NCBI GenBank assembly: GCA_029981855.1
Contig: JARRCS010000006.1
Span: 53,533-117,532 of the forward strand
Direction: 5' to 3'
Length of the DNA stretch: 64,000 bases
Source of the DNA: Halanaerobiales bacterium
Lineage (GTDB): Bacteria > Bacillota > Halanaerobiia > Halanaerobiales > DTU029
Positions 1 to 64,000 of the stretch are shown piece after piece. The position numbers and the translations under genes are program-made. Each line of letters starts with the position of its first letter. Position 1 is the first letter of the stretch. The notes beneath the pieces were generated by a model. That model saw only the letters and a list, made by a program, of their open reading frames with translations, was not told the origin of the DNA and made no database searches.

Positions 1-48
1 AGGTACAAAATCTATTAAAGCCTCCCCCATCGTTATTACATCAGGCAT
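1..48 (-). CDS. PfkB-family carbohydrate kinase, N-terminal end only (cut by window edge)
   Basis: The minus strand from 48 to the edge reads MPDVITMGEALIDFVP, the typical opening of fructokinase/ribokinase-like PfkB kinases (hydrophobic strand followed by GEALIDF). A purine-rich AAAGGATGG lies just upstream of the ATG at 46-48. Only 16 codons are inside the window, so substrate and completeness cannot be judged. It is oriented like the ABC operon next to it, about 105 bases downstream of that operon's last gene. Confidence 0.6.
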   Translation of the reverse strand, partial: MPDVITMGEALIDFVP

Positions 49-153
49 CAGGCACCATCCTTTCGCATCCTCATCATTATCTTTAACTTCCGATTTAATG
101 AAATATATACCAATAATATAATAGTATATTTTAGTAATAATTATAAAGGAATT

Positions 154-951
154 TCATTCACTCAACAGTACCCGGTCATTGGTAAACTCGTGGCCCCGTT
201 TTTCATTAAACTTCTTAAGCAGCCCCTGAACTGTAGTATTTTCCCTTTCCTTACCCTTAATATCCAGGATAATCTGGCCGCGGTCCATCATAATGGTTCT
301 GTTGCCCATCTCCAGAGCCTGTTTCAGGTCATGAGTAACCATTAAAACTGTCAAATTATTCTGTTCCACAACCTTTTCGGTAATCTCAATAATCTGGATC
401 GCGGTTTTGGGATCGAGGGCAGCCGTATGCTCATCCAGTAACAGGATCTCCGGATCACCGAGAGTGGCCATTAGCAGGGTCAGGGCCTGGCGCTGTCCAC
501 CGGAGAGGAGTTTAACCGGATCTTCAAGCCTGTCTTCCAGACCGAGTCCCAGCAGACTCAACATCTCCCGGTATTCATGTCTCCGCCCCTGGTTTAGGCC
601 CAACCTTAACCCGCGCCTCTTGCCCCTTTTAGAAGCCAGTGCGAGGTTCTCTTCAATGGTCATTTCAGCAGCCGTCCCCTTCAGGGGATCCTGGAAAACC
701 CGCCCCACCAGGAAGGCCCGCTTATTTACCGGCCATTTGGTTACATCCTGGCCATTAATTTCAACCTGGCCGATCTCGGGAAGATAGCTACCGGCTACCA
801 CATTGAGCAGGGTCGATTTGCCCGCACCATTACTGCCGATGATGGTAACAAAATCCCCTCTGGATAAGGTCAGATTAACACCCCTCAGGGCATAATTCTC
901 ATTTATCTTGCCATAATTAAAGACCTTATGAAGATTAGTTATCTTTAACAT
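154..951 (-). CDS. ABC transporter ATP-binding protein (COG1101/TrpY-like)
   Basis: ATPase of an ABC importer. The 265-residue protein has Walker A GSNGAGKST, signature LLSGGQRQ, Walker B ILLLDEH and the switch histidine in MVTHD. The Walker B glutamate is followed by HTAALDP, a form common in the ATPase paired with TrpX-type binding proteins. I place the start at the ATG at 951 (MLKITNLHKVF), behind GAAGGTG, instead of an upstream codon inside the permease gene. The coding ends still overlap by 17 bases, which suggests translational coupling. With the permease and binding protein it forms one operon. Family members import aromatic amino acids or remain uncharacterised, so the substrate is open. 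Confidence 0.85.
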   Translation of the reverse strand: MLKITNLHKVFNYGKINENYALRGVNLTLSRGDFVTIIGSNGAGKSTLLNVVAGSYLPEIGQVEINGQDVTKWPVNKRAFLVGRVFQDPLKGTAAEMTIEENLALASKRGKRRGLRLGLNQGRRHEYREMLSLLGLGLEDRLEDPVKLLSGGQRQALTLLMATLGDPEILLLDEHTAALDPKTAIQIIEITEKVVEQNNLTVLMVTHDLKQALEMGNRTIMMDRGQIILDIKGKERENTTVQGLLKKFNEKRGHEFTNDRVLLSE

Positions 952-1858
952 CGGAAACACCTTCTTCCAGCAGGTGTTCTGCAAACTCATCCTGGATCAT
1001 AAACTTTCTTAAGGAAGGTGCCCCCAGGGCCATAATTACCAAAATAGCGGTAACAATCTTCAAATCGGTCGGGGCAAAGCCTAACTGTAAGGCAATGGCT
1101 ATCGCCAGCCTGTAAATTATTGAACCGATAATTACCCCAAGGGTAGCCAGGGGTATCCTGCTGGTCCTGATAACAACCTCGCCGATAATAACCGATGCTA
1201 GCCCGATGACGATCATTCCTATTCCCATTCCCACATCGGTAAACCCCTGATACTGGGCAACTAAAGCCCCGGAAAGAGCAACCAGCCCGTTGGCCATACT
1301 TAAACCAAGAATCTTAATATAATCAGTATTTACACCAAGGCTCTCAATCATAACCGGATTATCACCCGTTGCCCTGATAGCCATACCGACCTCAGTATAA
1401 AGGAAATAATCAATAAGTGCTTTTACTAATAAAACAATCAGAATAAAGGTTATCAATGCAACAAACCGGGAGCTAATGCCCCATTCCTCGATAATTCGTA
1501 TAATAGTTGGTTCTCTTAACAGAGGTATATTGGATCTACCCATTATTCTTAGGTTTAACGAATAGAGGGAAGTCATGGTTAAAATACCAGCAAGTAACCC
1601 GGCAATCTTGAGCTTAGTATTAATTACACCGGTTATTATGCCGGCAATACCGCCGGCAATAAAGGCCAGCAGAGTAGCCAGGAAAGGGTTAACCCCCAGT
1701 ACAATTGATTTGGCGACCACAGCAGCCCCCAGGGGGAAACTTCCTTCAACTGTTAAATCAGGAAAATCCAGGATGCGAAAGGTTAGATAAACACCCATGG
1801 CCAGGAGGCTAAAGGCTATTCCCTGTTCAATAGTTCTCATAAAAAGATTAATCCACAT
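935..1858 (-). CDS. ABC transporter permease (COG4120/TrpZ-like)
   Basis: Integral membrane permease of 307 residues with about eight hydrophobic segments and the branched-chain/ribose-type permease layout. Conserved-looking patches are TFRILDFPDLTVEGSFPLGA near the N-terminus and VIIGEVVIRTSRI late in the protein. This family pairs with COG2984 binding proteins and COG1101 ATPases, which are its two neighbours here. Transcription order is binding protein, permease, ATPase. A GC-rich hairpin separates it from the binding protein gene, which would let the latter be expressed at a higher level. Confidence 0.85.
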   Translation of the reverse strand: MWINLFMRTIEQGIAFSLLAMGVYLTFRILDFPDLTVEGSFPLGAAVVAKSIVLGVNPFLATLLAFIAGGIAGIITGVINTKLKIAGLLAGILTMTSLYSLNLRIMGRSNIPLLREPTIIRIIEEWGISSRFVALITFILIVLLVKALIDYFLYTEVGMAIRATGDNPVMIESLGVNTDYIKILGLSMANGLVALSGALVAQYQGFTDVGMGIGMIVIGLASVIIGEVVIRTSRIPLATLGVIIGSIIYRLAIAIALQLGFAPTDLKIVTAILVIMALGAPSLRKFMIQDEFAEHLLEEGVSDVKDN

Positions 1859-1895
1859 AATTACACTCCTAACATCAAACTAAACCAATACACAA

Positions 1896-1917
1896 CCCCG
1901 CCCCCTAGGGAGCGAGG
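1896..1917 (-). other. Intercistronic GC-rich hairpin between binding protein and permease genes
   Basis: Read on the minus strand this pairs almost completely (two G-U pairs, CTAG loop). On the plus strand the same positions would be C-A mismatches, so the RNA of the operon is the folding strand. No U-run follows directly. Such hairpins after a binding protein gene commonly protect the upstream mRNA or cause partial termination. Confidence 0.4.
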
Positions 1918-1951
1918 TCGTTAATTTTGTTTGTTTTTTTTGATTTAAGCC

Positions 1952-2947
1952 TTATTCCTCAGCTCCGGTCAATATTTCATCCGCCGCTTCCTTTAACTCA
2001 TCCGGAATGGTAACTCCCATTGCCCTGGCAGCTTCTGCATTAATTACCAGTTTCATTTCCTTCTGCCTTTCTATCGGCATTGTTGCCGGCTCAGCTTCAC
2101 CCTTAATCACCTTGAGAGCCATTTCGGCGGTCTGGCGGCCCAGCCGGTAATAGTCGATACCAACCGTTGCCAGCCCCCCACTTCTAACAGAATTATCTTC
2201 CCCTACAATCATGGGTAGGTCAAATTCCTCAGCAACCATAACGACAGACTCGATAGCCGAAACTACCGTATTGTCAGTTGGTACATAGATGGCATCAACC
2301 CGGTTAGCCAATGATAGGGCGGCCTGAAGGACATTAGCGCTGGTATCAGCTGTAGCTTCTATCAGTTCTATTCCTAAGTCCTTAGCAACCTCCCTGGCAA
2401 TCTTAACCTGGACAACAGAATTACTCTCACCGGCATTATAGACAATACCTACTTTTTGGGCCTCGGGTTTAAATTTAAGTACCAGTTCGAGCTGCTTATC
2501 TATCGGGTTCATATCGGTTGTCCCGGTGACATTAGTTCCCGGTTTTTCTGCAGAATTCACTAACCCGGCATCAACAGGATCTGTGACAGCTGTAATTAAG
2601 ATAGGAATATCCTTAATAACATTAGCTACAGCCTGAGCAGTAGGAGTCGCGATAGCCAGGATAAGATCGGGCTTATCTATCGAAAACTTCTGGGCTATCG
2701 TATTAGCAGTCGACATATCTCCCTGGGCATTCTGATAATCATAGATTATGTTTTCCCCTTCTACATAACCATTTTCACTCATAACATCAATAAATCCCTG
2801 TCTGGCGGCATCAAGAGCAGGATGTTCTACAATCTGAATAATACCCACCTTCAATTCTTTAGCAGCAACACTAAAACTAACTAACGATAAAACCAGCAAA
2901 CTAAGTACTACCCCGATTAATAATACTCGGCTACTCTTCTTCTCCAT
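1952..2947 (-). CDS. ABC transporter substrate-binding protein (COG2984/TrpX-like)
   Basis: 331-residue periplasmic or surface binding protein. Residues 1-28 are a signal peptide: KKSS, then a hydrophobic run LLIGVVLSLLVLSLVSFSVA. No lipobox cysteine is visible. The mature part starts KELKVGIIQIVEHPALDAARQGF, typical of the TrpX/ABC_sub_bind family, and has the internal motif PVDAGLVNS. First gene of a three-gene operon with permease and ATPase, with a consensus promoter directly upstream. The ligand is unknown. Homologues in streptococci are linked to tryptophan/tyrosine uptake. Confidence 0.88.
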   Translation of the reverse strand: MEKKSSRVLLIGVVLSLLVLSLVSFSVAAKELKVGIIQIVEHPALDAARQGFIDVMSENGYVEGENIIYDYQNAQGDMSTANTIAQKFSIDKPDLILAIATPTAQAVANVIKDIPILITAVTDPVDAGLVNSAEKPGTNVTGTTDMNPIDKQLELVLKFKPEAQKVGIVYNAGESNSVVQVKIAREVAKDLGIELIEATADTSANVLQAALSLANRVDAIYVPTDNTVVSAIESVVMVAEEFDLPMIVGEDNSVRSGGLATVGIDYYRLGRQTAEMALKVIKGEAEPATMPIERQKEMKLVINAEAARAMGVTIPDELKEAADEILTGAEE

Positions 2948-2988
2948 CTTTATTTACTCCCCCTATATTTATTAATGATATTGATAAA

Positions 2989-3018
2989 ATTATACCACGG
3001 GCAATATTTAATTGTCAA
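2989..3018 (-). promoter_or_regulatory. Sigma-A type promoter of the TrpX-like ABC operon
   Basis: Minus strand TTGACA (3013-3018), 18-base spacer, TATAAT (2989-2994), both hexamers perfect. The start codon of the binding protein gene lies about 40 bases downstream. No operator is evident. Confidence 0.75.
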
Positions 3019-3087
3019 ACTATCCGCCAGAGGATTCCATCACCCCTTTCCTATTCTTTATTATACCAAAATATTACTGCAATTTCA

Positions 3088-3510
3088 TTATTGCCCTTGT
3101 TCAATATTTTCAAATTCATAGGAAGAAGTTATCTCGGCATTAAAGGAATTACTTGCAGAGCAGTACTTTTCCTGGGAAAGATTAATCGCCCTGGAGATAT
3201 TTTTCTCCGTTAACCCCTTTCCCTTTAATTTATATTTTAAATGGATTCTGGTAAATCTTCTGGGGTGTTCCTCTGCCCTTTCCCCCTCTACCTCAACACT
3301 AAAATCTGTTAGCTCAACCTTCATCTTTTTTAGAATTAGGACAACATCGATAGCAGTACAACCGGCCAGCCCGTGCAGTAAAAGCTCCATCGGCCTCGGC
3401 CCCTGATCGTGTCCTCCGCTCTCCTCGGCGGCATCAATTATTACCTCATGACCCGAACCACCCTTAGCTACAAACCCAAGATCACCCTTCCAGATAAGTT
3501 TGGACTTCAT
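3088..3510 (-). CDS. OsmC/Ohr-family thiol peroxidase-like protein
   Basis: 140 residues with the OsmC fold signature: GxGHE near residue 20, a first cysteine in LAGCTAIDVV and a second in EKYCSAS near residue 118. These are the two catalytic cysteines of OsmC/Ohr proteins, which reduce organic hydroperoxides. The start ATG follows AAAGGGGGAA. It lies 136 bases downstream of hydE on the same strand and may be read through from the hydrogenase maturation operon. That would suit an oxygen-sensitive pathway, but this is inference. The closest subgroup is YhfA-like. Confidence 0.85.
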   Translation of the reverse strand: MKSKLIWKGDLGFVAKGGSGHEVIIDAAEESGGHDQGPRPMELLLHGLAGCTAIDVVLILKKMKVELTDFSVEVEGERAEEHPRRFTRIHLKYKLKGKGLTEKNISRAINLSQEKYCSASNSFNAEITSSYEFENIEQGQ

Positions 3511-3646
3511 AATTAGAAATTCCCCCTTTATTATTTATAGTTTATTCTTTTAATTTATTTTAATATATACTACAGACAGAAAATGTAAGGCGAACTACAT
3601 TGTGTAATAATATAGGCCGAAGCAGCATCAATAGTAAAGATTCCTC

Positions 3647-4801
3647 CTACCGGAACCCATGTTTTAAACTATGACCGTAATCAGTACTGACAACCCGTCC
3701 CAGAGAGGCGATGATTCCCCCGATACACTGCCGGCAGTCTTTTGCTTCTTCACCAATACAGATCTTAGCCGGATAAATCTCGTATAGGGGACGGTACTTT
3801 GTTGCCGTAACGTTGGGCATCACCACATTGGCACCGGCCTTAAGGGCCTTCTGTCTCCCTTCGGGATCTACGGTCCCCAGGGCGGTTGTAGCCGGGATAT
3901 GGGCCAGGGGTAATAACAACCTGGTTACAGCAACCGTTTTTAAGGTCATCTCGACTGTACCTGCAGGCCGGTCCTTTAGCGGTGTATTTTGATGGGGGAT
4001 AAAGGGGCCTATTCCTACCATATCCAGATCTAACTCCTGAAATAATTTAATATCCCGGGCAATTATCACTTCATCCTGACCGGGGAGGCCGGTAATGTTT
4101 CCACTGCCCACCTGATAGCCTAACTCTTTAAGCCACTCCAGCCTTTTAATCCGTTCTGCAAATACCATCTCCGGATGGAGTTCATGATAGAGTTCAGGGT
4201 CAGCCACCTCATGTTTCAGTAGGTAGCGGTCGGCACCGGACTCCTTCCATAATTTATATTCCTCATAATCCCGCTCTCCAACACAGAGGGTAATCGCTAT
4301 ACCGGCCTTTTCTTTTATCTCCTTTATAATCTGAGCTATCTTATCAGCATCATACCCATCCTCTCCCGACTGCAGGACAACGGTTTTATAACCGAGGTCA
4401 GCCGCTTCCAGAGCCATCTCAATTATCTCCTGCGGAGTGAGCTGGTAACGCTTTAAATCCTGATTATCCCTTCTCAGGCCACAATACTTACAGTTGCGGT
4501 GGCAATAATTAGAAAACTCAATTATCCCCCTTAAGTGAACCTCCTTACCATGGTATTTAGCCCTGACCCGGTCAGCCCTCTGACAGAGCATTGTAAAATT
4601 ATCACCCTTAACCTTTAATAAGGTAACTATTTCATCTATTGATAGATCATGTTCTCTTTCTGCCTTATCCAGCAATTTTAAGACCGAGGAATTTATGTTA
4701 TTGTTCATAACATGAATTCCGGTATTACCAAATTTTCCTTTTGGATGATTATGGCCATTAGACCAATTTATTGTTGTATTATTTATATTTTCAGACATCA
4801 T
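3647..4801 (-). CDS. hydE: [FeFe]-hydrogenase H-cluster radical SAM maturase HydE
   Basis: Radical SAM enzyme acting on the organometallic precursor during H-cluster assembly. The CX3CX2C motif is NYCHRNCKYCGLRRDN around residue 97. A second cluster site of the CX7CX2C type is present near the C-terminus (CIGEEAKDCRQC), as in HydE proteins that bind an accessory [2Fe-2S] cluster. At 384 residues it is about 30 longer than usual because of a polar N-terminal stretch. The ATG-ATG start is kept because GGGGGAGG lies just upstream. Last maturase gene of the operon TM1266-hydG-hydF-aspA-hydE. Confidence 0.95.
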   Translation of the reverse strand: MMSENINNTTINWSNGHNHPKGKFGNTGIHVMNNNINSSVLKLLDKAEREHDLSIDEIVTLLKVKGDNFTMLCQRADRVRAKYHGKEVHLRGIIEFSNYCHRNCKYCGLRRDNQDLKRYQLTPQEIIEMALEAADLGYKTVVLQSGEDGYDADKIAQIIKEIKEKAGIAITLCVGERDYEEYKLWKESGADRYLLKHEVADPELYHELHPEMVFAERIKRLEWLKELGYQVGSGNITGLPGQDEVIIARDIKLFQELDLDMVGIGPFIPHQNTPLKDRPAGTVEMTLKTVAVTRLLLPLAHIPATTALGTVDPEGRQKALKAGANVVMPNVTATKYRPLYEIYPAKICIGEEAKDCRQCIGGIIASLGRVVSTDYGHSLKHGFR

Positions 4802-4890
4802 AATCCTCCCCCTACCCTTAATACTCTTTTATTTCCTTCGCCATGTTCTTCAAATCTCTTAATTATTGCCGGAACAATTTCCCGTCCTAA

Positions 4891-6393
4891 TTATGGGTCA
4901 CTAATCTTAATAATCCCCGGCCTGGTCATCGTTTCCTTATTAAATATTTCATCTAACTCTTTCCGGGATAAGAGCCCCTCTGTAATAACTACTTCCTGAA
5001 GGTCCTTCCCTGTTTCTATTATTTTACAGGCCAGTTTACTGCATTTATCATAACCTAAATAGGGGACCAGGGCGGTTATCCTAGCCAGACTGTTATCAAG
5101 TAATTCTTTACACCTCTCAGGATTTGCTTCAACCCCCTTGATACATTTAGCGATAAATATATCTACTCCCCTTCTCATAATCTCCAGGGAATTGAGTAAT
5201 TTATGAGCAATCAGAGGACTGAAGGCATTTAACTCCAGCTGACCGTCTCTCGCTGCCAGGGTAATTGCCTGGTCAGCGGAGATAACCTCGATAGAGATCT
5301 GGTTAATTAATTCACAGATAACCGGATTAACCTTGCCTGGCATTATGGAGGAGCCAGCCTGAACCGCAGGCAGTTTTATCTCAGCTATACCCCCTCTGGG
5401 TCCGGAAGAAAGAAGCCGGAGGTCACTGGCAATCTTACTTAAATTAACGGCAGCAGCCTTTAGTAGGCCAGAGACCTCGACAAAGATATCCATATTTTGT
5501 GTAATATCTATCATATTCTCAGCATGGGCCAGACTCAAACCGGTAACCTGTCTTAAGTTCTGGGAAATTTTAAAGATATAGGCCTGAGGGGTGTTTAAAC
5601 CGGTACCGATGGCCGTACCCCCGAGATTAGTCTTTTTCAATCTCTCCTCTATTTTATATAACCGCCAGCGATCCCGCCCGATAGCCTCTGCGTAGGCGGC
5701 AAATTCCTGCCCCAGGGTAATGGGGACGGCATCCTGAAGCTGGGTCCGACCAAGCTTGATTATTCCGGCGAAGTCCGCCTCCTTCTCCTGTAAAGCCTGC
5801 TGGAGGGAGGCAAAGGATTCCGTCAGGGGATCCAGTAATTTAAGGACGGCAATTCTCAGGGCGGTGGGATAGACATCATTGGTCGATTGACCCTTATTTA
5901 CATCATCATTAGGGTGAATGATCTCATAGGAACCCTTTTCTTCACCCATAATCTCCAGGGCCCGGTTGGCAACAACCTCATTTACCATCATATTGGTTGA
6001 GGTTCCAGCCCCACCCTGATAGGCATCAATTTTAAATTCCTTCTGTAGCCTACCTGCCATTATCTCATCACAGGCCCGGGTAATAGCCTTTGCCTTCTCC
6101 TTTGCTAATAAACCCAGTTGAAAATTGGTAATGGCAGCAGCCTTTTTAATGGCCGCTATCGCCCTGATTAATTCAGGATGCACCCTGAAGGAGCTAACCG
6201 AAAAGTTCTCTAAAGCACGGAATGTATTAATACCAAAATAGGCCTCTGCTGGTATCTCCTTATCCCCGATACTATCTGACTCAATTCTGATTTTTCCGGA
6301 TTCAACACTAACCTCCTTTTCTTTAGAACTGATTCCGCTCTCTTTCTCTATAAAACATCCCCCTCCAGTACTCCCCTCATTCTTTATTGCCAA
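4891..6393 (-). CDS. aspA: Aspartate ammonia-lyase
   Basis: Converts L-aspartate to fumarate and ammonia. The 500-residue protein carries the fumarase/aspartase signature GSSIMPGKVNP and the substrate-loop motif GQSTNDVYPTALR. The start is a TTG preceded by GGGGGG, giving about 30 polar residues ahead of the usual beginning (IRIESDSIGDKEIPAEAYFG); no better internal start is seen. It sits between hydF and hydE on the same strand with short spacers. Fumarases share the fold, but the aspartase-like N-terminal sequence and hyd context favour AspA. It may supply ammonia for the azadithiolate bridge of the H-cluster; this is inference. Confidence 0.9.
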   Translation of the reverse strand: MAIKNEGSTGGGCFIEKESGISSKEKEVSVESGKIRIESDSIGDKEIPAEAYFGINTFRALENFSVSSFRVHPELIRAIAAIKKAAAITNFQLGLLAKEKAKAITRACDEIMAGRLQKEFKIDAYQGGAGTSTNMMVNEVVANRALEIMGEEKGSYEIIHPNDDVNKGQSTNDVYPTALRIAVLKLLDPLTESFASLQQALQEKEADFAGIIKLGRTQLQDAVPITLGQEFAAYAEAIGRDRWRLYKIEERLKKTNLGGTAIGTGLNTPQAYIFKISQNLRQVTGLSLAHAENMIDITQNMDIFVEVSGLLKAAAVNLSKIASDLRLLSSGPRGGIAEIKLPAVQAGSSIMPGKVNPVICELINQISIEVISADQAITLAARDGQLELNAFSPLIAHKLLNSLEIMRRGVDIFIAKCIKGVEANPERCKELLDNSLARITALVPYLGYDKCSKLACKIIETGKDLQEVVITEGLLSRKELDEIFNKETMTRPGIIKISDP

Positions 6394-6442
6394 TGTTAAT
6401 CCCCCCTCGCCAAATTAATCCTCTTATTCCATCTCCTGAAGC

Positions 6443-7705
6443 TCACCAGGCTTTTTCCAATAGGTCTCTTTCGCCCAGCCACAGGGCATGTATCTCCGGG
6501 AAGGGTTTTAAGGCCCTATCCAGAATCCCATGAAGCTGGGCAATGGCCATCCCGTAGTTAATTACCGGAATTCCCGCCCTCCGGGCCTTTTCAAGCCGGG
6601 AGATTACCTCCCTACGGTTTAACATACAGCCCCCGCAGTGTAAGATCAGGTCATAATCCCCAAGATTTTCCGGATACTCCAGTCCGGAGACATGTTCAAA
6701 TTGCAGTTCATTACCCACCTTTAACCTGAGCCAGCGGGGGATCTTCACCGTACCGATATCATCGGCCTGCCTGCGGTGAGTACAGGCCTCGGCTATCAGG
6801 ACCCTGTCTCCTGGTTTTAGTTCCTCCAGTTTTTTAGCTCCCTCTAAAAAGATCCCTAAATCCCCCTTATAACGGGCAAAGAGAATAGAAAAACTGGTCA
6901 GCAAAATATCATCGGGTACATCGGCATCTACCTTCATAAAGGCCTGAGAATCGGTAACAACAATCCTGGGTTTCTCCTTTAAATTCCTTAAGGTCATTTT
7001 TAGTTCCCGTTCTTTGGTTACAATTGCAATTCCGTCATGATCAAGTACATCCCTGATGGTTTGTACCTGGGGTAGGATCAGTCTCCCTTTAGGTGCTGCC
7101 AGGTCGATAGGGGTTACCAGGACAACAGTATCCCCGGGCTTAATTAAATCCCCGATAATATAGGGTTCTTCATAATCAAGGGGAGCCTTTCTCACTATAG
7201 TGTCCCTTAATTCCTCGATCCCCTCATTATTTAGTGCACTGACGGGAACGGGCTCTATCCCGAACTCCCTTTCAATCTTCTTTCTCAGTTCCGCCAGCTT
7301 ATTTTTATACAAATCAACCTTATTAATGGTAACGACAATTGCTATGTTCTTCTCCCTTAAGCGGTTGAAAAGCCCCCTTTCAAAGTCACCCACTCCGGTA
7401 GCAGGATCGATAACCAGGATTGCCAGATCCGTCTTGCAGATAACCTCCATCGTCTTTTTAACCCTCAGTTCACCCAGAGTCCCCCTATCATCAATTCCGG
7501 CAGTATCGATCATCACTACCGGGCCTAAAGGCAATAGCTCCATAGCCTTATAGACGGGATCGGTGGTAGTCCCGGCTACATCGGAGACTAGAGCTAGTTC
7601 CTGGTTTGTCAAGGCATTGATTAAGCTGGATTTCCCTGCATTTCGCCGGCCGAAAATCCCGATATGGGGCCGGTTGGCCTTCGGTGTCTCCTGCATTGAG
7701 ATCAA
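6443..7705 (-). CDS. hydF: [FeFe]-hydrogenase maturation GTPase HydF
   Basis: Scaffold GTPase that holds the 2Fe subcluster before transfer to the hydrogenase. In order: a GTPase domain with P-loop GRRNAGKSS (about residue 18), DxxG in MIDTAGIDD and NKVD in TINKVDLY; a middle dimerisation domain; and a C-terminal cluster domain with CTHRR near residue 307 and HCGGC near residue 355, which are the cluster ligands of the family. 420 residues is normal. It lies 50 bases upstream of aspA and 175 bases downstream of hydG, the latter gap filled by a dispersed repeat. Confidence 0.95.
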   Translation of the reverse strand: MISMQETPKANRPHIGIFGRRNAGKSSLINALTNQELALVSDVAGTTTDPVYKAMELLPLGPVVMIDTAGIDDRGTLGELRVKKTMEVICKTDLAILVIDPATGVGDFERGLFNRLREKNIAIVVTINKVDLYKNKLAELRKKIEREFGIEPVPVSALNNEGIEELRDTIVRKAPLDYEEPYIIGDLIKPGDTVVLVTPIDLAAPKGRLILPQVQTIRDVLDHDGIAIVTKERELKMTLRNLKEKPRIVVTDSQAFMKVDADVPDDILLTSFSILFARYKGDLGIFLEGAKKLEELKPGDRVLIAEACTHRRQADDIGTVKIPRWLRLKVGNELQFEHVSGLEYPENLGDYDLILHCGGCMLNRREVISRLEKARRAGIPVINYGMAIAQLHGILDRALKPFPEIHALWLGERDLLEKAW

Positions 7706-7764
7706 CCCCTTTTCTAAAAAATTTTCATTTGAATTATATTAATGCCTTACTCTCTCCCAGCTAT

Positions 7765-7826
7765 AGTTGCAAATAGATGTTGTAGAGATGTTTGGAAATT
7801 TTTTGTATATGACTCCTGATGAATCG
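7765..7826 (+). repeat. Dispersed intergenic repeat, long form (copy 1)
   Basis: Shares the core GCAAATAGATGTTG and the following GAGATGTTTGGAAATT, TTTTGTATAT and GATGAATCG-like stretch with the copy at 63741-63819. It lies between hydG and hydF without disrupting either gene. Confidence 0.75.
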
Positions 7827-7879
7827 GCTATTTGTAATTTGCAAAAACGAAGTTATCTGACTTTAAAAACCGGATTTTT

Positions 7880-9337
7880 TTACAAATACAGGTCGTGTTC
7901 TCCTCGGCCAATCTTTTCCAGGTTTTCCGCTATTTTCGAAGCGAGTTTAGGATGCTCTTTCTTTAATTCCTCTAATTGTTCTGCTAAACACCTCTCCCCG
8001 AATTCCCTACTTTTCTCCGTCCCGTAATCTACTAAATATTCCTTGAAGGTCATCATGGCATTGGGTTTGCAGAACTCCTGAATCTTACCCGGTTTAGCTA
8101 GATCCATAAAATCCTGTCCGGTCCGGCCCAATCTGTAACAGGCAGTACAGAAACTGGGAATATACCCATTCCTGGCTATCTCAATAATAATATCATCGAT
8201 CGGCCTTAGATCATGGAGGGAGAACTGCTCTAGATCATGTCTTCTCTCCTCGTTCTCATCATAACCACCGGGGGTGGTTCGAGAACCGGCACTTATCTGG
8301 GACACCCCGTGTAAGAAGAGTTCATTCCGCATCTCCTCACTCTCCCGGGTAGTTAAGATTATCCCCGTATAGGGTACTGCTAGACGAAGAACTGCTACCA
8401 GTTTTTTGAAGTCCTCATCGGAGACAGGATAGGGTGGTTCCTGAATTGGGGTGCCTAAAGCCGGGTTTAACCTGGGTACAGAGATGGTATGGGGGCCCAC
8501 CCCGTAGGTTTTATCAAGGTATTCGGCATGGAGCAAAAGACCAATTACCTCAAAACGGTAATCATAAAGCCCGAAAAGAGCCCCGATACCAACATCATCG
8601 ATACCGGCCTGCTGAGCCCGGTCCATCGCCGTTAACCGCCACTCGTAATTTGCCTTGGGGCCCTCGGGATGCATTCTTTTATAGGTAGGCCGGTGGTATG
8701 TCTCCTGAAAACAGGTATAAGTGCCTATTTTAGCCTTTTTCAACTCTCTAAACTGCTCGGTAGATAAAGGGGCGATCTCAACATTAATCCTTCTGATCTC
8801 TCCTCCCTTCTCCGTCTTAGTCTGGTAAGCAGTCTCTATCCCTTTAATAACATAATCAAGATCCGTAGCTGGCGACTCTCCGGTTAAAACCAGTAACCTC
8901 TTATGTCCTTCCCTCTCTAAAGCCTCAACCTCTTTTCTAATCTCCTCCTGGGTTAGCTTCTTCCGCTGAACTTCCTGATTATCCCGTCTAAATCCACAGT
9001 AAAGACAATTATTACTGCATATATTGGCAAAATATAGGGGCGCAAATAATACCAGCCGCTTGCCATAGATCTTCTCTTTAATCTGACGGGCGGCTTCCAG
9101 AAACTCGTCAATAAGCTCCTCATCTTCAACCAGTAATAGTGTTGCCGCTTCTTCCGGTGTGAGTCCTCTAAGCTCCAGAGACTTATCAATAATCCGTCTA
9201 ATCTCCCCCCTGGTCGGTTCTGCTGCCCTGGCTAATATCTCTTCCACCTTCTCATCGTTAATATAATCACAAACCCCGGTCCTGTAATTATCACCGAACT
9301 CACCCTGCCAGTAATTAAAATCTTCCCCTATAGCCAT
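7880..9337 (-). CDS. hydG: [FeFe]-hydrogenase H-cluster radical SAM maturase HydG
   Basis: Radical SAM tyrosine lyase that makes the CO and CN ligands of the H-cluster as an Fe-cysteine synthon. The SAM cluster motif CX3CX2C is NICSNNCLYCGFRRDN around residue 116. The auxiliary cluster motif CX2CX22C is intact near the C-terminus (FCTACYRLGRTG ... IQEFC, spacing counted as 22). At 485 residues it is slightly longer than typical. It is 50 bases downstream of the TM1266-type regulator gene and is followed by hydF. HydE-type and ThiH-type alternatives are excluded by the C-terminal cluster motif. Confidence 0.96.
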   Translation of the reverse strand: MAIGEDFNYWQGEFGDNYRTGVCDYINDEKVEEILARAAEPTRGEIRRIIDKSLELRGLTPEEAATLLLVEDEELIDEFLEAARQIKEKIYGKRLVLFAPLYFANICSNNCLYCGFRRDNQEVQRKKLTQEEIRKEVEALEREGHKRLLVLTGESPATDLDYVIKGIETAYQTKTEKGGEIRRINVEIAPLSTEQFRELKKAKIGTYTCFQETYHRPTYKRMHPEGPKANYEWRLTAMDRAQQAGIDDVGIGALFGLYDYRFEVIGLLLHAEYLDKTYGVGPHTISVPRLNPALGTPIQEPPYPVSDEDFKKLVAVLRLAVPYTGIILTTRESEEMRNELFLHGVSQISAGSRTTPGGYDENEERRHDLEQFSLHDLRPIDDIIIEIARNGYIPSFCTACYRLGRTGQDFMDLAKPGKIQEFCKPNAMMTFKEYLVDYGTEKSREFGERCLAEQLEELKKEHPKLASKIAENLEKIGRGEHDLYL

Positions 9338-9387
9338 TTAACATTTCCCCCCTATTAAAATAATTAATTTGAGAATAAAACTATGCC

Positions 9388-9645
9388 CTACTCGGTTACC
9401 TTAGAGGTAAGGGCGGATTTTAAGGTCACTCCCGGGAGATTTCCCAGCTGCCCTGTCATAGCACCTATTTCATCCGGGGTTCCTTCAACGATCAGGGCAA
9501 TAATCGATAGCTTCAATTCCCGGGAAGGCACACCCATTCTCCCGATAATTATTTCCCCGAACTCACTTAAAATCTCATTAAGCTTTTTTGTTACTTTATT
9601 ACGTTCCTCAACTACAATCCCAATCACACCAATTCTTTTTTGCAT
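9388..9645 (-). CDS. TM1266-family iron-only hydrogenase system regulator (putative)
   Basis: An 85-residue ACT/NikR-C-like small protein: MQKRIGVIGIVVEERNKV, then IIGRMGVP and a C-terminal half with GTPDEIGAMTGQLGNLPGV. Proteins of this family are routinely found beside [FeFe]-hydrogenase maturation genes and are annotated as hydrogenase system regulators, although the mechanism is not established. A GGGAGG site precedes the ATG. First gene of the hyd maturation operon, downstream of the attenuator-like leader. Confidence 0.8.
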   Translation of the reverse strand: MQKRIGVIGIVVEERNKVTKKLNEILSEFGEIIIGRMGVPSRELKLSIIALIVEGTPDEIGAMTGQLGNLPGVTLKSALTSKVTE

Positions 9646-9728
9646 CTTTATACTACCTCCCTTTTATGTTTTTTCTGTCCGGTTAAAAGAAAACCTAACT
9701 TAGTCCCTAAAAAAGCTCCCACGCCAAC

Positions 9729-9818
9729 AAAAAAGCCCTACCTGAAAAGACAGATAGGGCTTATTGAGGCATAAGAAAATACCCTTCCCCTGTTTTCAGG
9801 CTATCCCTTAAACACAGG
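9729..9818 (-). promoter_or_regulatory. Leader attenuator with alternative terminator and antiterminator upstream of the hyd operon
   Basis: On the minus strand a hairpin with arms AAGCCCTA (9755-9762) and TAGGGCTT (9733-9740) is followed by a run of T (9729-9734), a good intrinsic terminator about 85 bases before the first start codon. Its internal TTTTCAGG (9741-9748) can instead pair with CCTGAAAA (9793-9800), blocking the terminator. That segment in turn can be sequestered by CCTGTGTTT (9810-9818) pairing with AAAACAGG (9789-9796). These mutually exclusive pairings are typical of riboswitch or protein-controlled leaders. The upstream part (about 9820-9889) can form a further hairpin. I do not recognise a known aptamer class. 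Confidence 0.6.
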
Positions 9819-9895
9819 AAGAAACCTTAGATTATAAATCCTTGTGAGCAGGTTAATAATTTACCCCGGTCACTCAGATTATTCTTTTCATATTC

Positions 9896-9934
9896 AGTAT
9901 AACACAAAAAATAGTTTTGTGCAAGTATTCACAA
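9896..9934 (-). promoter_or_regulatory. hyd maturation operon promoter with overlapping Rex operator
   Basis: Minus strand TTGCAC (9919-9924), 17-base spacer, TATACT (9896-9901). Overlapping the -35 box is TTGTGCAAGTATTCACAA (9917-9934), which matches the Bacillus-type Rex box TTGTGAAWWWWTTCACAA at all but two positions. A rex gene is present at 28783-29424. The predicted transcript start near 9889 gives a leader of about 245 bases. Confidence 0.7.
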
Positions 9935-10051
9935 AAATTTTTAGTATATTTTTCCACACAAAAGAGGCTTTTCAAATCGACATAATCCTGACATAAATCT
10001 TGTGGATTATTTCCTGGATATTAAAAAATCCAAAAAAATTTCTTTTTCCCC

Positions 10052-10080
10052 TTTACAAATATCTGATTTTGTTGTACAAT
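10052..10080 (+). promoter_or_regulatory. Promoter of the intergenic small RNA candidate
   Basis: Plus strand TTTACA (10052-10057), exactly 17 bases, TACAAT (10075-10080); each hexamer is one base from consensus. It points away from the hyd operon and is followed by an intrinsic terminator and no open frame with a ribosome binding site. Confidence 0.6.
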
Positions 10081-10086
10081 ATTGAT

Positions 10087-10218
10087 GACCCCTTATAAGA
10101 CCATAATTAAATAAGAAAGGTTTCTGTTGTTTTATAAGGGGATAATACATTTTTTCATTTTTTATCCTCCTTTTTTTAAGAGAGCCAGCTGTTAAACAGC
10201 TGGCTCTTTCGGTTTTTT
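10087..10218 (+). ncRNA. Candidate small regulatory RNA with exposed UCCUCC segment
   Basis: About 130 nt from the predicted start to a strong terminator. Elements in order: a stem between CCCCTTATAA (10089-10098) and TTATAAGGGG (10132-10141); a U-rich unpaired region containing TCCTCC (10165-10170), complementary to the Shine-Dalgarno core; then a perfect 12-bp hairpin AGAGCCAGCTGT / ACAGCTGGCTCT with a TAA loop (10181-10207) and a U-tract (TTCGGTTTTTT). A C-rich unpaired motif plus U-tract terminator is the architecture of Firmicute base-pairing sRNAs such as FsrA or RsaE. No family is recognised. It ends just before the convergent histidine kinase gene. Confidence 0.55.
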
Positions 10219-10220
10219 AA

Positions 10221-11591
10221 TTAAATAGCTTTTTGCGGTAATAGCACCTTAACCTTTGTTCCTTCTCCTATCGTACTCTCAACCTTAACCTCACCCTGGT
10301 GATTGTCAATAATCCATTTTGCTATGGCCAGCCCCAGGCCGGTACCGCCCCTTTGAGCAGAGCGGGCCTTATCTACCCGGTAAAAACGATCAAAAATATG
10401 GGGTAAATCCTCTTCCGGGATTCCGATACCGGTATCTTCCACAACCAGTTCCACCTGGTCCCCCCTGTCATAGGAATCAACCCTGACCTCGCCTCCGGCA
10501 GGTGTATATTTCAGGCTGTTATCGATAAAAGCCCTCAGCATCTGTTTAATTAACTTTCTGTCACCATAAAACCTGACCAGATCATTATTCCGGGTATACA
10601 CCCTTACCCCTTCGGCCAGTATTTTCGACTCCCTGATAAGTTCCTCTATCAGCTCATTCATCGGGAATTCACTCTTTTTGACCTCTATTTTATCACTATC
10701 CCCCCGGGCCAGAAACAATAGATTTTCCACCAGGGAATGCATATTCCGGGCCTCCTCTTTGATCGCCGTAATAGCCTCATCCCTGACCTTAACCTCATCC
10801 TTTCCCCAACGGTCAAGTAGATTAATATAACCCTGTATAACCGATATCGGGGTCCTTAATTCATGGGAGGCATCGGAGACAAACTGCTGCTGCTTCTTAA
10901 AGGCGTCCTCCAGACGGTCTAACATGGAGTTAAAGGTACAGGCTAGGTCAGTTAATTCGTCCTCCGGCCCTTTAATCTCCAGCCTCTGTCCCAGGTCAGA
11001 AACACTGATACTACGAGCGGTATTGGTTAGCAGGCTGATCGGCTGTAAGGTCTTTCGGGTGACGGCATAACCGATAAAGATAGCGCCTATACTACCCACC
11101 AGACTGGTGGTTACCAGAATGCCGAAGAGCACCCTTAAAAACCGGTACTCCAGGGTCATCTCTCTGACCGCCTGGAGGTAACCGATAAATATCCCTTCCT
11201 TAATAATCAAACTGCTCCGGTAGATAAAAGACCGGCCGTCAATCTTGAGGTTTTTATACCCCTGCTCGACCGGGATATCGATCCCCTTTAATAGATTAGA
11301 CTGGGCCAGAATCATTCTTCCTGGAGAGAGAAGGCGAAAGTAAATCTTCGGTTCACTCCGGCTGATCTCCCGCAAAAGGTCCGCATCATAGGGATCAAAG
11401 CCGGCATTTATCCGGGTGAGGATAAATTCCATGGTATTATCCAGATTATTTCTGGCATTATTCATAACAAAATACCTTAAACCTAGCAGGGCCGCCCCGT
11501 TTAAGATCAATAAAACGATAATAAACATTGCTGCATAAATAATGGTTAGCTTGCCGGAGATCTTTCGTCTCCAGGTAAAGATGGACTTCAT
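10221..11591 (-). CDS. Two-component sensor histidine kinase (HAMP, HisKA, HATPase_c)
   Basis: 456 residues. TM1 is at about residues 14-38 and TM2 at about 152-178, enclosing a roughly 110-residue extracytoplasmic sensor. A HAMP segment follows (RKTLQPISLLTNTARSIS). The H-box is QQFVSDASHELRTPISVIQGY; the N-box is MLRAFIDNSLKYTP; the G-boxes are DTGIGIPEEDLPHIF and GGTGLGLAIAKWIID. All catalytic features are present. Its start overlaps the stop of the response regulator gene by four bases, so the pair is coupled. The signal is unknown and no target operon is adjacent. Confidence 0.92.
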   Translation of the reverse strand: MKSIFTWRRKISGKLTIIYAAMFIIVLLILNGAALLGLRYFVMNNARNNLDNTMEFILTRINAGFDPYDADLLREISRSEPKIYFRLLSPGRMILAQSNLLKGIDIPVEQGYKNLKIDGRSFIYRSSLIIKEGIFIGYLQAVREMTLEYRFLRVLFGILVTTSLVGSIGAIFIGYAVTRKTLQPISLLTNTARSISVSDLGQRLEIKGPEDELTDLACTFNSMLDRLEDAFKKQQQFVSDASHELRTPISVIQGYINLLDRWGKDEVKVRDEAITAIKEEARNMHSLVENLLFLARGDSDKIEVKKSEFPMNELIEELIRESKILAEGVRVYTRNNDLVRFYGDRKLIKQMLRAFIDNSLKYTPAGGEVRVDSYDRGDQVELVVEDTGIGIPEEDLPHIFDRFYRVDKARSAQRGGTGLGLAIAKWIIDNHQGEVKVESTIGEGTKVKVLLPQKAI

Positions 11592-12271
11592 TTCTGATCA
11601 TCCCTTAAAACATAACCCACTCCCCGGACGGTCTGAATTAATTTTTTGGAGAAAGGTTCATCTATCTTACTTCTTAAATAACGGATATAGACATCTACTA
11701 TATTGGTCTCTCCCAGGTAATCATAACCCCAGATTTCATTCAAAATCTCTTCCCGGGAGAGAACGATTCCCTTATTCTTAAGGAGATAGACCAAGAGGTC
11801 ATACTCCTTCTTGGTGAGCTTAATTACCTCACCGGCCCGTTTGACCTGATATCTGCTGGTATCTACAGTCAGGTCACCGGCCTGTAACAGGTTGTCCTCC
11901 TGATAACCATTCTGCTGGCGCCGGAGCAGGGCCCTGATTCTGGCCAGAAGCTCCTCTATGGCAAAGGGTTTTGTTATATAATCATCAGCGCCGATATCCA
12001 GCCCTTTAACCTTATCAGAGATGCCGTCTTTAGCCGTAACCATAATAATAGGGATCTCGGAGAAACGGCGAATTCGCCGGCAGACCTCAATTCCATCCAG
12101 TTCCGGTAACATGATATCAAGTAAAACCAGCTGAAACTCTTCCTCCTTTAATCTATCCAACCCATCTACTCCATTATACTCTACAGCAACCTGATATCCC
12201 TCATGGGTTAACTCTAACTCCATCAGCCGGGCAAGCTGCTTTTCGTCCTCGATGATTAAAATTCTGGTCAC
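11588..12271 (-). CDS. OmpR/PhoB-family response regulator
   Basis: 227 residues. The receiver domain has acidic pocket IIEDE, phospho-acceptor D in LVLLDIMLPELDG and lysine in DYITKPF; a winged-helix DNA-binding domain follows (LTKKEYDLLVYLLKNKG ... VRGVGYVL). I choose the GTG at 12271 (VTRILIIEDE), seven bases after GGGAGGGGGG, because family alignment starts there. An ATG at 12322 would add 17 residues without a ribosome binding site. Partner of the adjacent kinase. Confidence 0.92.
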   Translation of the reverse strand: MTRILIIEDEKQLARLMELELTHEGYQVAVEYNGVDGLDRLKEEEFQLVLLDIMLPELDGIEVCRRIRRFSEIPIIMVTAKDGISDKVKGLDIGADDYITKPFAIEELLARIRALLRRQQNGYQEDNLLQAGDLTVDTSRYQVKRAGEVIKLTKKEYDLLVYLLKNKGIVLSREEILNEIWGYDYLGETNIVDVYIRYLRSKIDEPFSKKLIQTVRGVGYVLRDDQK

Positions 12272-12375
12272 CAATTCAACCCCCCTCCCTATTAGTTTAT
12301 CAATATTTAATACTTTTTGCATTATTTTTTTGCAGAATAATGGGAGAAATAAATTGGATTAATACATAATCTGCA

Positions 12376-12417
12376 ACAAAAAATCCACAGGATTACCTCT
12401 AAAAGATAACCCTGTGG
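12376..12417 (-). terminator. Intrinsic terminator downstream of mnmA
   Basis: Minus strand CCACAGG (12411-12417) pairs with CCTGTGG (12385-12391), with additional inner pairs, followed by ATTTTTTG. About 90 bases downstream of the mnmA stop. Confidence 0.75.
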
Positions 12418-12420
12418 CCT

Positions 12421-12495
12421 AAATTAATGCCTGACATTCGTTCAGAAACTTACGCTTTACCTTCAAACAACTGCAAATAGATGTTGAGAGATGCT
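12421..12495 (+). repeat. Dispersed intergenic repeat (copy 2)
   Basis: Reads ATTAATGCC, then ACGCTTTACCTTCAAACAAC, then TGCAAATAGATGTTGAGAGATG. The whole arrangement recurs at 36871-36943 and partly at 15983-16023, 31692-31727, 35634-35662 and 63741-63819. Confidence 0.8.
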
Positions 12496-12506
12496 TATAA
12501 AACTAA

Positions 12507-13637
<1,131 letters not shown>

Positions 13638-13708
13638 TTAATTGCTCTTCCTCTTCCTTGACCTAATTTTGCAATATATATTATTACCCTAATTCGTACC
13701 GGTTATAA

Positions 13709-13717
13709 ATTATAACA
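13709..13717 (-). promoter_or_regulatory. Extended -10 promoter element upstream of mnmA
   Basis: Minus strand TGTTATAAT, a TGn extension plus a perfect TATAAT, about 80 bases before the mnmA start; no good -35 box. Between it and the preceding operon's terminator there is an imperfect hairpin (GTTGGGCT with AGCCCATC) followed by GGTTTTTG. Confidence 0.4.
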
Positions 13718-13814
13718 CGCAAAAACCTGATGGGCTTACCCTCAAATAAGTACTGTTTTTACTTTCCTCGAGGAGCCCAACCTGTCTTTTTTATCCACGA
13801 TAGGTAAGGCCGGG

Positions 13815-13845
13815 AAAGAAAAAACTCCGGCCCAAAACCGGAGTT
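13815..13845 (-). terminator. Intrinsic terminator of the amino acid ABC operon
   Basis: Minus strand AACTCCGG, 7-base loop, CCGGAGTT, then TTTTC. It starts five bases after the stop of the last permease gene. Confidence 0.85.
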
Positions 13846-13849
13846 AACC

Positions 13850-14521
13850 TTAACGTATATATTCAAATCCCGGAATCTTTACCTTATTCTCCAGCCATTT
13901 AAACAGCTGGGTAAAGAAGAGGACGATTACCAGATAGATTAGAGCAACAATTAAATAAACCTTAAAGAATTCATAATTCCTGCTGGCAATAAACTTGGCC
14001 TGGGTCATCATTTCAGGGGCACCGATAATATAGGCCAGTGAGGTATATTTTAAAAGATAGATAAATTCATTAGTCCAGGAAGGGATCACCCTCCTTAAGG
14101 CCTGGGGAAGGACGATATATCTTATCCCCTGCCATTTCGTCATCCCGATAGAAAGGGCAGCCCGAATCTGTCCTGAACTGACCGACTGGATCGAGCCCCT
14201 GAGATACTCCGCCTGGTAACAGCCACTGTTGATGGTAAAACCGATCAGAGCAACGGCCAGTGCGGGCAGCCTGATCCCATAGGGGGGAAGGCCGAAATAG
14301 AGGATAAAAAGCTGGGCCAGGAGGGGTGTTCCCCGGATAAGCTCGATAAAAACGGTAATAACACCGGAAACAATCTTACTCCCGTAGACCTTGCCCAGAG
14401 AAAGGAAGATGCCGAGAACCGTTCCCAGGATTATAGAGATTACCGTAAGCATGATAGTAACTCCCAGGCCATCCATCAGGGCGGGAAAGCTATCCATAAA
14501 AAGCTGAAAAAAATCTGCCAT
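13850..14521 (-). CDS. Polar amino acid ABC transporter permease (HisM/GlnP family)
   Basis: 223-residue His/Glu/Gln/Arg/opine-type permease with the N-terminal stretch GVTIMLTVISIILGTVLGI and the EAA loop as AALSIGMTKWQGIRYIVLPQALRRVIP. About five membrane segments. The fourth and last gene of the operon, it overlaps the ATPase gene by one base. Together with the other permease it would form the heterodimeric channel of an importer for a polar amino acid. Confidence 0.92.
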   Translation of the reverse strand: MADFFQLFMDSFPALMDGLGVTIMLTVISIILGTVLGIFLSLGKVYGSKIVSGVITVFIELIRGTPLLAQLFILYFGLPPYGIRLPALAVALIGFTINSGCYQAEYLRGSIQSVSSGQIRAALSIGMTKWQGIRYIVLPQALRRVIPSWTNEFIYLLKYTSLAYIIGAPEMMTQAKFIASRNYEFFKVYLIVALIYLVIVLFFTQLFKWLENKVKIPGFEYIR

Positions 14522-15279
14522 CAGGCACCCCCCTCTCCGTAAAGCTCGTTCAGTTTAAAGAGGAACTCTTTTGTCCTCTCCTCCCTGGGGTTATTAAAAA
14601 GCTGCTCCGGCGGGCCCTGCTCCACAATCTTTCCGTTCTCCATAAAGATGATCTCATCAGAGACTGATTTGGCAAACCCCATCTCATGGGTAACGATTAG
14701 CATTGTCATTCCTTCCCTGGCTAGATCCCGCATAACGGTTAAAACCTCGCCGATCAGTTCCGGGTCGAGAGCAGATGTAGGCTCATCAAAGAGGATTAAC
14801 TTCGGCTGCATCGCCAGGGCCCTGGCGATACCTACCCTCTGTTTCTGGCCACCGGATAACTGCGCCGGATAAGAATCGGCAAAATCCTGTAGCCCGACCC
14901 TTTCCAGCTCGAACATGGCCAGTTCTTCCGCCTCACTCTTTTTCATCTTCTTGACCTTAGTCAAACCGATCATGATATTCCCCTTTGCCGTCAGGTGGTC
15001 AAAAAGGCCGAAATCCTGAAAGACGAACCCGATCTGCTGCCTGATCCTACTGATATCGTGAGTGGTTGTCACATCAACATCCTCCAGATAGATATGCCCC
15101 TTATCTGGCGGGATCAACATATTGATATTATTTAACATGGTACTCTTCCCGGTACCGCTGGTGCCAATTACCACCTTGGTCTCTCCCTGTTTCAGGGAAA
15201 GGGAGATCCCCTTTAGCACCTCATTATCACCAAAACTCTTATGCAGGTCTACAATTCTAAGAATCTCTTTTTTGCTCAT
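14521..15279 (-). CDS. Polar amino acid ABC transporter ATP-binding protein (GlnQ family)
   Basis: 252 residues: Walker [12 protein letters not shown]-loop [13 protein letters not shown], signature [15 protein letters not shown], Walker [16 protein letters not shown] and H-loop VTHEMGFA. This is the standard GlnQ/HisP set. It is translationally coupled to both flanking permease genes (overlaps of one and four bases). Confidence 0.94.
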
Positions 15280-15959
15280 CTGGACCCCCCTTCAACCCCG
15301 ATCCCGGGTATCTTCATCCTCTCTTCCAGTTTGCCGAGAATAGTATTAATCGTTACTGTCATGATAAAATATATTGCGGCTATTGTCAAATAGATTGTCA
15401 TCGGCTCAAAGGTAGTAGCTATAATATAACTTCCATGGCGCAGTAGTTCAATTACCCCCAGTGCATAGGCAAGCGAGGTATCCTTCAAAACAATTGCCGC
15501 CTCGTTAGCAAAGGGAGGAATTGCAATCCGGACTGCCTGTGGCAGGATAATATAGATGAAGGCCTGCACACGGTTCATCCCCAGTGAAAGGGCTGCTTTC
15601 ATCTGAGTCCCGCTGACAGACTGGATCGCTCCCCTGTAAATCTGGGACTGATAGGCAGCACTCCTTAACCCGATTCCCAGAACAGCTGCAATAAAGGGCG
15701 AAAACTTTATCCCGGCATTAGGAAAACCGTAAAATATTAAAAAGAGGATTACCAGCAAAGGTATGCTCCTGAGTACCCGTTCATAGACCGAGACCAATCC
15801 TCTGATCAGATAATTACCGTAGATCTGACCAAAAGCCAGGGGGAGACCCAGGATAATCCCTAAACCCAGTCCGGCTATAGTTAATTTAATAGTAACTAGA
15901 GCCCCCTCCAGTAAATTGGGAAGGGAGCTCCAGACCAGCTGTAGTTTATCGATAACCAA
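15276..15959 (-). CDS. Polar amino acid ABC transporter permease (HisQ/GlnP family)
   Basis: 227 residues with the family stretch [20 protein letters not shown] and the EAA loop [32 protein letters not shown]. First membrane gene after the binding protein. A 230-base gap with a structured tandem repeat separates it from that gene. Confidence 0.92.
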
Positions 15960-15982
15960 ACACCTTCTTTACTCTCTTTTTC

Positions 15983-16186
15983 GTTCGGCAACTTGCTTTA
16001 CCCTCAACCAACTGCAAATAGAGTAATCAAAAAATTTCCTGCGACGCACTCGATGTGCTAGTGTCTAAACCATCCTTGCGCAATTTAAAAGAAGATTTAG
16101 ACTGACGCGCTTGATGCGCTAGTGCAGAAACCATCCATGCGTAAGTAAAAAGAAGGTTTCTGCAATCGGAAACATCTATTTGCAGT
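15983..16186 (+). repeat. Composite structured repeat inside the amino acid ABC operon (copy 3)
   Basis: Left end 15983-16023 is the dispersed repeat (GTTCGGCAACTTGCTTTACC ... CAACTGCAAATAGA); right end 16171-16186 is its core inverted (AACATCTATTTGCAGT). Between them are two tandem units, 16043-16103 and 16104-16165. Each has a short hairpin (GCAC-TCGAT-GTGC; GCGC-TTGAT-GCGC) and a longer stem (GTCTAAA/TTTAGAC at 16063-16069 and 16096-16102; TGCAGAAACC/GGTTTCTGCA at 16123-16132 and 16155-16164). The stem sequences differ between units by paired, compensatory changes. Confidence 0.75.
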
Positions 16187-16189
16187 CAT

Positions 16190-16933
16190 CTATTTACCGA
16201 AGTATTTATCGATCAGTTCATCCATCTTACCCGATGCCCTTAGCTCTTCAATACCCTCATTGATCATCTGCAGGAGTTCGCTATTACCTTCCTTAACAGC
16301 GATCCCGTACTGCTCACCGGTAATTATTTCAGCAACTATCTCTACCGGTTTCAGCTCGCTAAATCTCTTGGCAACCGGGGTATCCAAAACAACGGCATCA
16401 AGGTTACCATTGATCAGATCACTGATAACCAACACAAAGGTATCATAATGGACAACCCTACCGGTGAGAATCCCTTTATCCTTCAGGTTCTCGGTTACCC
16501 AGAGATCACCGGTGGTTCCGGTCTGAACACCGACATCATTCTTACCGAAGAGGGCAGTCAAGTTCTTTCCCGAGCCTTCCTTGACGATTACTGCCTGATT
16601 TGCGGAGTAATAGGGGATAGAGAAGTCGACAACCTTTTCCCTCTCCGGAGTAATCGTCATTCCGGCAGCAATAATATCCAGATTCCCTGTCTTCAGAGCG
16701 GCGATCAGGGAATCAAAACTTATATCCTTAACCTCAACATCAAAACCCTTAAGTTCACCGATAGCCTTGATCAAATCTATATCAAAACCAACAATCTTTC
16801 CGTCTTCAACATATTCAAAAGGCGGGAAACCGGCACTTGTTCCCACAATATAGGTCTTTGCCAGAGCGATTGTCCCCATACCCAGAACCAGCATACCTAC
16901 CAATAATACAATAAGCATTGATTTAAATTTCAT
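16190..16933 (-). CDS. Polar amino acid ABC transporter substrate-binding protein
   Basis: 247 residues. Signal peptide at residues 1-25: positively charged MKFK, hydrophobic LIVLLVGMLVLGMGTIALA. No lipobox. The SBP_bac_3 fold is shown by GTSAGFPPFEYVEDGKIVGF and AAGMTITPEREKVVDFSIPY. First gene of the operon. ABC importers of this class take arginine, histidine, glutamine or cystine. A possible arginine-repressor site upstream favours a basic amino acid, but this is weak. Confidence 0.9.
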   Translation of the reverse strand: MKFKSMLIVLLVGMLVLGMGTIALAKTYIVGTSAGFPPFEYVEDGKIVGFDIDLIKAIGELKGFDVEVKDISFDSLIAALKTGNLDIIAAGMTITPEREKVVDFSIPYYSANQAVIVKEGSGKNLTALFGKNDVGVQTGTTGDLWVTENLKDKGILTGRVVHYDTFVLVISDLINGNLDAVVLDTPVAKRFSELKPVEIVAEIITGEQYGIAVKEGNSELLQMINEGIEELRASGKMDELIDKYFGK

Positions 16934-17144
16934 TTAGATAACCCCCTAAAGATTATATTCTAAAATACTTTTATCCGTACCGTTATTCTTTCTTACCGTT
17001 TCTCTCTTCTTTAAGGTCAATTTTATCCTCCAAGGAATTAGAGTACCCAACACCTCCTTCTAGCTCCTTACTCTTAAAACCCCCTTCAGTTTTAAATTAT
17101 TCAATAAGCCGCTCTAAAATACCCGGAAAAGATACAGACCTTTT

Positions 17145-17158
17145 TGCATAATTATTCA
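17145..17158. promoter_or_regulatory. Possible ARG box (ArgR/AhrC site) upstream of the amino acid ABC operon
   Basis: TGCATAATTATTCA differs from the ARG box core TGAATWWWWATTCA at one position. A second half-site (AATTATTCA) lies about 50 bases away at 17095-17103. It is about 210 bases upstream of the binding protein start. No argR is in the window. In an AT-rich region chance matches are possible. The rest of 16934-17340 shows only purine-rich, RBS-like stretches and no clear gene. Confidence 0.35.
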
Positions 17159-17340
17159 TTTATGTTTATATATATTCGACGCCACCCCTGATAATCCTGC
17201 TTAAGTTAAGAAAAAATTAAATTTAAAACTTTCATAATATATATTTCTATTAAAACCACACAATATCCTGCCTCTATCAATATATTTTATAAGTTTTTTC
17301 CAGATTAGCACTTAAGGAAATTTATTCAAAATATACCTTT

Positions 17341-17379
17341 AAAAAAACCACAGGCAGAAATAGAATACACTGCCTGTGG
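17341..17379 (-). terminator. Intrinsic terminator after the small ORF
   Basis: Minus strand CCACAGGCAG, 12-base loop, CTGCCTGTGG, then a run of seven T. It ends transcription coming from the small ORF and possibly from the histidine kinase gene further upstream. Confidence 0.85.
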
Positions 17380-17402
17380 CTATTTATTGTTTAAAAGAAA
17401 AA

Positions 17403-17489
17403 CTATGTAATGGACACAGGCCGTGCATAAAAAATATCCATTATAGTATTACTGACCGGTCTTATCACAATTATTCTTAATCTGATCAT
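17403..17489 (-). CDS. Candidate small peptide gene (28 residues)
   Basis: ATG at 17489 is preceded, nine bases away, by GGAGG (17499-17503). The frame reads MIRLRIIVIRPVSNTIMDIF and then YARPVSIT before TAG. A terminator follows 24 bases after the stop, and a plausible promoter precedes it. The peptide is basic and hydrophobic at its N-terminus, which could allow membrane contact. It could instead be a short unstudied cistron at the end of the efflux/two-component operon. No homologue is recognised. Confidence 0.45.
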   Translation of the reverse strand: MIRLRIIVIRPVSNTIMDIFYARPVSIT

Positions 17490-17533
17490 TCCGCACGACC
17501 TCCTTAAAAATATAATTATGGTAATACCTTAAT

Positions 17534-17562
17534 ATTATAACTGCAAAAAATAAATTATACAA
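17534..17562 (-). promoter_or_regulatory. Possible promoter of the 28-codon ORF
   Basis: Minus strand perfect TATAAT (17534-17539) with a weak -35 TTGTAT (17557-17562) at 17 bases. It lies just after the histidine kinase stop at 17576. Confidence 0.4.
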
Positions 17563-17575
17563 GTAATTTTTAACG

Positions 17576-18937
17576 TTACATTTTTATATAAAATGCCACT
17601 CCTCCATCCTCATTCCTGGCCCAGACCATTCCCTGATGCATATCAACAATTAGCTTTACTATAGCCAGGCCAAGTCCAAAATCCCCATCATCTCCCTTTT
17701 TATACTTTTTAAAGAGGTTTTCCATAATCTCTTTTTCAATCTCAGGCCCATCATTCCAGATTTTAAGAAGAATATAGGACTCGTTTGCTTTATTAATTTT
17801 GTTTAAATTTATCCTGATTGTCTCTTTAGCATATCTAATTTGATTATCCAGTAAGTTTTCCAGTGCAATTTTTAACTTATCTTCATCGCCTTTAATAACT
17901 GCTGTAACAAGATTAATGTCCCAGTTAATGTCAGAGCTGCGCCATTTAAAACTATTAATTGTTTTCCTTACCAATTCAGCCAGGTCAAATTCCTTTTTTT
18001 CCAGCCGGTGAGTAGACAGATAATCAAACTTGGTCAAATTTAATAGGGAGCGAACCCTTTTTTCTAATCTCTCAGTTTCTTCTTCAATAACTTTTACAGA
18101 ATTTTCAAGATTTCCTCTGGGAAAAATTCCATCACTAATGGACTGGGCATAACTACGGATAACCATGATAGGTGTCTTTAGTTCATGAGAAACCTGCTGA
18201 AGAAAAGACTGCTGTTTCCGATCCTGTTCCACTAACTGACAGCGCATCCATTCAATCGTTTCACCCAGTTTACCTATTTCATCTCCCCTGTTTAGGGAAA
18301 CTGGCTTATCCCATTTTCGTACTGCAATCTCTTTTACCTTTGCCTGCAGTTGTACTAAAGGTCTAGTTAGATACCTGGTTATAAAAATTGAAGCAACCCA
18401 GCTAATAAGGAGGACAAAAACCAAAATGCTAATTAAACTCCGCAAGGTTGTTTGAACAAAATTATCTCTATACCTGCCCAACAAAAAAGAAACCAAATAA
18501 CCACTTTTTCCATTCAGTTCTGCTCTTCTGACTACATACATAATTTTCTGGTTATTTATTTCTCTTGAATAGTGCTTTATTTCCTGCTGTTGATTCTGAA
18601 CATCAACCTTTATTTCTTCCAAAATATCCGGGTCTAAATGCCGACCCAGTATTTCACCTTGATCGGCTAGAAAAAAATGGTTTACTACCCTTATGGGTAA
18701 ATGTGGTGGTTTCTTCTTTTTTACTTTTAAATCTGCTTTTTCTGTTAGCAAATCAGCACTACCATAGTTTAAAAAATATTCCTGAGAATCTTCTATTCTG
18801 GCATAGGTCTCAGTGGTAAATGACTTCCTTAATACTAGCGGAAATAGAACTGTAAGCAGAGCAACGGAAACCCCTAATACTATCCCCAGGATAATCCAGA
18901 TTTGAACGGCCAGGGGTTTATTCTTCAAACGACGCAT
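17576..18937 (-). CDS. Two-component sensor histidine kinase of the efflux operon
   Basis: 453 residues. TM1 at about residues 12-32 and TM2 at about 167-188 enclose a charged extracytoplasmic sensor of about 135 residues with a lysine-rich patch (KADLKVKKKKPPHLP). HAMP follows. The H-box is QQVSHELKTPIMVIRSYAQS; the N-box is ALENLLDNQIRYAKE; the G-box region is GDFGLGLAIVKLIVD. The asparagine box and glycine motifs look functional. It overlaps the response regulator by 20 bases. Its position at the end of an efflux operon suggests it senses the exported compound or envelope damage. Confidence 0.9.
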   Translation of the reverse strand: MRRLKNKPLAVQIWIILGIVLGVSVALLTVLFPLVLRKSFTTETYARIEDSQEYFLNYGSADLLTEKADLKVKKKKPPHLPIRVVNHFFLADQGEILGRHLDPDILEEIKVDVQNQQQEIKHYSREINNQKIMYVVRRAELNGKSGYLVSFLLGRYRDNFVQTTLRSLISILVFVLLISWVASIFITRYLTRPLVQLQAKVKEIAVRKWDKPVSLNRGDEIGKLGETIEWMRCQLVEQDRKQQSFLQQVSHELKTPIMVIRSYAQSISDGIFPRGNLENSVKVIEEETERLEKRVRSLLNLTKFDYLSTHRLEKKEFDLAELVRKTINSFKWRSSDINWDINLVTAVIKGDEDKLKIALENLLDNQIRYAKETIRINLNKINKANESYILLKIWNDGPEIEKEIMENLFKKYKKGDDGDFGLGLAIVKLIVDMHQGMVWARNEDGGVAFYIKM

Positions 18938-19610
18938 ACGGATTCACCAGCTTGTAACCATAACCATAAATGGTTTCTATATTTAAAAGGGGTAGTTTTT
19001 TTCTTAAACGTCTGATCAGATCATCAACTACCCTATCTGTTCCGAAGTAATTGTCACCCCATACAGCGGTTAAAATCTGTTCCCTTGATAAGGCCTGCTG
19101 CAAATTTCTTAATAAGTAGGTTAAGAGCTCAAACTCCAGGGATGTAAGTTCAATTATTTCACCTTCAGAAGTAAAAACCGCTCTTTTACTTAAAGCTATT
19201 TTGTATTGATTATATAATATTGTTTTTTCTTCTTTGTCGTGACCCTTATAAATCCTTTCCAGTAGTTTGCGAGTTCTGATAACCAGCTCTCTTGGAGAAA
19301 AGGGTTTGGCCAGGTAATCATCACTGCCTTTTTCCAATCCGATAATTCTGTCCAAGTCAGCATCACGGGCCGAAATAAAGATAACAGGAAGATGGGGATC
19401 ATCTTCCTTAATCTCAGTTATAAGTTGATAGCCATCAATATCGGGGAGCATGATATCCAGTATCCAGAGATGAGGTTTATCAACAATAGCCTTTTTCGCC
19501 TTTACCCCTGTTAAAAAGGACTTTACTTGCCAACCTTCATTTTCCAGGTAAGATGTCAATAGTCGGTTTAAGTTTTCGTCATCTTCGACTAGATATATTT
19601 TAAAACTCAT
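18918..19610 (-). CDS. OmpR-family response regulator of the efflux operon
   Basis: 230 residues from the ATG at 19610 (MSFKIYLVEDDENLNRLL), preceded by GAAGGTG. A longer frame to 19664 adds residues outside the receiver alignment. Phospho-acceptor D in LWILDIMLPDIDG, conserved lysine in DYLAKPFSPREL, C-terminal winged helix ending ETIYGYGYKLV. It follows the MacB-like gene by about 100 bases, on the same strand. Confidence 0.9.
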   Translation of the reverse strand: MSFKIYLVEDDENLNRLLTSYLENEGWQVKSFLTGVKAKKAIVDKPHLWILDIMLPDIDGYQLITEIKEDDPHLPVIFISARDADLDRIIGLEKGSDDYLAKPFSPRELVIRTRKLLERIYKGHDKEEKTILYNQYKIALSKRAVFTSEGEIIELTSLEFELLTYLLRNLQQALSREQILTAVWGDNYFGTDRVVDDLIRRLRKKLPLLNIETIYGYGYKLVNPYASFEE

Positions 19611-19712
19611 GCTTTCACCTTCTTCAGTTATAAGTTTTTCCCCATTAAAGTATAACCGATGCAAAAAATATTTTCAATTTAGAAAGAAACGGTAGGAAAT
19701 TTTCTCTAGAAG

Positions 19713-20924
19713 TTATTCATAACTAAGCGCTATAACAGGGTCTAGTTTTGCAGCCTTAATAGCAGGATATATTCCAAAAAACACACCAACCAGTAAGGAG
19801 AAACTAAAGGCCAATACTACAGTAGGGACCGAAATAATTAGAGGCCAACCCCCTATTTGAGCAACCCCAAAAGCACCAAGCCATCCAATAATAACACCAA
19901 CTATTCCTCCCAGACTGCTCAAAGTTAAAGATTCAATTAAAAACTGACTAAGAATATTTCGCCTTTTTGCACCCAGTGCCTTACGAATACCAATTTCCCT
20001 GGTTCTTTCTGTTACTGAAACCAGCATAATATTCATAATCCCTATCCCACCAACCAGGAGTGAAATGGCTGCAATACCACTGAGCATCAATTTCATACTT
20101 CCGGTTACCTCGGTAATGGTATCCAACAGTTCATCCTGGCTCATAAGGCTAAATTCTTCATCTCCACCAAAATGTTTAGTTAACATATATTCTATCTGTT
20201 CTACCGCCTGGCCAGCCTCATCAGCTGATGCTGCCTGGGCTATAAAACTTCCTATATATCTACTGTTGCTTATCATATTAAGATATGTTGTAATAGGAAT
20301 ATAAGCACTGGAATTAAAATCCCCTGTAATACCCCTTTCCTTTTCTTCCATGACCCCAATTATGTTAAAAATGAAGGTATGTTTATTATAATAAAACGTA
20401 ATCTTGGAACCGATTGGGTTAACATCACCATATAACTCATCTACCAGTTCTGAACCCAATACAATTACATTAGAAGCATTATCAAGGTCATACTGGCTAA
20501 AAAATTTCCCTTTTTCTGGATAATACTTATTTGCATTCTGATATTCCACAGTAGTACCAATAACACTTGCCTGTATATTATTATCACCCATTATAAAATA
20601 TCCAGAAGCCTGGCTCTTCGGTATTACCCTGGTAACTGAGGGACAGAATTCTTCTATAGCTTCTCCTAATTCCAGGGTAAAAACCTCTTCTGCTGTAGTG
20701 CTGAGCCGCCCAAAATAACCCCTGGTAGTTCCTTTATTAATTGTAATAAGATTTGACCCTAAATCAGCAATACGGCTGGTTACCTGTTCCTGTGTACCTG
20801 AGGCAATAGCAATAACAGCTATTACTGCTCCAACGCCAATGATAATTCCAAGCATAGAAAGCAGTGTCCTCATTTTATTACTCCATAAACTACGAATAGC
20901 TATCTTTATTGTCTCTAATAACAT
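19713..20924 (-). CDS. MacB-like ABC transporter permease
   Basis: 403 residues with the FtsX/MacB layout: one N-terminal membrane segment (MRTLLSMLGIIIGVGAVIAVIAIASG), a large extracytoplasmic MacB_PCD domain at about residues 45-270, then three C-terminal membrane segments in the FtsX domain (GIGIMNIMLVSVTERTREIGIRKALGAKRRNI). Here the ATPase is a separate protein. It overlaps the ATPase gene by one base. Acts with the adaptor and TolC-like proteins encoded upstream in the same operon. Confidence 0.93.
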   Translation of the reverse strand: MLLETIKIAIRSLWSNKMRTLLSMLGIIIGVGAVIAVIAIASGTQEQVTSRIADLGSNLITINKGTTRGYFGRLSTTAEEVFTLELGEAIEEFCPSVTRVIPKSQASGYFIMGDNNIQASVIGTTVEYQNANKYYPEKGKFFSQYDLDNASNVIVLGSELVDELYGDVNPIGSKITFYYNKHTFIFNIIGVMEEKERGITGDFNSSAYIPITTYLNMISNSRYIGSFIAQAASADEAGQAVEQIEYMLTKHFGGDEEFSLMSQDELLDTITEVTGSMKLMLSGIAAISLLVGGIGIMNIMLVSVTERTREIGIRKALGAKRRNILSQFLIESLTLSSLGGIVGVIIGWLGAFGVAQIGGWPLIISVPTVVLAFSFSLLVGVFFGIYPAIKAAKLDPVIALSYE

Positions 20925-21601
20925 TAGGCTATCACCTCATCTCTCCTAATTTCCCCATCTACCAGGTATATAATTCTCTGTGCATGTTCTGCAACACTAT
21001 CCTCATGGGTTACCAGAATAATAGTATGCCCCTGTTCATTCAGGTCACGAAAAACCCTCATAATCTCCTCTTCCGTTTTTGTATCCAGATTACCTGTAGG
21101 TTCATCAGCCAGTATAAGAGCAGGATTATTTACTAAAGCCCGGGCTATAGCCACCCGTTGTTTTTGCCCTCCTGATATTTCATTAGGATAGTGTTTAAGA
21201 CGATGGCCCAGACCAACCTTTTCCAGCATTTCTGTAGCAATTTTGCGCCTCTTGTTTTTCTTTACCCCGGCATATATAAGAGGCACTTCAACATTATGGA
21301 GGATTGAGGTCCTGCTAAGTAAGTTAAATTGTTGAAAGACAAAACCAATATAGTTATTACGAATATCAGCCAGCTGGTCATCCCCCAAACCTGCCACATC
21401 ATTTCCTTTTAAATAATATTTCCCAGAAGTAGGCCTATCCAGACAGCCCAAAAGATGCATTAAAGTTGATTTGCCAGATCCAGAAGGTCCCATGATGGCA
21501 ACCATCTCTCCCTTTTTAATTTCAAAGGATATACCTTTAAGGGCTTTTACTTCTATTTCCCCATTTTTATAGATTTTGGTTAAATTTTCAATTTTAAGCA
21601 T
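20924..21601 (-). CDS. MacB/LolD-type ABC transporter ATP-binding protein
   Basis: 225 residues: Walker A MGPSGSGKST, signature [15 protein letters not shown], Walker B LILADEPTGNLDT and H-loop VTHED. The DEPTGNLD form is characteristic of the MacB/LolD/FtsE group. Start and stop overlap the neighbouring cistrons by single bases, showing tight coupling. Confidence 0.94.
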   Translation of the reverse strand: MLKIENLTKIYKNGEIEVKALKGISFEIKKGEMVAIMGPSGSGKSTLMHLLGCLDRPTSGKYYLKGNDVAGLGDDQLADIRNNYIGFVFQQFNLLSRTSILHNVEVPLIYAGVKKNKRRKIATEMLEKVGLGHRLKHYPNEISGGQKQRVAIARALVNNPALILADEPTGNLDTKTEEEIMRVFRDLNEQGHTIILVTHEDSVAEHAQRIIYLVDGEIRRDEVIA

Positions 21602-22671
21602 TATGGTCGCCCTCCCCTCATTCCTCCAAAACCGCCACCGGGCATAAACCCAGCCGGCCGATTTGCTTGGGGCTGAGGCATAATACCCTCCTTCAGCGCC
21701 TGCTGATAGGTATTGACAATTATTTTATCTCCTGGTTGCAGGCCTGACTCTACAGCTATTTTAAGGCCGTTACTTAAGCCAGTTTTAATAGGTATAAGCT
21801 GCTGTCTACCCTCATCATCCACCTTAATTACAAATTCCCTCCCATTTTGATTGATAACTGCAGTAATAGGCACAACAACCTGATTTTCTACCTTGCCAAC
21901 AATAATATCAAGCTCTGCTGATACGCCTAATTTAATATCATAATCACTGTTATCCAGCAATACTGTTACCGGAAGGGTCACAATACTACTATTATTTTCT
22001 GCTTGATCGGCAATTTCTACTACCTGACCGGTAATTACTTTACCAGGCAGGGATTCCAGAGTTACTACTGCCTTCTGACCCAGCTTGACATTGGGAATAT
22101 CACTTTCTTCAATAGATACTTCAACTTCTAATCTGCTATTATCTATAATTGTAGCAGCAGTACCGCTGGTATAATAACCCCCTTCTTCAACATTTATATC
22201 TGTTATTACCCCGTCAAAGGGGGCTGTTAATTCCATATTTTCTAATTCCTCTCTGGCCAGTTCCAAATTAAGCCTGGCTTCCTCAATTTCACTATTGGAA
22301 CCATTTATTTTTGCTTTATTGTAGGCGTTCTGTGCTTTAATGTAATTTAATTTTGCCTCGGTCTTATCAAGTTCCATCAAAAGCTGACCTTCCTCTACCC
22401 GGTCACCTTCTTCAACATATATTTTTTTAATTTTAGTACTCCCACTGCTCCGGGTAGGAAAAGAGAGATTCTTTTCTTCAATTGGAGCCACATATCCAGT
22501 GGCAGCAATAGTTTTTTCTAAACTCCCTTTTTTGACCTCTACTACCATTCGGGGATTTATTACCTCCTGTCCGGCTGCTTCACTCTGGTAATAAAATTTA
22601 TAATAAACCCCTCCTGCTGTAGCCAGAACCAGTATAATTATAACTATTAATTTCCAGTGCTTTTTTATCAT
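21601..22671 (-). CDS. Periplasmic adaptor (membrane fusion protein, MacA/HlyD type)
   Basis: 356 residues. One N-terminal anchor (KLIVIIILVLATAGGVYYKF), a lipoyl-like hairpin (VEEGDRVEEGQLLMELDKTEAKL), a short coiled-coil, then LTAPFDGVITDINVEEGGYY and beta-barrel domains. The C-terminus is glycine-, methionine- and proline-rich (GGGFGGMRGGRP), which is unusual. It links MacB to the outer-membrane duct. A single base separates it from the TolC-like gene. Confidence 0.9.
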   Translation of the reverse strand: MIKKHWKLIVIIILVLATAGGVYYKFYYQSEAAGQEVINPRMVVEVKKGSLEKTIAATGYVAPIEEKNLSFPTRSSGSTKIKKIYVEEGDRVEEGQLLMELDKTEAKLNYIKAQNAYNKAKINGSNSEIEEARLNLELAREELENMELTAPFDGVITDINVEEGGYYTSGTAATIIDNSRLEVEVSIEESDIPNVKLGQKAVVTLESLPGKVITGQVVEIADQAENNSSIVTLPVTVLLDNSDYDIKLGVSAELDIIVGKVENQVVVPITAVINQNGREFVIKVDDEGRQQLIPIKTGLSNGLKIAVESGLQPGDKIIVNTYQQALKEGIMPQPQANRPAGFMPGGGFGGMRGGRP

Positions 22672-24066
22672 TTAAAACCCTCCCAAAATATCATCACTTT
22701 TAATAAATGTTATTAATTCAATTTTATTAATTAAAAGCTGGTCCTGAAAACTTTTAAAATTAATTTCAGATTCTTTTCTCTGCAGACAAAGCTCTTCATA
22801 ATCATTTTTGTCAATCAAACCCATTTCATATTGCTGACGGCCTACCTTCTCCTCGTAAACACTTTTTTCCAGTTTTAATTCTTCCTGCTGTAGTTTAGAC
22901 TGGCTAAGTTCAACTTTATTTATCTGTTGTTTGAGCTGCAATTCCAGTGCAGCATAAAGGTCATTATATTCAGCCAGATTATTAGCTATTTCCACCTCTT
23001 TTTCCTCATATTTAAGTTCCCGCTGCCCTCCATCATAAAGGTTATAGGACAGGCTTAAACCAATAGATATTTCCTCTTCTTTACTATTATAATTTCCACT
23101 TAAATTTAGTTCCGTCTTTCCTTCTCCTTTTAACCATTCTAACTCCTGCTTTAAAACCTCTCTGTCAATACGGTTAGCTAACAATTCATAACTATTTTGT
23201 TCAACAGCAGGCATTAATTTTGATTCATCTAACTCCTGCCCTGTAAGCTGTTCAGCCTTTTCACTTAGTTGAGCAATCAATTTAGATTGATCATCAATAA
23301 CCAGCTCCTGTTCTTTTTCTAAACCGAGCTCCTGGTAAAGAGATAGTTTTACTTCTTCAATTTGCTTTTCAAGGTCATCCAGCTGATACCTGGCATCTGC
23401 CAGACTTATTTGTGCCGTCAGGACTTCTTCCCGACCTGCTTCGCCCATTTCTTGTTTTAATAATACTTCATTGAGATTATCCTCAGCCAGTTCCAGCCCC
23501 TGCTGATAAACTTCATGCTTTTCTGTCAATCTGCTTAGATTTAAATATTTTTCCAGCCAGGATATAATTTTAGCTGCCTTTTCCTGTGACAATTTTCCCT
23601 GTGCCTTTATCAGTTCCTGTTCTATTTTATAATATTGTTTGGCTGACTCTGTTGGCACCGAAGGAAGAAGGGGGTAACGAAGAGCAATAGATAAATCAGG
23701 ATTAGAGTCATTTTCTGTCACAGTAATTTCCGGTTCTATCGTCAATCCTGAAGAAAAGACCCTGCTTATCCCCAAATTTACCCTGTTTTCTTCTATCCTA
23801 TTATTACTATCTTCAAAAGTATATCCATAGTCTGCTCCCATTTTAACCTGCCAATCCTGTCCGGCTTTAATTAAGGCCAGATCCCTCTCCAGACCGGCAA
23901 TATTTTCTTCCAAATTCCTTAAATCACTATTTTTCTTCAAACCCTGTTTTATTGCTTCTTCCAGTGTAAGCTCTAATGCTGTGCTTATTCCGCTTAATGT
24001 AAATACCAGTATTAGCAAAACTAAAACTGTTAATATTTTATTCGTCTTCACTAATTTCATTAGCAA
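22672..24066 (-). CDS. TolC-family outer membrane efflux protein (second in operon)
   Basis: 464 residues. Signal peptide at residues 1-31 with hydrophobic core ILTVLVLLILVFTLSGIS, then two repeats of long amphipathic helices as in outer membrane efflux proteins (LELTLEEAIKQGLKKNSDL and, late, NDYEELCLQRKESEINF). The repeat SGNYNSKEEEISIGLSLSYN resembles a beta-strand of the barrel. Its start overlaps the upstream TolC-like gene by 29 bases. TolC proteins need an outer membrane, so the host is probably diderm. Confidence 0.82.
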   Translation of the reverse strand: MLMKLVKTNKILTVLVLLILVFTLSGISTALELTLEEAIKQGLKKNSDLRNLEENIAGLERDLALIKAGQDWQVKMGADYGYTFEDSNNRIEENRVNLGISRVFSSGLTIEPEITVTENDSNPDLSIALRYPLLPSVPTESAKQYYKIEQELIKAQGKLSQEKAAKIISWLEKYLNLSRLTEKHEVYQQGLELAEDNLNEVLLKQEMGEAGREEVLTAQISLADARYQLDDLEKQIEEVKLSLYQELGLEKEQELVIDDQSKLIAQLSEKAEQLTGQELDESKLMPAVEQNSYELLANRIDREVLKQELEWLKGEGKTELNLSGNYNSKEEEISIGLSLSYNLYDGGQRELKYEEKEVEIANNLAEYNDLYAALELQLKQQINKVELSQSKLQQEELKLEKSVYEEKVGRQQYEMGLIDKNDYEELCLQRKESEINFKSFQDQLLINKIELITFIKSDDILGGF

Positions 24067-25108
24067 ACACCTCTGATTGGAGACCTATTGTCTGTCTTAG
24101 AGATTGTTCTTCAAGATAATAACTGGCAATAGCATTTTTGTATTCATACTCTGCCTGCAGCATATTTATCTCATATTGAAGAACATCTGTTATAGTTAAT
24201 AAGCCAATTTCGTATTGTTTTTGTACTAAACGGTACTTTTCCTGAGCTTCCGTTAATCGTTCTTTCTTCAACCCCATATTTTTAACTGCCTGCTTAAATT
24301 GATAATATGTTTCCTGAACAGAGTTAATTATATCCTCTTTGGTTTTTTCTTTATCTACCTGAGATAACTCCAGAGCAATTTTTTTAAGTTCCTTATCCAG
24401 TTCTGCTGAGGAGACTTTAGTCCTTTCCAGATCTATCCTGGCCAGTTCCAGCTCTTCTCCCTTCAACTGCAGTTCTATACTATTTTCCAGGGCAGCATTA
24501 ATTGCTTCCTTTTCTGTAATCTGCCACACCTCTGGATGTTTCAGATCAGCCAGTACCGGTTCAGTTTCGGTAAGTCCCAGAGTTGTTTTAAATTCCCTAA
24601 GATTCTGCTGATAATCATCTCTGGCGGTTTCCAGTGCAAACTCAGCATCTTTATAAGTATTTTCCTGTTCTAAGAGGTCAACACTCCCTATATCACCAAT
24701 CTCATATTGTGCTTTAGCTTCTTCAAGCAGAAACTTTTCTACCTCCACTTTTTTCTCTTTTACTTCAAGGTCTAAATTATATAACCAGAGTTTTGTATAC
24801 TGCTGAATAGTATTATTTATTACAGTATTTATAGTATTCTGGTATGTATTTTCTGCAACATTTAAATTATATTCTGCCTGCAGTTCACTATATCGCGACT
24901 GATTTAATAAATTATTAGCCTTCTTCTTTTGATATTCCAGCTTTGCTTTTTCCAGGTTGAGAGTAGCTAGCTTAAGCTCCAGGTTTTGCTCCTTAGCAAT
25001 ATTTATAGCTGACTCCAGGTCAAGGTTTTTCACCTCTGCAGACACTACAGGTAAGGAAACACTCATTACTAAGATAATCAAGGCAATACAATTTAATAAC
25101 TTTCTCAT
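24038..25108 (-). CDS. TolC-family outer membrane efflux protein (first in operon)
   Basis: 356 residues from the ATG at 25108, seven bases after GGGAGG. Signal peptide MRKLLNCIALIILVMSVSLP, then mostly alpha-helical OEP repeats (LDLESAINIAKEQNLELKLATL; QKQYEIGLLTITDVLQYEINML). It is shorter than the second copy. Two different OEP proteins in tandem may form a hetero-oligomeric duct or serve different substrates. First gene of a seven-gene operon ending with the two-component pair. Confidence 0.82.
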   Translation of the reverse strand: MRKLLNCIALIILVMSVSLPVVSAEVKNLDLESAINIAKEQNLELKLATLNLEKAKLEYQKKKANNLLNQSRYSELQAEYNLNVAENTYQNTINTVINNTIQQYTKLWLYNLDLEVKEKKVEVEKFLLEEAKAQYEIGDIGSVDLLEQENTYKDAEFALETARDDYQQNLREFKTTLGLTETEPVLADLKHPEVWQITEKEAINAALENSIELQLKGEELELARIDLERTKVSSAELDKELKKIALELSQVDKEKTKEDIINSVQETYYQFKQAVKNMGLKKERLTEAQEKYRLVQKQYEIGLLTITDVLQYEINMLQAEYEYKNAIASYYLEEQSLRQTIGLQSEVFANEISEDE

Positions 25109-25139
25109 ACAATTACCTCCCAATTAGTTTTATTTCTTT

Positions 25140-25167
25140 ACAATATAGACTAAATTATAAATGTCAA
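25140..25167 (-). promoter_or_regulatory. Promoter of the TolC-MacAB-two-component operon
   Basis: Minus strand perfect TTGACA (25162-25167), 16-base spacer, TATTGT (25140-25145). It is just upstream of the first TolC-like gene. No clear operator for the response regulator is seen. Confidence 0.5.
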
Positions 25168-25251
25168 GAAAATATCGCAAGATTGTGGGAAATTGTGTGA
25201 AGGCCAGGTCGCTGTTGAGGCGGTAATATTAAATCGGGGTGGTGATACTGA

Positions 25252-25287
25252 AAAAGAGGGATCCCAGATGATGAAGATCCCTCTTTT
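25252..25287. terminator. Bidirectional-looking intrinsic terminator after rlmH
   Basis: AAAAGAGGGATC (25252-25263) and GATCCCTCTTTT (25276-25287), a perfect 12-bp stem with a 12-base loop and a T-run on either strand. It serves rlmH on the minus strand and insulates the efflux operon promoter. Confidence 0.85.
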
Positions 25288-25304
25288 ATTCCGATTTTTA
25301 CGCA

Positions 25305-25784
25305 TCACAAGTGGTACGGTTCACCCCGTATTATCTTAAAGGCCCGGTAGACCTGCTCCAGCAGGATTAAGCGGACCATCTGATGGGTGAAGGTCATATG
25401 GGAGAGGGAAAGGCGGTAATCCCCCGCCTTAAGTACTTCCTTACTTAATCCCAGAGCGCCACCGATGATAAAGGTGATACTGCTATAACCCTTAAGCTGC
25501 AGGTTCTTAATTGATTTAGCCAGTCCGGGAGAGGCCATCGGTTTCCCCTTGACATCGAGGACAATGGTATAGGTGTTTTTAGGAATTCCGGCCAGAATCC
25601 GTTCCCCTTCCCTCTCCTTTATCTGCTCAATCTGGCCCTTATCCGAATTATTCGGTATCCTTTCATCAGTAATCTCTATCATATTTACCCTGGTGTAAGG
25701 ACGTAAGCGCTTTACATACTCATCTATACCTATCTGCAGATAGTCTTCTCTTACCTTACCAACAGCCAGAATATTAATCTCCAT
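25305..25784 (-). CDS. rlmH: 23S rRNA (pseudouridine1915-N3)-methyltransferase RlmH
   Basis: 159-residue SPOUT methyltransferase that methylates m3-pseudouridine 1915 in the 50S subunit. Family stretches: MEINILAVGKVREDYLQIGIDEY at the N-terminus, FIIGGALGLSKEV as the SAM knot and the terminal tail HQMVRLILLEQVYRAFKIIRGEPYH. Length is exactly typical. Downstream of walJ as in many Firmicutes. Confidence 0.95.
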   Translation of the reverse strand: MEINILAVGKVREDYLQIGIDEYVKRLRPYTRVNMIEITDERIPNNSDKGQIEQIKEREGERILAGIPKNTYTIVLDVKGKPMASPGLAKSIKNLQLKGYSSITFIIGGALGLSKEVLKAGDYRLSLSHMTFTHQMVRLILLEQVYRAFKIIRGEPYHL

Positions 25785-25833
25785 TAAGACCCCTCCTTAC
25801 TACAAATAGTCCAGTTCCAGATTACAAATAGGT

Positions 25834-26073
25834 TCAGTAATGCATAGAGATATTAAGAAAAGCATCGTAATCCTTAACAAATACCAGAGGGGCATCCTCA
25901 ACCTTATCCGGTTCCTCATTTATAATTATCGGTATCCTCCTGACCTCGGGCTCCGTAAAAAAGGAAGGGATCAATAGATAGATAAGGAGGATTGCAATAA
26001 TAAAAACTATTAATAAAAACAGCGGGAAATAGCGCCAGTTAACTCCATTGTCATTTTTGAAAAAGGATTTCAT
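25834..26073 (-). CDS. Small single-span membrane protein of unknown function
   Basis: 79 residues from the ATG at 26073 (MKSFFKNDNGVNWRYFP), preceded by GGGGTGG. One strong transmembrane segment (FLLIVFIIAILLIYLLIPSFF) follows a short basic head. The remaining 40 residues are polar (VRRIPIIINEEPDKVEDAPL). Not recognised. It sits between walJ and rlmH, coupled to walJ, in the place where Bacillus has yycI/htrA-type genes, but no similarity to those is apparent. Confidence 0.6.
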   Translation of the reverse strand: MKSFFKNDNGVNWRYFPLFLLIVFIIAILLIYLLIPSFFTEPEVRRIPIIINEEPDKVEDAPLVFVKDYDAFLNISMHY

Positions 26074-26087
26074 CCTTGAACCACCCC

Positions 26088-26879
26088 TCAACCAACCCTG
26101 TATAATTGAGTCGGTCGCTCCCGGAAGGCCAAATTGAGCTGTAGATTCTCCCCAATATAAAGCCCTTCATCCTCAAGGCTATTTTTAACAGTTATATAAG
26201 CCAGTTCCGGTATATTATTATCTTTGCTTAGATGGGCCAATAATATACAGGGGAAATTACTGTTAATCAATTTGGGAAGCAGTGCTGCCGTATCATCATT
26301 GGAAAGATGACCCTTCTCCCCATTTATCCTGTGTTTTAAAGGCCAGGGGTAAGAACCAGTCATCAGCATCTCCAGGTCATGGTTCGCCTCAATAATTAAC
26401 ATATCCAGGCCCCATAATAAATCCTTTACACGTTCCGGAACGAAACCCATATCGGTAGCAACCCCGACCCTGGTTTCACCGGAATTTATTATGTAGCCCA
26501 CAGGATCATTGGCATCATGCGGAATGGAGAAGGGCCTGATCCCCAGGTCCCCTACCATAAAATCGCCCTGAAAGATCCTGCAGTTTCTTTCCTTTATTTT
26601 ACCGAGAGATGGGGCAGCTCCCTGCCAGGTCAGGTCATTGGCATAGATAGGCAGGTCATAACGGCGGGATAAAACCCCCACCCCCTTAATATGATCTGAG
26701 TGTTCATGGGTAACCAGGATTGCATCCAGCTCCTCACCGCAGGCACCGATCTTTTTTAACCGCTCATCAATTTCCTTACCGCTCAGACCGGCATCAATCA
26801 GAATCCTTGTCTTGCTATTTGAGATATAGATAGAATTTCCCGAACTACCGCTAGCCAGCACCGAAACTTCCATTTCCAT
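26088..26879 (-). CDS. walJ: WalJ/YycJ-type metallo-beta-lactamase fold hydrolase
   Basis: 263 residues. Metal-binding motif THEHSDHIKG at about residue 57, with further ligands in FSIPHDANDPVGY and IEANHD, and a late histidine in LLAHLSKDN. N-terminus VSVLASGSSGNSIYI is the family hallmark. In Bacillus the gene lies in the walRK operon and the protein is a putative nuclease; here walRK are absent and the gene is upstream of the small membrane protein and rlmH. Confidence 0.9.
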   Translation of the reverse strand: MEMEVSVLASGSSGNSIYISNSKTRILIDAGLSGKEIDERLKKIGACGEELDAILVTHEHSDHIKGVGVLSRRYDLPIYANDLTWQGAAPSLGKIKERNCRIFQGDFMVGDLGIRPFSIPHDANDPVGYIINSGETRVGVATDMGFVPERVKDLLWGLDMLIIEANHDLEMLMTGSYPWPLKHRINGEKGHLSNDDTAALLPKLINSNFPCILLAHLSKDNNIPELAYITVKNSLEDEGLYIGENLQLNLAFRERPTQLYRVG

Positions 26880-26958
26880 GGTTTCACCACACTTCTTGCA
26901 GGATTTTTGCTAAAAAAGGCGAAATAAGTACTTAGACTCAACTAGGAGGAATAAATCA

Positions 26959-27987
26959 ATGATTAAAGTACTGGTTGTAGATGACTCAGCCTTTATGAGA
27001 CAGCTCTTTAAAAAAACTATTGAAAACGAACCCGATTTAAAGGTTATTGCAACTGCCCGGAATGGGAAAGAGGCTTTAAAGAAAATTAAGGAATTAACCC
27101 CGGATGTAGTTACTCTTGATATTGAAATGCCCGTCCTTAACGGTCTCGATACATTAAAAAAAATCATGGCAGCCTCCGACCCGGTACCAACAATCATGGT
27201 CAGTGCTCTGAGCAACAGGGAGATAATATTAAACGCCCTGGAAATAGGTGCTTTTGACTTTATTCCCAAACCTTCAGGCTCTATCTCCCCTGACATTAGT
27301 GATATAACAAAGGAATTACTGGCAAAAATAAGGGCAGCAGCCGCTCTGGATAAACCCCTGCGTAATATTAAACTGATCAGGCCCTATCAGAACAAAGTTA
27401 AAAGAATAAGGCGAGATAATTTCCCAATAATCGCCATCGGGGCTTCCTCAGGCGGCCCCAAAGCTTTAAAGGAGATTATCCCTGTCTTCCCGGCAGATTT
27501 TCCGGCAGCCTTGATCATTGTCCAGCATATGCCGGCCGGATTCACAACCTCCCTGGCCCAGAGACTTAACCAGGAATCGGCCATTACGGTTAAGGAAGCT
27601 ACCGAATTTGACCGTATCGAGCCCGGGCTTGCCCTGGTTGCCCCCGGCAACTACCATCTGGAAGTTAACCAGGACGGGGGGATAATTCTAAACCAGGCTC
27701 CACCCAAATGGGGGGTTAGGCCCTGTGTGGACTACATGCTTACCTCTGCCGGCAGGCATTTTAAAGAAAGGGTAATCGGTGTCATCCTAACCGGAATGGG
27801 CCATGATGGTGCAGAAGGTATGCAGGTTGTCAAAAATAATCATGGTTATGGTATTGTGGAAGATAAAAGCACCGCCCTGGTTTACGGTATGCCCGGATCT
27901 ACCATCAAAGCCAATGCCTACGATGAAATCTTACCCCTGCAGCAGATTCCCTTCAGGATAATCGAATTAATTGAAAGGAGATTTTAG
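26959..27987 (+). CDS. cheB: Protein-glutamate methylesterase/deamidase CheB
   Basis: 342 residues. Receiver domain: VVDDSAFMRQL, phospho-acceptor D in VVTLDIEMPVLNG, lysine in DFIPKPSG. Methylesterase domain: catalytic serine in IGASSGGPKAL, histidine in IIVQHMPAGF, aspartate in GVILTGMGHDGAEGM. It demethylates chemoreceptors on phosphorylation by CheA. A strong AGGAGG precedes the ATG. It is followed immediately by cheR, and both stand alone in a minus-strand neighbourhood, with no cheA, cheW or receptor nearby. Confidence 0.96.
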   Translation: MIKVLVVDDSAFMRQLFKKTIENEPDLKVIATARNGKEALKKIKELTPDVVTLDIEMPVLNGLDTLKKIMAASDPVPTIMVSALSNREIILNALEIGAFDFIPKPSGSISPDISDITKELLAKIRAAAALDKPLRNIKLIRPYQNKVKRIRRDNFPIIAIGASSGGPKALKEIIPVFPADFPAALIIVQHMPAGFTTSLAQRLNQESAITVKEATEFDRIEPGLALVAPGNYHLEVNQDGGIILNQAPPKWGVRPCVDYMLTSAGRHFKERVIGVILTGMGHDGAEGMQVVKNNHGYGIVEDKSTALVYGMPGSTIKANAYDEILPLQQIPFRIIELIERRF

Positions 27988-28776
27988 ATGTCGATGACCT
28001 TTAATGAATTCAAGGATAGAGCCACTAAAATACTCAACTTAAAGCTAGATGGATATAAATTAAATAGAGTACAGCGCAGGACAGATAGCTTGATGCGCCG
28101 TTATAATATTAGCAATTATGACGAATGCCTTAAACGATTGGAAAAGGATAAGGATTTTCGAGCTGCCTACCTGAACCACTTTACCATTAACACATCCGAA
28201 TTCTTTCGTAATCCCGAAAACTTTTCCTACCTCCAGAAAAATATCTTCCCTGCCCTTTTTAAGTCCGGTAGTAGAATTAAAATCTGGAGTGCCCCCTGTT
28301 CCAACGGTTCGGAGCCCTATACCCTGGCTATCATTTTAGCAGAACTCAAGTATAAAACAAACCAGTATCAGATCCTGGCCAGTGACCTGGATCCCAATAT
28401 AATTGAGGTGGCTAAAAAGGGAATCTATGGTTTAAATTCCTTACAAAATGTACCTGATCATTTATTACATAAATACTTCACCCTTCTTCCGGGTAATGCC
28501 AATAAATATCAATTGAAAGAGAGTATTATCAGCCGGGTAACCTTTGAAATAAAGGATCTAATTAATGAGCCCTATCCGGATGATTGGGATTTGATTCTCA
28601 GCCGCAATTTCTTTATCTATTTGACTAAAGATTTTAAAGAGAAACTGGTCCAGAAATTTTCCGCGGCTCTCAAGCCAGGCGGATATTTATTTTTAGGTAA
28701 TACCGAATTTATCTTTAACCCGGAAAAATATGGTTTAAAAAAGGTATATTCTTCTTTTTATCAGAAGATAGAATAA
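27988..28776 (+). CDS. cheR: Chemotaxis protein methyltransferase CheR
   Basis: 262 residues. N-terminal all-helical domain (residues about 1-75), then the SAM-dependent methyltransferase domain with TINTSEFFRNPENF, SAPCSNGSEPYTLAI (glycine-poor SAM loop of CheR) and LILSRNFFIYLTKDFKEKLV. Methylates receptor glutamates, opposite to CheB. The start codon begins right after the cheB stop, with AAAGGAG inside cheB. N31 to I replacement in the C-terminal catalytic NVFIY-type motif (here NFFIYL) looks harmless. Confidence 0.95.
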   Translation: MSMTFNEFKDRATKILNLKLDGYKLNRVQRRTDSLMRRYNISNYDECLKRLEKDKDFRAAYLNHFTINTSEFFRNPENFSYLQKNIFPALFKSGSRIKIWSAPCSNGSEPYTLAIILAELKYKTNQYQILASDLDPNIIEVAKKGIYGLNSLQNVPDHLLHKYFTLLPGNANKYQLKESIISRVTFEIKDLINEPYPDDWDLILSRNFFIYLTKDFKEKLVQKFSAALKPGGYLFLGNTEFIFNPEKYGLKKVYSSFYQKIE

Positions 28777-28782
28777 GGATGC

Positions 28783-29424
28783 CTATTCCTCTTCTTCCCA
28801 GCTGAGATGGTAGATTAAACTGACAATCCCTACAGCCAGGTCCTCATTACGGACTACTATATCCTCGGGAAGAATTAACCGGGTAGGAGCAAAATTCCAG
28901 ATGGATTTAATACCTACGTCAACCAGCTGTTGAGCTACCTCCTGGGCTGCACTTGCCGGTACGGTAATAATCCCTATTTTTATATCCTTTTCTTTAACAA
29001 CCTCCTTAAGTTCCTTCATGCTTCTAACTGTAATCTCTCCAATTTTATTCCCGATCTTACCCAGATCGGCATCCAGGACCTCGGCAATCTTAAGCCCCAT
29101 TTTGGCAAATCCCTGATAATTAACCAGAGCCCTGCCCAGATTACCCGCCCCGATTAAAACAGCCGGCCACAGTCTATTTACCCCCAGTATCTTACCGATG
29201 GATTTTTTTAAAGAGGCCACATCATAACCAACACCCCTGCGGCCGAATTCCCCGTAATAAGAGAGGTCCTTTCTGACCTGGGTCGAGGGGATTCCCAGCT
29301 TGCCACCAAGCTCCTTGGAGGAGACAACCTCAACATCTTCAAAGGTCTCCAGTTTGTCTAAACACCGGTAATATAATGGTAATCTCTCTACCGTTGCCCT
29401 GGGTATGGAACTACGGTTCTTCAC
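28783..29424 (-). CDS. rex: Redox-sensing transcriptional repressor Rex
   Basis: 213 residues. N-terminal winged helix (SIPRATVERLPLYYRCLDKL; GIPSTQVRKDLSYYGEFGRRGVGYD) and a Rossmann domain with GAGNLGRALVNY for NAD(H) binding. Rex binds operators when NADH/NAD+ is low and releases on NADH binding. Convergent with cheR, and its own promoter contains an imperfect Rex-like palindrome. The best operator in the window lies upstream of the hydrogenase maturation operon, giving a plausible direct target. Confidence 0.95.
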   Translation of the reverse strand: MKNRSSIPRATVERLPLYYRCLDKLETFEDVEVVSSKELGGKLGIPSTQVRKDLSYYGEFGRRGVGYDVASLKKSIGKILGVNRLWPAVLIGAGNLGRALVNYQGFAKMGLKIAEVLDADLGKIGNKIGEITVRSMKELKEVVKEKDIKIGIITVPASAAQEVAQQLVDVGIKSIWNFAPTRLILPEDIVVRNEDLAVGIVSLIYHLSWEEEE

Positions 29425-29495
29425 TCTTCTTCACTCCTTTAATAGGTTGGTTTGAATCTATTAAAAATCTTCTAATTTAATCATCTTCTAGTTAG

Positions 29496-29533
29496 GTTAT
29501 TATAATTATAACAAAAAATAAGGTAGATGTCAG
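29496..29533 (-). promoter_or_regulatory. rex promoter with imperfect Rex-like palindrome
   Basis: Minus strand CTGACA (29528-29533), 17-base spacer, perfect TATAAT (29505-29510). GTTATTATAATTATAACAA (29496-29514) spans the -10 box and partly matches the clostridial Rex consensus TTGTTAANNNNTTAACAA, suggesting autoregulation; three mismatches make this tentative. Confidence 0.55.
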
Positions 29534-29557
29534 CAATTTCCCTTATTTCAGGTAAAG

Positions 29558-29589
29558 AAGCGGAAAACCCATCTGTTCCCAGATGGGTT
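29558..29589 (-). terminator. Intrinsic terminator after metG
   Basis: Minus strand AACCCATCTG, loop GGAA, CAGATGGGTT, then TTCCGCTTCTTT. A 10-bp perfect stem, 37 bases downstream of the metG stop. Confidence 0.75.
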
Positions 29590-29625
29590 AGCAGAAACTG
29601 TTCTCCGGTTCCGGTATCTAAACCG

Positions 29626-31611
29626 TTATTTTACTTTACTACCATTGCTGATGTCCTTTTCCACGGTAGTTAGTGTTAAATCTCCTTCCTCATTTGAAGC
29701 AGCCAGGATCATACCGTTGGACTTGACTCCGAAGATGGTTGCGGGCTCCAGGTTGGCTACCATGATTATCTTTTTACCGACCAGCTCATCGGCCTGGTAG
29801 TGTTTGGCTATACCGGCCACCAGCTGTCTCTGCTCTTCACCCAGATCAACCTGAAGTTTCAGGAGCTTGTTACTACCTTCAATCCTCTCGGCTTCGAGCA
29901 CCTCTGCAACCCTCAGATCCAGTTTGGTAAATTCCTCGAAACTGACTAAATCCTTCTCTTCATTTTTAGCTTCTGCTTTAGCTTTTTTGGCCTCTGCAGC
30001 AGTATGGTTAGATGTATCTTCTTTGAAAATTTTCTCATCCCTCACTTTATCCTCAACCCCTTCAAAGTATTTCTCCAGATCTATTCTGGGGAAGATCGGT
30101 TCGCCCTTATTAACCCTCGTCCCTGCGGGCAAAACCCCCCATTCCTTCAGGTCATCCCAGCTGGTCTTTCTGATAAGCTCTTCAACTCCCATCTGCCGCC
30201 CGATCTTATAAGGGGTCTCTATTAGATAGGGTTTCAAAAGACCGGCGATAATCCTCAGAGACTCAAGTAAATTGTACAACACCGTGCCCAGTCTATCCTT
30301 TTTATCCTCATCCCGGGCCAGAATCCAGGGTGTTGTCTGATCAATATACTTATTTGCCCTCCGAATATAGTTCCACAGCTCCTCCAGAGCTACGGTAAAG
30401 CGGAGTTTCTCCATATTCTCTTCAACCAGCTTTATTGTCTTACTGGCAAAATTTTTCAGATCATCATCGACATCCTCTGCCTGGCCTGCTTCGGGGATAA
30501 CACCGTCAAAATACTGTTCCACCATACTGATGGTCCGGTTAAGCAGATTACCCAGATCATTGGCCAGATCGGAATTGATCCGCTGAATCAGGGCCTCAGT
30601 TGAATAGGTACCATCTGTACCGAAGGCCACCTCCCGTAACAGGTAGTAGCGGATGGGATCAACCCCGAAGTCATCAATCAGGATATTGGGGTCGACCACG
30701 TTGCCCTTGGATTTGGACATCTTACCCGTTTTGGTCAGCAACCACCCATGGCCGAAGACCTTTTTGGGCAGAGGCAGATCGAGGGCCATCAGGATAATAG
30801 GCCAGATAATGGTGTGAAAACGCAGGATATCCTTGCCGACCAGATGGATATCGGCAGGCCAGTAATGGTTAAAATTCTCTTCATCGGTCAGGTAGCCAAT
30901 AGCGGTGATATAGTTGCTCAAGGCATCAAACCAGACATAGATAACGTGGTTATCATCAATAGTAACCGGGATGCCCCAGTCAAAGGTGGTTCGGGATACG
31001 CTTAAATCGTCCAGGCCCTGTTCGATAAAGTTAATCATCTCATTACGCCGGCTCTCCGGCTGTATGAAGTCAGGGTTATTTTTGATATGCTCCAGCAGTC
31101 TATCGGCATACTTGCTCAGTTTAAAGAAGTAGCTCTCTTCCTCCACCCATTCAACCTGCCGGCCGCAGTCCGGACAGGTCTTATCCTCTGCAAGCTGCCT
31201 CTCCGTCCAGAAACTCTCACAGGGGGTACAGTACCATCCTTCATACTTCCCCTTGTAAATATCCCCCTTATCATAGATCTTCTTAAAGATTTCCTGGACA
31301 ACCTTCTCGTGCCTCGGTTCTGTCGTCCTGATAAAATAATCATAGTCAATTCCCAACCTCTGCCAGAGAGCCTTGAAGGTTGCCACGATCTCATCTACAT
31401 ACTCCTTGGGCTCTTTGCCGGCAGCCGCAGCCTTGCGCTCAATCTTCTGCCCGTGTTCATCTGAACCGGTCAGAAACATGGTATCAAACCCCTGCATTGT
31501 CTTATACCTGGCCATGGTATCAGCAGCCACCGTAGTATAGGCATGACCGATATGTAGCTTATCACTGGGATAGTAGATCGGGGTCGTTATATAGAAAGTA
31601 TCCTTAGCCAT
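29626..31611 (-). CDS. metG: Methionine--tRNA ligase
   Basis: 661 residues from the ATG at 31611 (MAKDTFYITTPIYYPSDKLHIGHAYT), preceded by AAAGGAG; HIGH-type motif HIGHAY. Zinc motif CTPCESFW ... CPDCGRQ near residue 127, signature KMSKSKGNVVDP and a C-terminal tRNA-binding EMAP-like domain (FEEFTKLDLRVAEVLEAERI). End of the tmk-darA-holB-ricT-yabA-trmN6-rsmI-metG block, as in Bacillus, separated from rsmI by a dispersed repeat. Confidence 0.96.
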   Translation of the reverse strand: MAKDTFYITTPIYYPSDKLHIGHAYTTVAADTMARYKTMQGFDTMFLTGSDEHGQKIERKAAAAGKEPKEYVDEIVATFKALWQRLGIDYDYFIRTTEPRHEKVVQEIFKKIYDKGDIYKGKYEGWYCTPCESFWTERQLAEDKTCPDCGRQVEWVEEESYFFKLSKYADRLLEHIKNNPDFIQPESRRNEMINFIEQGLDDLSVSRTTFDWGIPVTIDDNHVIYVWFDALSNYITAIGYLTDEENFNHYWPADIHLVGKDILRFHTIIWPIILMALDLPLPKKVFGHGWLLTKTGKMSKSKGNVVDPNILIDDFGVDPIRYYLLREVAFGTDGTYSTEALIQRINSDLANDLGNLLNRTISMVEQYFDGVIPEAGQAEDVDDDLKNFASKTIKLVEENMEKLRFTVALEELWNYIRRANKYIDQTTPWILARDEDKKDRLGTVLYNLLESLRIIAGLLKPYLIETPYKIGRQMGVEELIRKTSWDDLKEWGVLPAGTRVNKGEPIFPRIDLEKYFEGVEDKVRDEKIFKEDTSNHTAAEAKKAKAEAKNEEKDLVSFEEFTKLDLRVAEVLEAERIEGSNKLLKLQVDLGEEQRQLVAGIAKHYQADELVGKKIIMVANLEPATIFGVKSNGMILAASNEEGDLTLTTVEKDISNGSKVK

Positions 31612-31691
31612 CGATTTTCTCCTTTCACTCTGATTTTTATCCTCTGGATGATGACAGGTCAACCTCTTTCAATTAGTACCTCACTTCCATT

Positions 31692-31727
31692 AGCAAACAA
31701 CTGCAAATAGATGTTGGAGAGATGTTT
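31692..31727 (+). repeat. Dispersed intergenic repeat (copy 4)
   Basis: AGCAAACAACTGCAAATAGA followed by TGTTGGAGAGATGTTT, nearly identical to copies 5 and 6. Sits between rsmI and metG. Confidence 0.75.
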
Positions 31728-31781
31728 CAAAAAGGAAATTTCTATAGTTTTAATTTTACTCTAATTTTATTAAACTTTCTA

Positions 31782-32636
31782 CTAGTTGTCAACATGGCCG
31801 ATTGCTACCGCTTCTTTATAAACCTCTCTCTTCGGAAGGTCCCTGATCCGGGCAACCTCCTTGATGGCCTGCTTTTTCGTTAAGCCCTTCTCCATCATTA
31901 ATTTAAGGTGCTCCATAATGCTAAGTTCTTCCCAGCCTTCGGTCTCGGGCTCCACCTCTTTTATTCCTTCAATTACGATAACTATCTCTCCCTTGATCTT
32001 CCTATCCGCTATTTTCGTCAAAATCTCCTCAGCAGTCCCATATAGTTTTTCCTCATGTATCTTGGTCAGCTCCCTGACCACCGCCAGCCTTCTCTCTCTC
32101 AGTACAGATGAAAGCTCAATCAGGGTCTCCTTCAACCTGTAAGGTGATTCATAGAGGATTACTGTCCTGGTCTCTCGCTTAAGCTCCTCTAGCCGTTCTT
32201 GCCTCTCCTTGCCTTTGCGCGGGAGAAAGCCTTCAAAGATAAATCTCTCCATATCCAGGCCGGAGACGACCAGGGCAGAGATGGCGGCCGTCGGACCGGG
32301 TACAGGTATTATCTCTATCCCCGCCTCAATGGCCTTTTTAATAATTATCAGACCGGGGTCGGAGATTCCCGGCATCCCGGCATCACTAACCAGAGCCAGG
32401 TTTTTTCCCTGCTCCAGCATCGATAATAGCTTACCGGCCTTTTCCTGCTCATTATGCTCATGATAACTGGTTAGAGGAGTATCGAGCGCAAAATAATTTA
32501 AGAGCCGGGCTGTCCTCCGGGTATCCTCTGCGGCAATCAGGTCAACTTCCTGCAAGGTCTTTAAGGCCCTGTGGGAGATATCATCAAGATTCCCGATCGG
32601 TGTCCCGCATATATATAGTTTCCCTCTCTCACTCAT
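31782..32636 (-). CDS. rsmI: 16S rRNA (cytidine1402-2'-O)-methyltransferase RsmI
   Basis: 284 residues from the ATG at 32636 (MSERGKLYICGTPIGNLDDIS), preceded by GGAGAGG. Tetrapyrrole-methylase fold with GTPIGNL, LIAAEDTR, SYHEHNE and SDAGMPGISDPG motifs, all RsmI hallmarks. Methylates the ribose of C1402 in the decoding centre. Adjoins trmN6 as in Bacillus (yabC/yabB order). Confidence 0.95.
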   Translation of the reverse strand: MSERGKLYICGTPIGNLDDISHRALKTLQEVDLIAAEDTRRTARLLNYFALDTPLTSYHEHNEQEKAGKLLSMLEQGKNLALVSDAGMPGISDPGLIIIKKAIEAGIEIIPVPGPTAAISALVVSGLDMERFIFEGFLPRKGKERQERLEELKRETRTVILYESPYRLKETLIELSSVLRERRLAVVRELTKIHEEKLYGTAEEILTKIADRKIKGEIVIVIEGIKEVEPETEGWEELSIMEHLKLMMEKGLTKKQAIKEVARIRDLPKREVYKEAVAIGHVDN

Positions 32637-33360
32637 GACTATCCTCTCCATAGATTCGTTTTACCGTATCAGTATATTCACTGGAATTCTCCTTATAGAC
32701 TATCAGGGCCGGCTCAACCTCTAGCCCGGGTTTGGCCCCCTTTCTGGCCTCGATCAAAAATGTCTTACACCCGGTCTTTAACCTGGACTGGATCATCATT
32801 AATCTCTTCGGTTCCAGATTATACTCCCTCAAAAGAATCATTATCTCGACTAGACGCAGGGTGCGGTGGACCATGGTCAGCCGCCCGCCAAATCTCAAAA
32901 GATCGGCCCCTGCCCTGATGACATCCTCTAAACTGGCATGAATCTCATGCCTGGCAATGGCTATCTCCTTATTTTTAGTAATCTTCCCGCTATTAGGAGG
33001 CATATAGGGGGGGTTGGTAACTACCACATCCACACTCTCAGGCTCAATATAATCTGTCGCCTGCCTTAAATCCCCCTCGATTATTTCGATAACATTCTCC
33101 AGCCCGTTCATCCTAACACTGCGTCTGGACATCTCAACCAGGGCGGGTTGGATCTCCAGACCGATGACCCGGGCCGGATTTTGTTTGAATGCCAAAAGCA
33201 GTGGAATTACTCCACTGCCACTACCGAGGTCAACCACTATTTCTTCCTTTTTAACCCTGGTAAAATTGGCCAGAAAGACCGAGTCATTACCGAATTTAAA
33301 AAACCTGGAGTTCTGAATTATCCTTAAGCTTCCGGGGATTAAAAAGTGTATCTCTTCCAT
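32629..33360 (-). CDS. tRNA1(Val) (adenine37-N6)-methyltransferase-like (TrmN6/YabB)
   Basis: 243 residues from the ATG at 33360 (MEEIHFLIPGSLRIIQ), nine bases after AGAGGAG, which also removes an overlap with yabA. SAM motif VVDLGSGSGVIPLLLA and the amino-methyltransferase catalytic NPPY in DVVVTNPPYMPP. N6-adenine methylation of tRNA1(Val) is known for E. coli YfiC; function of the Firmicute branch is by homology. Confidence 0.88.
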   Translation of the reverse strand: MEEIHFLIPGSLRIIQNSRFFKFGNDSVFLANFTRVKKEEIVVDLGSGSGVIPLLLAFKQNPARVIGLEIQPALVEMSRRSVRMNGLENVIEIIEGDLRQATDYIEPESVDVVVTNPPYMPPNSGKITKNKEIAIARHEIHASLEDVIRAGADLLRFGGRLTMVHRTLRLVEIMILLREYNLEPKRLMMIQSRLKTGCKTFLIEARKGAKPGLEVEPALIVYKENSSEYTDTVKRIYGEDSHE

Positions 33361-33365
33361 ATCTA

Positions 33366-33674
33366 CTACTCCTCTAGCCGGTTTTCGATTAATTGCTGAC
33401 AAAAGAGACAATCGCCCTTCCTCTTTTCACCAAAACTTGGATGACAGATATGATACCCCTCATTATAGAGACGGATTAGATTGGAATAGCCCGCCCCCCT
33501 CCGGTCATTCTTTTTCTCAAAGACGAGCTCCTTCAGTTCAGCATTCTCTTCCTTTAATCTCTCATTTTCCTTATATAGATTATAGGTGATATCCTTCAGC
33601 CGCTGGAACCTGAGCGACATCTCCTCCAGCTGTTCCTGAAAATAAGCAAGGGCACTTAAAATCTCTTCATCCAT
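33366..33674 (-). CDS. yabA: Replication initiation control protein YabA
   Basis: 102 residues: N-terminal leucine-zipper-like coiled coil at about residues 5-55 (LAYFQEQLEEMSLRFQRLKD) and a C-terminal zinc site HICHPSFGEKRKGDCLFCQQ. In Bacillus YabA tethers DnaA to the DnaN clamp and limits initiation. Its place between ricT and trmN6 matches the Bacillus order. Confidence 0.92.
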   Translation of the reverse strand: MDEEILSALAYFQEQLEEMSLRFQRLKDITYNLYKENERLKEENAELKELVFEKKNDRRGAGYSNLIRLYNEGYHICHPSFGEKRKGDCLFCQQLIENRLEE

Positions 33675-33728
33675 TACAGTCTCTCCCTATTTTGCGAAAT
33701 TGCCAGAAAATCTTAACTAAGTAAGATA

Positions 33729-34535
33729 TTAATTCGATTCATACCCATTGATCTCTTCTAAATCAACCTCAACATATTCATCATTCCCGATATCGACCTT
33801 GAGCGTCTGTTTGACCAGATTACGGTCTACAATCTCACCCTCACCGATATCCAGTTCGACAGTTTCACCAATATCAGGCATCTCCTTCTTAAGCTGTTTA
33901 TAGACATTGGACTCAAACTTAAGGCAGCACATCAACCTGCCGCAGACTCCGGAAATTTTAGCCGGGTTAAGGGAGAGTTCCTGTTTTTTGGCCATTTTAA
34001 TGGAGATCGGGTCAAAGTCCCGCAGAAAGATAGTACAGCAGAGTGGCCGGCCGCAGATACCCATACCGCCAATCATCTTAGCCTCATCTCTCACCCCTAT
34101 CTGCCTGAGTTCAATCCTGGTTTTAAAGACCCGGGCCAGATCTTTCACCAGTTCGCGAAAATCCACCCGGCCATCTGCCGTAAAGTAAAAGATGATTTTA
34201 TTATGATCGAAGGTATACTCTACATCGATCAGTTTCATCGGTAGGCCGTGTTTTTCGATCTTTTCTAAGCAGATATAATAAGCTTCCTTCTCCAGCCGTT
34301 TATTCTCCTCATTCTTCGCCTGATCTTCCGCTGTAGCCTTACGGATCACCTTCTTTAAAGGGGCTACAATCTCCTCCTCGGTAACTTCCTTCTTTCCTAG
34401 AACAACCTCACCATATTCAATTCCCCGGGCAGTCTCTACAATTACATGGTCTCCTTTTTTTAACTCGATCTCTCCGGGATCAAAATAATAGATCTTTCCT
34501 GCTTTCTTAAAACTTACTCCAACCACTGTATACAT
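33729..34535 (-). CDS. ricT: RicT/YaaT, PSP1-domain protein
   Basis: 268 residues with the PSP1 C-terminal domain and its cysteine-rich patches: GMGICGRPLCCTIFL at about residue 158 and GVCGRLMCCLKFE at about 195. In Bacillus, RicT joins RicA and RicF in the Fe-S-containing Y-complex that acts with RNase Y in mRNA maturation. Neighbours holB and yabA match the Bacillus locus. ricA/ricF are not in the window. Confidence 0.93.
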   Translation of the reverse strand: MYTVVGVSFKKAGKIYYFDPGEIELKKGDHVIVETARGIEYGEVVLGKKEVTEEEIVAPLKKVIRKATAEDQAKNEENKRLEKEAYYICLEKIEKHGLPMKLIDVEYTFDHNKIIFYFTADGRVDFRELVKDLARVFKTRIELRQIGVRDEAKMIGGMGICGRPLCCTIFLRDFDPISIKMAKKQELSLNPAKISGVCGRLMCCLKFESNVYKQLKKEMPDIGETVELDIGEGEIVDRNLVKQTLKVDIGNDEYVEVDLEEINGYESN

Positions 34536-34575
34536 GTCTATTTACACCTCTTGTCTCTATTTAAAACCTTCCGGG

Positions 34576-35562
34576 TCATTTGCATCTCTTGGCTCGAATC
34601 TTGAATAACATTACCTGTAAGGCTAGATCCTTTTTGACATTTAAATCAATATATCCTTTGGTATTATTGATTAAAGTGATGATTGCCACCAAATCTTCTA
34701 TAGTATATATATCCTGCTGTGATTTCATTCTCTCCAGATAGTCGTAATTAACCAGTTGCTCGCAATTTCCCTGATTATATATTATTATATCTCTATACCA
34801 GCTTAATATCAAATCAAATAAAGGAAAGCCCTTTTCGATCAAGCTGACCAGCCTGTCTACCTGATTAAAGAGCTCAATGGTATTTATTTCCGGCAAACTA
34901 ATTAATAATTCCAGGATACTGCTCCTGGTATCCATAAATTCCGCGTCCTCCGACAGCTCCAGCGCCCTGCCCAGGCTGCCATCTGCCAGACGGGAGATCA
35001 AATTAGCCTGCTCTTCTTCAATACCCGACTCCAGCAGCCTCTCCTTAATCTCCTCCCGGGTAAGGGTATTTAAATGGATCTGCTGGCAGCGGGAAATCAC
35101 CGTAGGCAGGAGCTTATTCAGCTCCTCGGCCAGCAGGATGATAACGGCATATTCGGGGGGGTCTTCCAGGGTCTTCAGCAGGCTGTTTGCGGCCTCCGGG
35201 GTCATCCGGTCTGCTCTGTCGATAATGTATACCTTCCGGGAGCTCTCATAGGGTTTATAGGCTAGATCGCGCTGCAGCTCCCTGATCTGTTCGATCTTGA
35301 TGGTATTACCATCTTCAATCGTCAACAGTTTGACATCCGGATGGTTGGCATGGTTGATCTTTCTACAGGCCAGACACCCTTCACAGCTATCGAGCCTGCT
35401 CTCCTGACAGTTTAAAGACTTGGTAAACTGAAAGGCCAGGGTCTTCTTACCTACCCCCTCCTTACCGAGAAAGAGATAGGCATGATTTACCCTACCGGTT
35501 GCCAGTTCATCCTGTAAAATACGAACTGCCGCATCCTGCCCGATTACATCCTTAAAACTCAT
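34576..35562 (-). CDS. holB: DNA polymerase III subunit delta'
   Basis: 328 residues. AAA+ clamp-loader subunit with P-loop GKEGVGKKTLAFQF, a CX8CX2CX2C zinc module near residue 50 (CQESRLDSCEGCLACRK) and an SRC motif in PTVISRCQQIHL. Works with DnaX (49462-51159). The lysine-lysine end of the P-loop is typical of delta', which does not hydrolyse ATP in many species. Confidence 0.94.
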   Translation of the reverse strand: MSFKDVIGQDAAVRILQDELATGRVNHAYLFLGKEGVGKKTLAFQFTKSLNCQESRLDSCEGCLACRKINHANHPDVKLLTIEDGNTIKIEQIRELQRDLAYKPYESSRKVYIIDRADRMTPEAANSLLKTLEDPPEYAVIILLAEELNKLLPTVISRCQQIHLNTLTREEIKERLLESGIEEEQANLISRLADGSLGRALELSEDAEFMDTRSSILELLISLPEINTIELFNQVDRLVSLIEKGFPLFDLILSWYRDIIIYNQGNCEQLVNYDYLERMKSQQDIYTIEDLVAIITLINNTKGYIDLNVKKDLALQVMLFKIRAKRCK

Positions 35563-35633
35563 CTATTAACCCTCACTTTACTCATTCTTAATGTCAATCC
35601 CTGTAAAAAATAATATCTCTTTCCTTTCGGAAA

Positions 35634-35662
35634 TAACTACAAATAGATGTTGGAGAGATGTT
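35634..35662 (+). repeat. Dispersed intergenic repeat (copy 5, short)
   Basis: AACTACAAATAGATGTTGGAGAGATGTT-type core only, in the gap between darA and holB. One C-to-A change in the ACTGC part. Confidence 0.65.
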
Positions 35663-35668
35663 CCCGTT

Positions 35669-35998
35669 CTAGATCTTTAAAAACTGCTCCACATTAAGGA
35701 TGAAGACCGTAGCACCGCCGATCTGAACCTCCATGGGAAAAGAATAATAACTATCCAGGGAATTGGCCACCGGTGACATGGGGGCAATGGTTTTTTTTCG
35801 GGATTTGCAGTTCTCCTTAATAATCTCAATTAACTCCTCTACATGCTCTGCATCGGTACCGACCATAAAGGTCGTATTACCCTCCCGTAAAAATCCCCCG
35901 GTACTTGCCATTTTGGTAGCCTTGAAACCTGCCTTATTGAGGGCATCCATCAAATCCTGGGCATCATGATCATGGACAACAGCAATCACCATTTTCAT
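35669..35998 (-). CDS. darA: PII-like cyclic di-AMP receptor DarA/PstA (YaaQ)
   Basis: 109 residues from the ATG at 35998 (MKMVIAVVHDHDAQDLMDAL), behind GAAGGGAG; this gives the exact family length, while an upstream GTG at 36031 would add 11 residues. Motifs: ATKMASTGGFLREGNTTFMVG, which forms the T-loop region and ligand pocket of these proteins. They bind c-di-AMP; partners are unknown. Located between tmk and holB as in Bacillus (yaaQ). Confidence 0.93.
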   Translation of the reverse strand: MKMVIAVVHDHDAQDLMDALNKAGFKATKMASTGGFLREGNTTFMVGTDAEHVEELIEIIKENCKSRKKTIAPMSPVANSLDSYYSFPMEVQIGGATVFILNVEQFLKI

Positions 35999-36027
35999 CT
36001 GCTCATTTCTCCCTTCTTTAATGATAA

Positions 36028-36702
36028 TCACTCCCCACCCGATAAAATGGCCTTGACCACCCGGTAAATCTCCTCATGAATCTCGGCAATTGACTTTAAC
36101 TCTCCATTCTTAAGACAGTTAATTCTATGCCAGTTAAACTTCCCGGCAATCCAGTCTGCATTCTTATATGTTTCCAATAGATACTGCCGGTCTTTTTCAT
36201 GAATATCCCTGGTTTTATTTTTCCTTCCTTTCATTAAAGTATGGCTCTGCTCGGGAGGCATATCCAGAAAGATCACTATATCAGGTACAGGAAGAGTAAA
36301 TTTATTAAACTCCAGGTCCCAGAGCCAGTCGAGAAACTCCTGCCTCTTCTCCAGATCAGCAATCTTTGATGTCTGATGAACCATATTAGAGGTGGTATAC
36401 CTGTCCGCAATAATTATATCCCCCTCTTCATAAAGCCTCTTCCATTCCTTATGGAAGGAAGCATATCTATCAACGGCAAAAAAAGTAGAGGCGACATAGG
36501 AGTTGACATCCTCCGGATTCTGCCCGAACTCTCCCTGCAGGTACATTCTGACCAGGGCCGATGACTGGCTCTGATAGTTAGGATATTCCACCTTATGCAC
36601 CTGATATCCCTCTCTCTTTAACCTCCTGTAAAGTTTCTCGGACTGGGTTGCCTTGCCGCTGGCATCAGTTCCGGATTCTATGACAATTAATTTACCCTTC
36701 AT
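36028..36702 (-). CDS. tmk: Thymidylate kinase-like dTMP kinase
   Basis: 224 residues: P-loop GTDASGKATQ at about residue 11, DR(Y/H) motif IIADRYTTSNMVHQ at about 97 and lid RKNKTRDIHEKDRQYL. It departs from the standard Tmk (EGxDGxGKST) in having SGTDASGKATQ, a subtype seen in Clostridia. First gene of the cluster with darA and holB, which supports dTMP kinase. Some relatives are annotated as deoxynucleoside kinases. Confidence 0.85.
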   Translation of the reverse strand: MKGKLIVIESGTDASGKATQSEKLYRRLKREGYQVHKVEYPNYQSQSSALVRMYLQGEFGQNPEDVNSYVASTFFAVDRYASFHKEWKRLYEEGDIIIADRYTTSNMVHQTSKIADLEKRQEFLDWLWDLEFNKFTLPVPDIVIFLDMPPEQSHTLMKGRKNKTRDIHEKDRQYLLETYKNADWIAGKFNWHRINCLKNGELKSIAEIHEEIYRVVKAILSGGE

Positions 36703-36870
36703 GACGTTTCTCCTTTTTTGTTTGCTTTTTCCTGATATTATTTTGACTTAATTTTCTGGCCAGAGACTGGTTAACGCTTTTCTTTTTATATATACTAATA
36801 TATTCTCTATTCAGGGCAAAATCCCTTTTTTAGAATAAATTAGCCTCGACCATAATATTGAACAAATTTC

Positions 36871-36943
36871 AATTAATGCCTCACTTTGTTCGGCAACTTG
36901 CTTTACCTTCAAACAACTGCAAATAGATGTTGGAGAGATGTTT
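36871..36943 (+). repeat. Dispersed intergenic repeat (copy 6, long form)
   Basis: AATTAATGCCTCACTTTGTT, CGGCAACTTGCTTTACCTTC, AAACAACTGCAAATAGATGT, then TGGAGAGATGTTT. Most complete copy for the 5' half. The remaining gap up to 37168 is AT-rich with no feature I can support. Confidence 0.8.
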
Positions 36944-37168
36944 AAATTTCCTATGATATTAAATTACAACTTCAAAATCAAGGCTTCGCTTAAAAATCCC
37001 GCCTGGAACTTTTGCCGCATATAAAGATAATAAAGGGGCATACTATAAATAAACTTATGGTATTATTGGGGAGGAAAGATAGAAGTTAGCCCTACTTCCA
37101 GTCTTCCGGAGGCCTTTTACTAATAGTTAATTTACTCAAAATTATATGAATAAAGGGGGTGGATAGGG

Positions 37169-37339
37169 ATGAAGGTAGAAGATAGACAGAAAAGAAAAAA
37201 GGTAGACCAGCACGATTTTCTGGTCGCCTGGTCTACTGGGATGAATGATTATGAAATTGCGGAAAAGCTAGGCGTCTCCCTGACAACGGTTAAGGAAGTC
37301 AAGGCAGATCTTTTTGAAGAAGATATCAACCAGCCTTAA
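37169..37339 (+). CDS. Small helix-turn-helix protein (56 residues)
   Basis: ATG at 37169 follows AGGGGGTGG by five to ten bases. The protein is basic at the N-terminus (MKVEDRQKRKKVDQHDFLVAW), followed by an HTH resembling sigma-70 region 4 or MerR-type helices: MNDYEIAEKLGVSLTTVKEV, then KADLFEEDINQP. Codon use is like that of neighbours. It stands alone on the plus strand, convergent with trxB and 33 bases from its stop. Too short for a full regulator, it may be a DNA-binding accessory protein; no function is known to me. Confidence 0.7.
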   Translation: MKVEDRQKRKKVDQHDFLVAWSTGMNDYEIAEKLGVSLTTVKEVKADLFEEDINQP

Positions 37340-37371
37340 TTTAATTAAATTACATAGTGGCAGTATGATGG

Positions 37372-38307
37372 TTATTCCAGACTATCCAGATACTTTCCCG
37401 CTTCCAAGGCTGCCTTGGCACCGCTACTGGCAGATGTAACTACCTGCCTGTAATACGGGTCCTGGACATCTCCAGCGGCAAAAATACCTTCCCGGTTTGT
37501 CATATGCTGGTCATCGGTTATTATATAACCATTCTCGTTAAGCTCCAGATCTCCAGCAAATAATTTTGTATTGGGATTATAGCCTACTGCAATAAAGAGT
37601 CCACGGACACCGTTCAGTTCATATTTTTCCATGGTTTTATTGTTTTCTACCAGCAGGCCATTTAGCCTTTCTTCACCCAGGATCTCCCGGACCTCTGTAT
37701 TCCACAGAATCTCAATCCTGGGATTATTTTTTACCCTATCTCCTAGAATCTTGGTGCCTCTAAACTGATCACGCCTGTGAATCAGATAAACTTTGGAGCA
37801 GAATTTGCTCAGGTAATTAGCCTCCTCTAAGGCAACATCCCCTCCACCGACTACAGCAACCTCCTGATCCTTAAAAAAGGCCCCATCACAGGTTGCACAG
37901 TAGGAAATCCCCTTGCCGATAAACTCTTCTTCCTTCTTAAGTCCCAGTCTACGGGGGGAAGCTCCGGTGGCAATAATAACGGACTCTGCTTGATATTCTG
38001 CAACATCTGTTTTAATCTGATAGGGTTTCCCTGCAAACCTTACCTCCTCAACTACCTCATAGGCCAGCCGGGCCTCAAACTTCTCCGCCTGTTCGATAAC
38101 CTTCTGCATCAGCTCAAATCCATTGATACCTTCCGGAAATCCCGGGTAGTTTTCCAGCTCTGAGGTGAGGGTAATCTGCCCACCCGGTTCAGGGCCCATG
38201 AGCACCAGGGGATTAAGTCCAGCCCTGGCAGCATAGATAGCAGCAGTTAGTCCTGCCGGCCCACCACCGATAATAACCAGTTTCTCTTTCTGTAATTTAT
38301 CTGCCAT
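37372..38307 (-). CDS. trxB: Thioredoxin reductase (FAD/NADPH)
   Basis: 311 residues from the ATG at 38307, six bases after AGGAGGAG. FAD motif GGGPAGLTAAIYAARAG, redox-active CATCDG at about residue 137, NADPH-site motif GGGDVALEEANYL and the C-terminal FAD motif GIFAAGDVQDPYYRQV. No thioredoxin gene is adjacent. Upstream lies a monocistronic DUF2148 gene with its own terminator. Confidence 0.95.
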   Translation of the reverse strand: MADKLQKEKLVIIGGGPAGLTAAIYAARAGLNPLVLMGPEPGGQITLTSELENYPGFPEGINGFELMQKVIEQAEKFEARLAYEVVEEVRFAGKPYQIKTDVAEYQAESVIIATGASPRRLGLKKEEEFIGKGISYCATCDGAFFKDQEVAVVGGGDVALEEANYLSKFCSKVYLIHRRDQFRGTKILGDRVKNNPRIEILWNTEVREILGEERLNGLLVENNKTMEKYELNGVRGLFIAVGYNPNTKLFAGDLELNENGYIITDDQHMTNREGIFAAGDVQDPYYRQVVTSASSGAKAALEAGKYLDSLE

Positions 38308-38493
38308 AAGCAACTCCTCCTAAATTTAATATTTCCCATTTGTTAAAAATATAATAGTATTTTTAGCCGGACCCGTGCTGTTAAATTGGTTACAACTTTA
38401 CGAAATTGGCTTTGTTGGCTTTTACAGAGATCTAAGGTCGAAGGGTAAATCCCTTGATGATAGTCAATTAAACTATTTGGCCTGAGGTAAGAT

Positions 38494-38538
38494 AAAAAAA
38501 GCCAACAGTAAATTCCGGAATAATTTACCGCTGGCTTT
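38494..38538 (-). terminator. Intrinsic terminator after the DUF2148 gene
   Basis: Minus strand GCCAGCGGTAAATT, 7-base loop, AATTTACTGTTGGC, then TTTTTTT. 14-bp stem with two weak pairs. The rest of the gap to trxB (38308-38493) contains a small AAGGGATTTACCCTT hairpin and AT-rich promoter-like sequence. Confidence 0.85.
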
Positions 38539-38602
38539 AAGTGGTGATTCTTATTTTTCCCGGGAAATCTCCCTGAAAAAGGAATTTATTCCTTAAACTA
38601 AT

Positions 38603-39121
38603 TTATTTCCGGTCAAAATAGATGTTCTTACCAGTGGCAGCAATAGGTATACCAACTACCAGTTCGCCTTCAATCATCTTAAATTTACGGGCAATTACCC
38701 CGATCCTGTACATAATCCTGTTATCAGCATTAAGTAAACTGGCCGTCTTTACTGCCGAACCCAGGGCTATACCGAGATCTAGAATACGCCAGGCACATAA
38801 GGAGCCGGCAAATTCCGGGCCTGCCTTAGTCTCCAGGTCTGCACAGCGCTCATAACCGCAGGCACCGCAGTTAAGTCCGACAGGGACTGGTTCATTAAGA
38901 GAAAGTAGTAGTACCGCATCACTGTTTCTGACATTCTCTCCATCCCGGTCAAAATTCCTCTTACCGGTTTCCTCTCCGTATTCCACCATCTTATCTGCCA
39001 GAAAATCCAGATCTTCTCCCTCAATAATCTTAATCTCCACAAAATCCTTACCGGCGGCTTTAGGAGCGGTCCGGGCAGAGACAGCCATTAATCCGGCAAC
39101 CGTCTTCATAATCTCTTCCAT
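38603..39121 (-). CDS. DUF2148 ferredoxin-domain protein
   Basis: 172 residues. Cysteine cluster GLNCGACGYERCADLE with a further cysteine in GSLCAWR, arranged like a [4Fe-4S] site of the DUF2148 family. N-terminal MEEIMKTVAGLMAVSARTAPK and the closing GIPIAATGKNIYFDR are family features. Function unknown; widespread in strict anaerobes. Separated from guaB by 160 bases. Confidence 0.82.
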   Translation of the reverse strand: MEEIMKTVAGLMAVSARTAPKAAGKDFVEIKIIEGEDLDFLADKMVEYGEETGKRNFDRDGENVRNSDAVLLLSLNEPVPVGLNCGACGYERCADLETKAGPEFAGSLCAWRILDLGIALGSAVKTASLLNADNRIMYRIGVIARKFKMIEGELVVGIPIAATGKNIYFDRK

Positions 39122-39281
39122 TTTACTCCCCCCTCAAAAAAATATTTTCACTGAAATTACATATATTTTTTTCCTTTTAATTACTGAACAAATTAACTGC
39201 TGAACTAATTAGCTATCGGTCGTAAGATGTAGAATCAAATTTTCATTACACAGAGGCTTTTCCCATTTAGCACAGTTTTTA

Positions 39282-40793
<1,512 letters not shown>

Positions 40794-40864
40794 TCAGCAA
40801 TTTATGTTGTTATGTAACTTTTTGCAGCTGATTTACAGCCTATTAGTTCTTGATTATTTAAGCT

Positions 40865-40893
40865 ATTTTAACAAATTGGAGGTATAATGTCAA
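40865..40893 (-). promoter_or_regulatory. guaB promoter
   Basis: Minus strand TTGACA (40888-40893), 17-base spacer, TAAAAT (40865-40870). It gives a leader of about 115 bases that I checked for a purine aptamer without finding one. The remainder of 40743-41109 is AT-rich and holds the divergent promoter region of the next gene. Confidence 0.7.
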
Positions 40894-41109
40894 GGACTAG
40901 TATCAGGGATCTAATTCATCCCTGCCCTTTGACAAGGGTGATGCTTTCTTGGTAAAATTTAAGTAATTTCCTGATGTATAAAAAATTATACTTTTATACC
41001 GGGAAAAATATCTAACTGCATTTTTTCCGCCAGAAAATTTGGCCCTTTGTTTGAGTTACAGTACATCGTATTTTTAACCACAGGGGCATAAAGAAAAGGA
41101 GTCATAGTA

Positions 41110-42447
41110 ATGTCAGAACAGGTAAAGGCTATCAGCTACAAAAAATTATTTCGCTTCTTTTTCCCGCTTGCCGCCACCCCGATCATGATCGGTCTAACCC
41201 ATTCTATTATTAATGCTGCCCTGGCCCGGCTACCCTTTCCTGAAGAAAGCATTGCCGTTTTTACCGTTGTCAAAGGGATAGTAATGATTATCAGTTCCCC
41301 CACTCTGATGAGTCTGCAGCTAGTTGTAACTTATGTTGATGACCGTGATAGTTATAAGCAAATAATAAGGTTTACCTGGGCGGTTGGAGGAATTCTCTTC
41401 TCCCTCTTAATGCTGCTAGCCTATACCCCTCTGGGTGAATGGATCTTCAGAAATATGATCGGATTAACTGCTGACAACCAGATCTCCTTTGCCTATGCAG
41501 CCCTGCGGATCGCCTGTTTCCTGCCACTGGTTCAGGTACTGAGAAACACCCATCAGGGAATAGCTATCGCTGTAAGAAAAACCAATTTTTTTGTTCCCGG
41601 GATTGTCCTGCGTTTAATAATAATCTCTCTCTTTCTCTGGTATGCAGTACGTACCAGGCTAGTCCTGGGAGTAGTTGCCGGCAGTCTAACCTGGGTTACA
41701 GGTATCGGCATTGAGGGATTCTTTATTCTCGGTAGTCTAATTTATTATTTTAATAATCTCGACCTTGCCATAGAGAAAATGCCGAAACGTAACAAAGATA
41801 ATCCGGTTCTAGCGGAGATTGTTAAATTCTTTATTCCTCTGGGATTAATGATCTCTCTGGGTGCCTTTCTCCAGCCTATCATTCAGAGTGGAATCGCCCG
41901 CAGCAACCTGGCAACCCAGTCACTGGCAGCCTACGGTGTAGCCTGGGGCTTAATTGCCACAATAAGCGGACCTATAGGAATGTTGCATCAGCTATCACTG
42001 ATTTATACGGAAGGAACCGGGGATATAAACTGGAAACCGGTTATGAACTTTTCCTTGCTTACAGGTTTAGTGCTCCTGCTGATCATTTCAGTTATCGCCT
42101 TAAGCCCCCTGGGTAACTGGTTGCTTATCGATGTTATCGGTGTCTCAGATGAAATTGCCCGGATAGCTCAAAGGGTTTTACTTGCCTTTGCCTTATTCCC
42201 GCTGATACGTTCCTTTCGCGAATCCTACTGGGGACTGCTGATGAACCGGCGGACAACTTCCCTGATCGGTATTGCCAAGATTGTTAATATAGTAGTTGTT
42301 GCTTCTACCATTTTCTTTGGTATATTAAAATTATCGGTTCAGCCGGCCGTATTCGGCGCCCTGGCCTTTACCCTGGGCGAGGGGGTTGAAAGTATCTTAA
42401 TCTGGTATTATGCTGTCAAATACCCGGAGAGAAACGTTTCCCGCTAG
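41110..42447 (+). CDS. MATE/MOP-superfamily-like polytopic membrane protein
   Basis: 445 residues with 11-12 hydrophobic segments. First half opens KKLFRFFFPLAATPIMIGLTHSIINAALAR and the second half repeats the layout from residue about 235 (IVKFFIPLGLMISLGAFLQ), the two-fold pattern of MOP flippases and MATE exporters. Some similarity to ANKH-like proteins is possible. RBS AAAGGAG. Stands alone on the plus strand with its own terminator. Substrate unknown. Confidence 0.65.
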   Translation: MSEQVKAISYKKLFRFFFPLAATPIMIGLTHSIINAALARLPFPEESIAVFTVVKGIVMIISSPTLMSLQLVVTYVDDRDSYKQIIRFTWAVGGILFSLLMLLAYTPLGEWIFRNMIGLTADNQISFAYAALRIACFLPLVQVLRNTHQGIAIAVRKTNFFVPGIVLRLIIISLFLWYAVRTRLVLGVVAGSLTWVTGIGIEGFFILGSLIYYFNNLDLAIEKMPKRNKDNPVLAEIVKFFIPLGLMISLGAFLQPIIQSGIARSNLATQSLAAYGVAWGLIATISGPIGMLHQLSLIYTEGTGDINWKPVMNFSLLTGLVLLLIISVIALSPLGNWLLIDVIGVSDEIARIAQRVLLAFALFPLIRSFRESYWGLLMNRRTTSLIGIAKIVNIVVVASTIFFGILKLSVQPAVFGALAFTLGEGVESILIWYYAVKYPERNVSR

Positions 42448-42462
42448 ACATTAAAATAAACC

Positions 42463-42496
42463 GGCCCCACTCTCAAATGGGGCCTTAATTATCCTT
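42463..42496 (+). terminator. Terminator after the MATE-like gene
   Basis: GGCCCCA (42463-42469), 8-base loop, TGGGGCC (42478-42484), then TTAATTATCCTTTTT. The U-tract is interrupted, so efficiency is uncertain. Confidence 0.55.
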
Positions 42497-42543
42497 TTTA
42501 AGTTTCGATTACAGCTTTCATAGCTTTAATTGTACCCATTAAA

Positions 42544-42825
42544 TTACCCCCTTTTTTCCCTCTTTCTTGCTTTATTTAATAAGTACATATACTTACTCTC
42601 TGCTGCCTGGAGCAGATAAGAGGCATAATCAACCAGAACAGGATCAGAGACATTATTGAAATAATTCTGGGCATCCACCCATTCCTGGTAAGCCTCATTG
42701 ATTCTCTCCCTGAGGTCAGGCTCGTGTTCCTTGATAATCATTTTTTTCTCCAGGTAGGGTTCCCAGTTCTCCTTAATCCTGGCAAACCAACTTAGAAACT
42801 GTGTTTTAATAGAAACCAGTTGCAC
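42544..42825 (-). CDS. DUF2508 (YaaL-like) protein
   Basis: 93 residues, GTG start behind GGAGGG. The C-terminal two thirds carry the family pattern INEAYQEWVDAQNYFNNVSD and PVLVDYASYLLQAAESKYMY. In Bacillus yaaL follows recR; here recR is 6 kb away, so the old cluster has been broken. Function unknown. Confidence 0.75.
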   Translation of the reverse strand: MQLVSIKTQFLSWFARIKENWEPYLEKKMIIKEHEPDLRERINEAYQEWVDAQNYFNNVSDPVLVDYASYLLQAAESKYMYLLNKARKREKRG

Positions 42826-42917
42826 CCAAGACCCTCCTTAATCAAACTTCATTAACCAGTAGATAATCTTCTCAAACCGGTATCCGGGCAATATAGATCG
42901 AATAATTATTTGAATCA

Positions 42918-43361
42918 TTAACCCAGTAATAACCTGACTCCTATTGCTAAAAAAAATACCCCCAGCAGTTTAAGCCAGTTAAAGGGTGCCTCTTCCAGTC
43001 CGAAGAATCCAAAATGATCGATGATAGCGGCAGTCAATACCTGAGCCGCGATGATCGCTGTAGTAGCTACAGCTACACCGAGCCTGGGTATGCTGATAGC
43101 AACCGTATAGGTAATAACTACTCCCAAAAATCCGCCCAGGTAGAGGTACCAGGGAACCTGTCTTAAGAGATTTAATATGCCTTGATTAAAGGTAAAGAAT
43201 AAAATAATGACTAAGATAACTGTAGCAGTAAGGTGAACAAATAAGGTGGTCTCCACCAGACCTATTTTTTTCCCCAGCACCGAGTTGATTGAACCCTGAA
43301 CAGCCATGGTTAGTCCTGCTAATGCTGCCAGGGATAAATATAGTAAAGAATGTCCGAACAA
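42918..43361 (-). CDS. DMT-type transporter, DUF606/YdcZ family
   Basis: 147 residues, five predicted membrane helices, internal AVQGSINSVLGKKIGLVETTL typical of the YdcZ family, and GGFLGVVITYTVAISIPRLG. I choose a TTG at 43361, seven bases after GGAGG; a TTG at 43397 would give 12 more residues with no RBS. Family members act as homo- or heterodimeric small-molecule exporters; substrate unknown. Confidence 0.78.
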   Translation of the reverse strand: MFGHSLLYLSLAALAGLTMAVQGSINSVLGKKIGLVETTLFVHLTATVILVIILFFTFNQGILNLLRQVPWYLYLGGFLGVVITYTVAISIPRLGVAVATTAIIAAQVLTAAIIDHFGFFGLEEAPFNWLKLLGVFFLAIGVRLLLG

Positions 43362-43502
43362 AAAAACACCTCCACTCTCCTTACTTATTGTTAACACAAT
43401 AAATTGCCTTTATACAATAAATATCCCGGAGTATGTTGGAGATTATTAATATTGAAGCAATTAAATCTAATTTGTGATAATACCGGGCTGATTGATGGCA
43501 GC

Positions 43503-43534
43503 AAAAAAAATGGCGCCGGGAGTTACACGGCACC
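43503..43534 (-). terminator. Intrinsic terminator after the antiporter operon
   Basis: Minus strand GGTGCCG, 9-base loop, CGGCGCC, then ATTTTTTTT. About 65 bases downstream of the antiporter stop. Confidence 0.8.
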
Positions 43535-43597
43535 ACAAATTAATAGATAACCAAATATTATTTTAATGATCAGTAAATTATGCTCAGATCTGATTTT

Positions 43598-44923
43598 TCA
43601 CAAACCAACCCCGGCTTCATAAGCCTCACTCTCAACCTCACGGGCCTCTCCGGCCTTAAAGATAGCATATCTGGTGGCAAAAGGTCCAAATACTTCGGTT
43701 AAGGTTGCGGTAAATAAAAGGATATTAAAAACCAGTACTCCTACCTCGGGGGCAGTAGCAAAATCCTTCTGTACAGTATAGGCCAGAGCAATAGCAACAC
43801 CACTCTGAGGTAGTAGGCCCAAACCGATATATTTCTTAATCTTCTCCGGGGCCTTTCCTAAATAGGCCCCGAGGGATGCACCACTAATCTTGCCGGCCAT
43901 CCTGGCAAAGAGATACGCAAAGGCCAGAGTCAGGAAAGTAAAGGAAAAAACACTGTTAAAGCGAATTTCCGTACCGGCTAAAATAAAGAACATTGCATAC
44001 AGAGGTGTAGTCAGAGTATCCATATATTCCCCGATCCCCAGATTCTTGCGCGCGAAATTACGGTAGGCAAAACCGACGGCCATATTGGTAATCAACGGTG
44101 ATAGATTAAAGAGAATAGAAAGAGCCGAGCCTCCGACAACAGTTGAAACCAGAGTTAGAATCTTCTTGGTCTTATCATCGATAGTGGCCATAAATTTTTG
44201 CGAAAGAAAACCGATCAAGAGACCTATAACCAGAGAACCAATTATCTCCGTTAAAGGCTCAAACAGAATATGGGCAAAAGCAATATTACTCTCCCCCGAA
44301 AACTGAAGCAGGGCCACCGGCTCCACCAAACTAAAGATAATTAAGGCAATAGCATCATCGATACCGACTACAGCCAGGATCATTGAGGTTAAAATGCCTT
44401 CTGCCTTATATTCCCTTAGCACCATAACCGTAGCGGCCGGGGCGGTAGCTGAAGCGATCGCCCCCAGCAGAAGGGCTAGATACATGGGTTTGCCCAATGC
44501 CAGTACCGCCAGGGTAACTAGCAGAAAGGCCCCGGTAGCCTCCAGGATTACAACATAGACAATCGTCTTCCCCAGTCTCTTTAATACCCTGACCGATAAT
44601 TCACTACCGATGGTAAAGGCAATAAAGGCCAGGGCTATATGGGCAATATAGTCAAAGCTATCGACGGTAAAGGCATACCATTTCTTCTGCTCAGGAGTCA
44701 TAAAAGGTGCTAATTCGACAATATTTATGCTCAATAAAATACCCAGAAAAACATAGCCAACAACGATCGGTATTTTGATTTTCTTAGCCAGCAAGACTAT
44801 CAGCAGGGCTAAAATCATTAATAAGCCGACCACATAGATTACTTTATTACTGACCTGATAGGTGATAAACCATTCCTGAAATCTGTTTATTTCCTCTATT
44901 AAATCTGTACTCATCTTTGACAC
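43598..44923 (-). CDS. Monovalent cation:proton antiporter (CPA2/KefB-like)
   Basis: 441 residues, 12-13 membrane helices. N-terminal KIKIPIVVGYVFLGILLS, then a helix with ATAPAATVMVLREYKAEG and a central VVGIDDAIALIIFSLV, which carries the acidic pair of Na+(K+)/H+ exchangers. No C-terminal NAD-binding domain. Transcribed after a CBS protein and a PfkB kinase in the same direction. Ion specificity cannot be told from sequence. Confidence 0.88.
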   Translation of the reverse strand: MSKMSTDLIEEINRFQEWFITYQVSNKVIYVVGLLMILALLIVLLAKKIKIPIVVGYVFLGILLSINIVELAPFMTPEQKKWYAFTVDSFDYIAHIALAFIAFTIGSELSVRVLKRLGKTIVYVVILEATGAFLLVTLAVLALGKPMYLALLLGAIASATAPAATVMVLREYKAEGILTSMILAVVGIDDAIALIIFSLVEPVALLQFSGESNIAFAHILFEPLTEIIGSLVIGLLIGFLSQKFMATIDDKTKKILTLVSTVVGGSALSILFNLSPLITNMAVGFAYRNFARKNLGIGEYMDTLTTPLYAMFFILAGTEIRFNSVFSFTFLTLAFAYLFARMAGKISGASLGAYLGKAPEKIKKYIGLGLLPQSGVAIALAYTVQKDFATAPEVGVLVFNILLFTATLTEVFGPFATRYAIFKAGEAREVESEAYEAGVGL

Positions 44924-44966
44924 CTCATTAGTTATTTATATTTTGCCATGAATCCGGCCCGGTATT

Positions 44967-45431
44967 TTAATCCGTCTCTTCCTCTTTCGCTACTGCAAGT
45001 AGATAATATAAGATATCGGCCCTGGAAATATAGCCCCGGAGATTACCTCTTTCATTTACTACAAAGAGAATGGATTCCTTATTGTCCAGCATTATATCAG
45101 CTATCTTATACATCTTATCTTCTTCACTAACAGCCATGGTTTTGGTTGACATATATTCGCTGACCTTACGCCCTTTAATATCGGATAGATTCTCGGCAGC
45201 ATGATTAATCTCATATAATAACTGCTTGCTATCTAAAAAGCCGAATTTTTCGGGGATAATATTCTTGAGGATATTTTTACTGTAGATGGTTCCCAGGAAT
45301 TTATTCTCACTATCTACTACCGGAAGAACGGACATCTCAGACTTATACATGACTTTGATAACATCTTCCAGGATATCATCTTCACAGACGGAGACCAGGG
45401 TGCGCATCATATATTTTTTGACAGTGCTCAT
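44967..45431 (-). CDS. Tandem CBS-domain protein
   Basis: 154 residues made of two CBS motifs: VKKYMMRTLVSVCEDDILED and VSEYMSTKTMAVSEEDKMYK. Such stand-alone pairs bind adenosine nucleotides and modulate a partner protein. It lies between a PfkB kinase (2-base gap) and an antiporter (43-base gap), so it may regulate the antiporter; inference from context only. Confidence 0.88.
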   Translation of the reverse strand: MSTVKKYMMRTLVSVCEDDILEDVIKVMYKSEMSVLPVVDSENKFLGTIYSKNILKNIIPEKFGFLDSKQLLYEINHAAENLSDIKGRKVSEYMSTKTMAVSEEDKMYKIADIMLDNKESILFVVNERGNLRGYISRADILYYLLAVAKEEETD

Positions 45432-45433
45432 AC

Positions 45434-46381
45434 CTATACCTCCAGTTCCTTAATAATAATCCTACCTAAGTTATCCTCAATCTCCTTCCTGTTATTAAGA
45501 AAGATTGTCTTATGCTCGGCAATATTTAAAGCCGCAGCCCCGGCGTATCTATTAGCCTCTACGAAATCAAAACCGTTCCGGTAAACATAATCAAAAAAAC
45601 CCGCATTATAGGCATCACCTGTCCCTAACCAGTTCTTTAAACAAAAATCTACCGGTGAGAGGGAATATACCCTGTCTCCAGCAAAGAGTAAACGGTCACA
45701 GTGATAGGGAAGGATAACATACTGAGCTCCTCTCTCCAGTAATTTCCTACCCATCCTGACGTAATCGGCAAACTCAACCACCTTTTCATCAAGGATCTTA
45801 CGGGTGTGCTTAAAATAAGGAACTACTACCTTCGGTTTCTCACTGAGAGCCAGGTTTAAAGCCTCACCGCTGGCCTGTAGGTAAACCTCCTTACCTAGCT
45901 CATTACAGATCTCGATTAAGCGCTGGTAGATATTAAAATCCACCCCTTCGGGAATGGAGCCCGAGATAATAATAAAATCACTGTCAACAATCCCCCGTCT
46001 AAACCTCTTGACCAACTCCTCAACATCCTCACGGTCAACCTTATAGGTATAATCATTATAATGGGTATAGGTTACTGGGTCTTTGCCGATAATAAAGACG
46101 TTATTTCTGATCTCATTATCAGTATAGACATAATTGGTCGTTATCTTATACTCCTGAACCATTTTTTCAAAGAAGAGCCCCTGTTTTCCACCGACAAAGC
46201 CGATATTCTGAACATCAGGATAGCCTAAATTCTTCAGGTCAATGGCCGTTAACAGACCCTTTCCTCCCGGATAAACTCTAATATCTTGTTCATCATAGAT
46301 AAACCTGTGCTCCTTGGGTATGTTTGCCGAAACAAAATACTCCCTGTCAATAGCAGGATTTAGGGTAACGGTAGTTATCAT
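45434..46381 (-). CDS. PfkB-family sugar kinase (1-phosphofructokinase/tagatose-6-phosphate kinase type)
   Basis: 315 residues. N-terminal ITTVTLNPAIDREYFV and internal GGKGLLTAIDLKNLG are the LacC/FruK-type substrate motifs. C-terminal GTGDAYNAGFFDYVY holds the catalytic aspartate in the PfkB anion-hole motif (usual GAGD here is GTGD). The anion hole alanine is replaced by threonine, which may alter activity. No PTS gene is adjacent, so the sugar phosphate substrate is open. Confidence 0.8.
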   Translation of the reverse strand: MITTVTLNPAIDREYFVSANIPKEHRFIYDEQDIRVYPGGKGLLTAIDLKNLGYPDVQNIGFVGGKQGLFFEKMVQEYKITTNYVYTDNEIRNNVFIIGKDPVTYTHYNDYTYKVDREDVEELVKRFRRGIVDSDFIIISGSIPEGVDFNIYQRLIEICNELGKEVYLQASGEALNLALSEKPKVVVPYFKHTRKILDEKVVEFADYVRMGRKLLERGAQYVILPYHCDRLLFAGDRVYSLSPVDFCLKNWLGTGDAYNAGFFDYVYRNGFDFVEANRYAGAAALNIAEHKTIFLNNRKEIEDNLGRIIIKELEV

Positions 46382-46595
46382 TATTTTCCCTCCTTTTTAT
46401 TACCCCGATTTAATGAACAATCTTGTGTTATAAATGAAGGTCATAAATTCCTTGTGTTGAAGGAATATTTTAAATATTAGAAAGGATTATGAGAATGAGC
46501 GTAGTTTATTGTAGTTTAATATATTAATTCTAGCTCTTTTGCAAATGTCCTTCTTTCAACTCAAAGAAAAACACCCCTGATGGGAATTGTATATC

Positions 46596-47870
46596 TTAAA
46601 TTAGATACCGCAAATAAACATATATTGTAGCAATGATAATTGACATAATCATAATGGGAAATCCCACCTTAAGATAAGACCTGAAATCAATAGTGTAATG
46701 ATTCTTCTCGGCTATTCCTGCTACCACTAAATTTGCCGAGGCACCGACCAGTGAACCATTTCCTCCCAGACAGGCCCCTAAAGAAAGGGCCCACCATAAA
46801 GGCTGAATATTTAAACCGGGGCCGCCTGCCTGACCGATAGCATGAATTAAAGGTATCATCGTTGCTACAAAGGGAATATTATCAATGATAGTTGAGGCCA
46901 GGGCGGATACCCAGAGTAAAAACAGGGTCGTTAAAATAAAATGACCTTTAGTAATATTCAAGGTGCTCCTGGCTAACCAGTCGATTATCCCGACCTTCTC
47001 CAAGCCACCTACAAGAACAAAAAGGCCAGCAAAAAAGAAGATTGTCGGCCATTCTATCTCCCTGAACACATGCTCGGGACGGATATCACTAATTAATAAC
47101 AATAAAGCCGCCCCAGCCAGGGCAACACTGGCTGTCTCAATCCCGATTAAATCATGAAACATAAAAGCAAGCATAACCAGACTTAAAACAAATAGGGACT
47201 GGTACATCAATTTTCTATCCTTAATCGCCTTACCTTCATCAAACCTCCGGATCTTCACCCTGGTCCTTTTACTCACTTCCAGCTCCTTCTTATACATCTT
47301 TAACATTAAAAGTACTACAAGAGCACTAATTAATAGAACTACAGGACTTAGGTTAGTTATAAAACTTATAAAACTGAGATCAGCACTGCTGCCGATCATA
47401 ATATTTGGGGGATCACCGATCAGGGTGGCAGTACCACCAATATTCGCCATTAAAATCTCTATCATTAAAAATGGAATCGGATTAATATCCATGGTCTCAC
47501 TAATTACCATAGTTACCGGGGCTATCAGCAAAACCGTTGTCACATTATCTAACAGGGCAGAGGCAATAGCTGTTATCAAACCAAAGCCAATCATAATTTT
47601 TTTAGGCTCTCCCCCCGCCCATTTAGCAGCCTTAATTGCAATATACTGGAATAGCCCTGTCTCTCTTGTAATCCCAACAATTAACATCATGCCAATTAAT
47701 AAACCAATGGTATTAAAATCGATAAATTCAAAGGCTTCTTCCTGGGAGATAATCTTTAAAACTACTAAGAGAATCCCTCCGCTAAAGGCTGCCGTTGCCT
47801 TAGTTATCTTTTCTAAAACTATCAGGCAGTAAGTGAAAATAAATACAATTGCTACAACCCATACTTCCAT
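46596..47870 (-). CDS. ArsB/NhaD-type ion transporter
   Basis: 424 residues, about 11 membrane helices, of the ion-transporter superfamily. Motifs: LLDNVTTVLLIAPVTM and a second repeat STIIDNIPFVATMIPLI, and GGTATLIGDPPNIMIGSSA with its repeat GGNGSLVGASANLVVAG. These match NhaD-like Na+/H+ antiporters and ArsB/P-protein families equally by eye. Alone under its own promoter. The antiporter neighbourhood favours sodium. Confidence 0.82.
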   Translation of the reverse strand: MEVWVVAIVFIFTYCLIVLEKITKATAAFSGGILLVVLKIISQEEAFEFIDFNTIGLLIGMMLIVGITRETGLFQYIAIKAAKWAGGEPKKIMIGFGLITAIASALLDNVTTVLLIAPVTMVISETMDINPIPFLMIEILMANIGGTATLIGDPPNIMIGSSADLSFISFITNLSPVVLLISALVVLLMLKMYKKELEVSKRTRVKIRRFDEGKAIKDRKLMYQSLFVLSLVMLAFMFHDLIGIETASVALAGAALLLLISDIRPEHVFREIEWPTIFFFAGLFVLVGGLEKVGIIDWLARSTLNITKGHFILTTLFLLWVSALASTIIDNIPFVATMIPLIHAIGQAGGPGLNIQPLWWALSLGACLGGNGSLVGASANLVVAGIAEKNHYTIDFRSYLKVGFPIMIMSIIIATIYVYLRYLI

Positions 47871-47911
47871 GATGTCATCTCCTTATAAAAGTTATATCCT
47901 TATGAAAAATA

Positions 47912-47940
47912 ATTTTATCACAAAACATTCTTTTTATCAA
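47912..47940 (-). promoter_or_regulatory. Promoter of the ArsB/NhaD-type transporter gene
   Basis: Minus strand TTGATA (47935-47940), 17-base spacer, TAAAAT (47912-47917), each one base from consensus, about 40 bases before the start codon. No known Na+ or Li+ riboswitch is recognised in the short leader. Confidence 0.55.
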
Positions 47941-48077
47941 AGAGGATTTTTTACATTTTATCTAGAATATTATTTAATGTAGGAAATTATACACAGGATT
48001 TGATTTCATGAATATTTTCCGACATCTGAATCGCAATTTAATTTTCCCCGAAATTTAGGGTGAAGGGAGTGTTTCCC

Positions 48078-48392
48078 ATGAATGAGAAGGCAAATAGCTT
48101 TATTGATTTTATCGGAATGAAAAAGGATTTAAATAATCATACTGAAGAGATTGTAATTAAAACTATGAAGGCCCTGCTACAGGAGCCTGAATATAATAAT
48201 ATCTGCACCTGCCATCAATGTCTGTTAGATATCGCTGCTTATGCTTTAAACCGCTTACCAGCAAAATATATTGCCGACCGTAAGGATGACCTAGGGACAA
48301 AGATAGCTAAATTTGAAAATGAAGTTAATATTGATGCTGTCTCGGTAGTTAAAAAGGCTATTGAAGTAGTCTCCAACAACCCCCAGCATTAA
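48078..48392 (+). CDS. ComFB-family protein (possible cyclic dinucleotide receptor)
   Basis: 104 residues from the ATG at 48078, eight bases after GAAGGGAG. Family pattern: NHTEEIVIKTMKALLQ, then CTCHQCLLDIAAYALNRLPA with conserved cysteines and YALN-LPxxY motif. ComFB proteins were named after the Bacillus competence operon; members in cyanobacteria and Bacillus bind c-di-GMP or c-di-AMP. Alone on the plus strand, convergent with recR. Confidence 0.82.
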   Translation: MNEKANSFIDFIGMKKDLNNHTEEIVIKTMKALLQEPEYNNICTCHQCLLDIAAYALNRLPAKYIADRKDDLGTKIAKFENEVNIDAVSVVKKAIEVVSNNPQH

Positions 48393-48420
48393 AAAAAGCC
48401 AGTAGACTGCTCCACTGACT
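48391..48420 (-). terminator. Terminator downstream of recR
   Basis: Minus strand AGTCAGT, 10-base loop, ACTGGCT followed by TTTTTTT. Lies between the convergent recR and comFB genes, about 45 bases after the recR stop, and may also stop comFB transcripts weakly. Confidence 0.65.
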
Positions 48421-48463
48421 TAAGGATAGATCCTACTCATTTTAGAATTAAATTTTTACATCC

Positions 48464-49060
48464 CTATATCTCTCGTCTTCCCTCCAGGGCTTTGGACAAT
48501 GTGACCTCATCGGCATATTCCAGATCACCACCAACTGGCAGGCCGTGGGCAATCCGGGTAACCTTGACCCCCAGGGGTTTTAGTAATTTAGCCAGGTACA
48601 TGGCGGTCACATCCCCTTCAGCATTGGGGTCGGTAGCTACGATGACCTCTTCAACCCCTTCCTTGATCCGCGGTATCAGGTTTTTAATCTTGATATCCTC
48701 CGGGCCAATCCCATCCATGGGAGAAATAGAACCATGCAGGACATGGTAGAGGCCGTGAAACTCCCCTGTCTTCTCCATGGCTATCACATCCTTCGGGCTC
48801 TCAACAACACAGATAATACTTCGGTCACGGTCCTGAGACGCACAGAAATCACAGGGGTCTGTTTCGGTCAGGTTATTACAGACAGAACAGTACCTGATCT
48901 TCTCTTTGGCTTCAATCAATGCCTGGGATAATTCATTAACCTCCCCGTAACTCAAACCCAGTATATAAAAAGCAAGCCGTTGAGCCGTTTTGGGCCCGAT
49001 TCCCGGCAGCTTACTTAATTCGCCAATTAACTTCCCCATGGGCTGGGGGTAATACCGCAT
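48464..49060 (-). CDS. recR: Recombination protein RecR
   Basis: 198 residues: helix-hairpin-helix [17 protein letters not shown], zinc finger [16 protein letters not shown] and Toprim domain with [17 protein letters not shown] and [14 protein letters not shown]. Loads RecF/RecO-type repair complexes. Follows ybaB with overlapping stop/start (one base) as in the dnaX-ybaB-recR operon of most bacteria. Confidence 0.96.
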
Positions 49061-49368
49061 CAGAACATCCCCGGGATGTTCATCCCACCGGTAAGTTTTG
49101 CCATCTCTTCGTTAACCATATCCGCAACCTTGCGCATTCCCTCATTGACTGCAGCCAGGATCAGATCCTCGAGCATCTCTACATCCTCCGGATCAACGGC
49201 ATCCGGGTCGATTTTAATATCCAGCAGCTCCTGTTTCCCATTAACAACAACCTTAACAACTCCACCACCGGCAGAAGCCTCCACCGTCTTAGCTTCCAGT
49301 TCTTTCTGCATCTTAGCCATTTTTGCCTGCATCTGCTGGGCCTGCTTCATCAGTTTATTCATATTCAT
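49060..49368 (-). CDS. YbaB/EbfC nucleoid-associated protein
   Basis: 102 residues with the family N-terminus [20 protein letters not shown] and the core [20 protein letters not shown]. Dimeric DNA-binding protein of unknown precise role. Between dnaX and recR. A methionine-rich helix and terminal GGMNIPGMF are usual. Confidence 0.94.
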
Positions 49369-49461
49369 TGAAAATAACCCTCCTTAATTAATGCCTAGCA
49401 AACTATGTTATGTGGCTATCATAGTTTCCGGCATCAAGATATTTTCCTTATATCTTTAATT

Positions 49462-51159
49462 TTAATCCTTTAATACATTATAGTTAACCTTTATTAGCTC
49501 CCCATCGAAGAGTTTTACAACCCTGTCAACAAGATTATCCTCCGCCTTTATTTCCTCTTTTTTTTTAACAACCTCCTTTTTAGGTCCGGCAATTTCAAAT
49601 TTTAACCGGCAGGGCTGGCCGAGCACCCTGCTGATAGCCTTCTTGATTAGAGTTTCCTCTCTCTCGGCCCCCTTCTTATGGAAACCCTTATCCTCGGGAA
49701 AATGAATATATATGGTATCATCATCTACCTTGAGCGGTTGTCCCTCTAATAAATAGGCCTGGACACTGATATTATTTTCCTTAACCTCTTTTAAAATAGC
49801 CGGCCAGGCCTTTCTCACCTGGTCCAATGTTATGGTAAAAGTGTCATCTTTTGTCGCAGCCAGTTCGGAAACCGGCTCACTTATTTTGGTTCCTCTTTTG
49901 TCTTTTTCCACTTGCTCAGTTCTAATTTTTCTATCGGTCTTTTTATCTAGCTCATCGTTTATTTCACTTTTACTAGCTCTATTAACTTTATCTTCCTTCC
50001 TACCTTCCATTCCTTTCAATCTGTTTTCCAGCTCGGCCACCCTGGTCCTGAGGCCTTCCAGTGTACTATCGACCTCAGGGGAAACCATTTTCACTACCCC
50101 GATCTCTATTACTAAACGGGGCTGGTCCGTATAGCTTAAGTCCCTCTCCATTCCGGTCAAGATCTCAATTATCCTGATCAATCTGCTTGAATCTACAGAT
50201 TGACTTACCTGCTCTAACCTATGCAGTGTTTCTTCCGTAAAGTCAAAAATGGGAGAGGAGATGCCACATTCCTTGATTAATAAGAGCTGACGGGCATGCT
50301 CGATTAAATCGCTGACAAAGATGGAAACCCCGTAACCCCGGTTAATGAGCTGGTTTACCAGCTCTAAAGCCTCTGCCGAATTACGGTTAATTATATGATT
50401 AAAGAACTGGTTCAATACCTCTTCATCTACCTTGCCAAGCATCTGCTGGATATCTGCAACCGTCAGGTTCGCATTTGTATAGGAGATGGCCTGGTCCAGC
50501 AGGCTGATGGCATCCCGCAGACCGCCTTTGGAGCTTCTAGCAATAATCTGCAGGGCCTCCCCTTCATATGTTATACCTTCCTCCTGACAGATATATTCCA
50601 GCCTTGCCCGGATATCATTAAGGGATAATAAGGAGAAATCAAAGCGCTGACAGCGGGAGAGGATGGTATCGATTACCTTGTGGGGCTCAGTAGTGGCCAG
50701 GATAAAGACTACATTCTCCGGCGGCTCCTCCAGGGTTTTCAGCAGGGCATTAAAAGCCCCCTTGGTTAACATATGTACCTCATCGATAATATATACCTTA
50801 TAGCTTCCCTCACTGGGATAGAACTTCACCTTCTCCCTCAAAACTCTAATCTCATCTATTCCGCGGTTTGAGGCAGCATCTATCTCGATAACATCGATCG
50901 ATTGTCCGGACTGAATCTTTTTACAGGTATCACATTCACCGCAGGGCTCGGCAGTCGGTCCGTGAACGCAGTTTAAGGCCCGGGCAAATACCTTAGCCGT
51001 AGAGGTCTTACCGGTTCCCCTGGGGCCGGCAAAGAGATAGGCATGGGCTATCCGCTTATTTCTCAAGGCATTTTTTAGGGTTCGGACAACGTGTTCCTGG
51101 CCGACCAGATCCTCAAAATTCCGGGGCCGGTATTTGCGGTATAGTGAGAGAAAAGTCAT
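49462..51159 (-). CDS. dnaX: DNA polymerase III subunits gamma and tau
   Basis: 565 residues. AAA+ clamp-loader ATPase: P-loop GPRGTGKTSTAKVFARALNC, zinc module CGECDTC, DEVHMLTKGAFNALLKTLEE and SRC in ILSRCQRFDF. Domain III and a charged linker (about residues 365-425) follow, then a short C-terminal tau-like domain. No clear programmed-frameshift A-run was verified. Upstream lies the SRP RNA gene, the same arrangement as in Bacillus. Confidence 0.95.
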   Translation of the reverse strand: MTFLSLYRKYRPRNFEDLVGQEHVVRTLKNALRNKRIAHAYLFAGPRGTGKTSTAKVFARALNCVHGPTAEPCGECDTCKKIQSGQSIDVIEIDAASNRGIDEIRVLREKVKFYPSEGSYKVYIIDEVHMLTKGAFNALLKTLEEPPENVVFILATTEPHKVIDTILSRCQRFDFSLLSLNDIRARLEYICQEEGITYEGEALQIIARSSKGGLRDAISLLDQAISYTNANLTVADIQQMLGKVDEEVLNQFFNHIINRNSAEALELVNQLINRGYGVSIFVSDLIEHARQLLLIKECGISSPIFDFTEETLHRLEQVSQSVDSSRLIRIIEILTGMERDLSYTDQPRLVIEIGVVKMVSPEVDSTLEGLRTRVAELENRLKGMEGRKEDKVNRASKSEINDELDKKTDRKIRTEQVEKDKRGTKISEPVSELAATKDDTFTITLDQVRKAWPAILKEVKENNISVQAYLLEGQPLKVDDDTIYIHFPEDKGFHKKGAEREETLIKKAISRVLGQPCRLKFEIAGPKKEVVKKKEEIKAEDNLVDRVVKLFDGELIKVNYNVLKD

Positions 51160-51253
51160 AAACAGTCACCCTTCTAGAGGTTCAAAACAATGTGGTTCAT
51201 ATTAAAATATTCTGGATAGGTGGTTGTTTTCCTGCCTCTAACTGCAAATAAAA

Positions 51254-51532
51254 CAAAAAAATCGGCCGTACACCTACCTCGAATTCACCCCCCCAGGCGT
51301 TACCCTGACAGTTAGCTCGGACCAGGCACCCTTACGGCACATGAAGACATTTACTTACCGCTGCTTCCTCCCGGACCTGACGGGGTTCATAAAGCTCCAT
51401 TGCGTAAGACCCAATCGTCAACACCACTTATCAGGGGCAGACCCCACAAGGGTAAACCCTCAGCACGGCATCGATCCTGCTATAGCGGGTTGCAGGTTAC
51501 AGGGTACCGCTACCCCCCCATCTAGTACGGCC
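51254..51532 (-). ncRNA. ffs: Signal recognition particle RNA (large bacterial type) with its terminator
   Basis: The minus strand from 51532 to 51264 begins GGCCGTAC and ends GTACGGCC, which pair as the closing helix. About 269 nt matches the Bacillus scRNA with Alu and S domains. The S-domain hallmark is GTCAGGTCCGGGAGGAAGCA followed by GCGGTAAG, with the 5' arm GGGGTCTGCCCC nearby. The closing helix is directly followed by ATTTTTTT (51254-51262), an intrinsic terminator. Located upstream of dnaX as in Bacillus. The upstream TATAAA box has no good -35. Confidence 0.93.
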
Positions 51533-51678
51533 AAAACTTTATTTATAATGCCGGGTTAAACCATATTACTCTTAAAGTAGATCATGTTACTCTTAAGATA
51601 ATTTCCCGGCAGTAGTTTTCACTAATTGGAGTTTTTCATTAATTAATCTACGGCCAATCGGTCATTTTCTTCAAATAA

Positions 51679-51774
<96 letters not shown>

Positions 51775-51779
51775 ACGTT

Positions 51780-51823
51780 GGAAGTTAGAAGTTAGAAGTT
51801 GGAGGTTAGACATTAGAAGTTGA
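51780..51823 (+). repeat. Short GAAGTTA tandem repeat between tRNA-Ser genes
   Basis: Degenerate array of GAAGTTA units (GAAGTTAGAAGTTAGAAGTT, then GGAGGTTAGACATTAGAAGT). About six units, not coding, in the 80-base gap between the two serine tRNA genes. Confidence 0.6.
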
Positions 51824-51856
51824 AAAAATTCAATTAAAAAATACCTTTAAACTTAA

Positions 51857-51950
51857 TGGCGGAAGGGGAGGGATTTGAACCCTCGAGACACGGTTAAATG
51901 TCTACTCGATTTCGAGTCGAGCGGTTTCAGCCAGACTCACCCACCCTTCC
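51857..51950 (-). tRNA. tRNA-Ser(CGA)
   Basis: 94 nt with encoded CCA. Acceptor GGAAGGG/CCCTTCC, anticodon stem CTCGA/TCGAG, loop CTCGAAA giving anticodon CGA for UCG, class II variable arm and T-arm GAGGGTTCAAATCCCTC. Confidence 0.94.
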
Positions 51951-51988
51951 AGCATGAGTTTTTCTCAAGCTAACGGGTTTTTCTTAAG

Positions 51989-52480
51989 TTACTTATTAGT
52001 TTTTCTTAACTTACTAAAAAAGGACTTCATCAGATCCCGGCATTCTTCAGCCAGAACCCCTCCTTTAACCTCAGCAACCTGATGGTTAAATCTTTCATCC
52101 TCTACTAAATTATAAAGACTACCTGTCGCCCCTGCCTTGGGATCATCAGCACCGTAAATCAACCTCTCTATCCGGGCCTGAATAATAGCCCCGGCACACA
52201 TCGGACAGGGTTCTATAGTAACATATAGCTGGCATCCATCCAAACGCCAGCTCGACAGGTTTTTAGCAGCATCTCTTAAAGCAATAATCTCGGCATGAGC
52301 AGTAGGGTCATTATCCTTTTCCTTTAGGTTATAACCCTTACCCACTACCTCACCAGCACAGACAACTACAGCCCCAATAGGAACCTCTTCCAGAGCCAGG
52401 GCTTTTTTTGCTTCTACCAGTGCCAGTCTCATATAATCTTCGTCAGTTTTATTATCAGTTGTTTGTTTGTTCGTCTTCAT
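51989..52480 (-). CDS. tadA: tRNA-specific adenosine deaminase TadA
   Basis: 163 residues. Deaminates A34 of tRNA-Arg(ACG) to inosine. Zinc site: HAEIIALRDA (catalytic glutamate) and TIEPCPMCAGAII (PCxxC). N-terminus YMRLALVEAKKALALEEVPIGAVVV is typical of TadA. Its only essential substrate in bacteria, tRNA-Arg(ACG), is encoded 149 bases upstream on the same strand. Riboflavin or cytidine deaminase relatives lack this N-terminal stretch. Confidence 0.94.
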   Translation of the reverse strand: MKTNKQTTDNKTDEDYMRLALVEAKKALALEEVPIGAVVVCAGEVVGKGYNLKEKDNDPTAHAEIIALRDAAKNLSSWRLDGCQLYVTIEPCPMCAGAIIQARIERLIYGADDPKAGATGSLYNLVEDERFNHQVAEVKGGVLAEECRDLMKSFFSKLRKTNK

Positions 52481-52628
52481 ACTTAATAGCCCATAAACAT
52501 AGAGGCTTATCCTCCTGCATAGCCTGACCTATCAGTCCCTAAAATTAATTATCCAGCCATAGCTGCCTAATGCAAATTTCTTGATATCAAGCATATATAT
52601 TTAGGTATAGTTTGCTTGATCTCAAAAA

Positions 52629-52705
<77 letters not shown>

Positions 52706-52785
52706 ATATTCTACTTTATTAACCAGCAAATATTATATTAACATAAAGAAGAGAAAAAAGCAAATACTTTTTTCGCGGCTAAAAA

Positions 52786-52881
52786 CGGCCGGTTGATCAG
52801 AGAAAACTACAGCCGGAAATCATGAATTGAGACCAGTACATTTCTCAAGACCGGTATTAGAAATAATGACCGGACACCGGC
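52786..52881. other. Cluster of CCGG-based hairpins (possible structured RNA or element)
   Basis: Within 548 bases lacking a recognised gene (52706-53253). CCGGTATTA-GAAA-TAATGACCGG forms a stem with GAAA tetraloop and one bulge (52851-52873). TTGAGA/TCTCAA (about 52827-52848) forms another. GGCCGG (52787-52792) and CACCGGC or GCCGG copies could close it. Strand and function unknown. The rest of the gap is AT-rich. Confidence 0.3.
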
Positions 52882-53253
52882 AAATTTCTAGATTAAATTT
52901 TACTATGAAGCAGTAAATTTGTCAAGATGCAATAATTGTACTTTTATGCCTTTTATACCTAAAAATTTATATCTCGTAGCACTCTATTAAAACTCTATTA
53001 CATTACTTTAAGACTATATTATTGCAGATAACATATTCTGTTTTTCTGTTTAAAAACCGTATTAACCTGTAAGCCTCTCCTGAGCACGCTATTTCACTAA
53101 TTAATAACCCCTTTTTCAGAGATATGTAATTTATGTCCTTTTATATTATACTGGCCCGGGAGTACTTCTGTCAATTAATTGAAAATCTATGGCATATAAG
53201 GTATAATATTTTTAATAGATGCTGGCCTACCTTTTAGCAAAGGAGTGACGTGA

Positions 53254-53502
53254 ATGAGCAGAAAAAAGGCCCGTTTTATCAAAATTAAAATAGCAGAAGA
53301 GGGTAAAAAAGGATTTAACCTTACTCTGCCTGTATTCCTTATATCTGTCCCTCTCTTCTTTATTCCCAGGAAAACTATGCAAAAATGGATAAAAAATGAA
53401 TTTGATTTAAAGGGCCTTATAAGATGTTTAATCAGGGAAGGTAGGGGAACTAGAATAAACATTAATGACCACGGTAACCAGGTCAAGATAGAGCTGAAAT
53501 AA
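53254..53502 (+). CDS. Small protein resembling SHOCT/DUF4097-associated C-terminal modules
   Basis: 82 residues, ATG six bases after AAAGGAGTG. Layout: basic start MSRKKARFIKIKIAEEGKKG, central FNLTLPVFLISVPLFFIPRK, then DLKGLIRCLIREGRGTRINI and a closing VKIELK. This matches, by memory, small Firmicute proteins with a beta-strand, a proline-containing amphipathic segment, DLxxL-helix and a final strand, found as the C-terminal part of YvlB-like proteins. Alone on the plus strand; its 3' end overlaps the end of a truncated HAD gene by 20 bases. Confidence 0.6.
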   Translation: MSRKKARFIKIKIAEEGKKGFNLTLPVFLISVPLFFIPRKTMQKWIKNEFDLKGLIRCLIREGRGTRININDHGNQVKIELK

Positions 53503-54130
53503 AAATATATTTCGTCAGCCTTTGAGCCAGGATTTTAACCGCCCTCCCCTTAGAAACCCCTGCCGGTCCGATCTCTAATGAGTTAGCCTCGGATTTTATA
53601 TACGAAACTTCGGCCAGTAAATCCTTATTCCCCTCAATAAATTTATCAATTCGAGCTGGTTCCTCCAGAACTACAATCATCTCCGGAGGATTACCCTCCA
53701 GAATTTCACCTATATTCCCGGTTATTTTCAAATCTATCTGATGCCTGTCAGCAAAGCTGATTGCCTCTTCAGAAGGTCCTGCCACATGAAGAACACTATC
53801 TATATAAACCTTGTAGTAGAGATTCATCTCCCTGCATCTAGCAATAATCTCTTTAGCCGCTGAAACGGGTATCCTTTTTTGAAAATATACCTTCCCACCC
53901 CGGGAATCCTTGATTAAACTGCCATTGGTAGTTATCAACGGGATATTAAAAGAAAATAACCCGGCATATCGCCAGGCCGATCTATAAACCCTGGCCGTGG
54001 CAAAGGCTATGATTATTTCCTTTTTATGGAGATAGTTTAAAAAATCGATAGTTACCCCTGTTATAGTTGAAGCATCTGTAAGCAGAGTTCCGTCCATATC
54101 TAAAACTACCAGTTTATATTTCTTTTGCAT
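53483..54130 (-). pseudogene. Cof-type HAD phosphatase, C-terminally truncated
   Basis: 215 residues. HAD motif I as VVLDMDGTLLTDASTI, motif II TTNGSL and the Cof-type cap (IIARCREMNLYYKVYIDSV). It reaches GPAGVSKGRAVKILAQRL (motif III lysine) and then reads TKYIFISALS and stops. The motif IV segment GDNxND that binds Mg2+ and about 50 residues are missing; typical length is about 265-275. The lost end lies where the 82-residue plus-strand ORF starts to overlap, suggesting a rearrangement. Likely inactive. Confidence 0.75.
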
Positions 54131-54194
54131 AGATCCCCCTCTAAAGATGAATTTTTACCTTTCATTAATAACTATTACATTTAGATAAATACAT

Positions 54195-55142
54195 TCAATT
54201 AATTCTATTCTCCGGCTCCCTGCCTTCCAGAACATCAATCAGATTTTGAGCTGCCTGAATCCCCATATTGGCAATAGCCTCTTCTGTGTATGCCCCGTTA
54301 TGTGAGGTCATTATAATGTTATCCAGTTCCTTTAAGGGAGAGTCCTCCGGTGGTTCCTTTTCATAGGCATCAAGTGCCGCCCCCTTTATTTTATTACTCT
54401 TTAAAGCCTCATAAAGAGCCCTTTCGTCAATAATCCCTCCACGGGAGGTATTAATTAAAAAGGCATCCTCCTTCATCATCTCCAGTTCTTTAGACCCTAT
54501 GAGACCCCTGGTGGCATCATTCAGTGGAGTATGAATTGTTATATAATCCGACTCTTTAAGAAGAGTCTCCAGACTAACATACTTGACACCATATTCACTG
54601 GCAAAATCCTCATCCTGATATACATCATACCCCAAAATATCCATCTCAAAACCCCTGGCCCGTTTAACAACCTGCCTGCCTATCTTACCTAGACCGATCA
54701 CCCCTAACTTCTTCCTCCAGACAGAGATTCCGATAATCTTCTTCCAGTTACCGGCTTTAGTCTCCCTGTCGGCTTCAGGAATTCGACGGGCCAATGCTAA
54801 CATCAATCCAAAAGCAAGGTCAGCCACTGCATCATTATTGGCGGCCGGTGTATTGGTAACGGCGATCCCCCGGGCTGTTGCCGTTTCTATGTCAATGTTA
54901 TCCACACCCACTCCATACTTTGATATAACCTTTAATTTACTGGCCTGGTTAATAATTTCACCATTCAGGTCATCAATACCAACAATAATGCCGTCAACGT
55001 CCTTGATAAGCACTGACATCTCCCTATTGTTAAGGGGTTTACCAGTCTCATTTTTTACAATATCATAACCCTTCTCCTCAAGCATCTCCAGGGGTCTTTT
55101 TGAGGTCAAGGCAAAAGAACGGGGAGTAATTAATACCTTCAT
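54195..55142 (-). CDS. D-2-hydroxyacid dehydrogenase (SerA/phosphoglycerate dehydrogenase-like)
   Basis: 315 residues. NAD site GVIGLGKIGRQVVKRARGF; catalytic arginine in LINTSRGGIIDE, glutamate in AALDAYEKEPP and histidine in MTSHNGAYTEEA. Length suits glyoxylate/hydroxypyruvate or D-lactate-type enzymes and lacks the ACT domain of full SerA. Located downstream of the AOR/ThiS-like operon, after a terminator. Possibly part of sugar-acid metabolism with the KDPG aldolase (inference). Confidence 0.85.
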   Translation of the reverse strand: MKVLITPRSFALTSKRPLEMLEEKGYDIVKNETGKPLNNREMSVLIKDVDGIIVGIDDLNGEIINQASKLKVISKYGVGVDNIDIETATARGIAVTNTPAANNDAVADLAFGLMLALARRIPEADRETKAGNWKKIIGISVWRKKLGVIGLGKIGRQVVKRARGFEMDILGYDVYQDEDFASEYGVKYVSLETLLKESDYITIHTPLNDATRGLIGSKELEMMKEDAFLINTSRGGIIDERALYEALKSNKIKGAALDAYEKEPPEDSPLKELDNIIMTSHNGAYTEEAIANMGIQAAQNLIDVLEGREPENRIN

Positions 55143-55218
55143 TATTTTACTCCTTTCATTGTGATTGAGTTTAAATATTTTTCCGTCTAATTATTACAGA
55201 AATAAAATAAAACCAGAG

Positions 55219-55251
55219 AAGTACAGACCCTTTATTAAAAGACCTGTACTT
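55219..55251 (-). terminator. Terminator after the AOR-ThiS-like operon
   Basis: Minus strand AAGTACAG, 17-base loop, CTGTACTT, then CTCTGGTTTTATTTTATTT. About 100 bases after the stop of the small gene. Confidence 0.6.
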
Positions 55252-55311
55252 TCCCAAAATAGAACAAATTGGTTTCGCCATAATCATTAATAATGTAAAT
55301 TTGTTGATGCC

Positions 55312-55338
55312 GGAATTTATGTTATCCACATAAATTCC
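55312..55338. other. Perfect 11-bp hairpin upstream of the terminator
   Basis: GGAATTTATGT, loop TATCC, ACATAAATTCC. No T-run follows on either strand, so it is not a terminator. A second pair AACAAATT (55263-55270)/AATTTGTT (55298-55305) lies next to it. Could be an mRNA 3' stabiliser or an operator. Confidence 0.35.
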
Positions 55339-55352
55339 TGGGCATTCAAAAA

Positions 55353-55616
55353 CTAACCTCCAGAAATCATAGGCATAAGTATCAGTCTGTCACCATCTTT
55401 AAGTAAGGTATTTTCTCTATCAAGCTGGGTCACTGACCTGTCGTTTACTAGAATAATCCCTTTGTTTAGTACATCTTCATACTTAATATTATATTTTCTT
55501 TTTAACTCCCTAAATACCTCCCTGACACTTATTTTATCTTTATCAAAAGAAAACTCTTCATAACGGGAGCCGGAGAGCTCTTCATATTCCAAAAAATACT
55601 TTACTGTAATTTTCAA
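55353..55616 (-). CDS. MoaD/ThiS-like ubiquitin-fold sulfur carrier
   Basis: 87 residues ending MPMISGG; the terminal GG is the thiocarboxylate attachment site of MoaD/ThiS proteins. Internal LLKDGDRLILMPMI and VNDRSVTQLDREN match the fold. 56 bases after the AOR gene on the same strand. A MoaD-like partner next to AOR suggests a role in tungstopterin assembly. Confidence 0.82.
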   Translation of the reverse strand: MKITVKYFLEYEELSGSRYEEFSFDKDKISVREVFRELKRKYNIKYEDVLNKGIILVNDRSVTQLDRENTLLKDGDRLILMPMISGG

Positions 55617-55672
55617 GATTCTTCACCTGATTCTTACGGTAATAATTATTCTTAAAGAGTAAACTAAATTAC

Positions 55673-57493
55673 TCAGACTAAATCACTAATACCCAGTTCT
55701 TCCAGCCTCTCTCTGGTCGGCCGGCCTTCTTTATCCCAGCCACGGGCTTCATAATAATCATCAAGCAGTCTATTATAGATATCATCGCTGACAACATGCC
55801 CTTTAGCCTGGCCCTCAGGCATCTTTTCCTTCCTTAGCCTTTCGGGAATCATATCATCCTTTCTGAATCTGCCTTCCCGATTAAGAATTAATCTCTCCAT
55901 TGTATAAACCCTCTCACCAATGGTCATCAGCTCAGGGGTAAAATCATAACCTGTTAGATACTCCAGGGCCTTACCCTTAGGTTGGTCTGTAAAACCATAA
56001 CCGCTCCTGACTACAGTGCAGACCCCCAGGGAATCTATATAACCCCTTGTATCCTGGATGGATTTAAGCAATTCTCCCTTGCCTTCAACGGCAAAGCGGT
56101 CATAATCCCCAGAGATTAGTTCCGCCCGGATACTCCAGCCACCAACATTGTGACAGGCCCCCCGGCTGGATGTGCCATAGGTTAGGGCATTTCCATAAAA
56201 TCCCCTCGGATCATAGGCGGCCAGGGGCAGACCTTTAACATGCATCAAATAATACTCTAGCTCTGGTCTCCTCTCGGCGATACCCAGCATCCCTTCTGCC
56301 AGTAGGTCACCGATATCTTCCCTTTTGGCTATCTTCTCTATCATCTTAACCATGGCTTCACCATTACCGAATTTAAGCTCTATTCCGCCGGTATCTTCTT
56401 TTGTTATATATCCTCTCTCGAATACCTCAATGGCAAAACCGATAATTACCCCAACTGACATAGTATCAATACCCAGCTCATCACAGAGCTCATTCCCTTT
56501 GATAATGGCAGCAAAATCACTTACTCCACAGACAGCACCCAGGGTACCGATCGTTTCATACTCTGGGTCGGATTTAGCACCTTTAAAGGGGCCTTCCTTT
56601 ACTTCGCATAGCTGGGAACAGGCTACCGGGCACCTGAAACAGGCCTGATTTTTTACAAAATAATGCTCCTTCATATACTCGGCCCGGATTGTATCAACAC
56701 CTTCAAAGACACCGGTCTGGAAATTACGGGTTGGGTAGGCACCGAATTCATTCATCACGGCAGTATACTGGGGCGTACCATATTTGGTATGATTAGCTTT
56801 TGTCTCCCTTACATAAGCTACTGCATCCTTACAAACTTCTCTATATTTCTCCGGATTGCTGACCGGGACCTCTCCCGTTCCCTTTACAGCTATCGCCTTT
56901 AAGTTCTTTGAAGCCATAACCGCTCCGGCGCCTCCCCGGCCGATACTTCTTTCACCGATCTGAATACAGGAAAGTACTACTCCATTCTCAGCCGCCGGTC
57001 CGCAGGACATGACCTGGTCCTCCCTACCGACCTCTTCCTTTAGTATTTCATTGACTTCAAAAGTAGTCTTACCCCAGAGCTTTTTTCCATCCTTGATCTG
57101 AATATCATTATCCTTAATTAAAATATATACGGGCTGGTCAGCCCTTCCTTCAATTATGAGTCCATCATAACCGGCTTTTTTTAAATGCGGTCCGAAATAA
57201 CCACCACCATTAGAACAGAGGTACTGTCTTGTTTCGGGCGATTTGGTAACCAGGCCTATTTTTGTGCTAGCAGGCCCCGGCGAACCGGTCACTGGCCCGG
57301 TGAAGAAAAATAACTTGTTTTCGGGTGATAATGGTTTAATGTCTTTACCAATTTCATCATAATAATACCGGGCACCTAAACCCCTGGCCCCTAGAAATTT
57401 TTTCTGCCATTCAGGGTTTATCTTCTCCTCCTTGATTGTCCTGTCTGTTAAATTAATTCTGACTAGTTTTCCCGTATATCCTCCTGAAAACAT
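55673..57493 (-). CDS. Aldehyde:ferredoxin oxidoreductase (tungsten enzyme)
   Basis: 606 residues. Oxidises aldehydes to acids with ferredoxin as acceptor. N-terminal MFSGGYTGKLVRINLTDRTI and FFTGPVTGSPGPASTKIGLV are AOR features. [4Fe-4S] ligands: CX2CX3C in QACFRCPVACSQLCEV (about residue 286-297) and a further cysteine in IDSLGVCTVVRSG. Pterin-binding loops include CGPAAENGVVLSCIQIGERS and YDPRGFYGNALTYGTSSRGACHN. Followed by the MoaD/ThiS-like gene. No other W/Mo genes in the window. Confidence 0.95.
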   Translation of the reverse strand: MFSGGYTGKLVRINLTDRTIKEEKINPEWQKKFLGARGLGARYYYDEIGKDIKPLSPENKLFFFTGPVTGSPGPASTKIGLVTKSPETRQYLCSNGGGYFGPHLKKAGYDGLIIEGRADQPVYILIKDNDIQIKDGKKLWGKTTFEVNEILKEEVGREDQVMSCGPAAENGVVLSCIQIGERSIGRGGAGAVMASKNLKAIAVKGTGEVPVSNPEKYREVCKDAVAYVRETKANHTKYGTPQYTAVMNEFGAYPTRNFQTGVFEGVDTIRAEYMKEHYFVKNQACFRCPVACSQLCEVKEGPFKGAKSDPEYETIGTLGAVCGVSDFAAIIKGNELCDELGIDTMSVGVIIGFAIEVFERGYITKEDTGGIELKFGNGEAMVKMIEKIAKREDIGDLLAEGMLGIAERRPELEYYLMHVKGLPLAAYDPRGFYGNALTYGTSSRGACHNVGGWSIRAELISGDYDRFAVEGKGELLKSIQDTRGYIDSLGVCTVVRSGYGFTDQPKGKALEYLTGYDFTPELMTIGERVYTMERLILNREGRFRKDDMIPERLRKEKMPEGQAKGHVVSDDIYNRLLDDYYEARGWDKEGRPTRERLEELGISDLV

Positions 57494-57595
57494 GAAATTT
57501 AGCCTCCTTAATTTTATTTTTTAAAATATGTCTTCTTTATTCTCCGATAAGAAAAAATTTAACTCTATTCCCACTCAGATTACTTCTAGAGTGTG

Positions 57596-57765
57596 TTCGA
57601 AAAGCTAATTGGCATCAGCCAAAAACTCCACTCCTGTTCTCGTTTCGGCCGATTAAGGGCCTTTTTAAGGTCCCTTCGGTTAAACAGAAAAACAACCTTA
57701 ATTAAGCTTGGCCTAGTTCCCGATTGTTCCGTTTTAATCGGCCGAGCGCTAACTAGCTTTTCGAA
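57596..57765. repeat. Palindromic composite element (MITE-like or structured RNA)
   Basis: Outer arms TTCGAAAAGCTA (57596-57607) and TAGCTTTTCGAA (57754-57765) are perfect; inner arms CGGCCGATTAA (57646-57656) and TTAATCGGCCG (57734-57744) are also perfect. Between are hairpins TTGGC-ATCA-GCCAA (57609-57622) and AAGGGCCTT-TTT-AAGGTCCCTT (57655-57676). It fills the 322-base gap between the AOR gene and eda. ORFs through it are symmetrical and not real. Confidence 0.7.
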
Positions 57766-57815
57766 AATAATACTTTTCAAACAGACTCTTCTATAAATAA
57801 TTATAAAAAGTACAT

Positions 57816-58466
57816 CTACATTTCCTCTCTGGTTGCCTTAATCCTCTTAATAAATTCCTTTGCCGTTTCCGTTACCTCCTCATAATCTTCCCTTTTAGCT
57901 CCCGCCGTCAAGGCACTACCAACACCGACGGCAAAACTTCCGGCTTTAATCCACTCCGCTACATTATCAACATTTACACCACCGGTAGGTAACAGGGGTG
58001 CCTGAGGAAGAGGACCTTTAATTGCTTTAATAATTTTAGGACCAAATAAGGTTGCAGGGAATACTTTCACAACATCCGCACCTGCTTCCATAGCTTTTAC
58101 TACTTCTGTTACACTCATGGCACCGGGCATAACTACCTTCTGATATCTGTTACATAACCTGACGAGCTCCTCATTCAATGCCGGGCCAACTATATATTCA
58201 GCACCTGCCAGAATACAGGAACGGGCGGTTTCCGCGTCTAAAACAGAACCTGCACCAATTAAAATTTCGTTATTACTATAAGTTTCAGCCAGCTCTTTAA
58301 TAACATCTATCGCACCGGGTACAGTCATGGTTATTTCAATAGCTTGAATACCACCGGCTTTAACAGCTTCTGCAATTTTAAGGGCCTGTTCCGGATTTTC
58401 AGCCCTGACTACCGCTACAATACCCGTTTCTGCTATCCTTTTTAAACTTTCTATTTTTGAGATCAT
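57816..58466 (-). CDS. eda: KDPG/KHG aldolase
   Basis: 216 residues from the ATG at 58466 (MISKIESLKRIAETGIVAVVR), ten bases after GGAGG. Catalytic glutamate in QAIEITMTVPGAID, Schiff-base lysine in VVKVFPATLFGP, IGAGSVLDAETARSCILAGA. Cleaves 2-keto-3-deoxy-6-phosphogluconate to pyruvate and glyceraldehyde-3-phosphate, or 2-keto-4-hydroxyglutarate. Immediately follows an aroE-like remnant; the RBS lies within that frame. No kdgK or edd here. Confidence 0.93.
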   Translation of the reverse strand: MISKIESLKRIAETGIVAVVRAENPEQALKIAEAVKAGGIQAIEITMTVPGAIDVIKELAETYSNNEILIGAGSVLDAETARSCILAGAEYIVGPALNEELVRLCNRYQKVVMPGAMSVTEVVKAMEAGADVVKVFPATLFGPKIIKAIKGPLPQAPLLPTGGVNVDNVAEWIKAGSFAVGVGSALTAGAKREDYEEVTETAKEFIKRIKATREEM

Positions 58467-58467
58467 T

Positions 58468-58935
58468 TTAAACGAACCTCCTTTGTTTTTCTGATCCATT
58501 TTTGATATCACTGGCTATCTTCTCAAGCCTGCTGAATTTCTTTTCATCAATATCAATATGAAAAACCTCAGCTATTACCTGAGTCCAACCATGGATAAAA
58601 TAGATCCAGCCATCTTCAACATGAAAATTTTCCTCCTTCTGTTTCAGGGCCTGATGCATAAACTTAAGGTCACTCCGGTAATTAATCTCCCACACCAGAC
58701 TTTTTTCTGGAAATTGACAGGAATCCGTTAAGGACGAACCCGGTCTATCTTTACCGAAACCGGTAGCATTAACTATTAATGAATAGGGTTTTAACTTTTT
58801 AAGGATCTCATCATTTTGCCACGGTTCAGGGGTCATATGATATTCAACCTCTAACCCGGAATTAAATTTTATACAACCATAATTTTCCCTTATGTCTTTT
58901 CCGGGATGAACATATGTTGGTTTAGATGATTTTAA
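58468..58935 (-). pseudogene. Shikimate dehydrogenase-like remnant (5' truncated)
   Basis: The frame is open from a stop beyond 58935 to 58468. It carries only the C-terminal NADP-domain part of AroE-like proteins: KPYSLIVNATGFGKDRPGSS, LVWEINYRSDLKFMHQALKQ and VEDGWIYFIHGWTQVIAEVF (compare NATP, DGxxMLxxQ). The N-terminal catalytic domain with its substrate lysine is absent and no start codon with RBS is visible in the upstream part. The truncation adjoins an A/T-rich palindrome (58925-58981) at the edge of the DUF1670-like element, which probably caused the loss. Confidence 0.65.
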
Positions 58936-59048
58936 TTAAATACTGAATTGCTTTTTCAGTTAATTTTTGAATTAAATCATCTTGAATTGTACCTCCTTCC
59001 CACTACTGGTTTTCTATATAATATAATAAAAAGGGAAGACCACCTATC

Positions 59049-59172
59049 AAAGGCATCTTTCCGTCTGGTGTGTGAATCCTTTTTAAATTCACGGTGTTAA
59101 ATATTGGGTTCTTATTTGCCATTATTTCCAGGAGAGAGGTTTTTATTCCCTGGAAATCTTAAAGATGCCTTT
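59049..59172. ncRNA. Predicted three-way-junction structure upstream of the DUF1670-like gene
   Basis: P1: AAAGGCATCTTT (59049-59060) with AAAGATGCCTTT (59161-59172), perfect 12 bp. P2: GTGAAT (59072-59077) with ATTCAC (59087-59092). P3: TTTCCAGG (59125-59132) with CCTGGAAA (59149-59156). Sits about 95 bases before the gene. It may be a leader RNA, part of a mobile element end, or a protein-binding hairpin. No known family is recognised; the folding strand is undecided. Confidence 0.45.
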
Positions 59173-59267
59173 TAAGTATAATTTTATGGATAAAATCCCC
59201 ATAATCTCTTATAGCGTTACCTGTTTATGGTAATAATGGTACTATCAATATTTATGGGGGGATAGTA

Positions 59268-60275
59268 ATGGGTAGACAACTTCGTTACCGTCAAAAACGC
59301 CATGAACAAGTTCATTCACTTAAATCTAAATCATTGTTTGGACATTTAGTCACTGAGCTTAGGCAAACACAGGGCTTTACGCAAAGGGAGGCTGAAATTG
59401 TAGCCAAACCCTGCTTTACTTACTTTAAAAACAATCTCTGTGATACTGCTGAAGGACAAATCAGATTTGAAATCATCGATGGTATTAACAATCACAAACA
59501 TGCTCAAAAAGAAACTAAAATGGCCACTTTAATTCCTGTTGCCTATAGTGATATTGAACTCTTTGAAGAATTCGGTGTTAAAGCCATGCAAATGGACCGT
59601 TGTTTACGCATAATCGAAGAAGCCTACTGTCAGGGTGGTCTTCTTGATATGAAACGGCTTTGTTTTCTGACCCAGATTACCGATAGGGCCCTGCGTGATA
59701 GACTTCATGAGTTATGGGATAAAGGTATCAGGGTACCTTTACCTATGATTCTGCGTAAGTACCTTGATAATATGTCCATGTTCCGTCAGTCTTACTGTGT
59801 TAAACATTACCTGCAGGGTGAGGATCTTGAAAAATTACGTAAAGAACTATATATTAGCCAGACAGACTGGGAACAAATCTATATACTTTTCGTCATATCA
59901 GTCAAAGAAAAGATGAAGCTCCTGCAAAGCTTGCCAGAGATTTTAATATACCTGAAGAATTGGTTAAAGAATATATTGAGATTGCCAGTAATTATATTGA
60001 TAACAAATTCTTTAAACAGTATCAAACAAGTCTCTCCAAAATTGAATGTCCAGGTGATGTTAACACTCGAGAAAAATTTATTGCTGAATTAACTACGCTG
60101 TGGTTTTTCACCGGCCCTTGCTGATATCGATACCTTTACTAAAGTAGTTGGACTTCTCGAAGAAAAAGGTTTAACCCCAGCTGAAATCCGTAAAATACTG
60201 GGCTGTTCCAGACGCCTAGTTAATAAATATATAGAACTATATTATCAGTTTAATACCGTTGAATACCAGTGGTGA
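59268..60275 (+). pseudogene. DUF1670-like protein gene broken by two frameshifts
   Basis: ATG after GGGGGGATAGTA. The first part (MGRQLRYRQKRHEQVHSLKS) runs 200 codons to about 59885 (SQTDWEQIY). Continuation then lies in another frame (RHISQRKDEAPAKLARDFNI, PEELVKEYIEIASNYIDNKF, ending near AELTTLW at 60095), and a third frame gives LRCGFSPALADIDTFTKVVG and a C-terminal HTH, LTPAEIRKILGCSRRLVNKY, to TGA at 60275. Joined, it is about 335 residues, matching DUF1670 from memory. Function unknown; the family is multicopy in some archaea and Halanaerobiales. Confidence 0.7.
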
Positions 60276-60351
60276 ATGGCCAAGGTACGTAAAAAGTATG
60301 AAAACTGTGTAAAAAAATGTGTAAAAAAAATATGAATTGGAGGTAGATATC

Positions 60352-60611
60352 TTGCAAAACAGGAAGGGACGTAACCGTTTTTTCTCCCTTCCAGAAAAGA
60401 CAGCTATAAATGTTCAGGTTGAGTCTTTAAAAAAAGAGTTTGAGCTTGCAGAACAGTCAGTAGTTGGTGAAGCTATTGCTACTCACTTTAATGAGCCTGC
60501 TACCGAATACGAGAAAAAAATATTGAACACATTTCACCGGAAGAACTCCTGGTAAACTTCAAGAGTAAAGAACTCACACTACCTTTGATTGATCGAGAAC
60601 AACTTAGCTAA
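60352..60611 (+). pseudogene. Small companion gene of the DUF1670 element, frameshifted in an A-run
   Basis: A TTG at 60352, eight bases after GGAGG, opens LQNRKGRNRFFSLPEKTAIN and VQVESLKKEFELAEQSVVGE. At a run of seven A (60514-60520) the frame is lost and would stop at 60555. With one more A it continues NIEHISPEELLVNFKSKELT and LPLIDREQLS to TAA at 60611. Either an indel or transcriptional slippage. Immediately follows the DUF1670-like gene on the same strand; the product is not recognised. Confidence 0.5.
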
Positions 60612-60761
60612 ACTATATGACCTTGCCCGGCCGCACCTCAGCTTGAATAATATTGTAAAAAAGGTAAATATATAAAGTTTTAGTAGTTAACGTTTTAATG
60701 TTAACCTGTTATTACATTTAACCCTGTAATTATATTTTAAATCAATTGATAAAATCCTTAT

Positions 60762-61502
60762 TTATTTATATAGCTCAACCATAACCTTTCCCTTATCTCC
60801 TCTAAAATGTGATTCAAAATAATCCATTATTATATTTTCTTTAGTATAAGTTATATTCTGCATTAAGTGTATCGGAGCGCCCTCTTCTATATTTAAAAGC
60901 TCCGAATCATACTCTGACGCTACAATGGGCTCCAGGGTAACCCTCGCTTTATAAGCAACTAACTCATATTTCTCAGCAAGAATTCGATAAAGTGACTTAT
61001 CTTCTAAATCTTCATTTATTAAATCAGGACATAATTTATATGGTATATGATTTACGACACTTACAATTGGCTCATTCTCAATATATCTTATACGCGAAAT
61101 ATATATAACTTTTTCATTTTCCTCAATATTTAACTTTTTTGCTATCACCTTAGTAACCAGCTTAATATCCTTTTCTAAAACTTTTGTTCTCATTATATAG
61201 CCTTTTTCAACCATATCATCGTAAAAAGTGGTTAACTTCTGTATAAATCCATAATTTATTTTAGGTTCGGATACAAATGTTCCTCTTCCCTTTTCTCGAT
61301 AGAGCAAACCCTCATTAACTAATTCTTTTAATGCCTGTCTAATTGTGGGCCTACTTATTTTATATTTTTCCGATAATTCCCTTTCAGAAGGAAGTAAATC
61401 TCCCGGTTTCAATTCCCCTGTTTCAATTTTTTCCCTTAAAATTTCCTTTAACTGATAATATAATGGTATAGGTGTGTTTTTATCTAAAAAGCTATCTGCC
61501 AT
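60762..61502 (-). CDS. GntR-family regulator with UTRA domain
   Basis: 246 residues. Winged HTH: LPSERELSEKYKISRPTIRQ and LLYREKGRGTFV. UTRA ligand domain from about residue 90 to the end (FYDDMVEKGYIMRTKVLEKD; LMQNITYTKENIIMDYFESH). HutC-type regulators usually control sugar or amino acid uptake genes next to them. Here the neighbours are mobile-element remnants, and the nearest candidate targets are eda and the AOR region. Gene appears intact. Confidence 0.9.
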   Translation of the reverse strand: MADSFLDKNTPIPLYYQLKEILREKIETGELKPGDLLPSERELSEKYKISRPTIRQALKELVNEGLLYREKGRGTFVSEPKINYGFIQKLTTFYDDMVEKGYIMRTKVLEKDIKLVTKVIAKKLNIEENEKVIYISRIRYIENEPIVSVVNHIPYKLCPDLINEDLEDKSLYRILAEKYELVAYKARVTLEPIVASEYDSELLNIEEGAPIHLMQNITYTKENIIMDYFESHFRGDKGKVMVELYK

Positions 61503-61721
61503 TCAAACCTCCCCTTTTTCCGCATTAGTCAATTATTAATACTTCAAAATGATCCTTGCTCTAACATTAAAAGATATTTCTCTATTAATGTCAAGTTGTT
61601 ATTACCTTATTACTTATTTATATTCTATTCTATATTAATGTAAAAATTCCTTCTTAACTTTATAAAATATTTTTCCTTATTCCATTTCTATTTTATTGTT
61701 CAAGGCGCCGGGTCTAAAACC

Positions 61722-61738
61722 TTCGTCTTTCAGACGAA
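61722..61738 (+). repeat. IS200/IS605 left-end hairpin
   Basis: TTCGTCT-TTC-AGACGAA, 7-bp stem, 64 bases before the transposase start. Subterminal hairpins like this are recognised by IS200-type TnpA. Surrounding 61503-61801 has no other gene. Confidence 0.65.
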
Positions 61739-61801
61739 CAGCTTTTAGCGTTGACATAATTTAACTGTCACCTTATCATTAAATGTAGGGGGTAGCAGTA
61801 T

Positions 61802-62221
61802 ATGCCTGATTATCGAAGAAATTCGCATACAATTAGCGATATCAAGTATCATATCGTGTGGGTTACAAAATATAGATACAAAGTCTTAAAAGGAGAAGTT
61901 GCAGTACGAACCCGTGATCTACTTAGGCAAATATGTATGAGTCGAGATATAATAATCATCAAAGGAAGTGTAGGACGGGATCATGTACACATGCTAATTT
62001 CATGCCCTACCCGATTATCCTCAGCTAAAATAATACAATATCTAAAAGAAAGCTCATCAAGGCTTTTGCAAGAAAAATTTCCGCATCTTAGAAAAAGATA
62101 TTGGGGACAACATTTATGGGCTCGAGGATATTTTTGTGCAATAGTAGGAACAGTAACGGAAGAAATGGTCTCTTGGCCATTTCTTTATATTGTTGTTATA
62201 GGACATGAACCTTATCAGTAA
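61802..62221 (+). mobile_element. tnpA: IS200/IS605-type TnpA transposase, C-terminus abnormal
   Basis: 139 residues. N-terminus SDIKYHIVWVTKYRYKVLKG and the HUH motif SVGRDHVHMLIS are intact. After AIVGTVTEEMV the protein reads SWPFLYIVVIGHEPYQ instead of the expected K(E/R)YIE(N/H)Q-type helix, which carries the catalytic tyrosine. The DNA at the switch is an inverted repeat (AGAAATGG/CCATTTCT). So the catalytic Tyr helix was probably replaced by a rearrangement, and the copy is likely inactive. A GGGGG site precedes the ATG. Confidence 0.75.
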
Positions 62222-62241
62222 ATCGGTCATTTTTGGACATG

Positions 62242-62498
62242 GATTTGACAGTAGCTTGGACAAGATATTTGACTGTAGCAGCAGTTTTTAACCCAAAGGG
62301 CTTGTCCTTTACAATGAAGGTGCATATGGTACAATGTGATTAACGGAGCCATCATAAAGCCATTCATAACCTAGCTCCGCCCTAAATGGCTAAACCATGT
62401 GCACGGAGGCTCATTGTCAAGGATTAAAAACTGCAATATTTCTTGTCCAAAATACTTGTTATTCCTGCCAAAAATTAAGTCTTTGCCGCTGTCAAATC
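62242..62498. repeat. Nested inverted-repeat element inserted in a transposase remnant
   Basis: Outer arms GATTTGACAG (62242-62251) and CTGTCAAATC (62489-62498). Inner arms GGACAAGATATTT (62258-62270, with GCAGTTTTTAACC at 62281-62293) and the reverse complement GGATTAAAAACTGCAATATT plus TCTTGTCC (62421-62448). The integrase remnant stops exactly at the right outer arm, so the element truncated it. No ORF inside. Confidence 0.55.
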
Positions 62499-63270
62499 GC
62501 GTGTCTTATAACAATATACCTGCTATGATCATCCAAAATAAAGCATAGGCATAGAGTTTCATCACCCCATTTAAACTCCATAAAATCAAGGGCCCAGCAG
62601 TCATTGGGATTGATAAACTCGTAACGCTGAACAAAATTTATCTTGTTTTTTTCCAGATATACCTTTAAATTGCTTTTGATCCGGTTGATTGTGGAAAGAG
62701 AAAGATAACAGATTTCTTCCAGGAGTAAATACTGGCTTACCTTTTCTCCTCCCCAGTCCGAATGCTTGATGATAACCTTTAAAGCTTCAATTAAATCATC
62801 TGTCTCTGTTGCTTTTGGGCTATTATCTGGTTTTGAAGATTCATCCTCTAACTGATCATCTTCGGCTCTATTTTGCCAGTTAAAGAAGTAGCATAAGCTA
62901 TGTCTAAAGAGGAAACATACTCTATTATTTCAAGAATATCCTGATAATCTGTATATTCATCTAAGACCCATTGTTTATGTTAACCGGAATTCAAGATACT
63001 CTTTTTGCAGCTTATGGATAGCACTTTCCTTTGTAGCTTGCTTTAATTTTTCTTCCAGTTTCTCTTACTTTTGTTCTAGTTCTTTGATTTTTTCTTTGGC
63101 CTCATCTAAAGAAGAAACATCATCCTTGACATTGCGGCCAACCTGTTTATTATTCCAGTTATTCAAAGCGCCTTCTACTAACTGTTCTTTCTAGTCATAG
63201 TAGGTTTGACGGGAGATATTATAAATTTATTAAAGTCGCCTTTGCTATGTTAAGGGACAGAAAGCTTTTT
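62492..63270 (-). pseudogene. Degraded integrase-core (rve) transposase, IS3/IS481-like
   Basis: Minus-strand pieces: ISRQTYYD followed by an in-frame TAG and KEQLVEGALNNWNNKQVGRN; EAKEKIKELEQK followed by TAA and EKLEEKLKQATKESAIHKLQ; then SDWGGEKVSQYLLLEEICYL and the rve core NDCWALDFMEFKWGDETLCL and FILDDHSRYIV, with two of three DDE residues. The rest including the third catalytic residue is gone. Two internal stops and truncation show it is dead. Confidence 0.75.
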
Positions 63271-63740
63271 GATCCCCCCTCTCTGGCAAGGCGAACCTCT
63301 AACCTGTAATATCTTCGACAAATGAAAAATCCTGACCATAAGAATTTGGCAGCCAAAACTTTGATCAAGCAACTAGAAATTAGTCTTAAGCATTTAGCAA
63401 GTTAAGTTCAACCCAAAAACATTTTGCACTCTTAGGTTAGTTTATGGGAATGTCGAGGGGATATCGAAACTTACTTGAGGATAACCAGAACCTCGTGGTA
63501 AAGCGTGATACCCCTCGCTTCCATAAATGCGAATTAAGTACGTTAAACTAAAAAGTTAGTATTTTACGCCAGTTTGCATCAATGTGGGTTAAAAAAGCGA
63601 GGGACCCCAGATCGACACCCATAAACTATACTTGATGAGTTGCAGAATCATATGGTTCCTTGTTAGGTGGTTGCCAAAATTTTACATTTTGGCAAAATGG
63701 GATAGTCTACGCTTTTTTTCAAAAAACTATTGACAATAGT

Positions 63741-63819
63741 ACGCTTTACCTTCAAACAACTGCAAATAGATGTTAGAGAGATGTTTGGAAATTTTTTGTA
63801 TATAACTCTTGGTGAATCG
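63741..63819 (+). repeat. Dispersed intergenic repeat, long form (copy 7)
   Basis: ACGCTTTACCTTCAAACAAC, TGCAAATAGATGTTAGAGAG, ATGTTTGGAAATTTTTTGTA, then TATAACTCTTGGTGAATCGA. It matches copies 2 and 6 in the first half and copy 1 in the second half. The stretch 63271-63740 before it holds no gene I can support, only short unplaced fragments. Confidence 0.8.
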
Positions 63820-63838
63820 AAAGGAAAAATTAGGGCGA

Positions 63839-63944
63839 GCCACAGGATGTGGCGAGCATGATGCCCAGTTTATGGCATTATCAAATTTACCTTATTAAAG
63901 AATTATGGCGAAGCCAATTTGATTATTCAGGGTCAGGATGACCC
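63839..63944 (+). repeat. Hairpin string with nnGAT loops next to repeat copy 7
   Basis: GCCAC-AGGAT-GTGGC (63839-63853), ATGCC-8 nt-GGCAT (63861-63878), TGGC-GAA-GCCA (around 63906-63916) and GGGTC-AGGAT-GACCC (63930-63944). Two of these hairpins have the loop AGGAT; two hairpins in the element at 16043-16119 have TCGAT and TTGAT. Stems differ, loops share GAT. Confidence 0.6.
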
Positions 63945-64000
63945 ATTGAATTAGGTAACCTAAATTTTTCCTGGAGATGAACCTTAGAGTCATCAAAAAA

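What the first reader, a model, noticed from the sequence alone, without database searches (positions are those of the whole stretch)
9646..9889. Possible new riboswitch-like attenuator controlling H-cluster maturation genes
The leader of the hyd operon holds an intrinsic terminator whose 5' part can pair with an upstream CCTGAAAA segment. That segment can itself be sequestered by CCTGTGTTT. Three mutually exclusive helices plus an upstream hairpin is the logic of a transcriptional riboswitch. I recognise no known aptamer. A ligand linked to the pathway (tyrosine, SAM, iron, NH3, a cluster precursor, or the TM1266-type protein) would be new.
Basis: partly seen in the sequence, partly recalled or inferred. 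Interest (0 to 1): 0.78.

Follow-up and report, generated by a model that had tools for sequence, protein, structure and literature searches.

The report
Shared RNA switch for hydrogenase assembly
This leader belongs to a folded RNA that is absent from the Rfam catalogue, was found in 96 of 398 sampled genomes of its phylum, mostly just before genes that build the metal centre of hydrogen-making enzymes, and likely acts as an off-switch that is predicted to be read by the small protein TM1266.

Summary
The feature is real and larger than first reported. The leader (minus strand, about 9889-9646) carries two copies of one hairpin motif (9879-9838, 9821-9784), then an intrinsic terminator (9762-9733). 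Both hairpins covary strongly (65 sequences: 294 double-changed cells against 75 +/- 12 in shuffles) and match no Rfam family at its threshold. A model of the RNA finds it in 96 of 398 genomes of the phylum; by my tally 99 of 110 places lie before TM1266, hydE, hydF or hydG and six before importer genes. Behind the second hairpin lies a terminator, or the gene's own ribosome-binding site. RNA and TM1266 go together: 93 of 179 hydG+TM1266+ genomes have it, 0 of 35 hydG+ genomes without TM1266.

Best reading: a new family of attenuator leader RNAs for [FeFe]-hydrogenase maturation, folded = off, likely read by TM1266, perhaps with an imported small molecule. Effector and direction of switching are inferred.

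The parts
9896..9923 (-). predicted promoter: TGCACA, 16 nt, TATACT with extended -10 TG; predicted start about 9889
   Evidence: in 43 of 64 homologues a -10-like hexamer (at least 5 of 6) lies within 30 nt upstream of the RNA, against 17.8 expected from upstream control windows
9765..9883 (-). the conserved RNA (hyd-maturation leader RNA), full model match
   Evidence: 98.5 bits with model R2, 105.1 with R1; the window is in both training sets
9838..9879 (-). domain 1 hairpin: AUCU-GA-GUGA-C-CGGG..CCUG-C-UCAC-AA-GGAU
   Evidence: 10 of 12 pairs of this helix show changes on both sides in A5
9784..9821 (-). domain 2 hairpin: CUUCCU-GU-GUUU-AA-GGG-AUAG-CCU-GA-AAAC-AG-GGGAAG
   Evidence: inner GGG/CCU nearly invariant, the 4-bp helix between the two internal loops covaries
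9782..9800 (-). 3' strand of domain 2; would pair with the terminator 5' arm (antiterminator) in the on state; purine-rich and placed like a ribosome-binding site in many homologues
   Evidence: 29 and 30 of 36, two seeds; duplex -12.1 kcal/mol in the window; pairing in vivo is inferred
9761..9772 (-). small frame ATG CCT CAA TAA between the RNA and the terminator; function unknown
   Evidence: sequence; an ATG 6-21 nt behind the outer helix is enriched in homologues, 46 of 96 non-redundant against 20.8 expected
9733..9762 (-). intrinsic terminator
   Evidence: stem -19.2 kcal/mol
9388..9645 (-). TM1266-type protein, 85 aa, likely RNA partner
   Evidence: TIGR03959 109.6 bits, PF21699 107.9 bits, weak NikR_C 21.7 bits
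7880..9337 (-). hydG
   Evidence: TIGR03955 540 bits
6443..7705 (-). hydF
   Evidence: TIGR03918 593 bits
4891..6393 (-). aspartate ammonia-lyase (aspA)
   Evidence: NF008909 682 bits
3647..4801 (-). hydE
   Evidence: TIGR03956 377 bits

Best explanation
The leader carries a conserved two-hairpin RNA that likely works as an attenuator of the H-cluster maturation operon, in which the folded second hairpin would leave the terminator free to form (off), and which is likely read by the TM1266-type protein encoded just behind it. Shown: the RNA, its covariation, its homologues before TM1266, hydE, hydF and hydG and before two kinds of importer, and its co-occurrence with TM1266. Inferred: when the second hairpin is open, its 3' strand would pair with the terminator's 5' arm, or serve as a ribosome-binding site (of the gene, or of a small frame in front of the terminator), and the operon would be on; TM1266, perhaps with an imported small molecule, would hold the hairpins closed, a negative feedback. 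Untested: any binding, any ligand, any read-through.
For: Covariation: 15 sequences, 10 of 25 pairs changed on both sides; 65 sequences, 294 double-changed cells against 74.9 +/- 12.1 shuffled, 92.1% of cells paired against at most 64.5% in slid controls (the count of pairs with a double change, 18 against 14.7, is weaker, 4 of 500 shuffles reach it); RNAalifold finds 24 of the same 25 pairs unaided. Context: R2, 53 places in 50 of 398 genomes, 50 of 53 before a hyd maturation gene or TM1266; R3, 110 places in 96 of 398 genomes, 99 of 110 by my tally (with 12, 51, 52, 57, 59, 60, 62, 63, 75, 94); another order, 22 of 22 genomes, 33 of 34 places FeFe-linked. In 66 TM1266 loci not used in training, 31 of 34 hits at E <= 0.05 lie on the same strand within 450 nt upstream of TM1266, a zone of 4.4% of the search space. 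TM1266: 96 of 96 RNA genomes have it against 200 of 398; within hydG+ genomes 93 of 179 against 0 of 35 without it, Fisher 3e-10; stratified by family 0.005. Platform: domain-2 3' strand against terminator 5' arm better than shuffles in 30 of 36; in L146, L148, L149, L152 (hydG) and seven importer leaders the same strand lies at ribosome-binding-site distance from the gene's start codon; an ATG at that distance is enriched, 46 of 96 against 20.8. Folded = off in both layouts.
Against: No RNA-binding fold or basic patch was shown for TM1266; mean net charge is only +1.8 in 46 RNA+ and +0.9 in 28 RNA- proteins. 104 of 200 TM1266 genomes have no detected RNA, and 27 of the 66 TM1266 loci have no hit upstream even at E <= 10. 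Most RNAs sit at the 5' end of TM1266 itself, so co-occurrence is partly co-inheritance. In the window both hairpins and the terminator are stable without any effector, and the antiterminator duplex (-12.1) is weaker than the terminator (-19.2), so the on state needs kinetics or a factor. No terminator was found in 29 of 65 leaders, among them 7 of 11 from Halanaerobium. The complementarity to the terminator 5' arm is not unique to that strand: the 5' strand of domain 2 (22 of 36, p 0.0006) and of domain 1 (26 of 36, p 0.01) show some too. Importer genes point to a small molecule, which RNA alone might bind.
Confidence: 0.46

Rival explanations
1. A classical riboswitch: the RNA itself binds a small molecule linked to [FeFe]-hydrogenase assembly, and TM1266 is merely another product of the same pathway.
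For: Near-invariant internal-loop and helix letters; two copies of one small domain in at least 50 of 65; two unrelated importers in the regulon: ECF S component at 7 places and SsuABC-like ABC transporter.
Against: No aptamer family matches. The RNA was found in 0 of 35 hydG+ genomes that lack TM1266, which a TM1266-independent switch does not predict. A single domain is only about 40 nt.
Confidence: 0.32
2. A ribosome-based device reads the leader: the second hairpin hides the ribosome-binding site of a small frame, and a ribosome on that frame keeps the terminator from forming; no dedicated effector, or another protein, acts on the hairpin.
For: An ATG 6-21 nt behind the outer helix of domain 2 in 44 of 65 (14.1 expected), 46 of 96 in the non-redundant wider set (20.8 expected); 26 of 43 such leaders outside Halanaerobiales.
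Against: The frames' lengths and codons vary; their reach into the terminator and stops at its base are no more frequent than in shifted frames (21, 17, 21 and 5, 7, 3 of 24).
Confidence: 0.15
3. Constitutive hairpins and an ordinary terminator, conserved for RNA stability rather than for regulation.
For: No expression data exist here; both hairpins and the terminator fold without help.
Against: Conserved unpaired letters, reuse before different first genes and importers, alternation between terminator and ribosome-binding-site layouts, TM1266 link.
Confidence: 0.05

Closest known systems
Moco RNA motif (candidate molybdenum-cofactor riboswitch, PMC2408646; listing with start of abstract seen)
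   Same: an orphan-type leader RNA before genes that build one metal cofactor and before importers; works through terminators or ribosome-binding sites (last clause recalled)
   Different: no Rfam model, Moco's included, matches our members at threshold; different genes; two small GA-rich hairpins
PyrR-binding leader / protein-read attenuators (recalled)
   Same: operon-encoded small protein that may read its own leader and others of the regulon; terminator and competing hairpin
   Different: only a sub-threshold match (26.4 bits, gathering 54); the partner protein is unrelated
Glycine riboswitch (tandem homologous aptamers; recalled)
   Same: two copies of one domain in tandem, copies also found singly
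   Different: no Rfam match; domains of about 40 nt with two internal loops, not three-helix junctions (recalled)
TM1266 / TIGR03959, solved as 2nzc
   Same: named a putative regulator of iron-only hydrogenase systems; called a transcription factor in PMC9679718 (passage)
   Different: the passages and listings I saw name no target for it; the RNA offers one

Membership tests
Any Rfam 15 family | match at or above the family's gathering score | tested here: not met
   window (SRP RNA and three tRNAs, all elsewhere), 10 loci and 12 loci with 0 matches; permissive scans of the leader (best rnk_leader 27.7 bits against 50) and two homologues (none)
Cis-regulatory attenuator leader RNA | conserved structure in 5' leaders with covariation | tested here: met
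Cis-regulatory attenuator leader RNA | mutually exclusive pairing with a terminator or ribosome-binding site | tested here: inconclusive
   complementarity of domain-2 3' strand and terminator 5' arm enriched, but the terminator wins in the window's energies; no experiment
Riboswitch | direct, specific binding of a small molecule by the RNA | not testable with these tools
   needs in-line probing or equilibrium dialysis
TM1266-read leader | RNA found only in genomes that encode TM1266 | tested here: met
   96 of 96 against 200 of 398 overall
TM1266-read leader | TM1266 binds the RNA | not testable with these tools
   no protein-RNA assay; charge comparison uninformative
T-box, TPP, glycine, Moco, SAM riboswitches | their covariance models in Rfam | tested here: not met
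   (gathering threshold, whole Rfam)

The most novel reading that the evidence does not exclude
TM1266 is the founding member of a new class of small-molecule-gated, NikR-C-like RNA-binding attenuation proteins, with its own two-hairpin RNA code, that coordinates H-cluster assembly with import of an unidentified small molecule across Bacillota and beyond.
Probability: 0.4. Interest if true: 0.92.

Novelty: new variant of a known kind. Interest (0 to 1): 0.8.

Why it matters
How cells control assembly of the [FeFe]-hydrogenase active site is largely open (my knowledge), and TM1266, over cut-off in 200 of 398 sampled genomes, has had only the label 'putative regulator'. A shared RNA target gives both a testable mechanism. 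The importers in the regulon point to a small molecule, possibly unknown, linked to hydrogenase assembly. The RNA could also be used to tune hydrogen-producing enzymes.

Tried and rejected
Known riboswitch or leader in Rfam: rejected. A small frame whose stop abuts the terminator looked striking in eight leaders, but shifted frames do as well (5, 7 and 3 of 24): dropped as an argument; the enrichment of the ATG itself stands. An H-cluster intermediate as sole ligand: disfavoured by G339 and G438, which have RNA, TM1266 and an ABC importer but no HydG or HydF over cut-off (drafts, 96 and 98% complete). A charge signature of RNA binding in TM1266: uninformative. PDB relatives of the ECF S component: none; of the ABC substrate-binding protein: mainly sulfonate, taurine and nitrate binders, no substrate call possible.

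Literature: no listing or passage that I saw ties a leader RNA or riboswitch to hyd genes. In five papers (PMC11109978, PMC8632094, PMC2864571, PMC6429828, PMC7266159) I saw only zero counts for the search words. Passages only: PMC11736057, PMC2887804, PMC3543383, PMC10418091, PMC8457756 (110, predicted Rex sites at hydG and TM1266 of C. thermocellum), PMC7039931, PMC9679718. The 2017 survey of 224 candidate RNAs is not held; I believe, from recall, that its motifs are mostly in Rfam.

Weak matches judged false from context: G018 and G029, so 18 rather than 20 of 38; gyrA-like places in G014, G205 and others; L206, L257. In 17 genomes behind named loci 5 had no match at E <= 0.1; of 14 places 8 lie before TM1266 and 6 elsewhere.

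Rows dropped: L072 (near copy of L071), L067 and L005 left out of A1/A2, L030 out of A2; the last model uses the 65-row A5 (E <= 0.01), not the 72-row A4. My transcribed hydG+ list has 214 genomes where the tool's tally is 213. The 99 of 110 tally and the ABC-permease reading in L156 are by hand.

Full report
What is there. The hyd operon on the minus strand reads TM1266-hydG-hydF-aspA-hydE. Its leader of about 244 nt begins, by promoter prediction, near 9889. It holds two hairpins, 9879-9838 and 9821-9784, a purine-rich strand, a small frame (ATG CCT CAA TAA) and an intrinsic terminator at 9762-9733. The leader folds far better than shuffles (z -5.0).

It is conserved. A DNA search of 101 relatives gave matches in 10; those of G004, G036 and G012 lie before TM1266, and that of G001 directly before hydF-aspA; the remaining short ones were not pursued. 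nhmmer on the fetched loci extended this to 12 Halanaerobium genomes (the match in L067 is weak, E 0.003). A 15-sequence alignment gave 25 pairs in two hairpins, 95.7% of cells paired, 10 pairs changed on both sides; 0 of 500 shuffles did as well on four of five measures, 8 of 500 on the fifth. RNAalifold alone proposes the same helices. G036 carries one copy before TM1266 and another before hydF.

It is widespread and specific. Model R2 (21 sequences) gave 53 places in 50 of 398 genomes of the phylum at E <= 0.05. The next gene on the strand was TM1266, hydE, hydF or hydG in 50 of 53; the others were an ECF S component (L151), an unknown 185-aa frame (L138) and a contig end that reads, by eye, like an ABC permease (L156). 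Model R3 (65 sequences; covariation) gave 110 places in 96 of 398 genomes at E <= 0.01. By hand tally from coordinates and reading frames: 99 before a hyd maturation gene or TM1266 (one, G048, with a transposase-like gene between it and hydF), 3 before an SsuABC-like ABC transporter (L156 among them), 3 before the ECF S component, 1 before an unknown frame, 1 at a contig end, 3 taken as false. R3 was trained partly on these genomes. A check on loci outside the training set: in 66 TM1266 loci, 31 of 34 hits at E <= 0.05 fall in the same-strand 450-nt zone upstream of TM1266 (4.4% of the search space), the other three just behind TM1266 on its strand; 35 of 66 loci have no hit in the zone at that threshold, 27 none even at E <= 10. 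In the order of Thermosediminibacter all 22 genomes held have a match, 33 of 34 places being FeFe-hydrogenase-linked: 7 TM1266, 5 hydE, 14 hydG, 7 ECF S component. The last is named HymD in a UniRef entry for T. oceani, a name given to an Fe-only hydrogenase subunit in PMC2887804 (passage). Weak copies before TM1266 were also seen in three Smithella and one Desulfonauticus draft (whole-genome E 1.8e-4 to 0.06), outside the phylum.

Anatomy. Both hairpins share one plan: CCUGA - four covarying pairs - GGG..CCU - G. - the partner strand - AAGGG; identity between the copies within one RNA is 0.69 at 20 corresponding positions against a shuffle maximum of 0.48. At least 50 of 65 have both copies; others, such as L146, have only the second. 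Behind the second copy lies a terminator (found in 36 of 65) or, in the shortest forms, the start codon of hydG or of the ECF S gene, with the hairpin's own 3' strand (AAGGGAGG, GAAGGGGG) at ribosome-binding-site distance. An ATG at that distance is enriched also elsewhere (46 of 96 non-redundant leaders, 20.8 expected), opening small frames of unknown role.

How it likely works. In both layouts the closed second hairpin means off: it hides the ribosome-binding site, or it uses up the strand that could open the terminator. That strand is more complementary to the terminator's 5' arm than shuffled arms are in 30 of 36 leaders (Wilcoxon 6e-7; related sequences, so the p is optimistic). In the window itself hairpin and terminator are both stable without help and the antiterminator is weaker, so an effector or co-transcriptional timing must be assumed for the on state. 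This part is inference.

Who reads it. All 96 genomes with the RNA encode TM1266 over the curated cut-off, against 200 of 398; in hydG+ genomes 93 of 179 with TM1266 have the RNA and 0 of 35 without it (Fisher 3e-10, phylogeny ignored; 0.005 when stratified by the six families that mix both states). The link holds where RNA and TM1266 lie apart (for example G141, G230, G301, G303). TM1266 matches NikR's C-terminal domain weakly and its own family, and shows no DNA-binding family. Two genomes of one genus, G339 and G438, have RNA, TM1266 and an NMT1/SsuA-type ABC importer but no HydG or HydF over cut-off. I therefore favour TM1266 as reader, perhaps gated by a small molecule that the importers bring in; a pure metabolite riboswitch is the main rival. 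Against: 104 TM1266 genomes show no RNA, and most RNAs sit next to TM1266 anyway.

Known or new. No Rfam family reaches its threshold at the RNA in the 23 sources scanned; three permissive scans give nothing near threshold. Searches of the open paper library showed no hyd leader RNA; subscription journals are mostly not held. PMC11736057 (passages and word counts) treats the hyd operon and aspA and has no word beginning riboswitch, regulator or transcription. The kind, an attenuator leader RNA, is known; the family, its genes and its link to TM1266 appear new.

Noticed in passing
L151, L200, L202, L211, L213, L214, L215, L217: An ECF transporter S component (PF12822; 'HymD' in a T. oceani entry) directly behind a single-domain copy of the RNA, in most of these loci followed by a branched-chain-type ABC transporter; substrate unknown.
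   Followed up: partly
L243, L254, L253, L256, L156: An SsuABC/NMT1-like ABC importer behind the RNA, alone or with TM1266; in G339 and G438 without HydF or HydG over cut-off in the genome.
   Followed up: partly
L138:3235-3792 (-): A good copy of the RNA before a 185-aa protein without any Pfam or NCBIfam match (G205).
   Followed up: no
L249:264-2394 (motif orientation): In G048 a transposase-like gene lies between the RNA and hydF, which are adjacent in G041 of the same genus.
   Followed up: no
window 10052-10209 (+): A promoter-like site (TTTACA-17-TACAAT) about 100 nt before a 14-bp hairpin with T-run on the plus strand, between the hyd leader and a histidine kinase gene: a possible small RNA or just a terminator.
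   Followed up: no
L044, L068, L071, L075: In several Halanaerobium leaders the RNA is followed by short frames (such as MSKFK-stop) and a GGTACC-type palindromic repeat instead of a terminator.
   Followed up: no
137 leaders of A5 and A6, region behind domain 2: An ATG 6-21 nt behind the outer helix is about twice as frequent as expected (73 of 137 against 32.4), opening frames of very variable length.
   Followed up: partly
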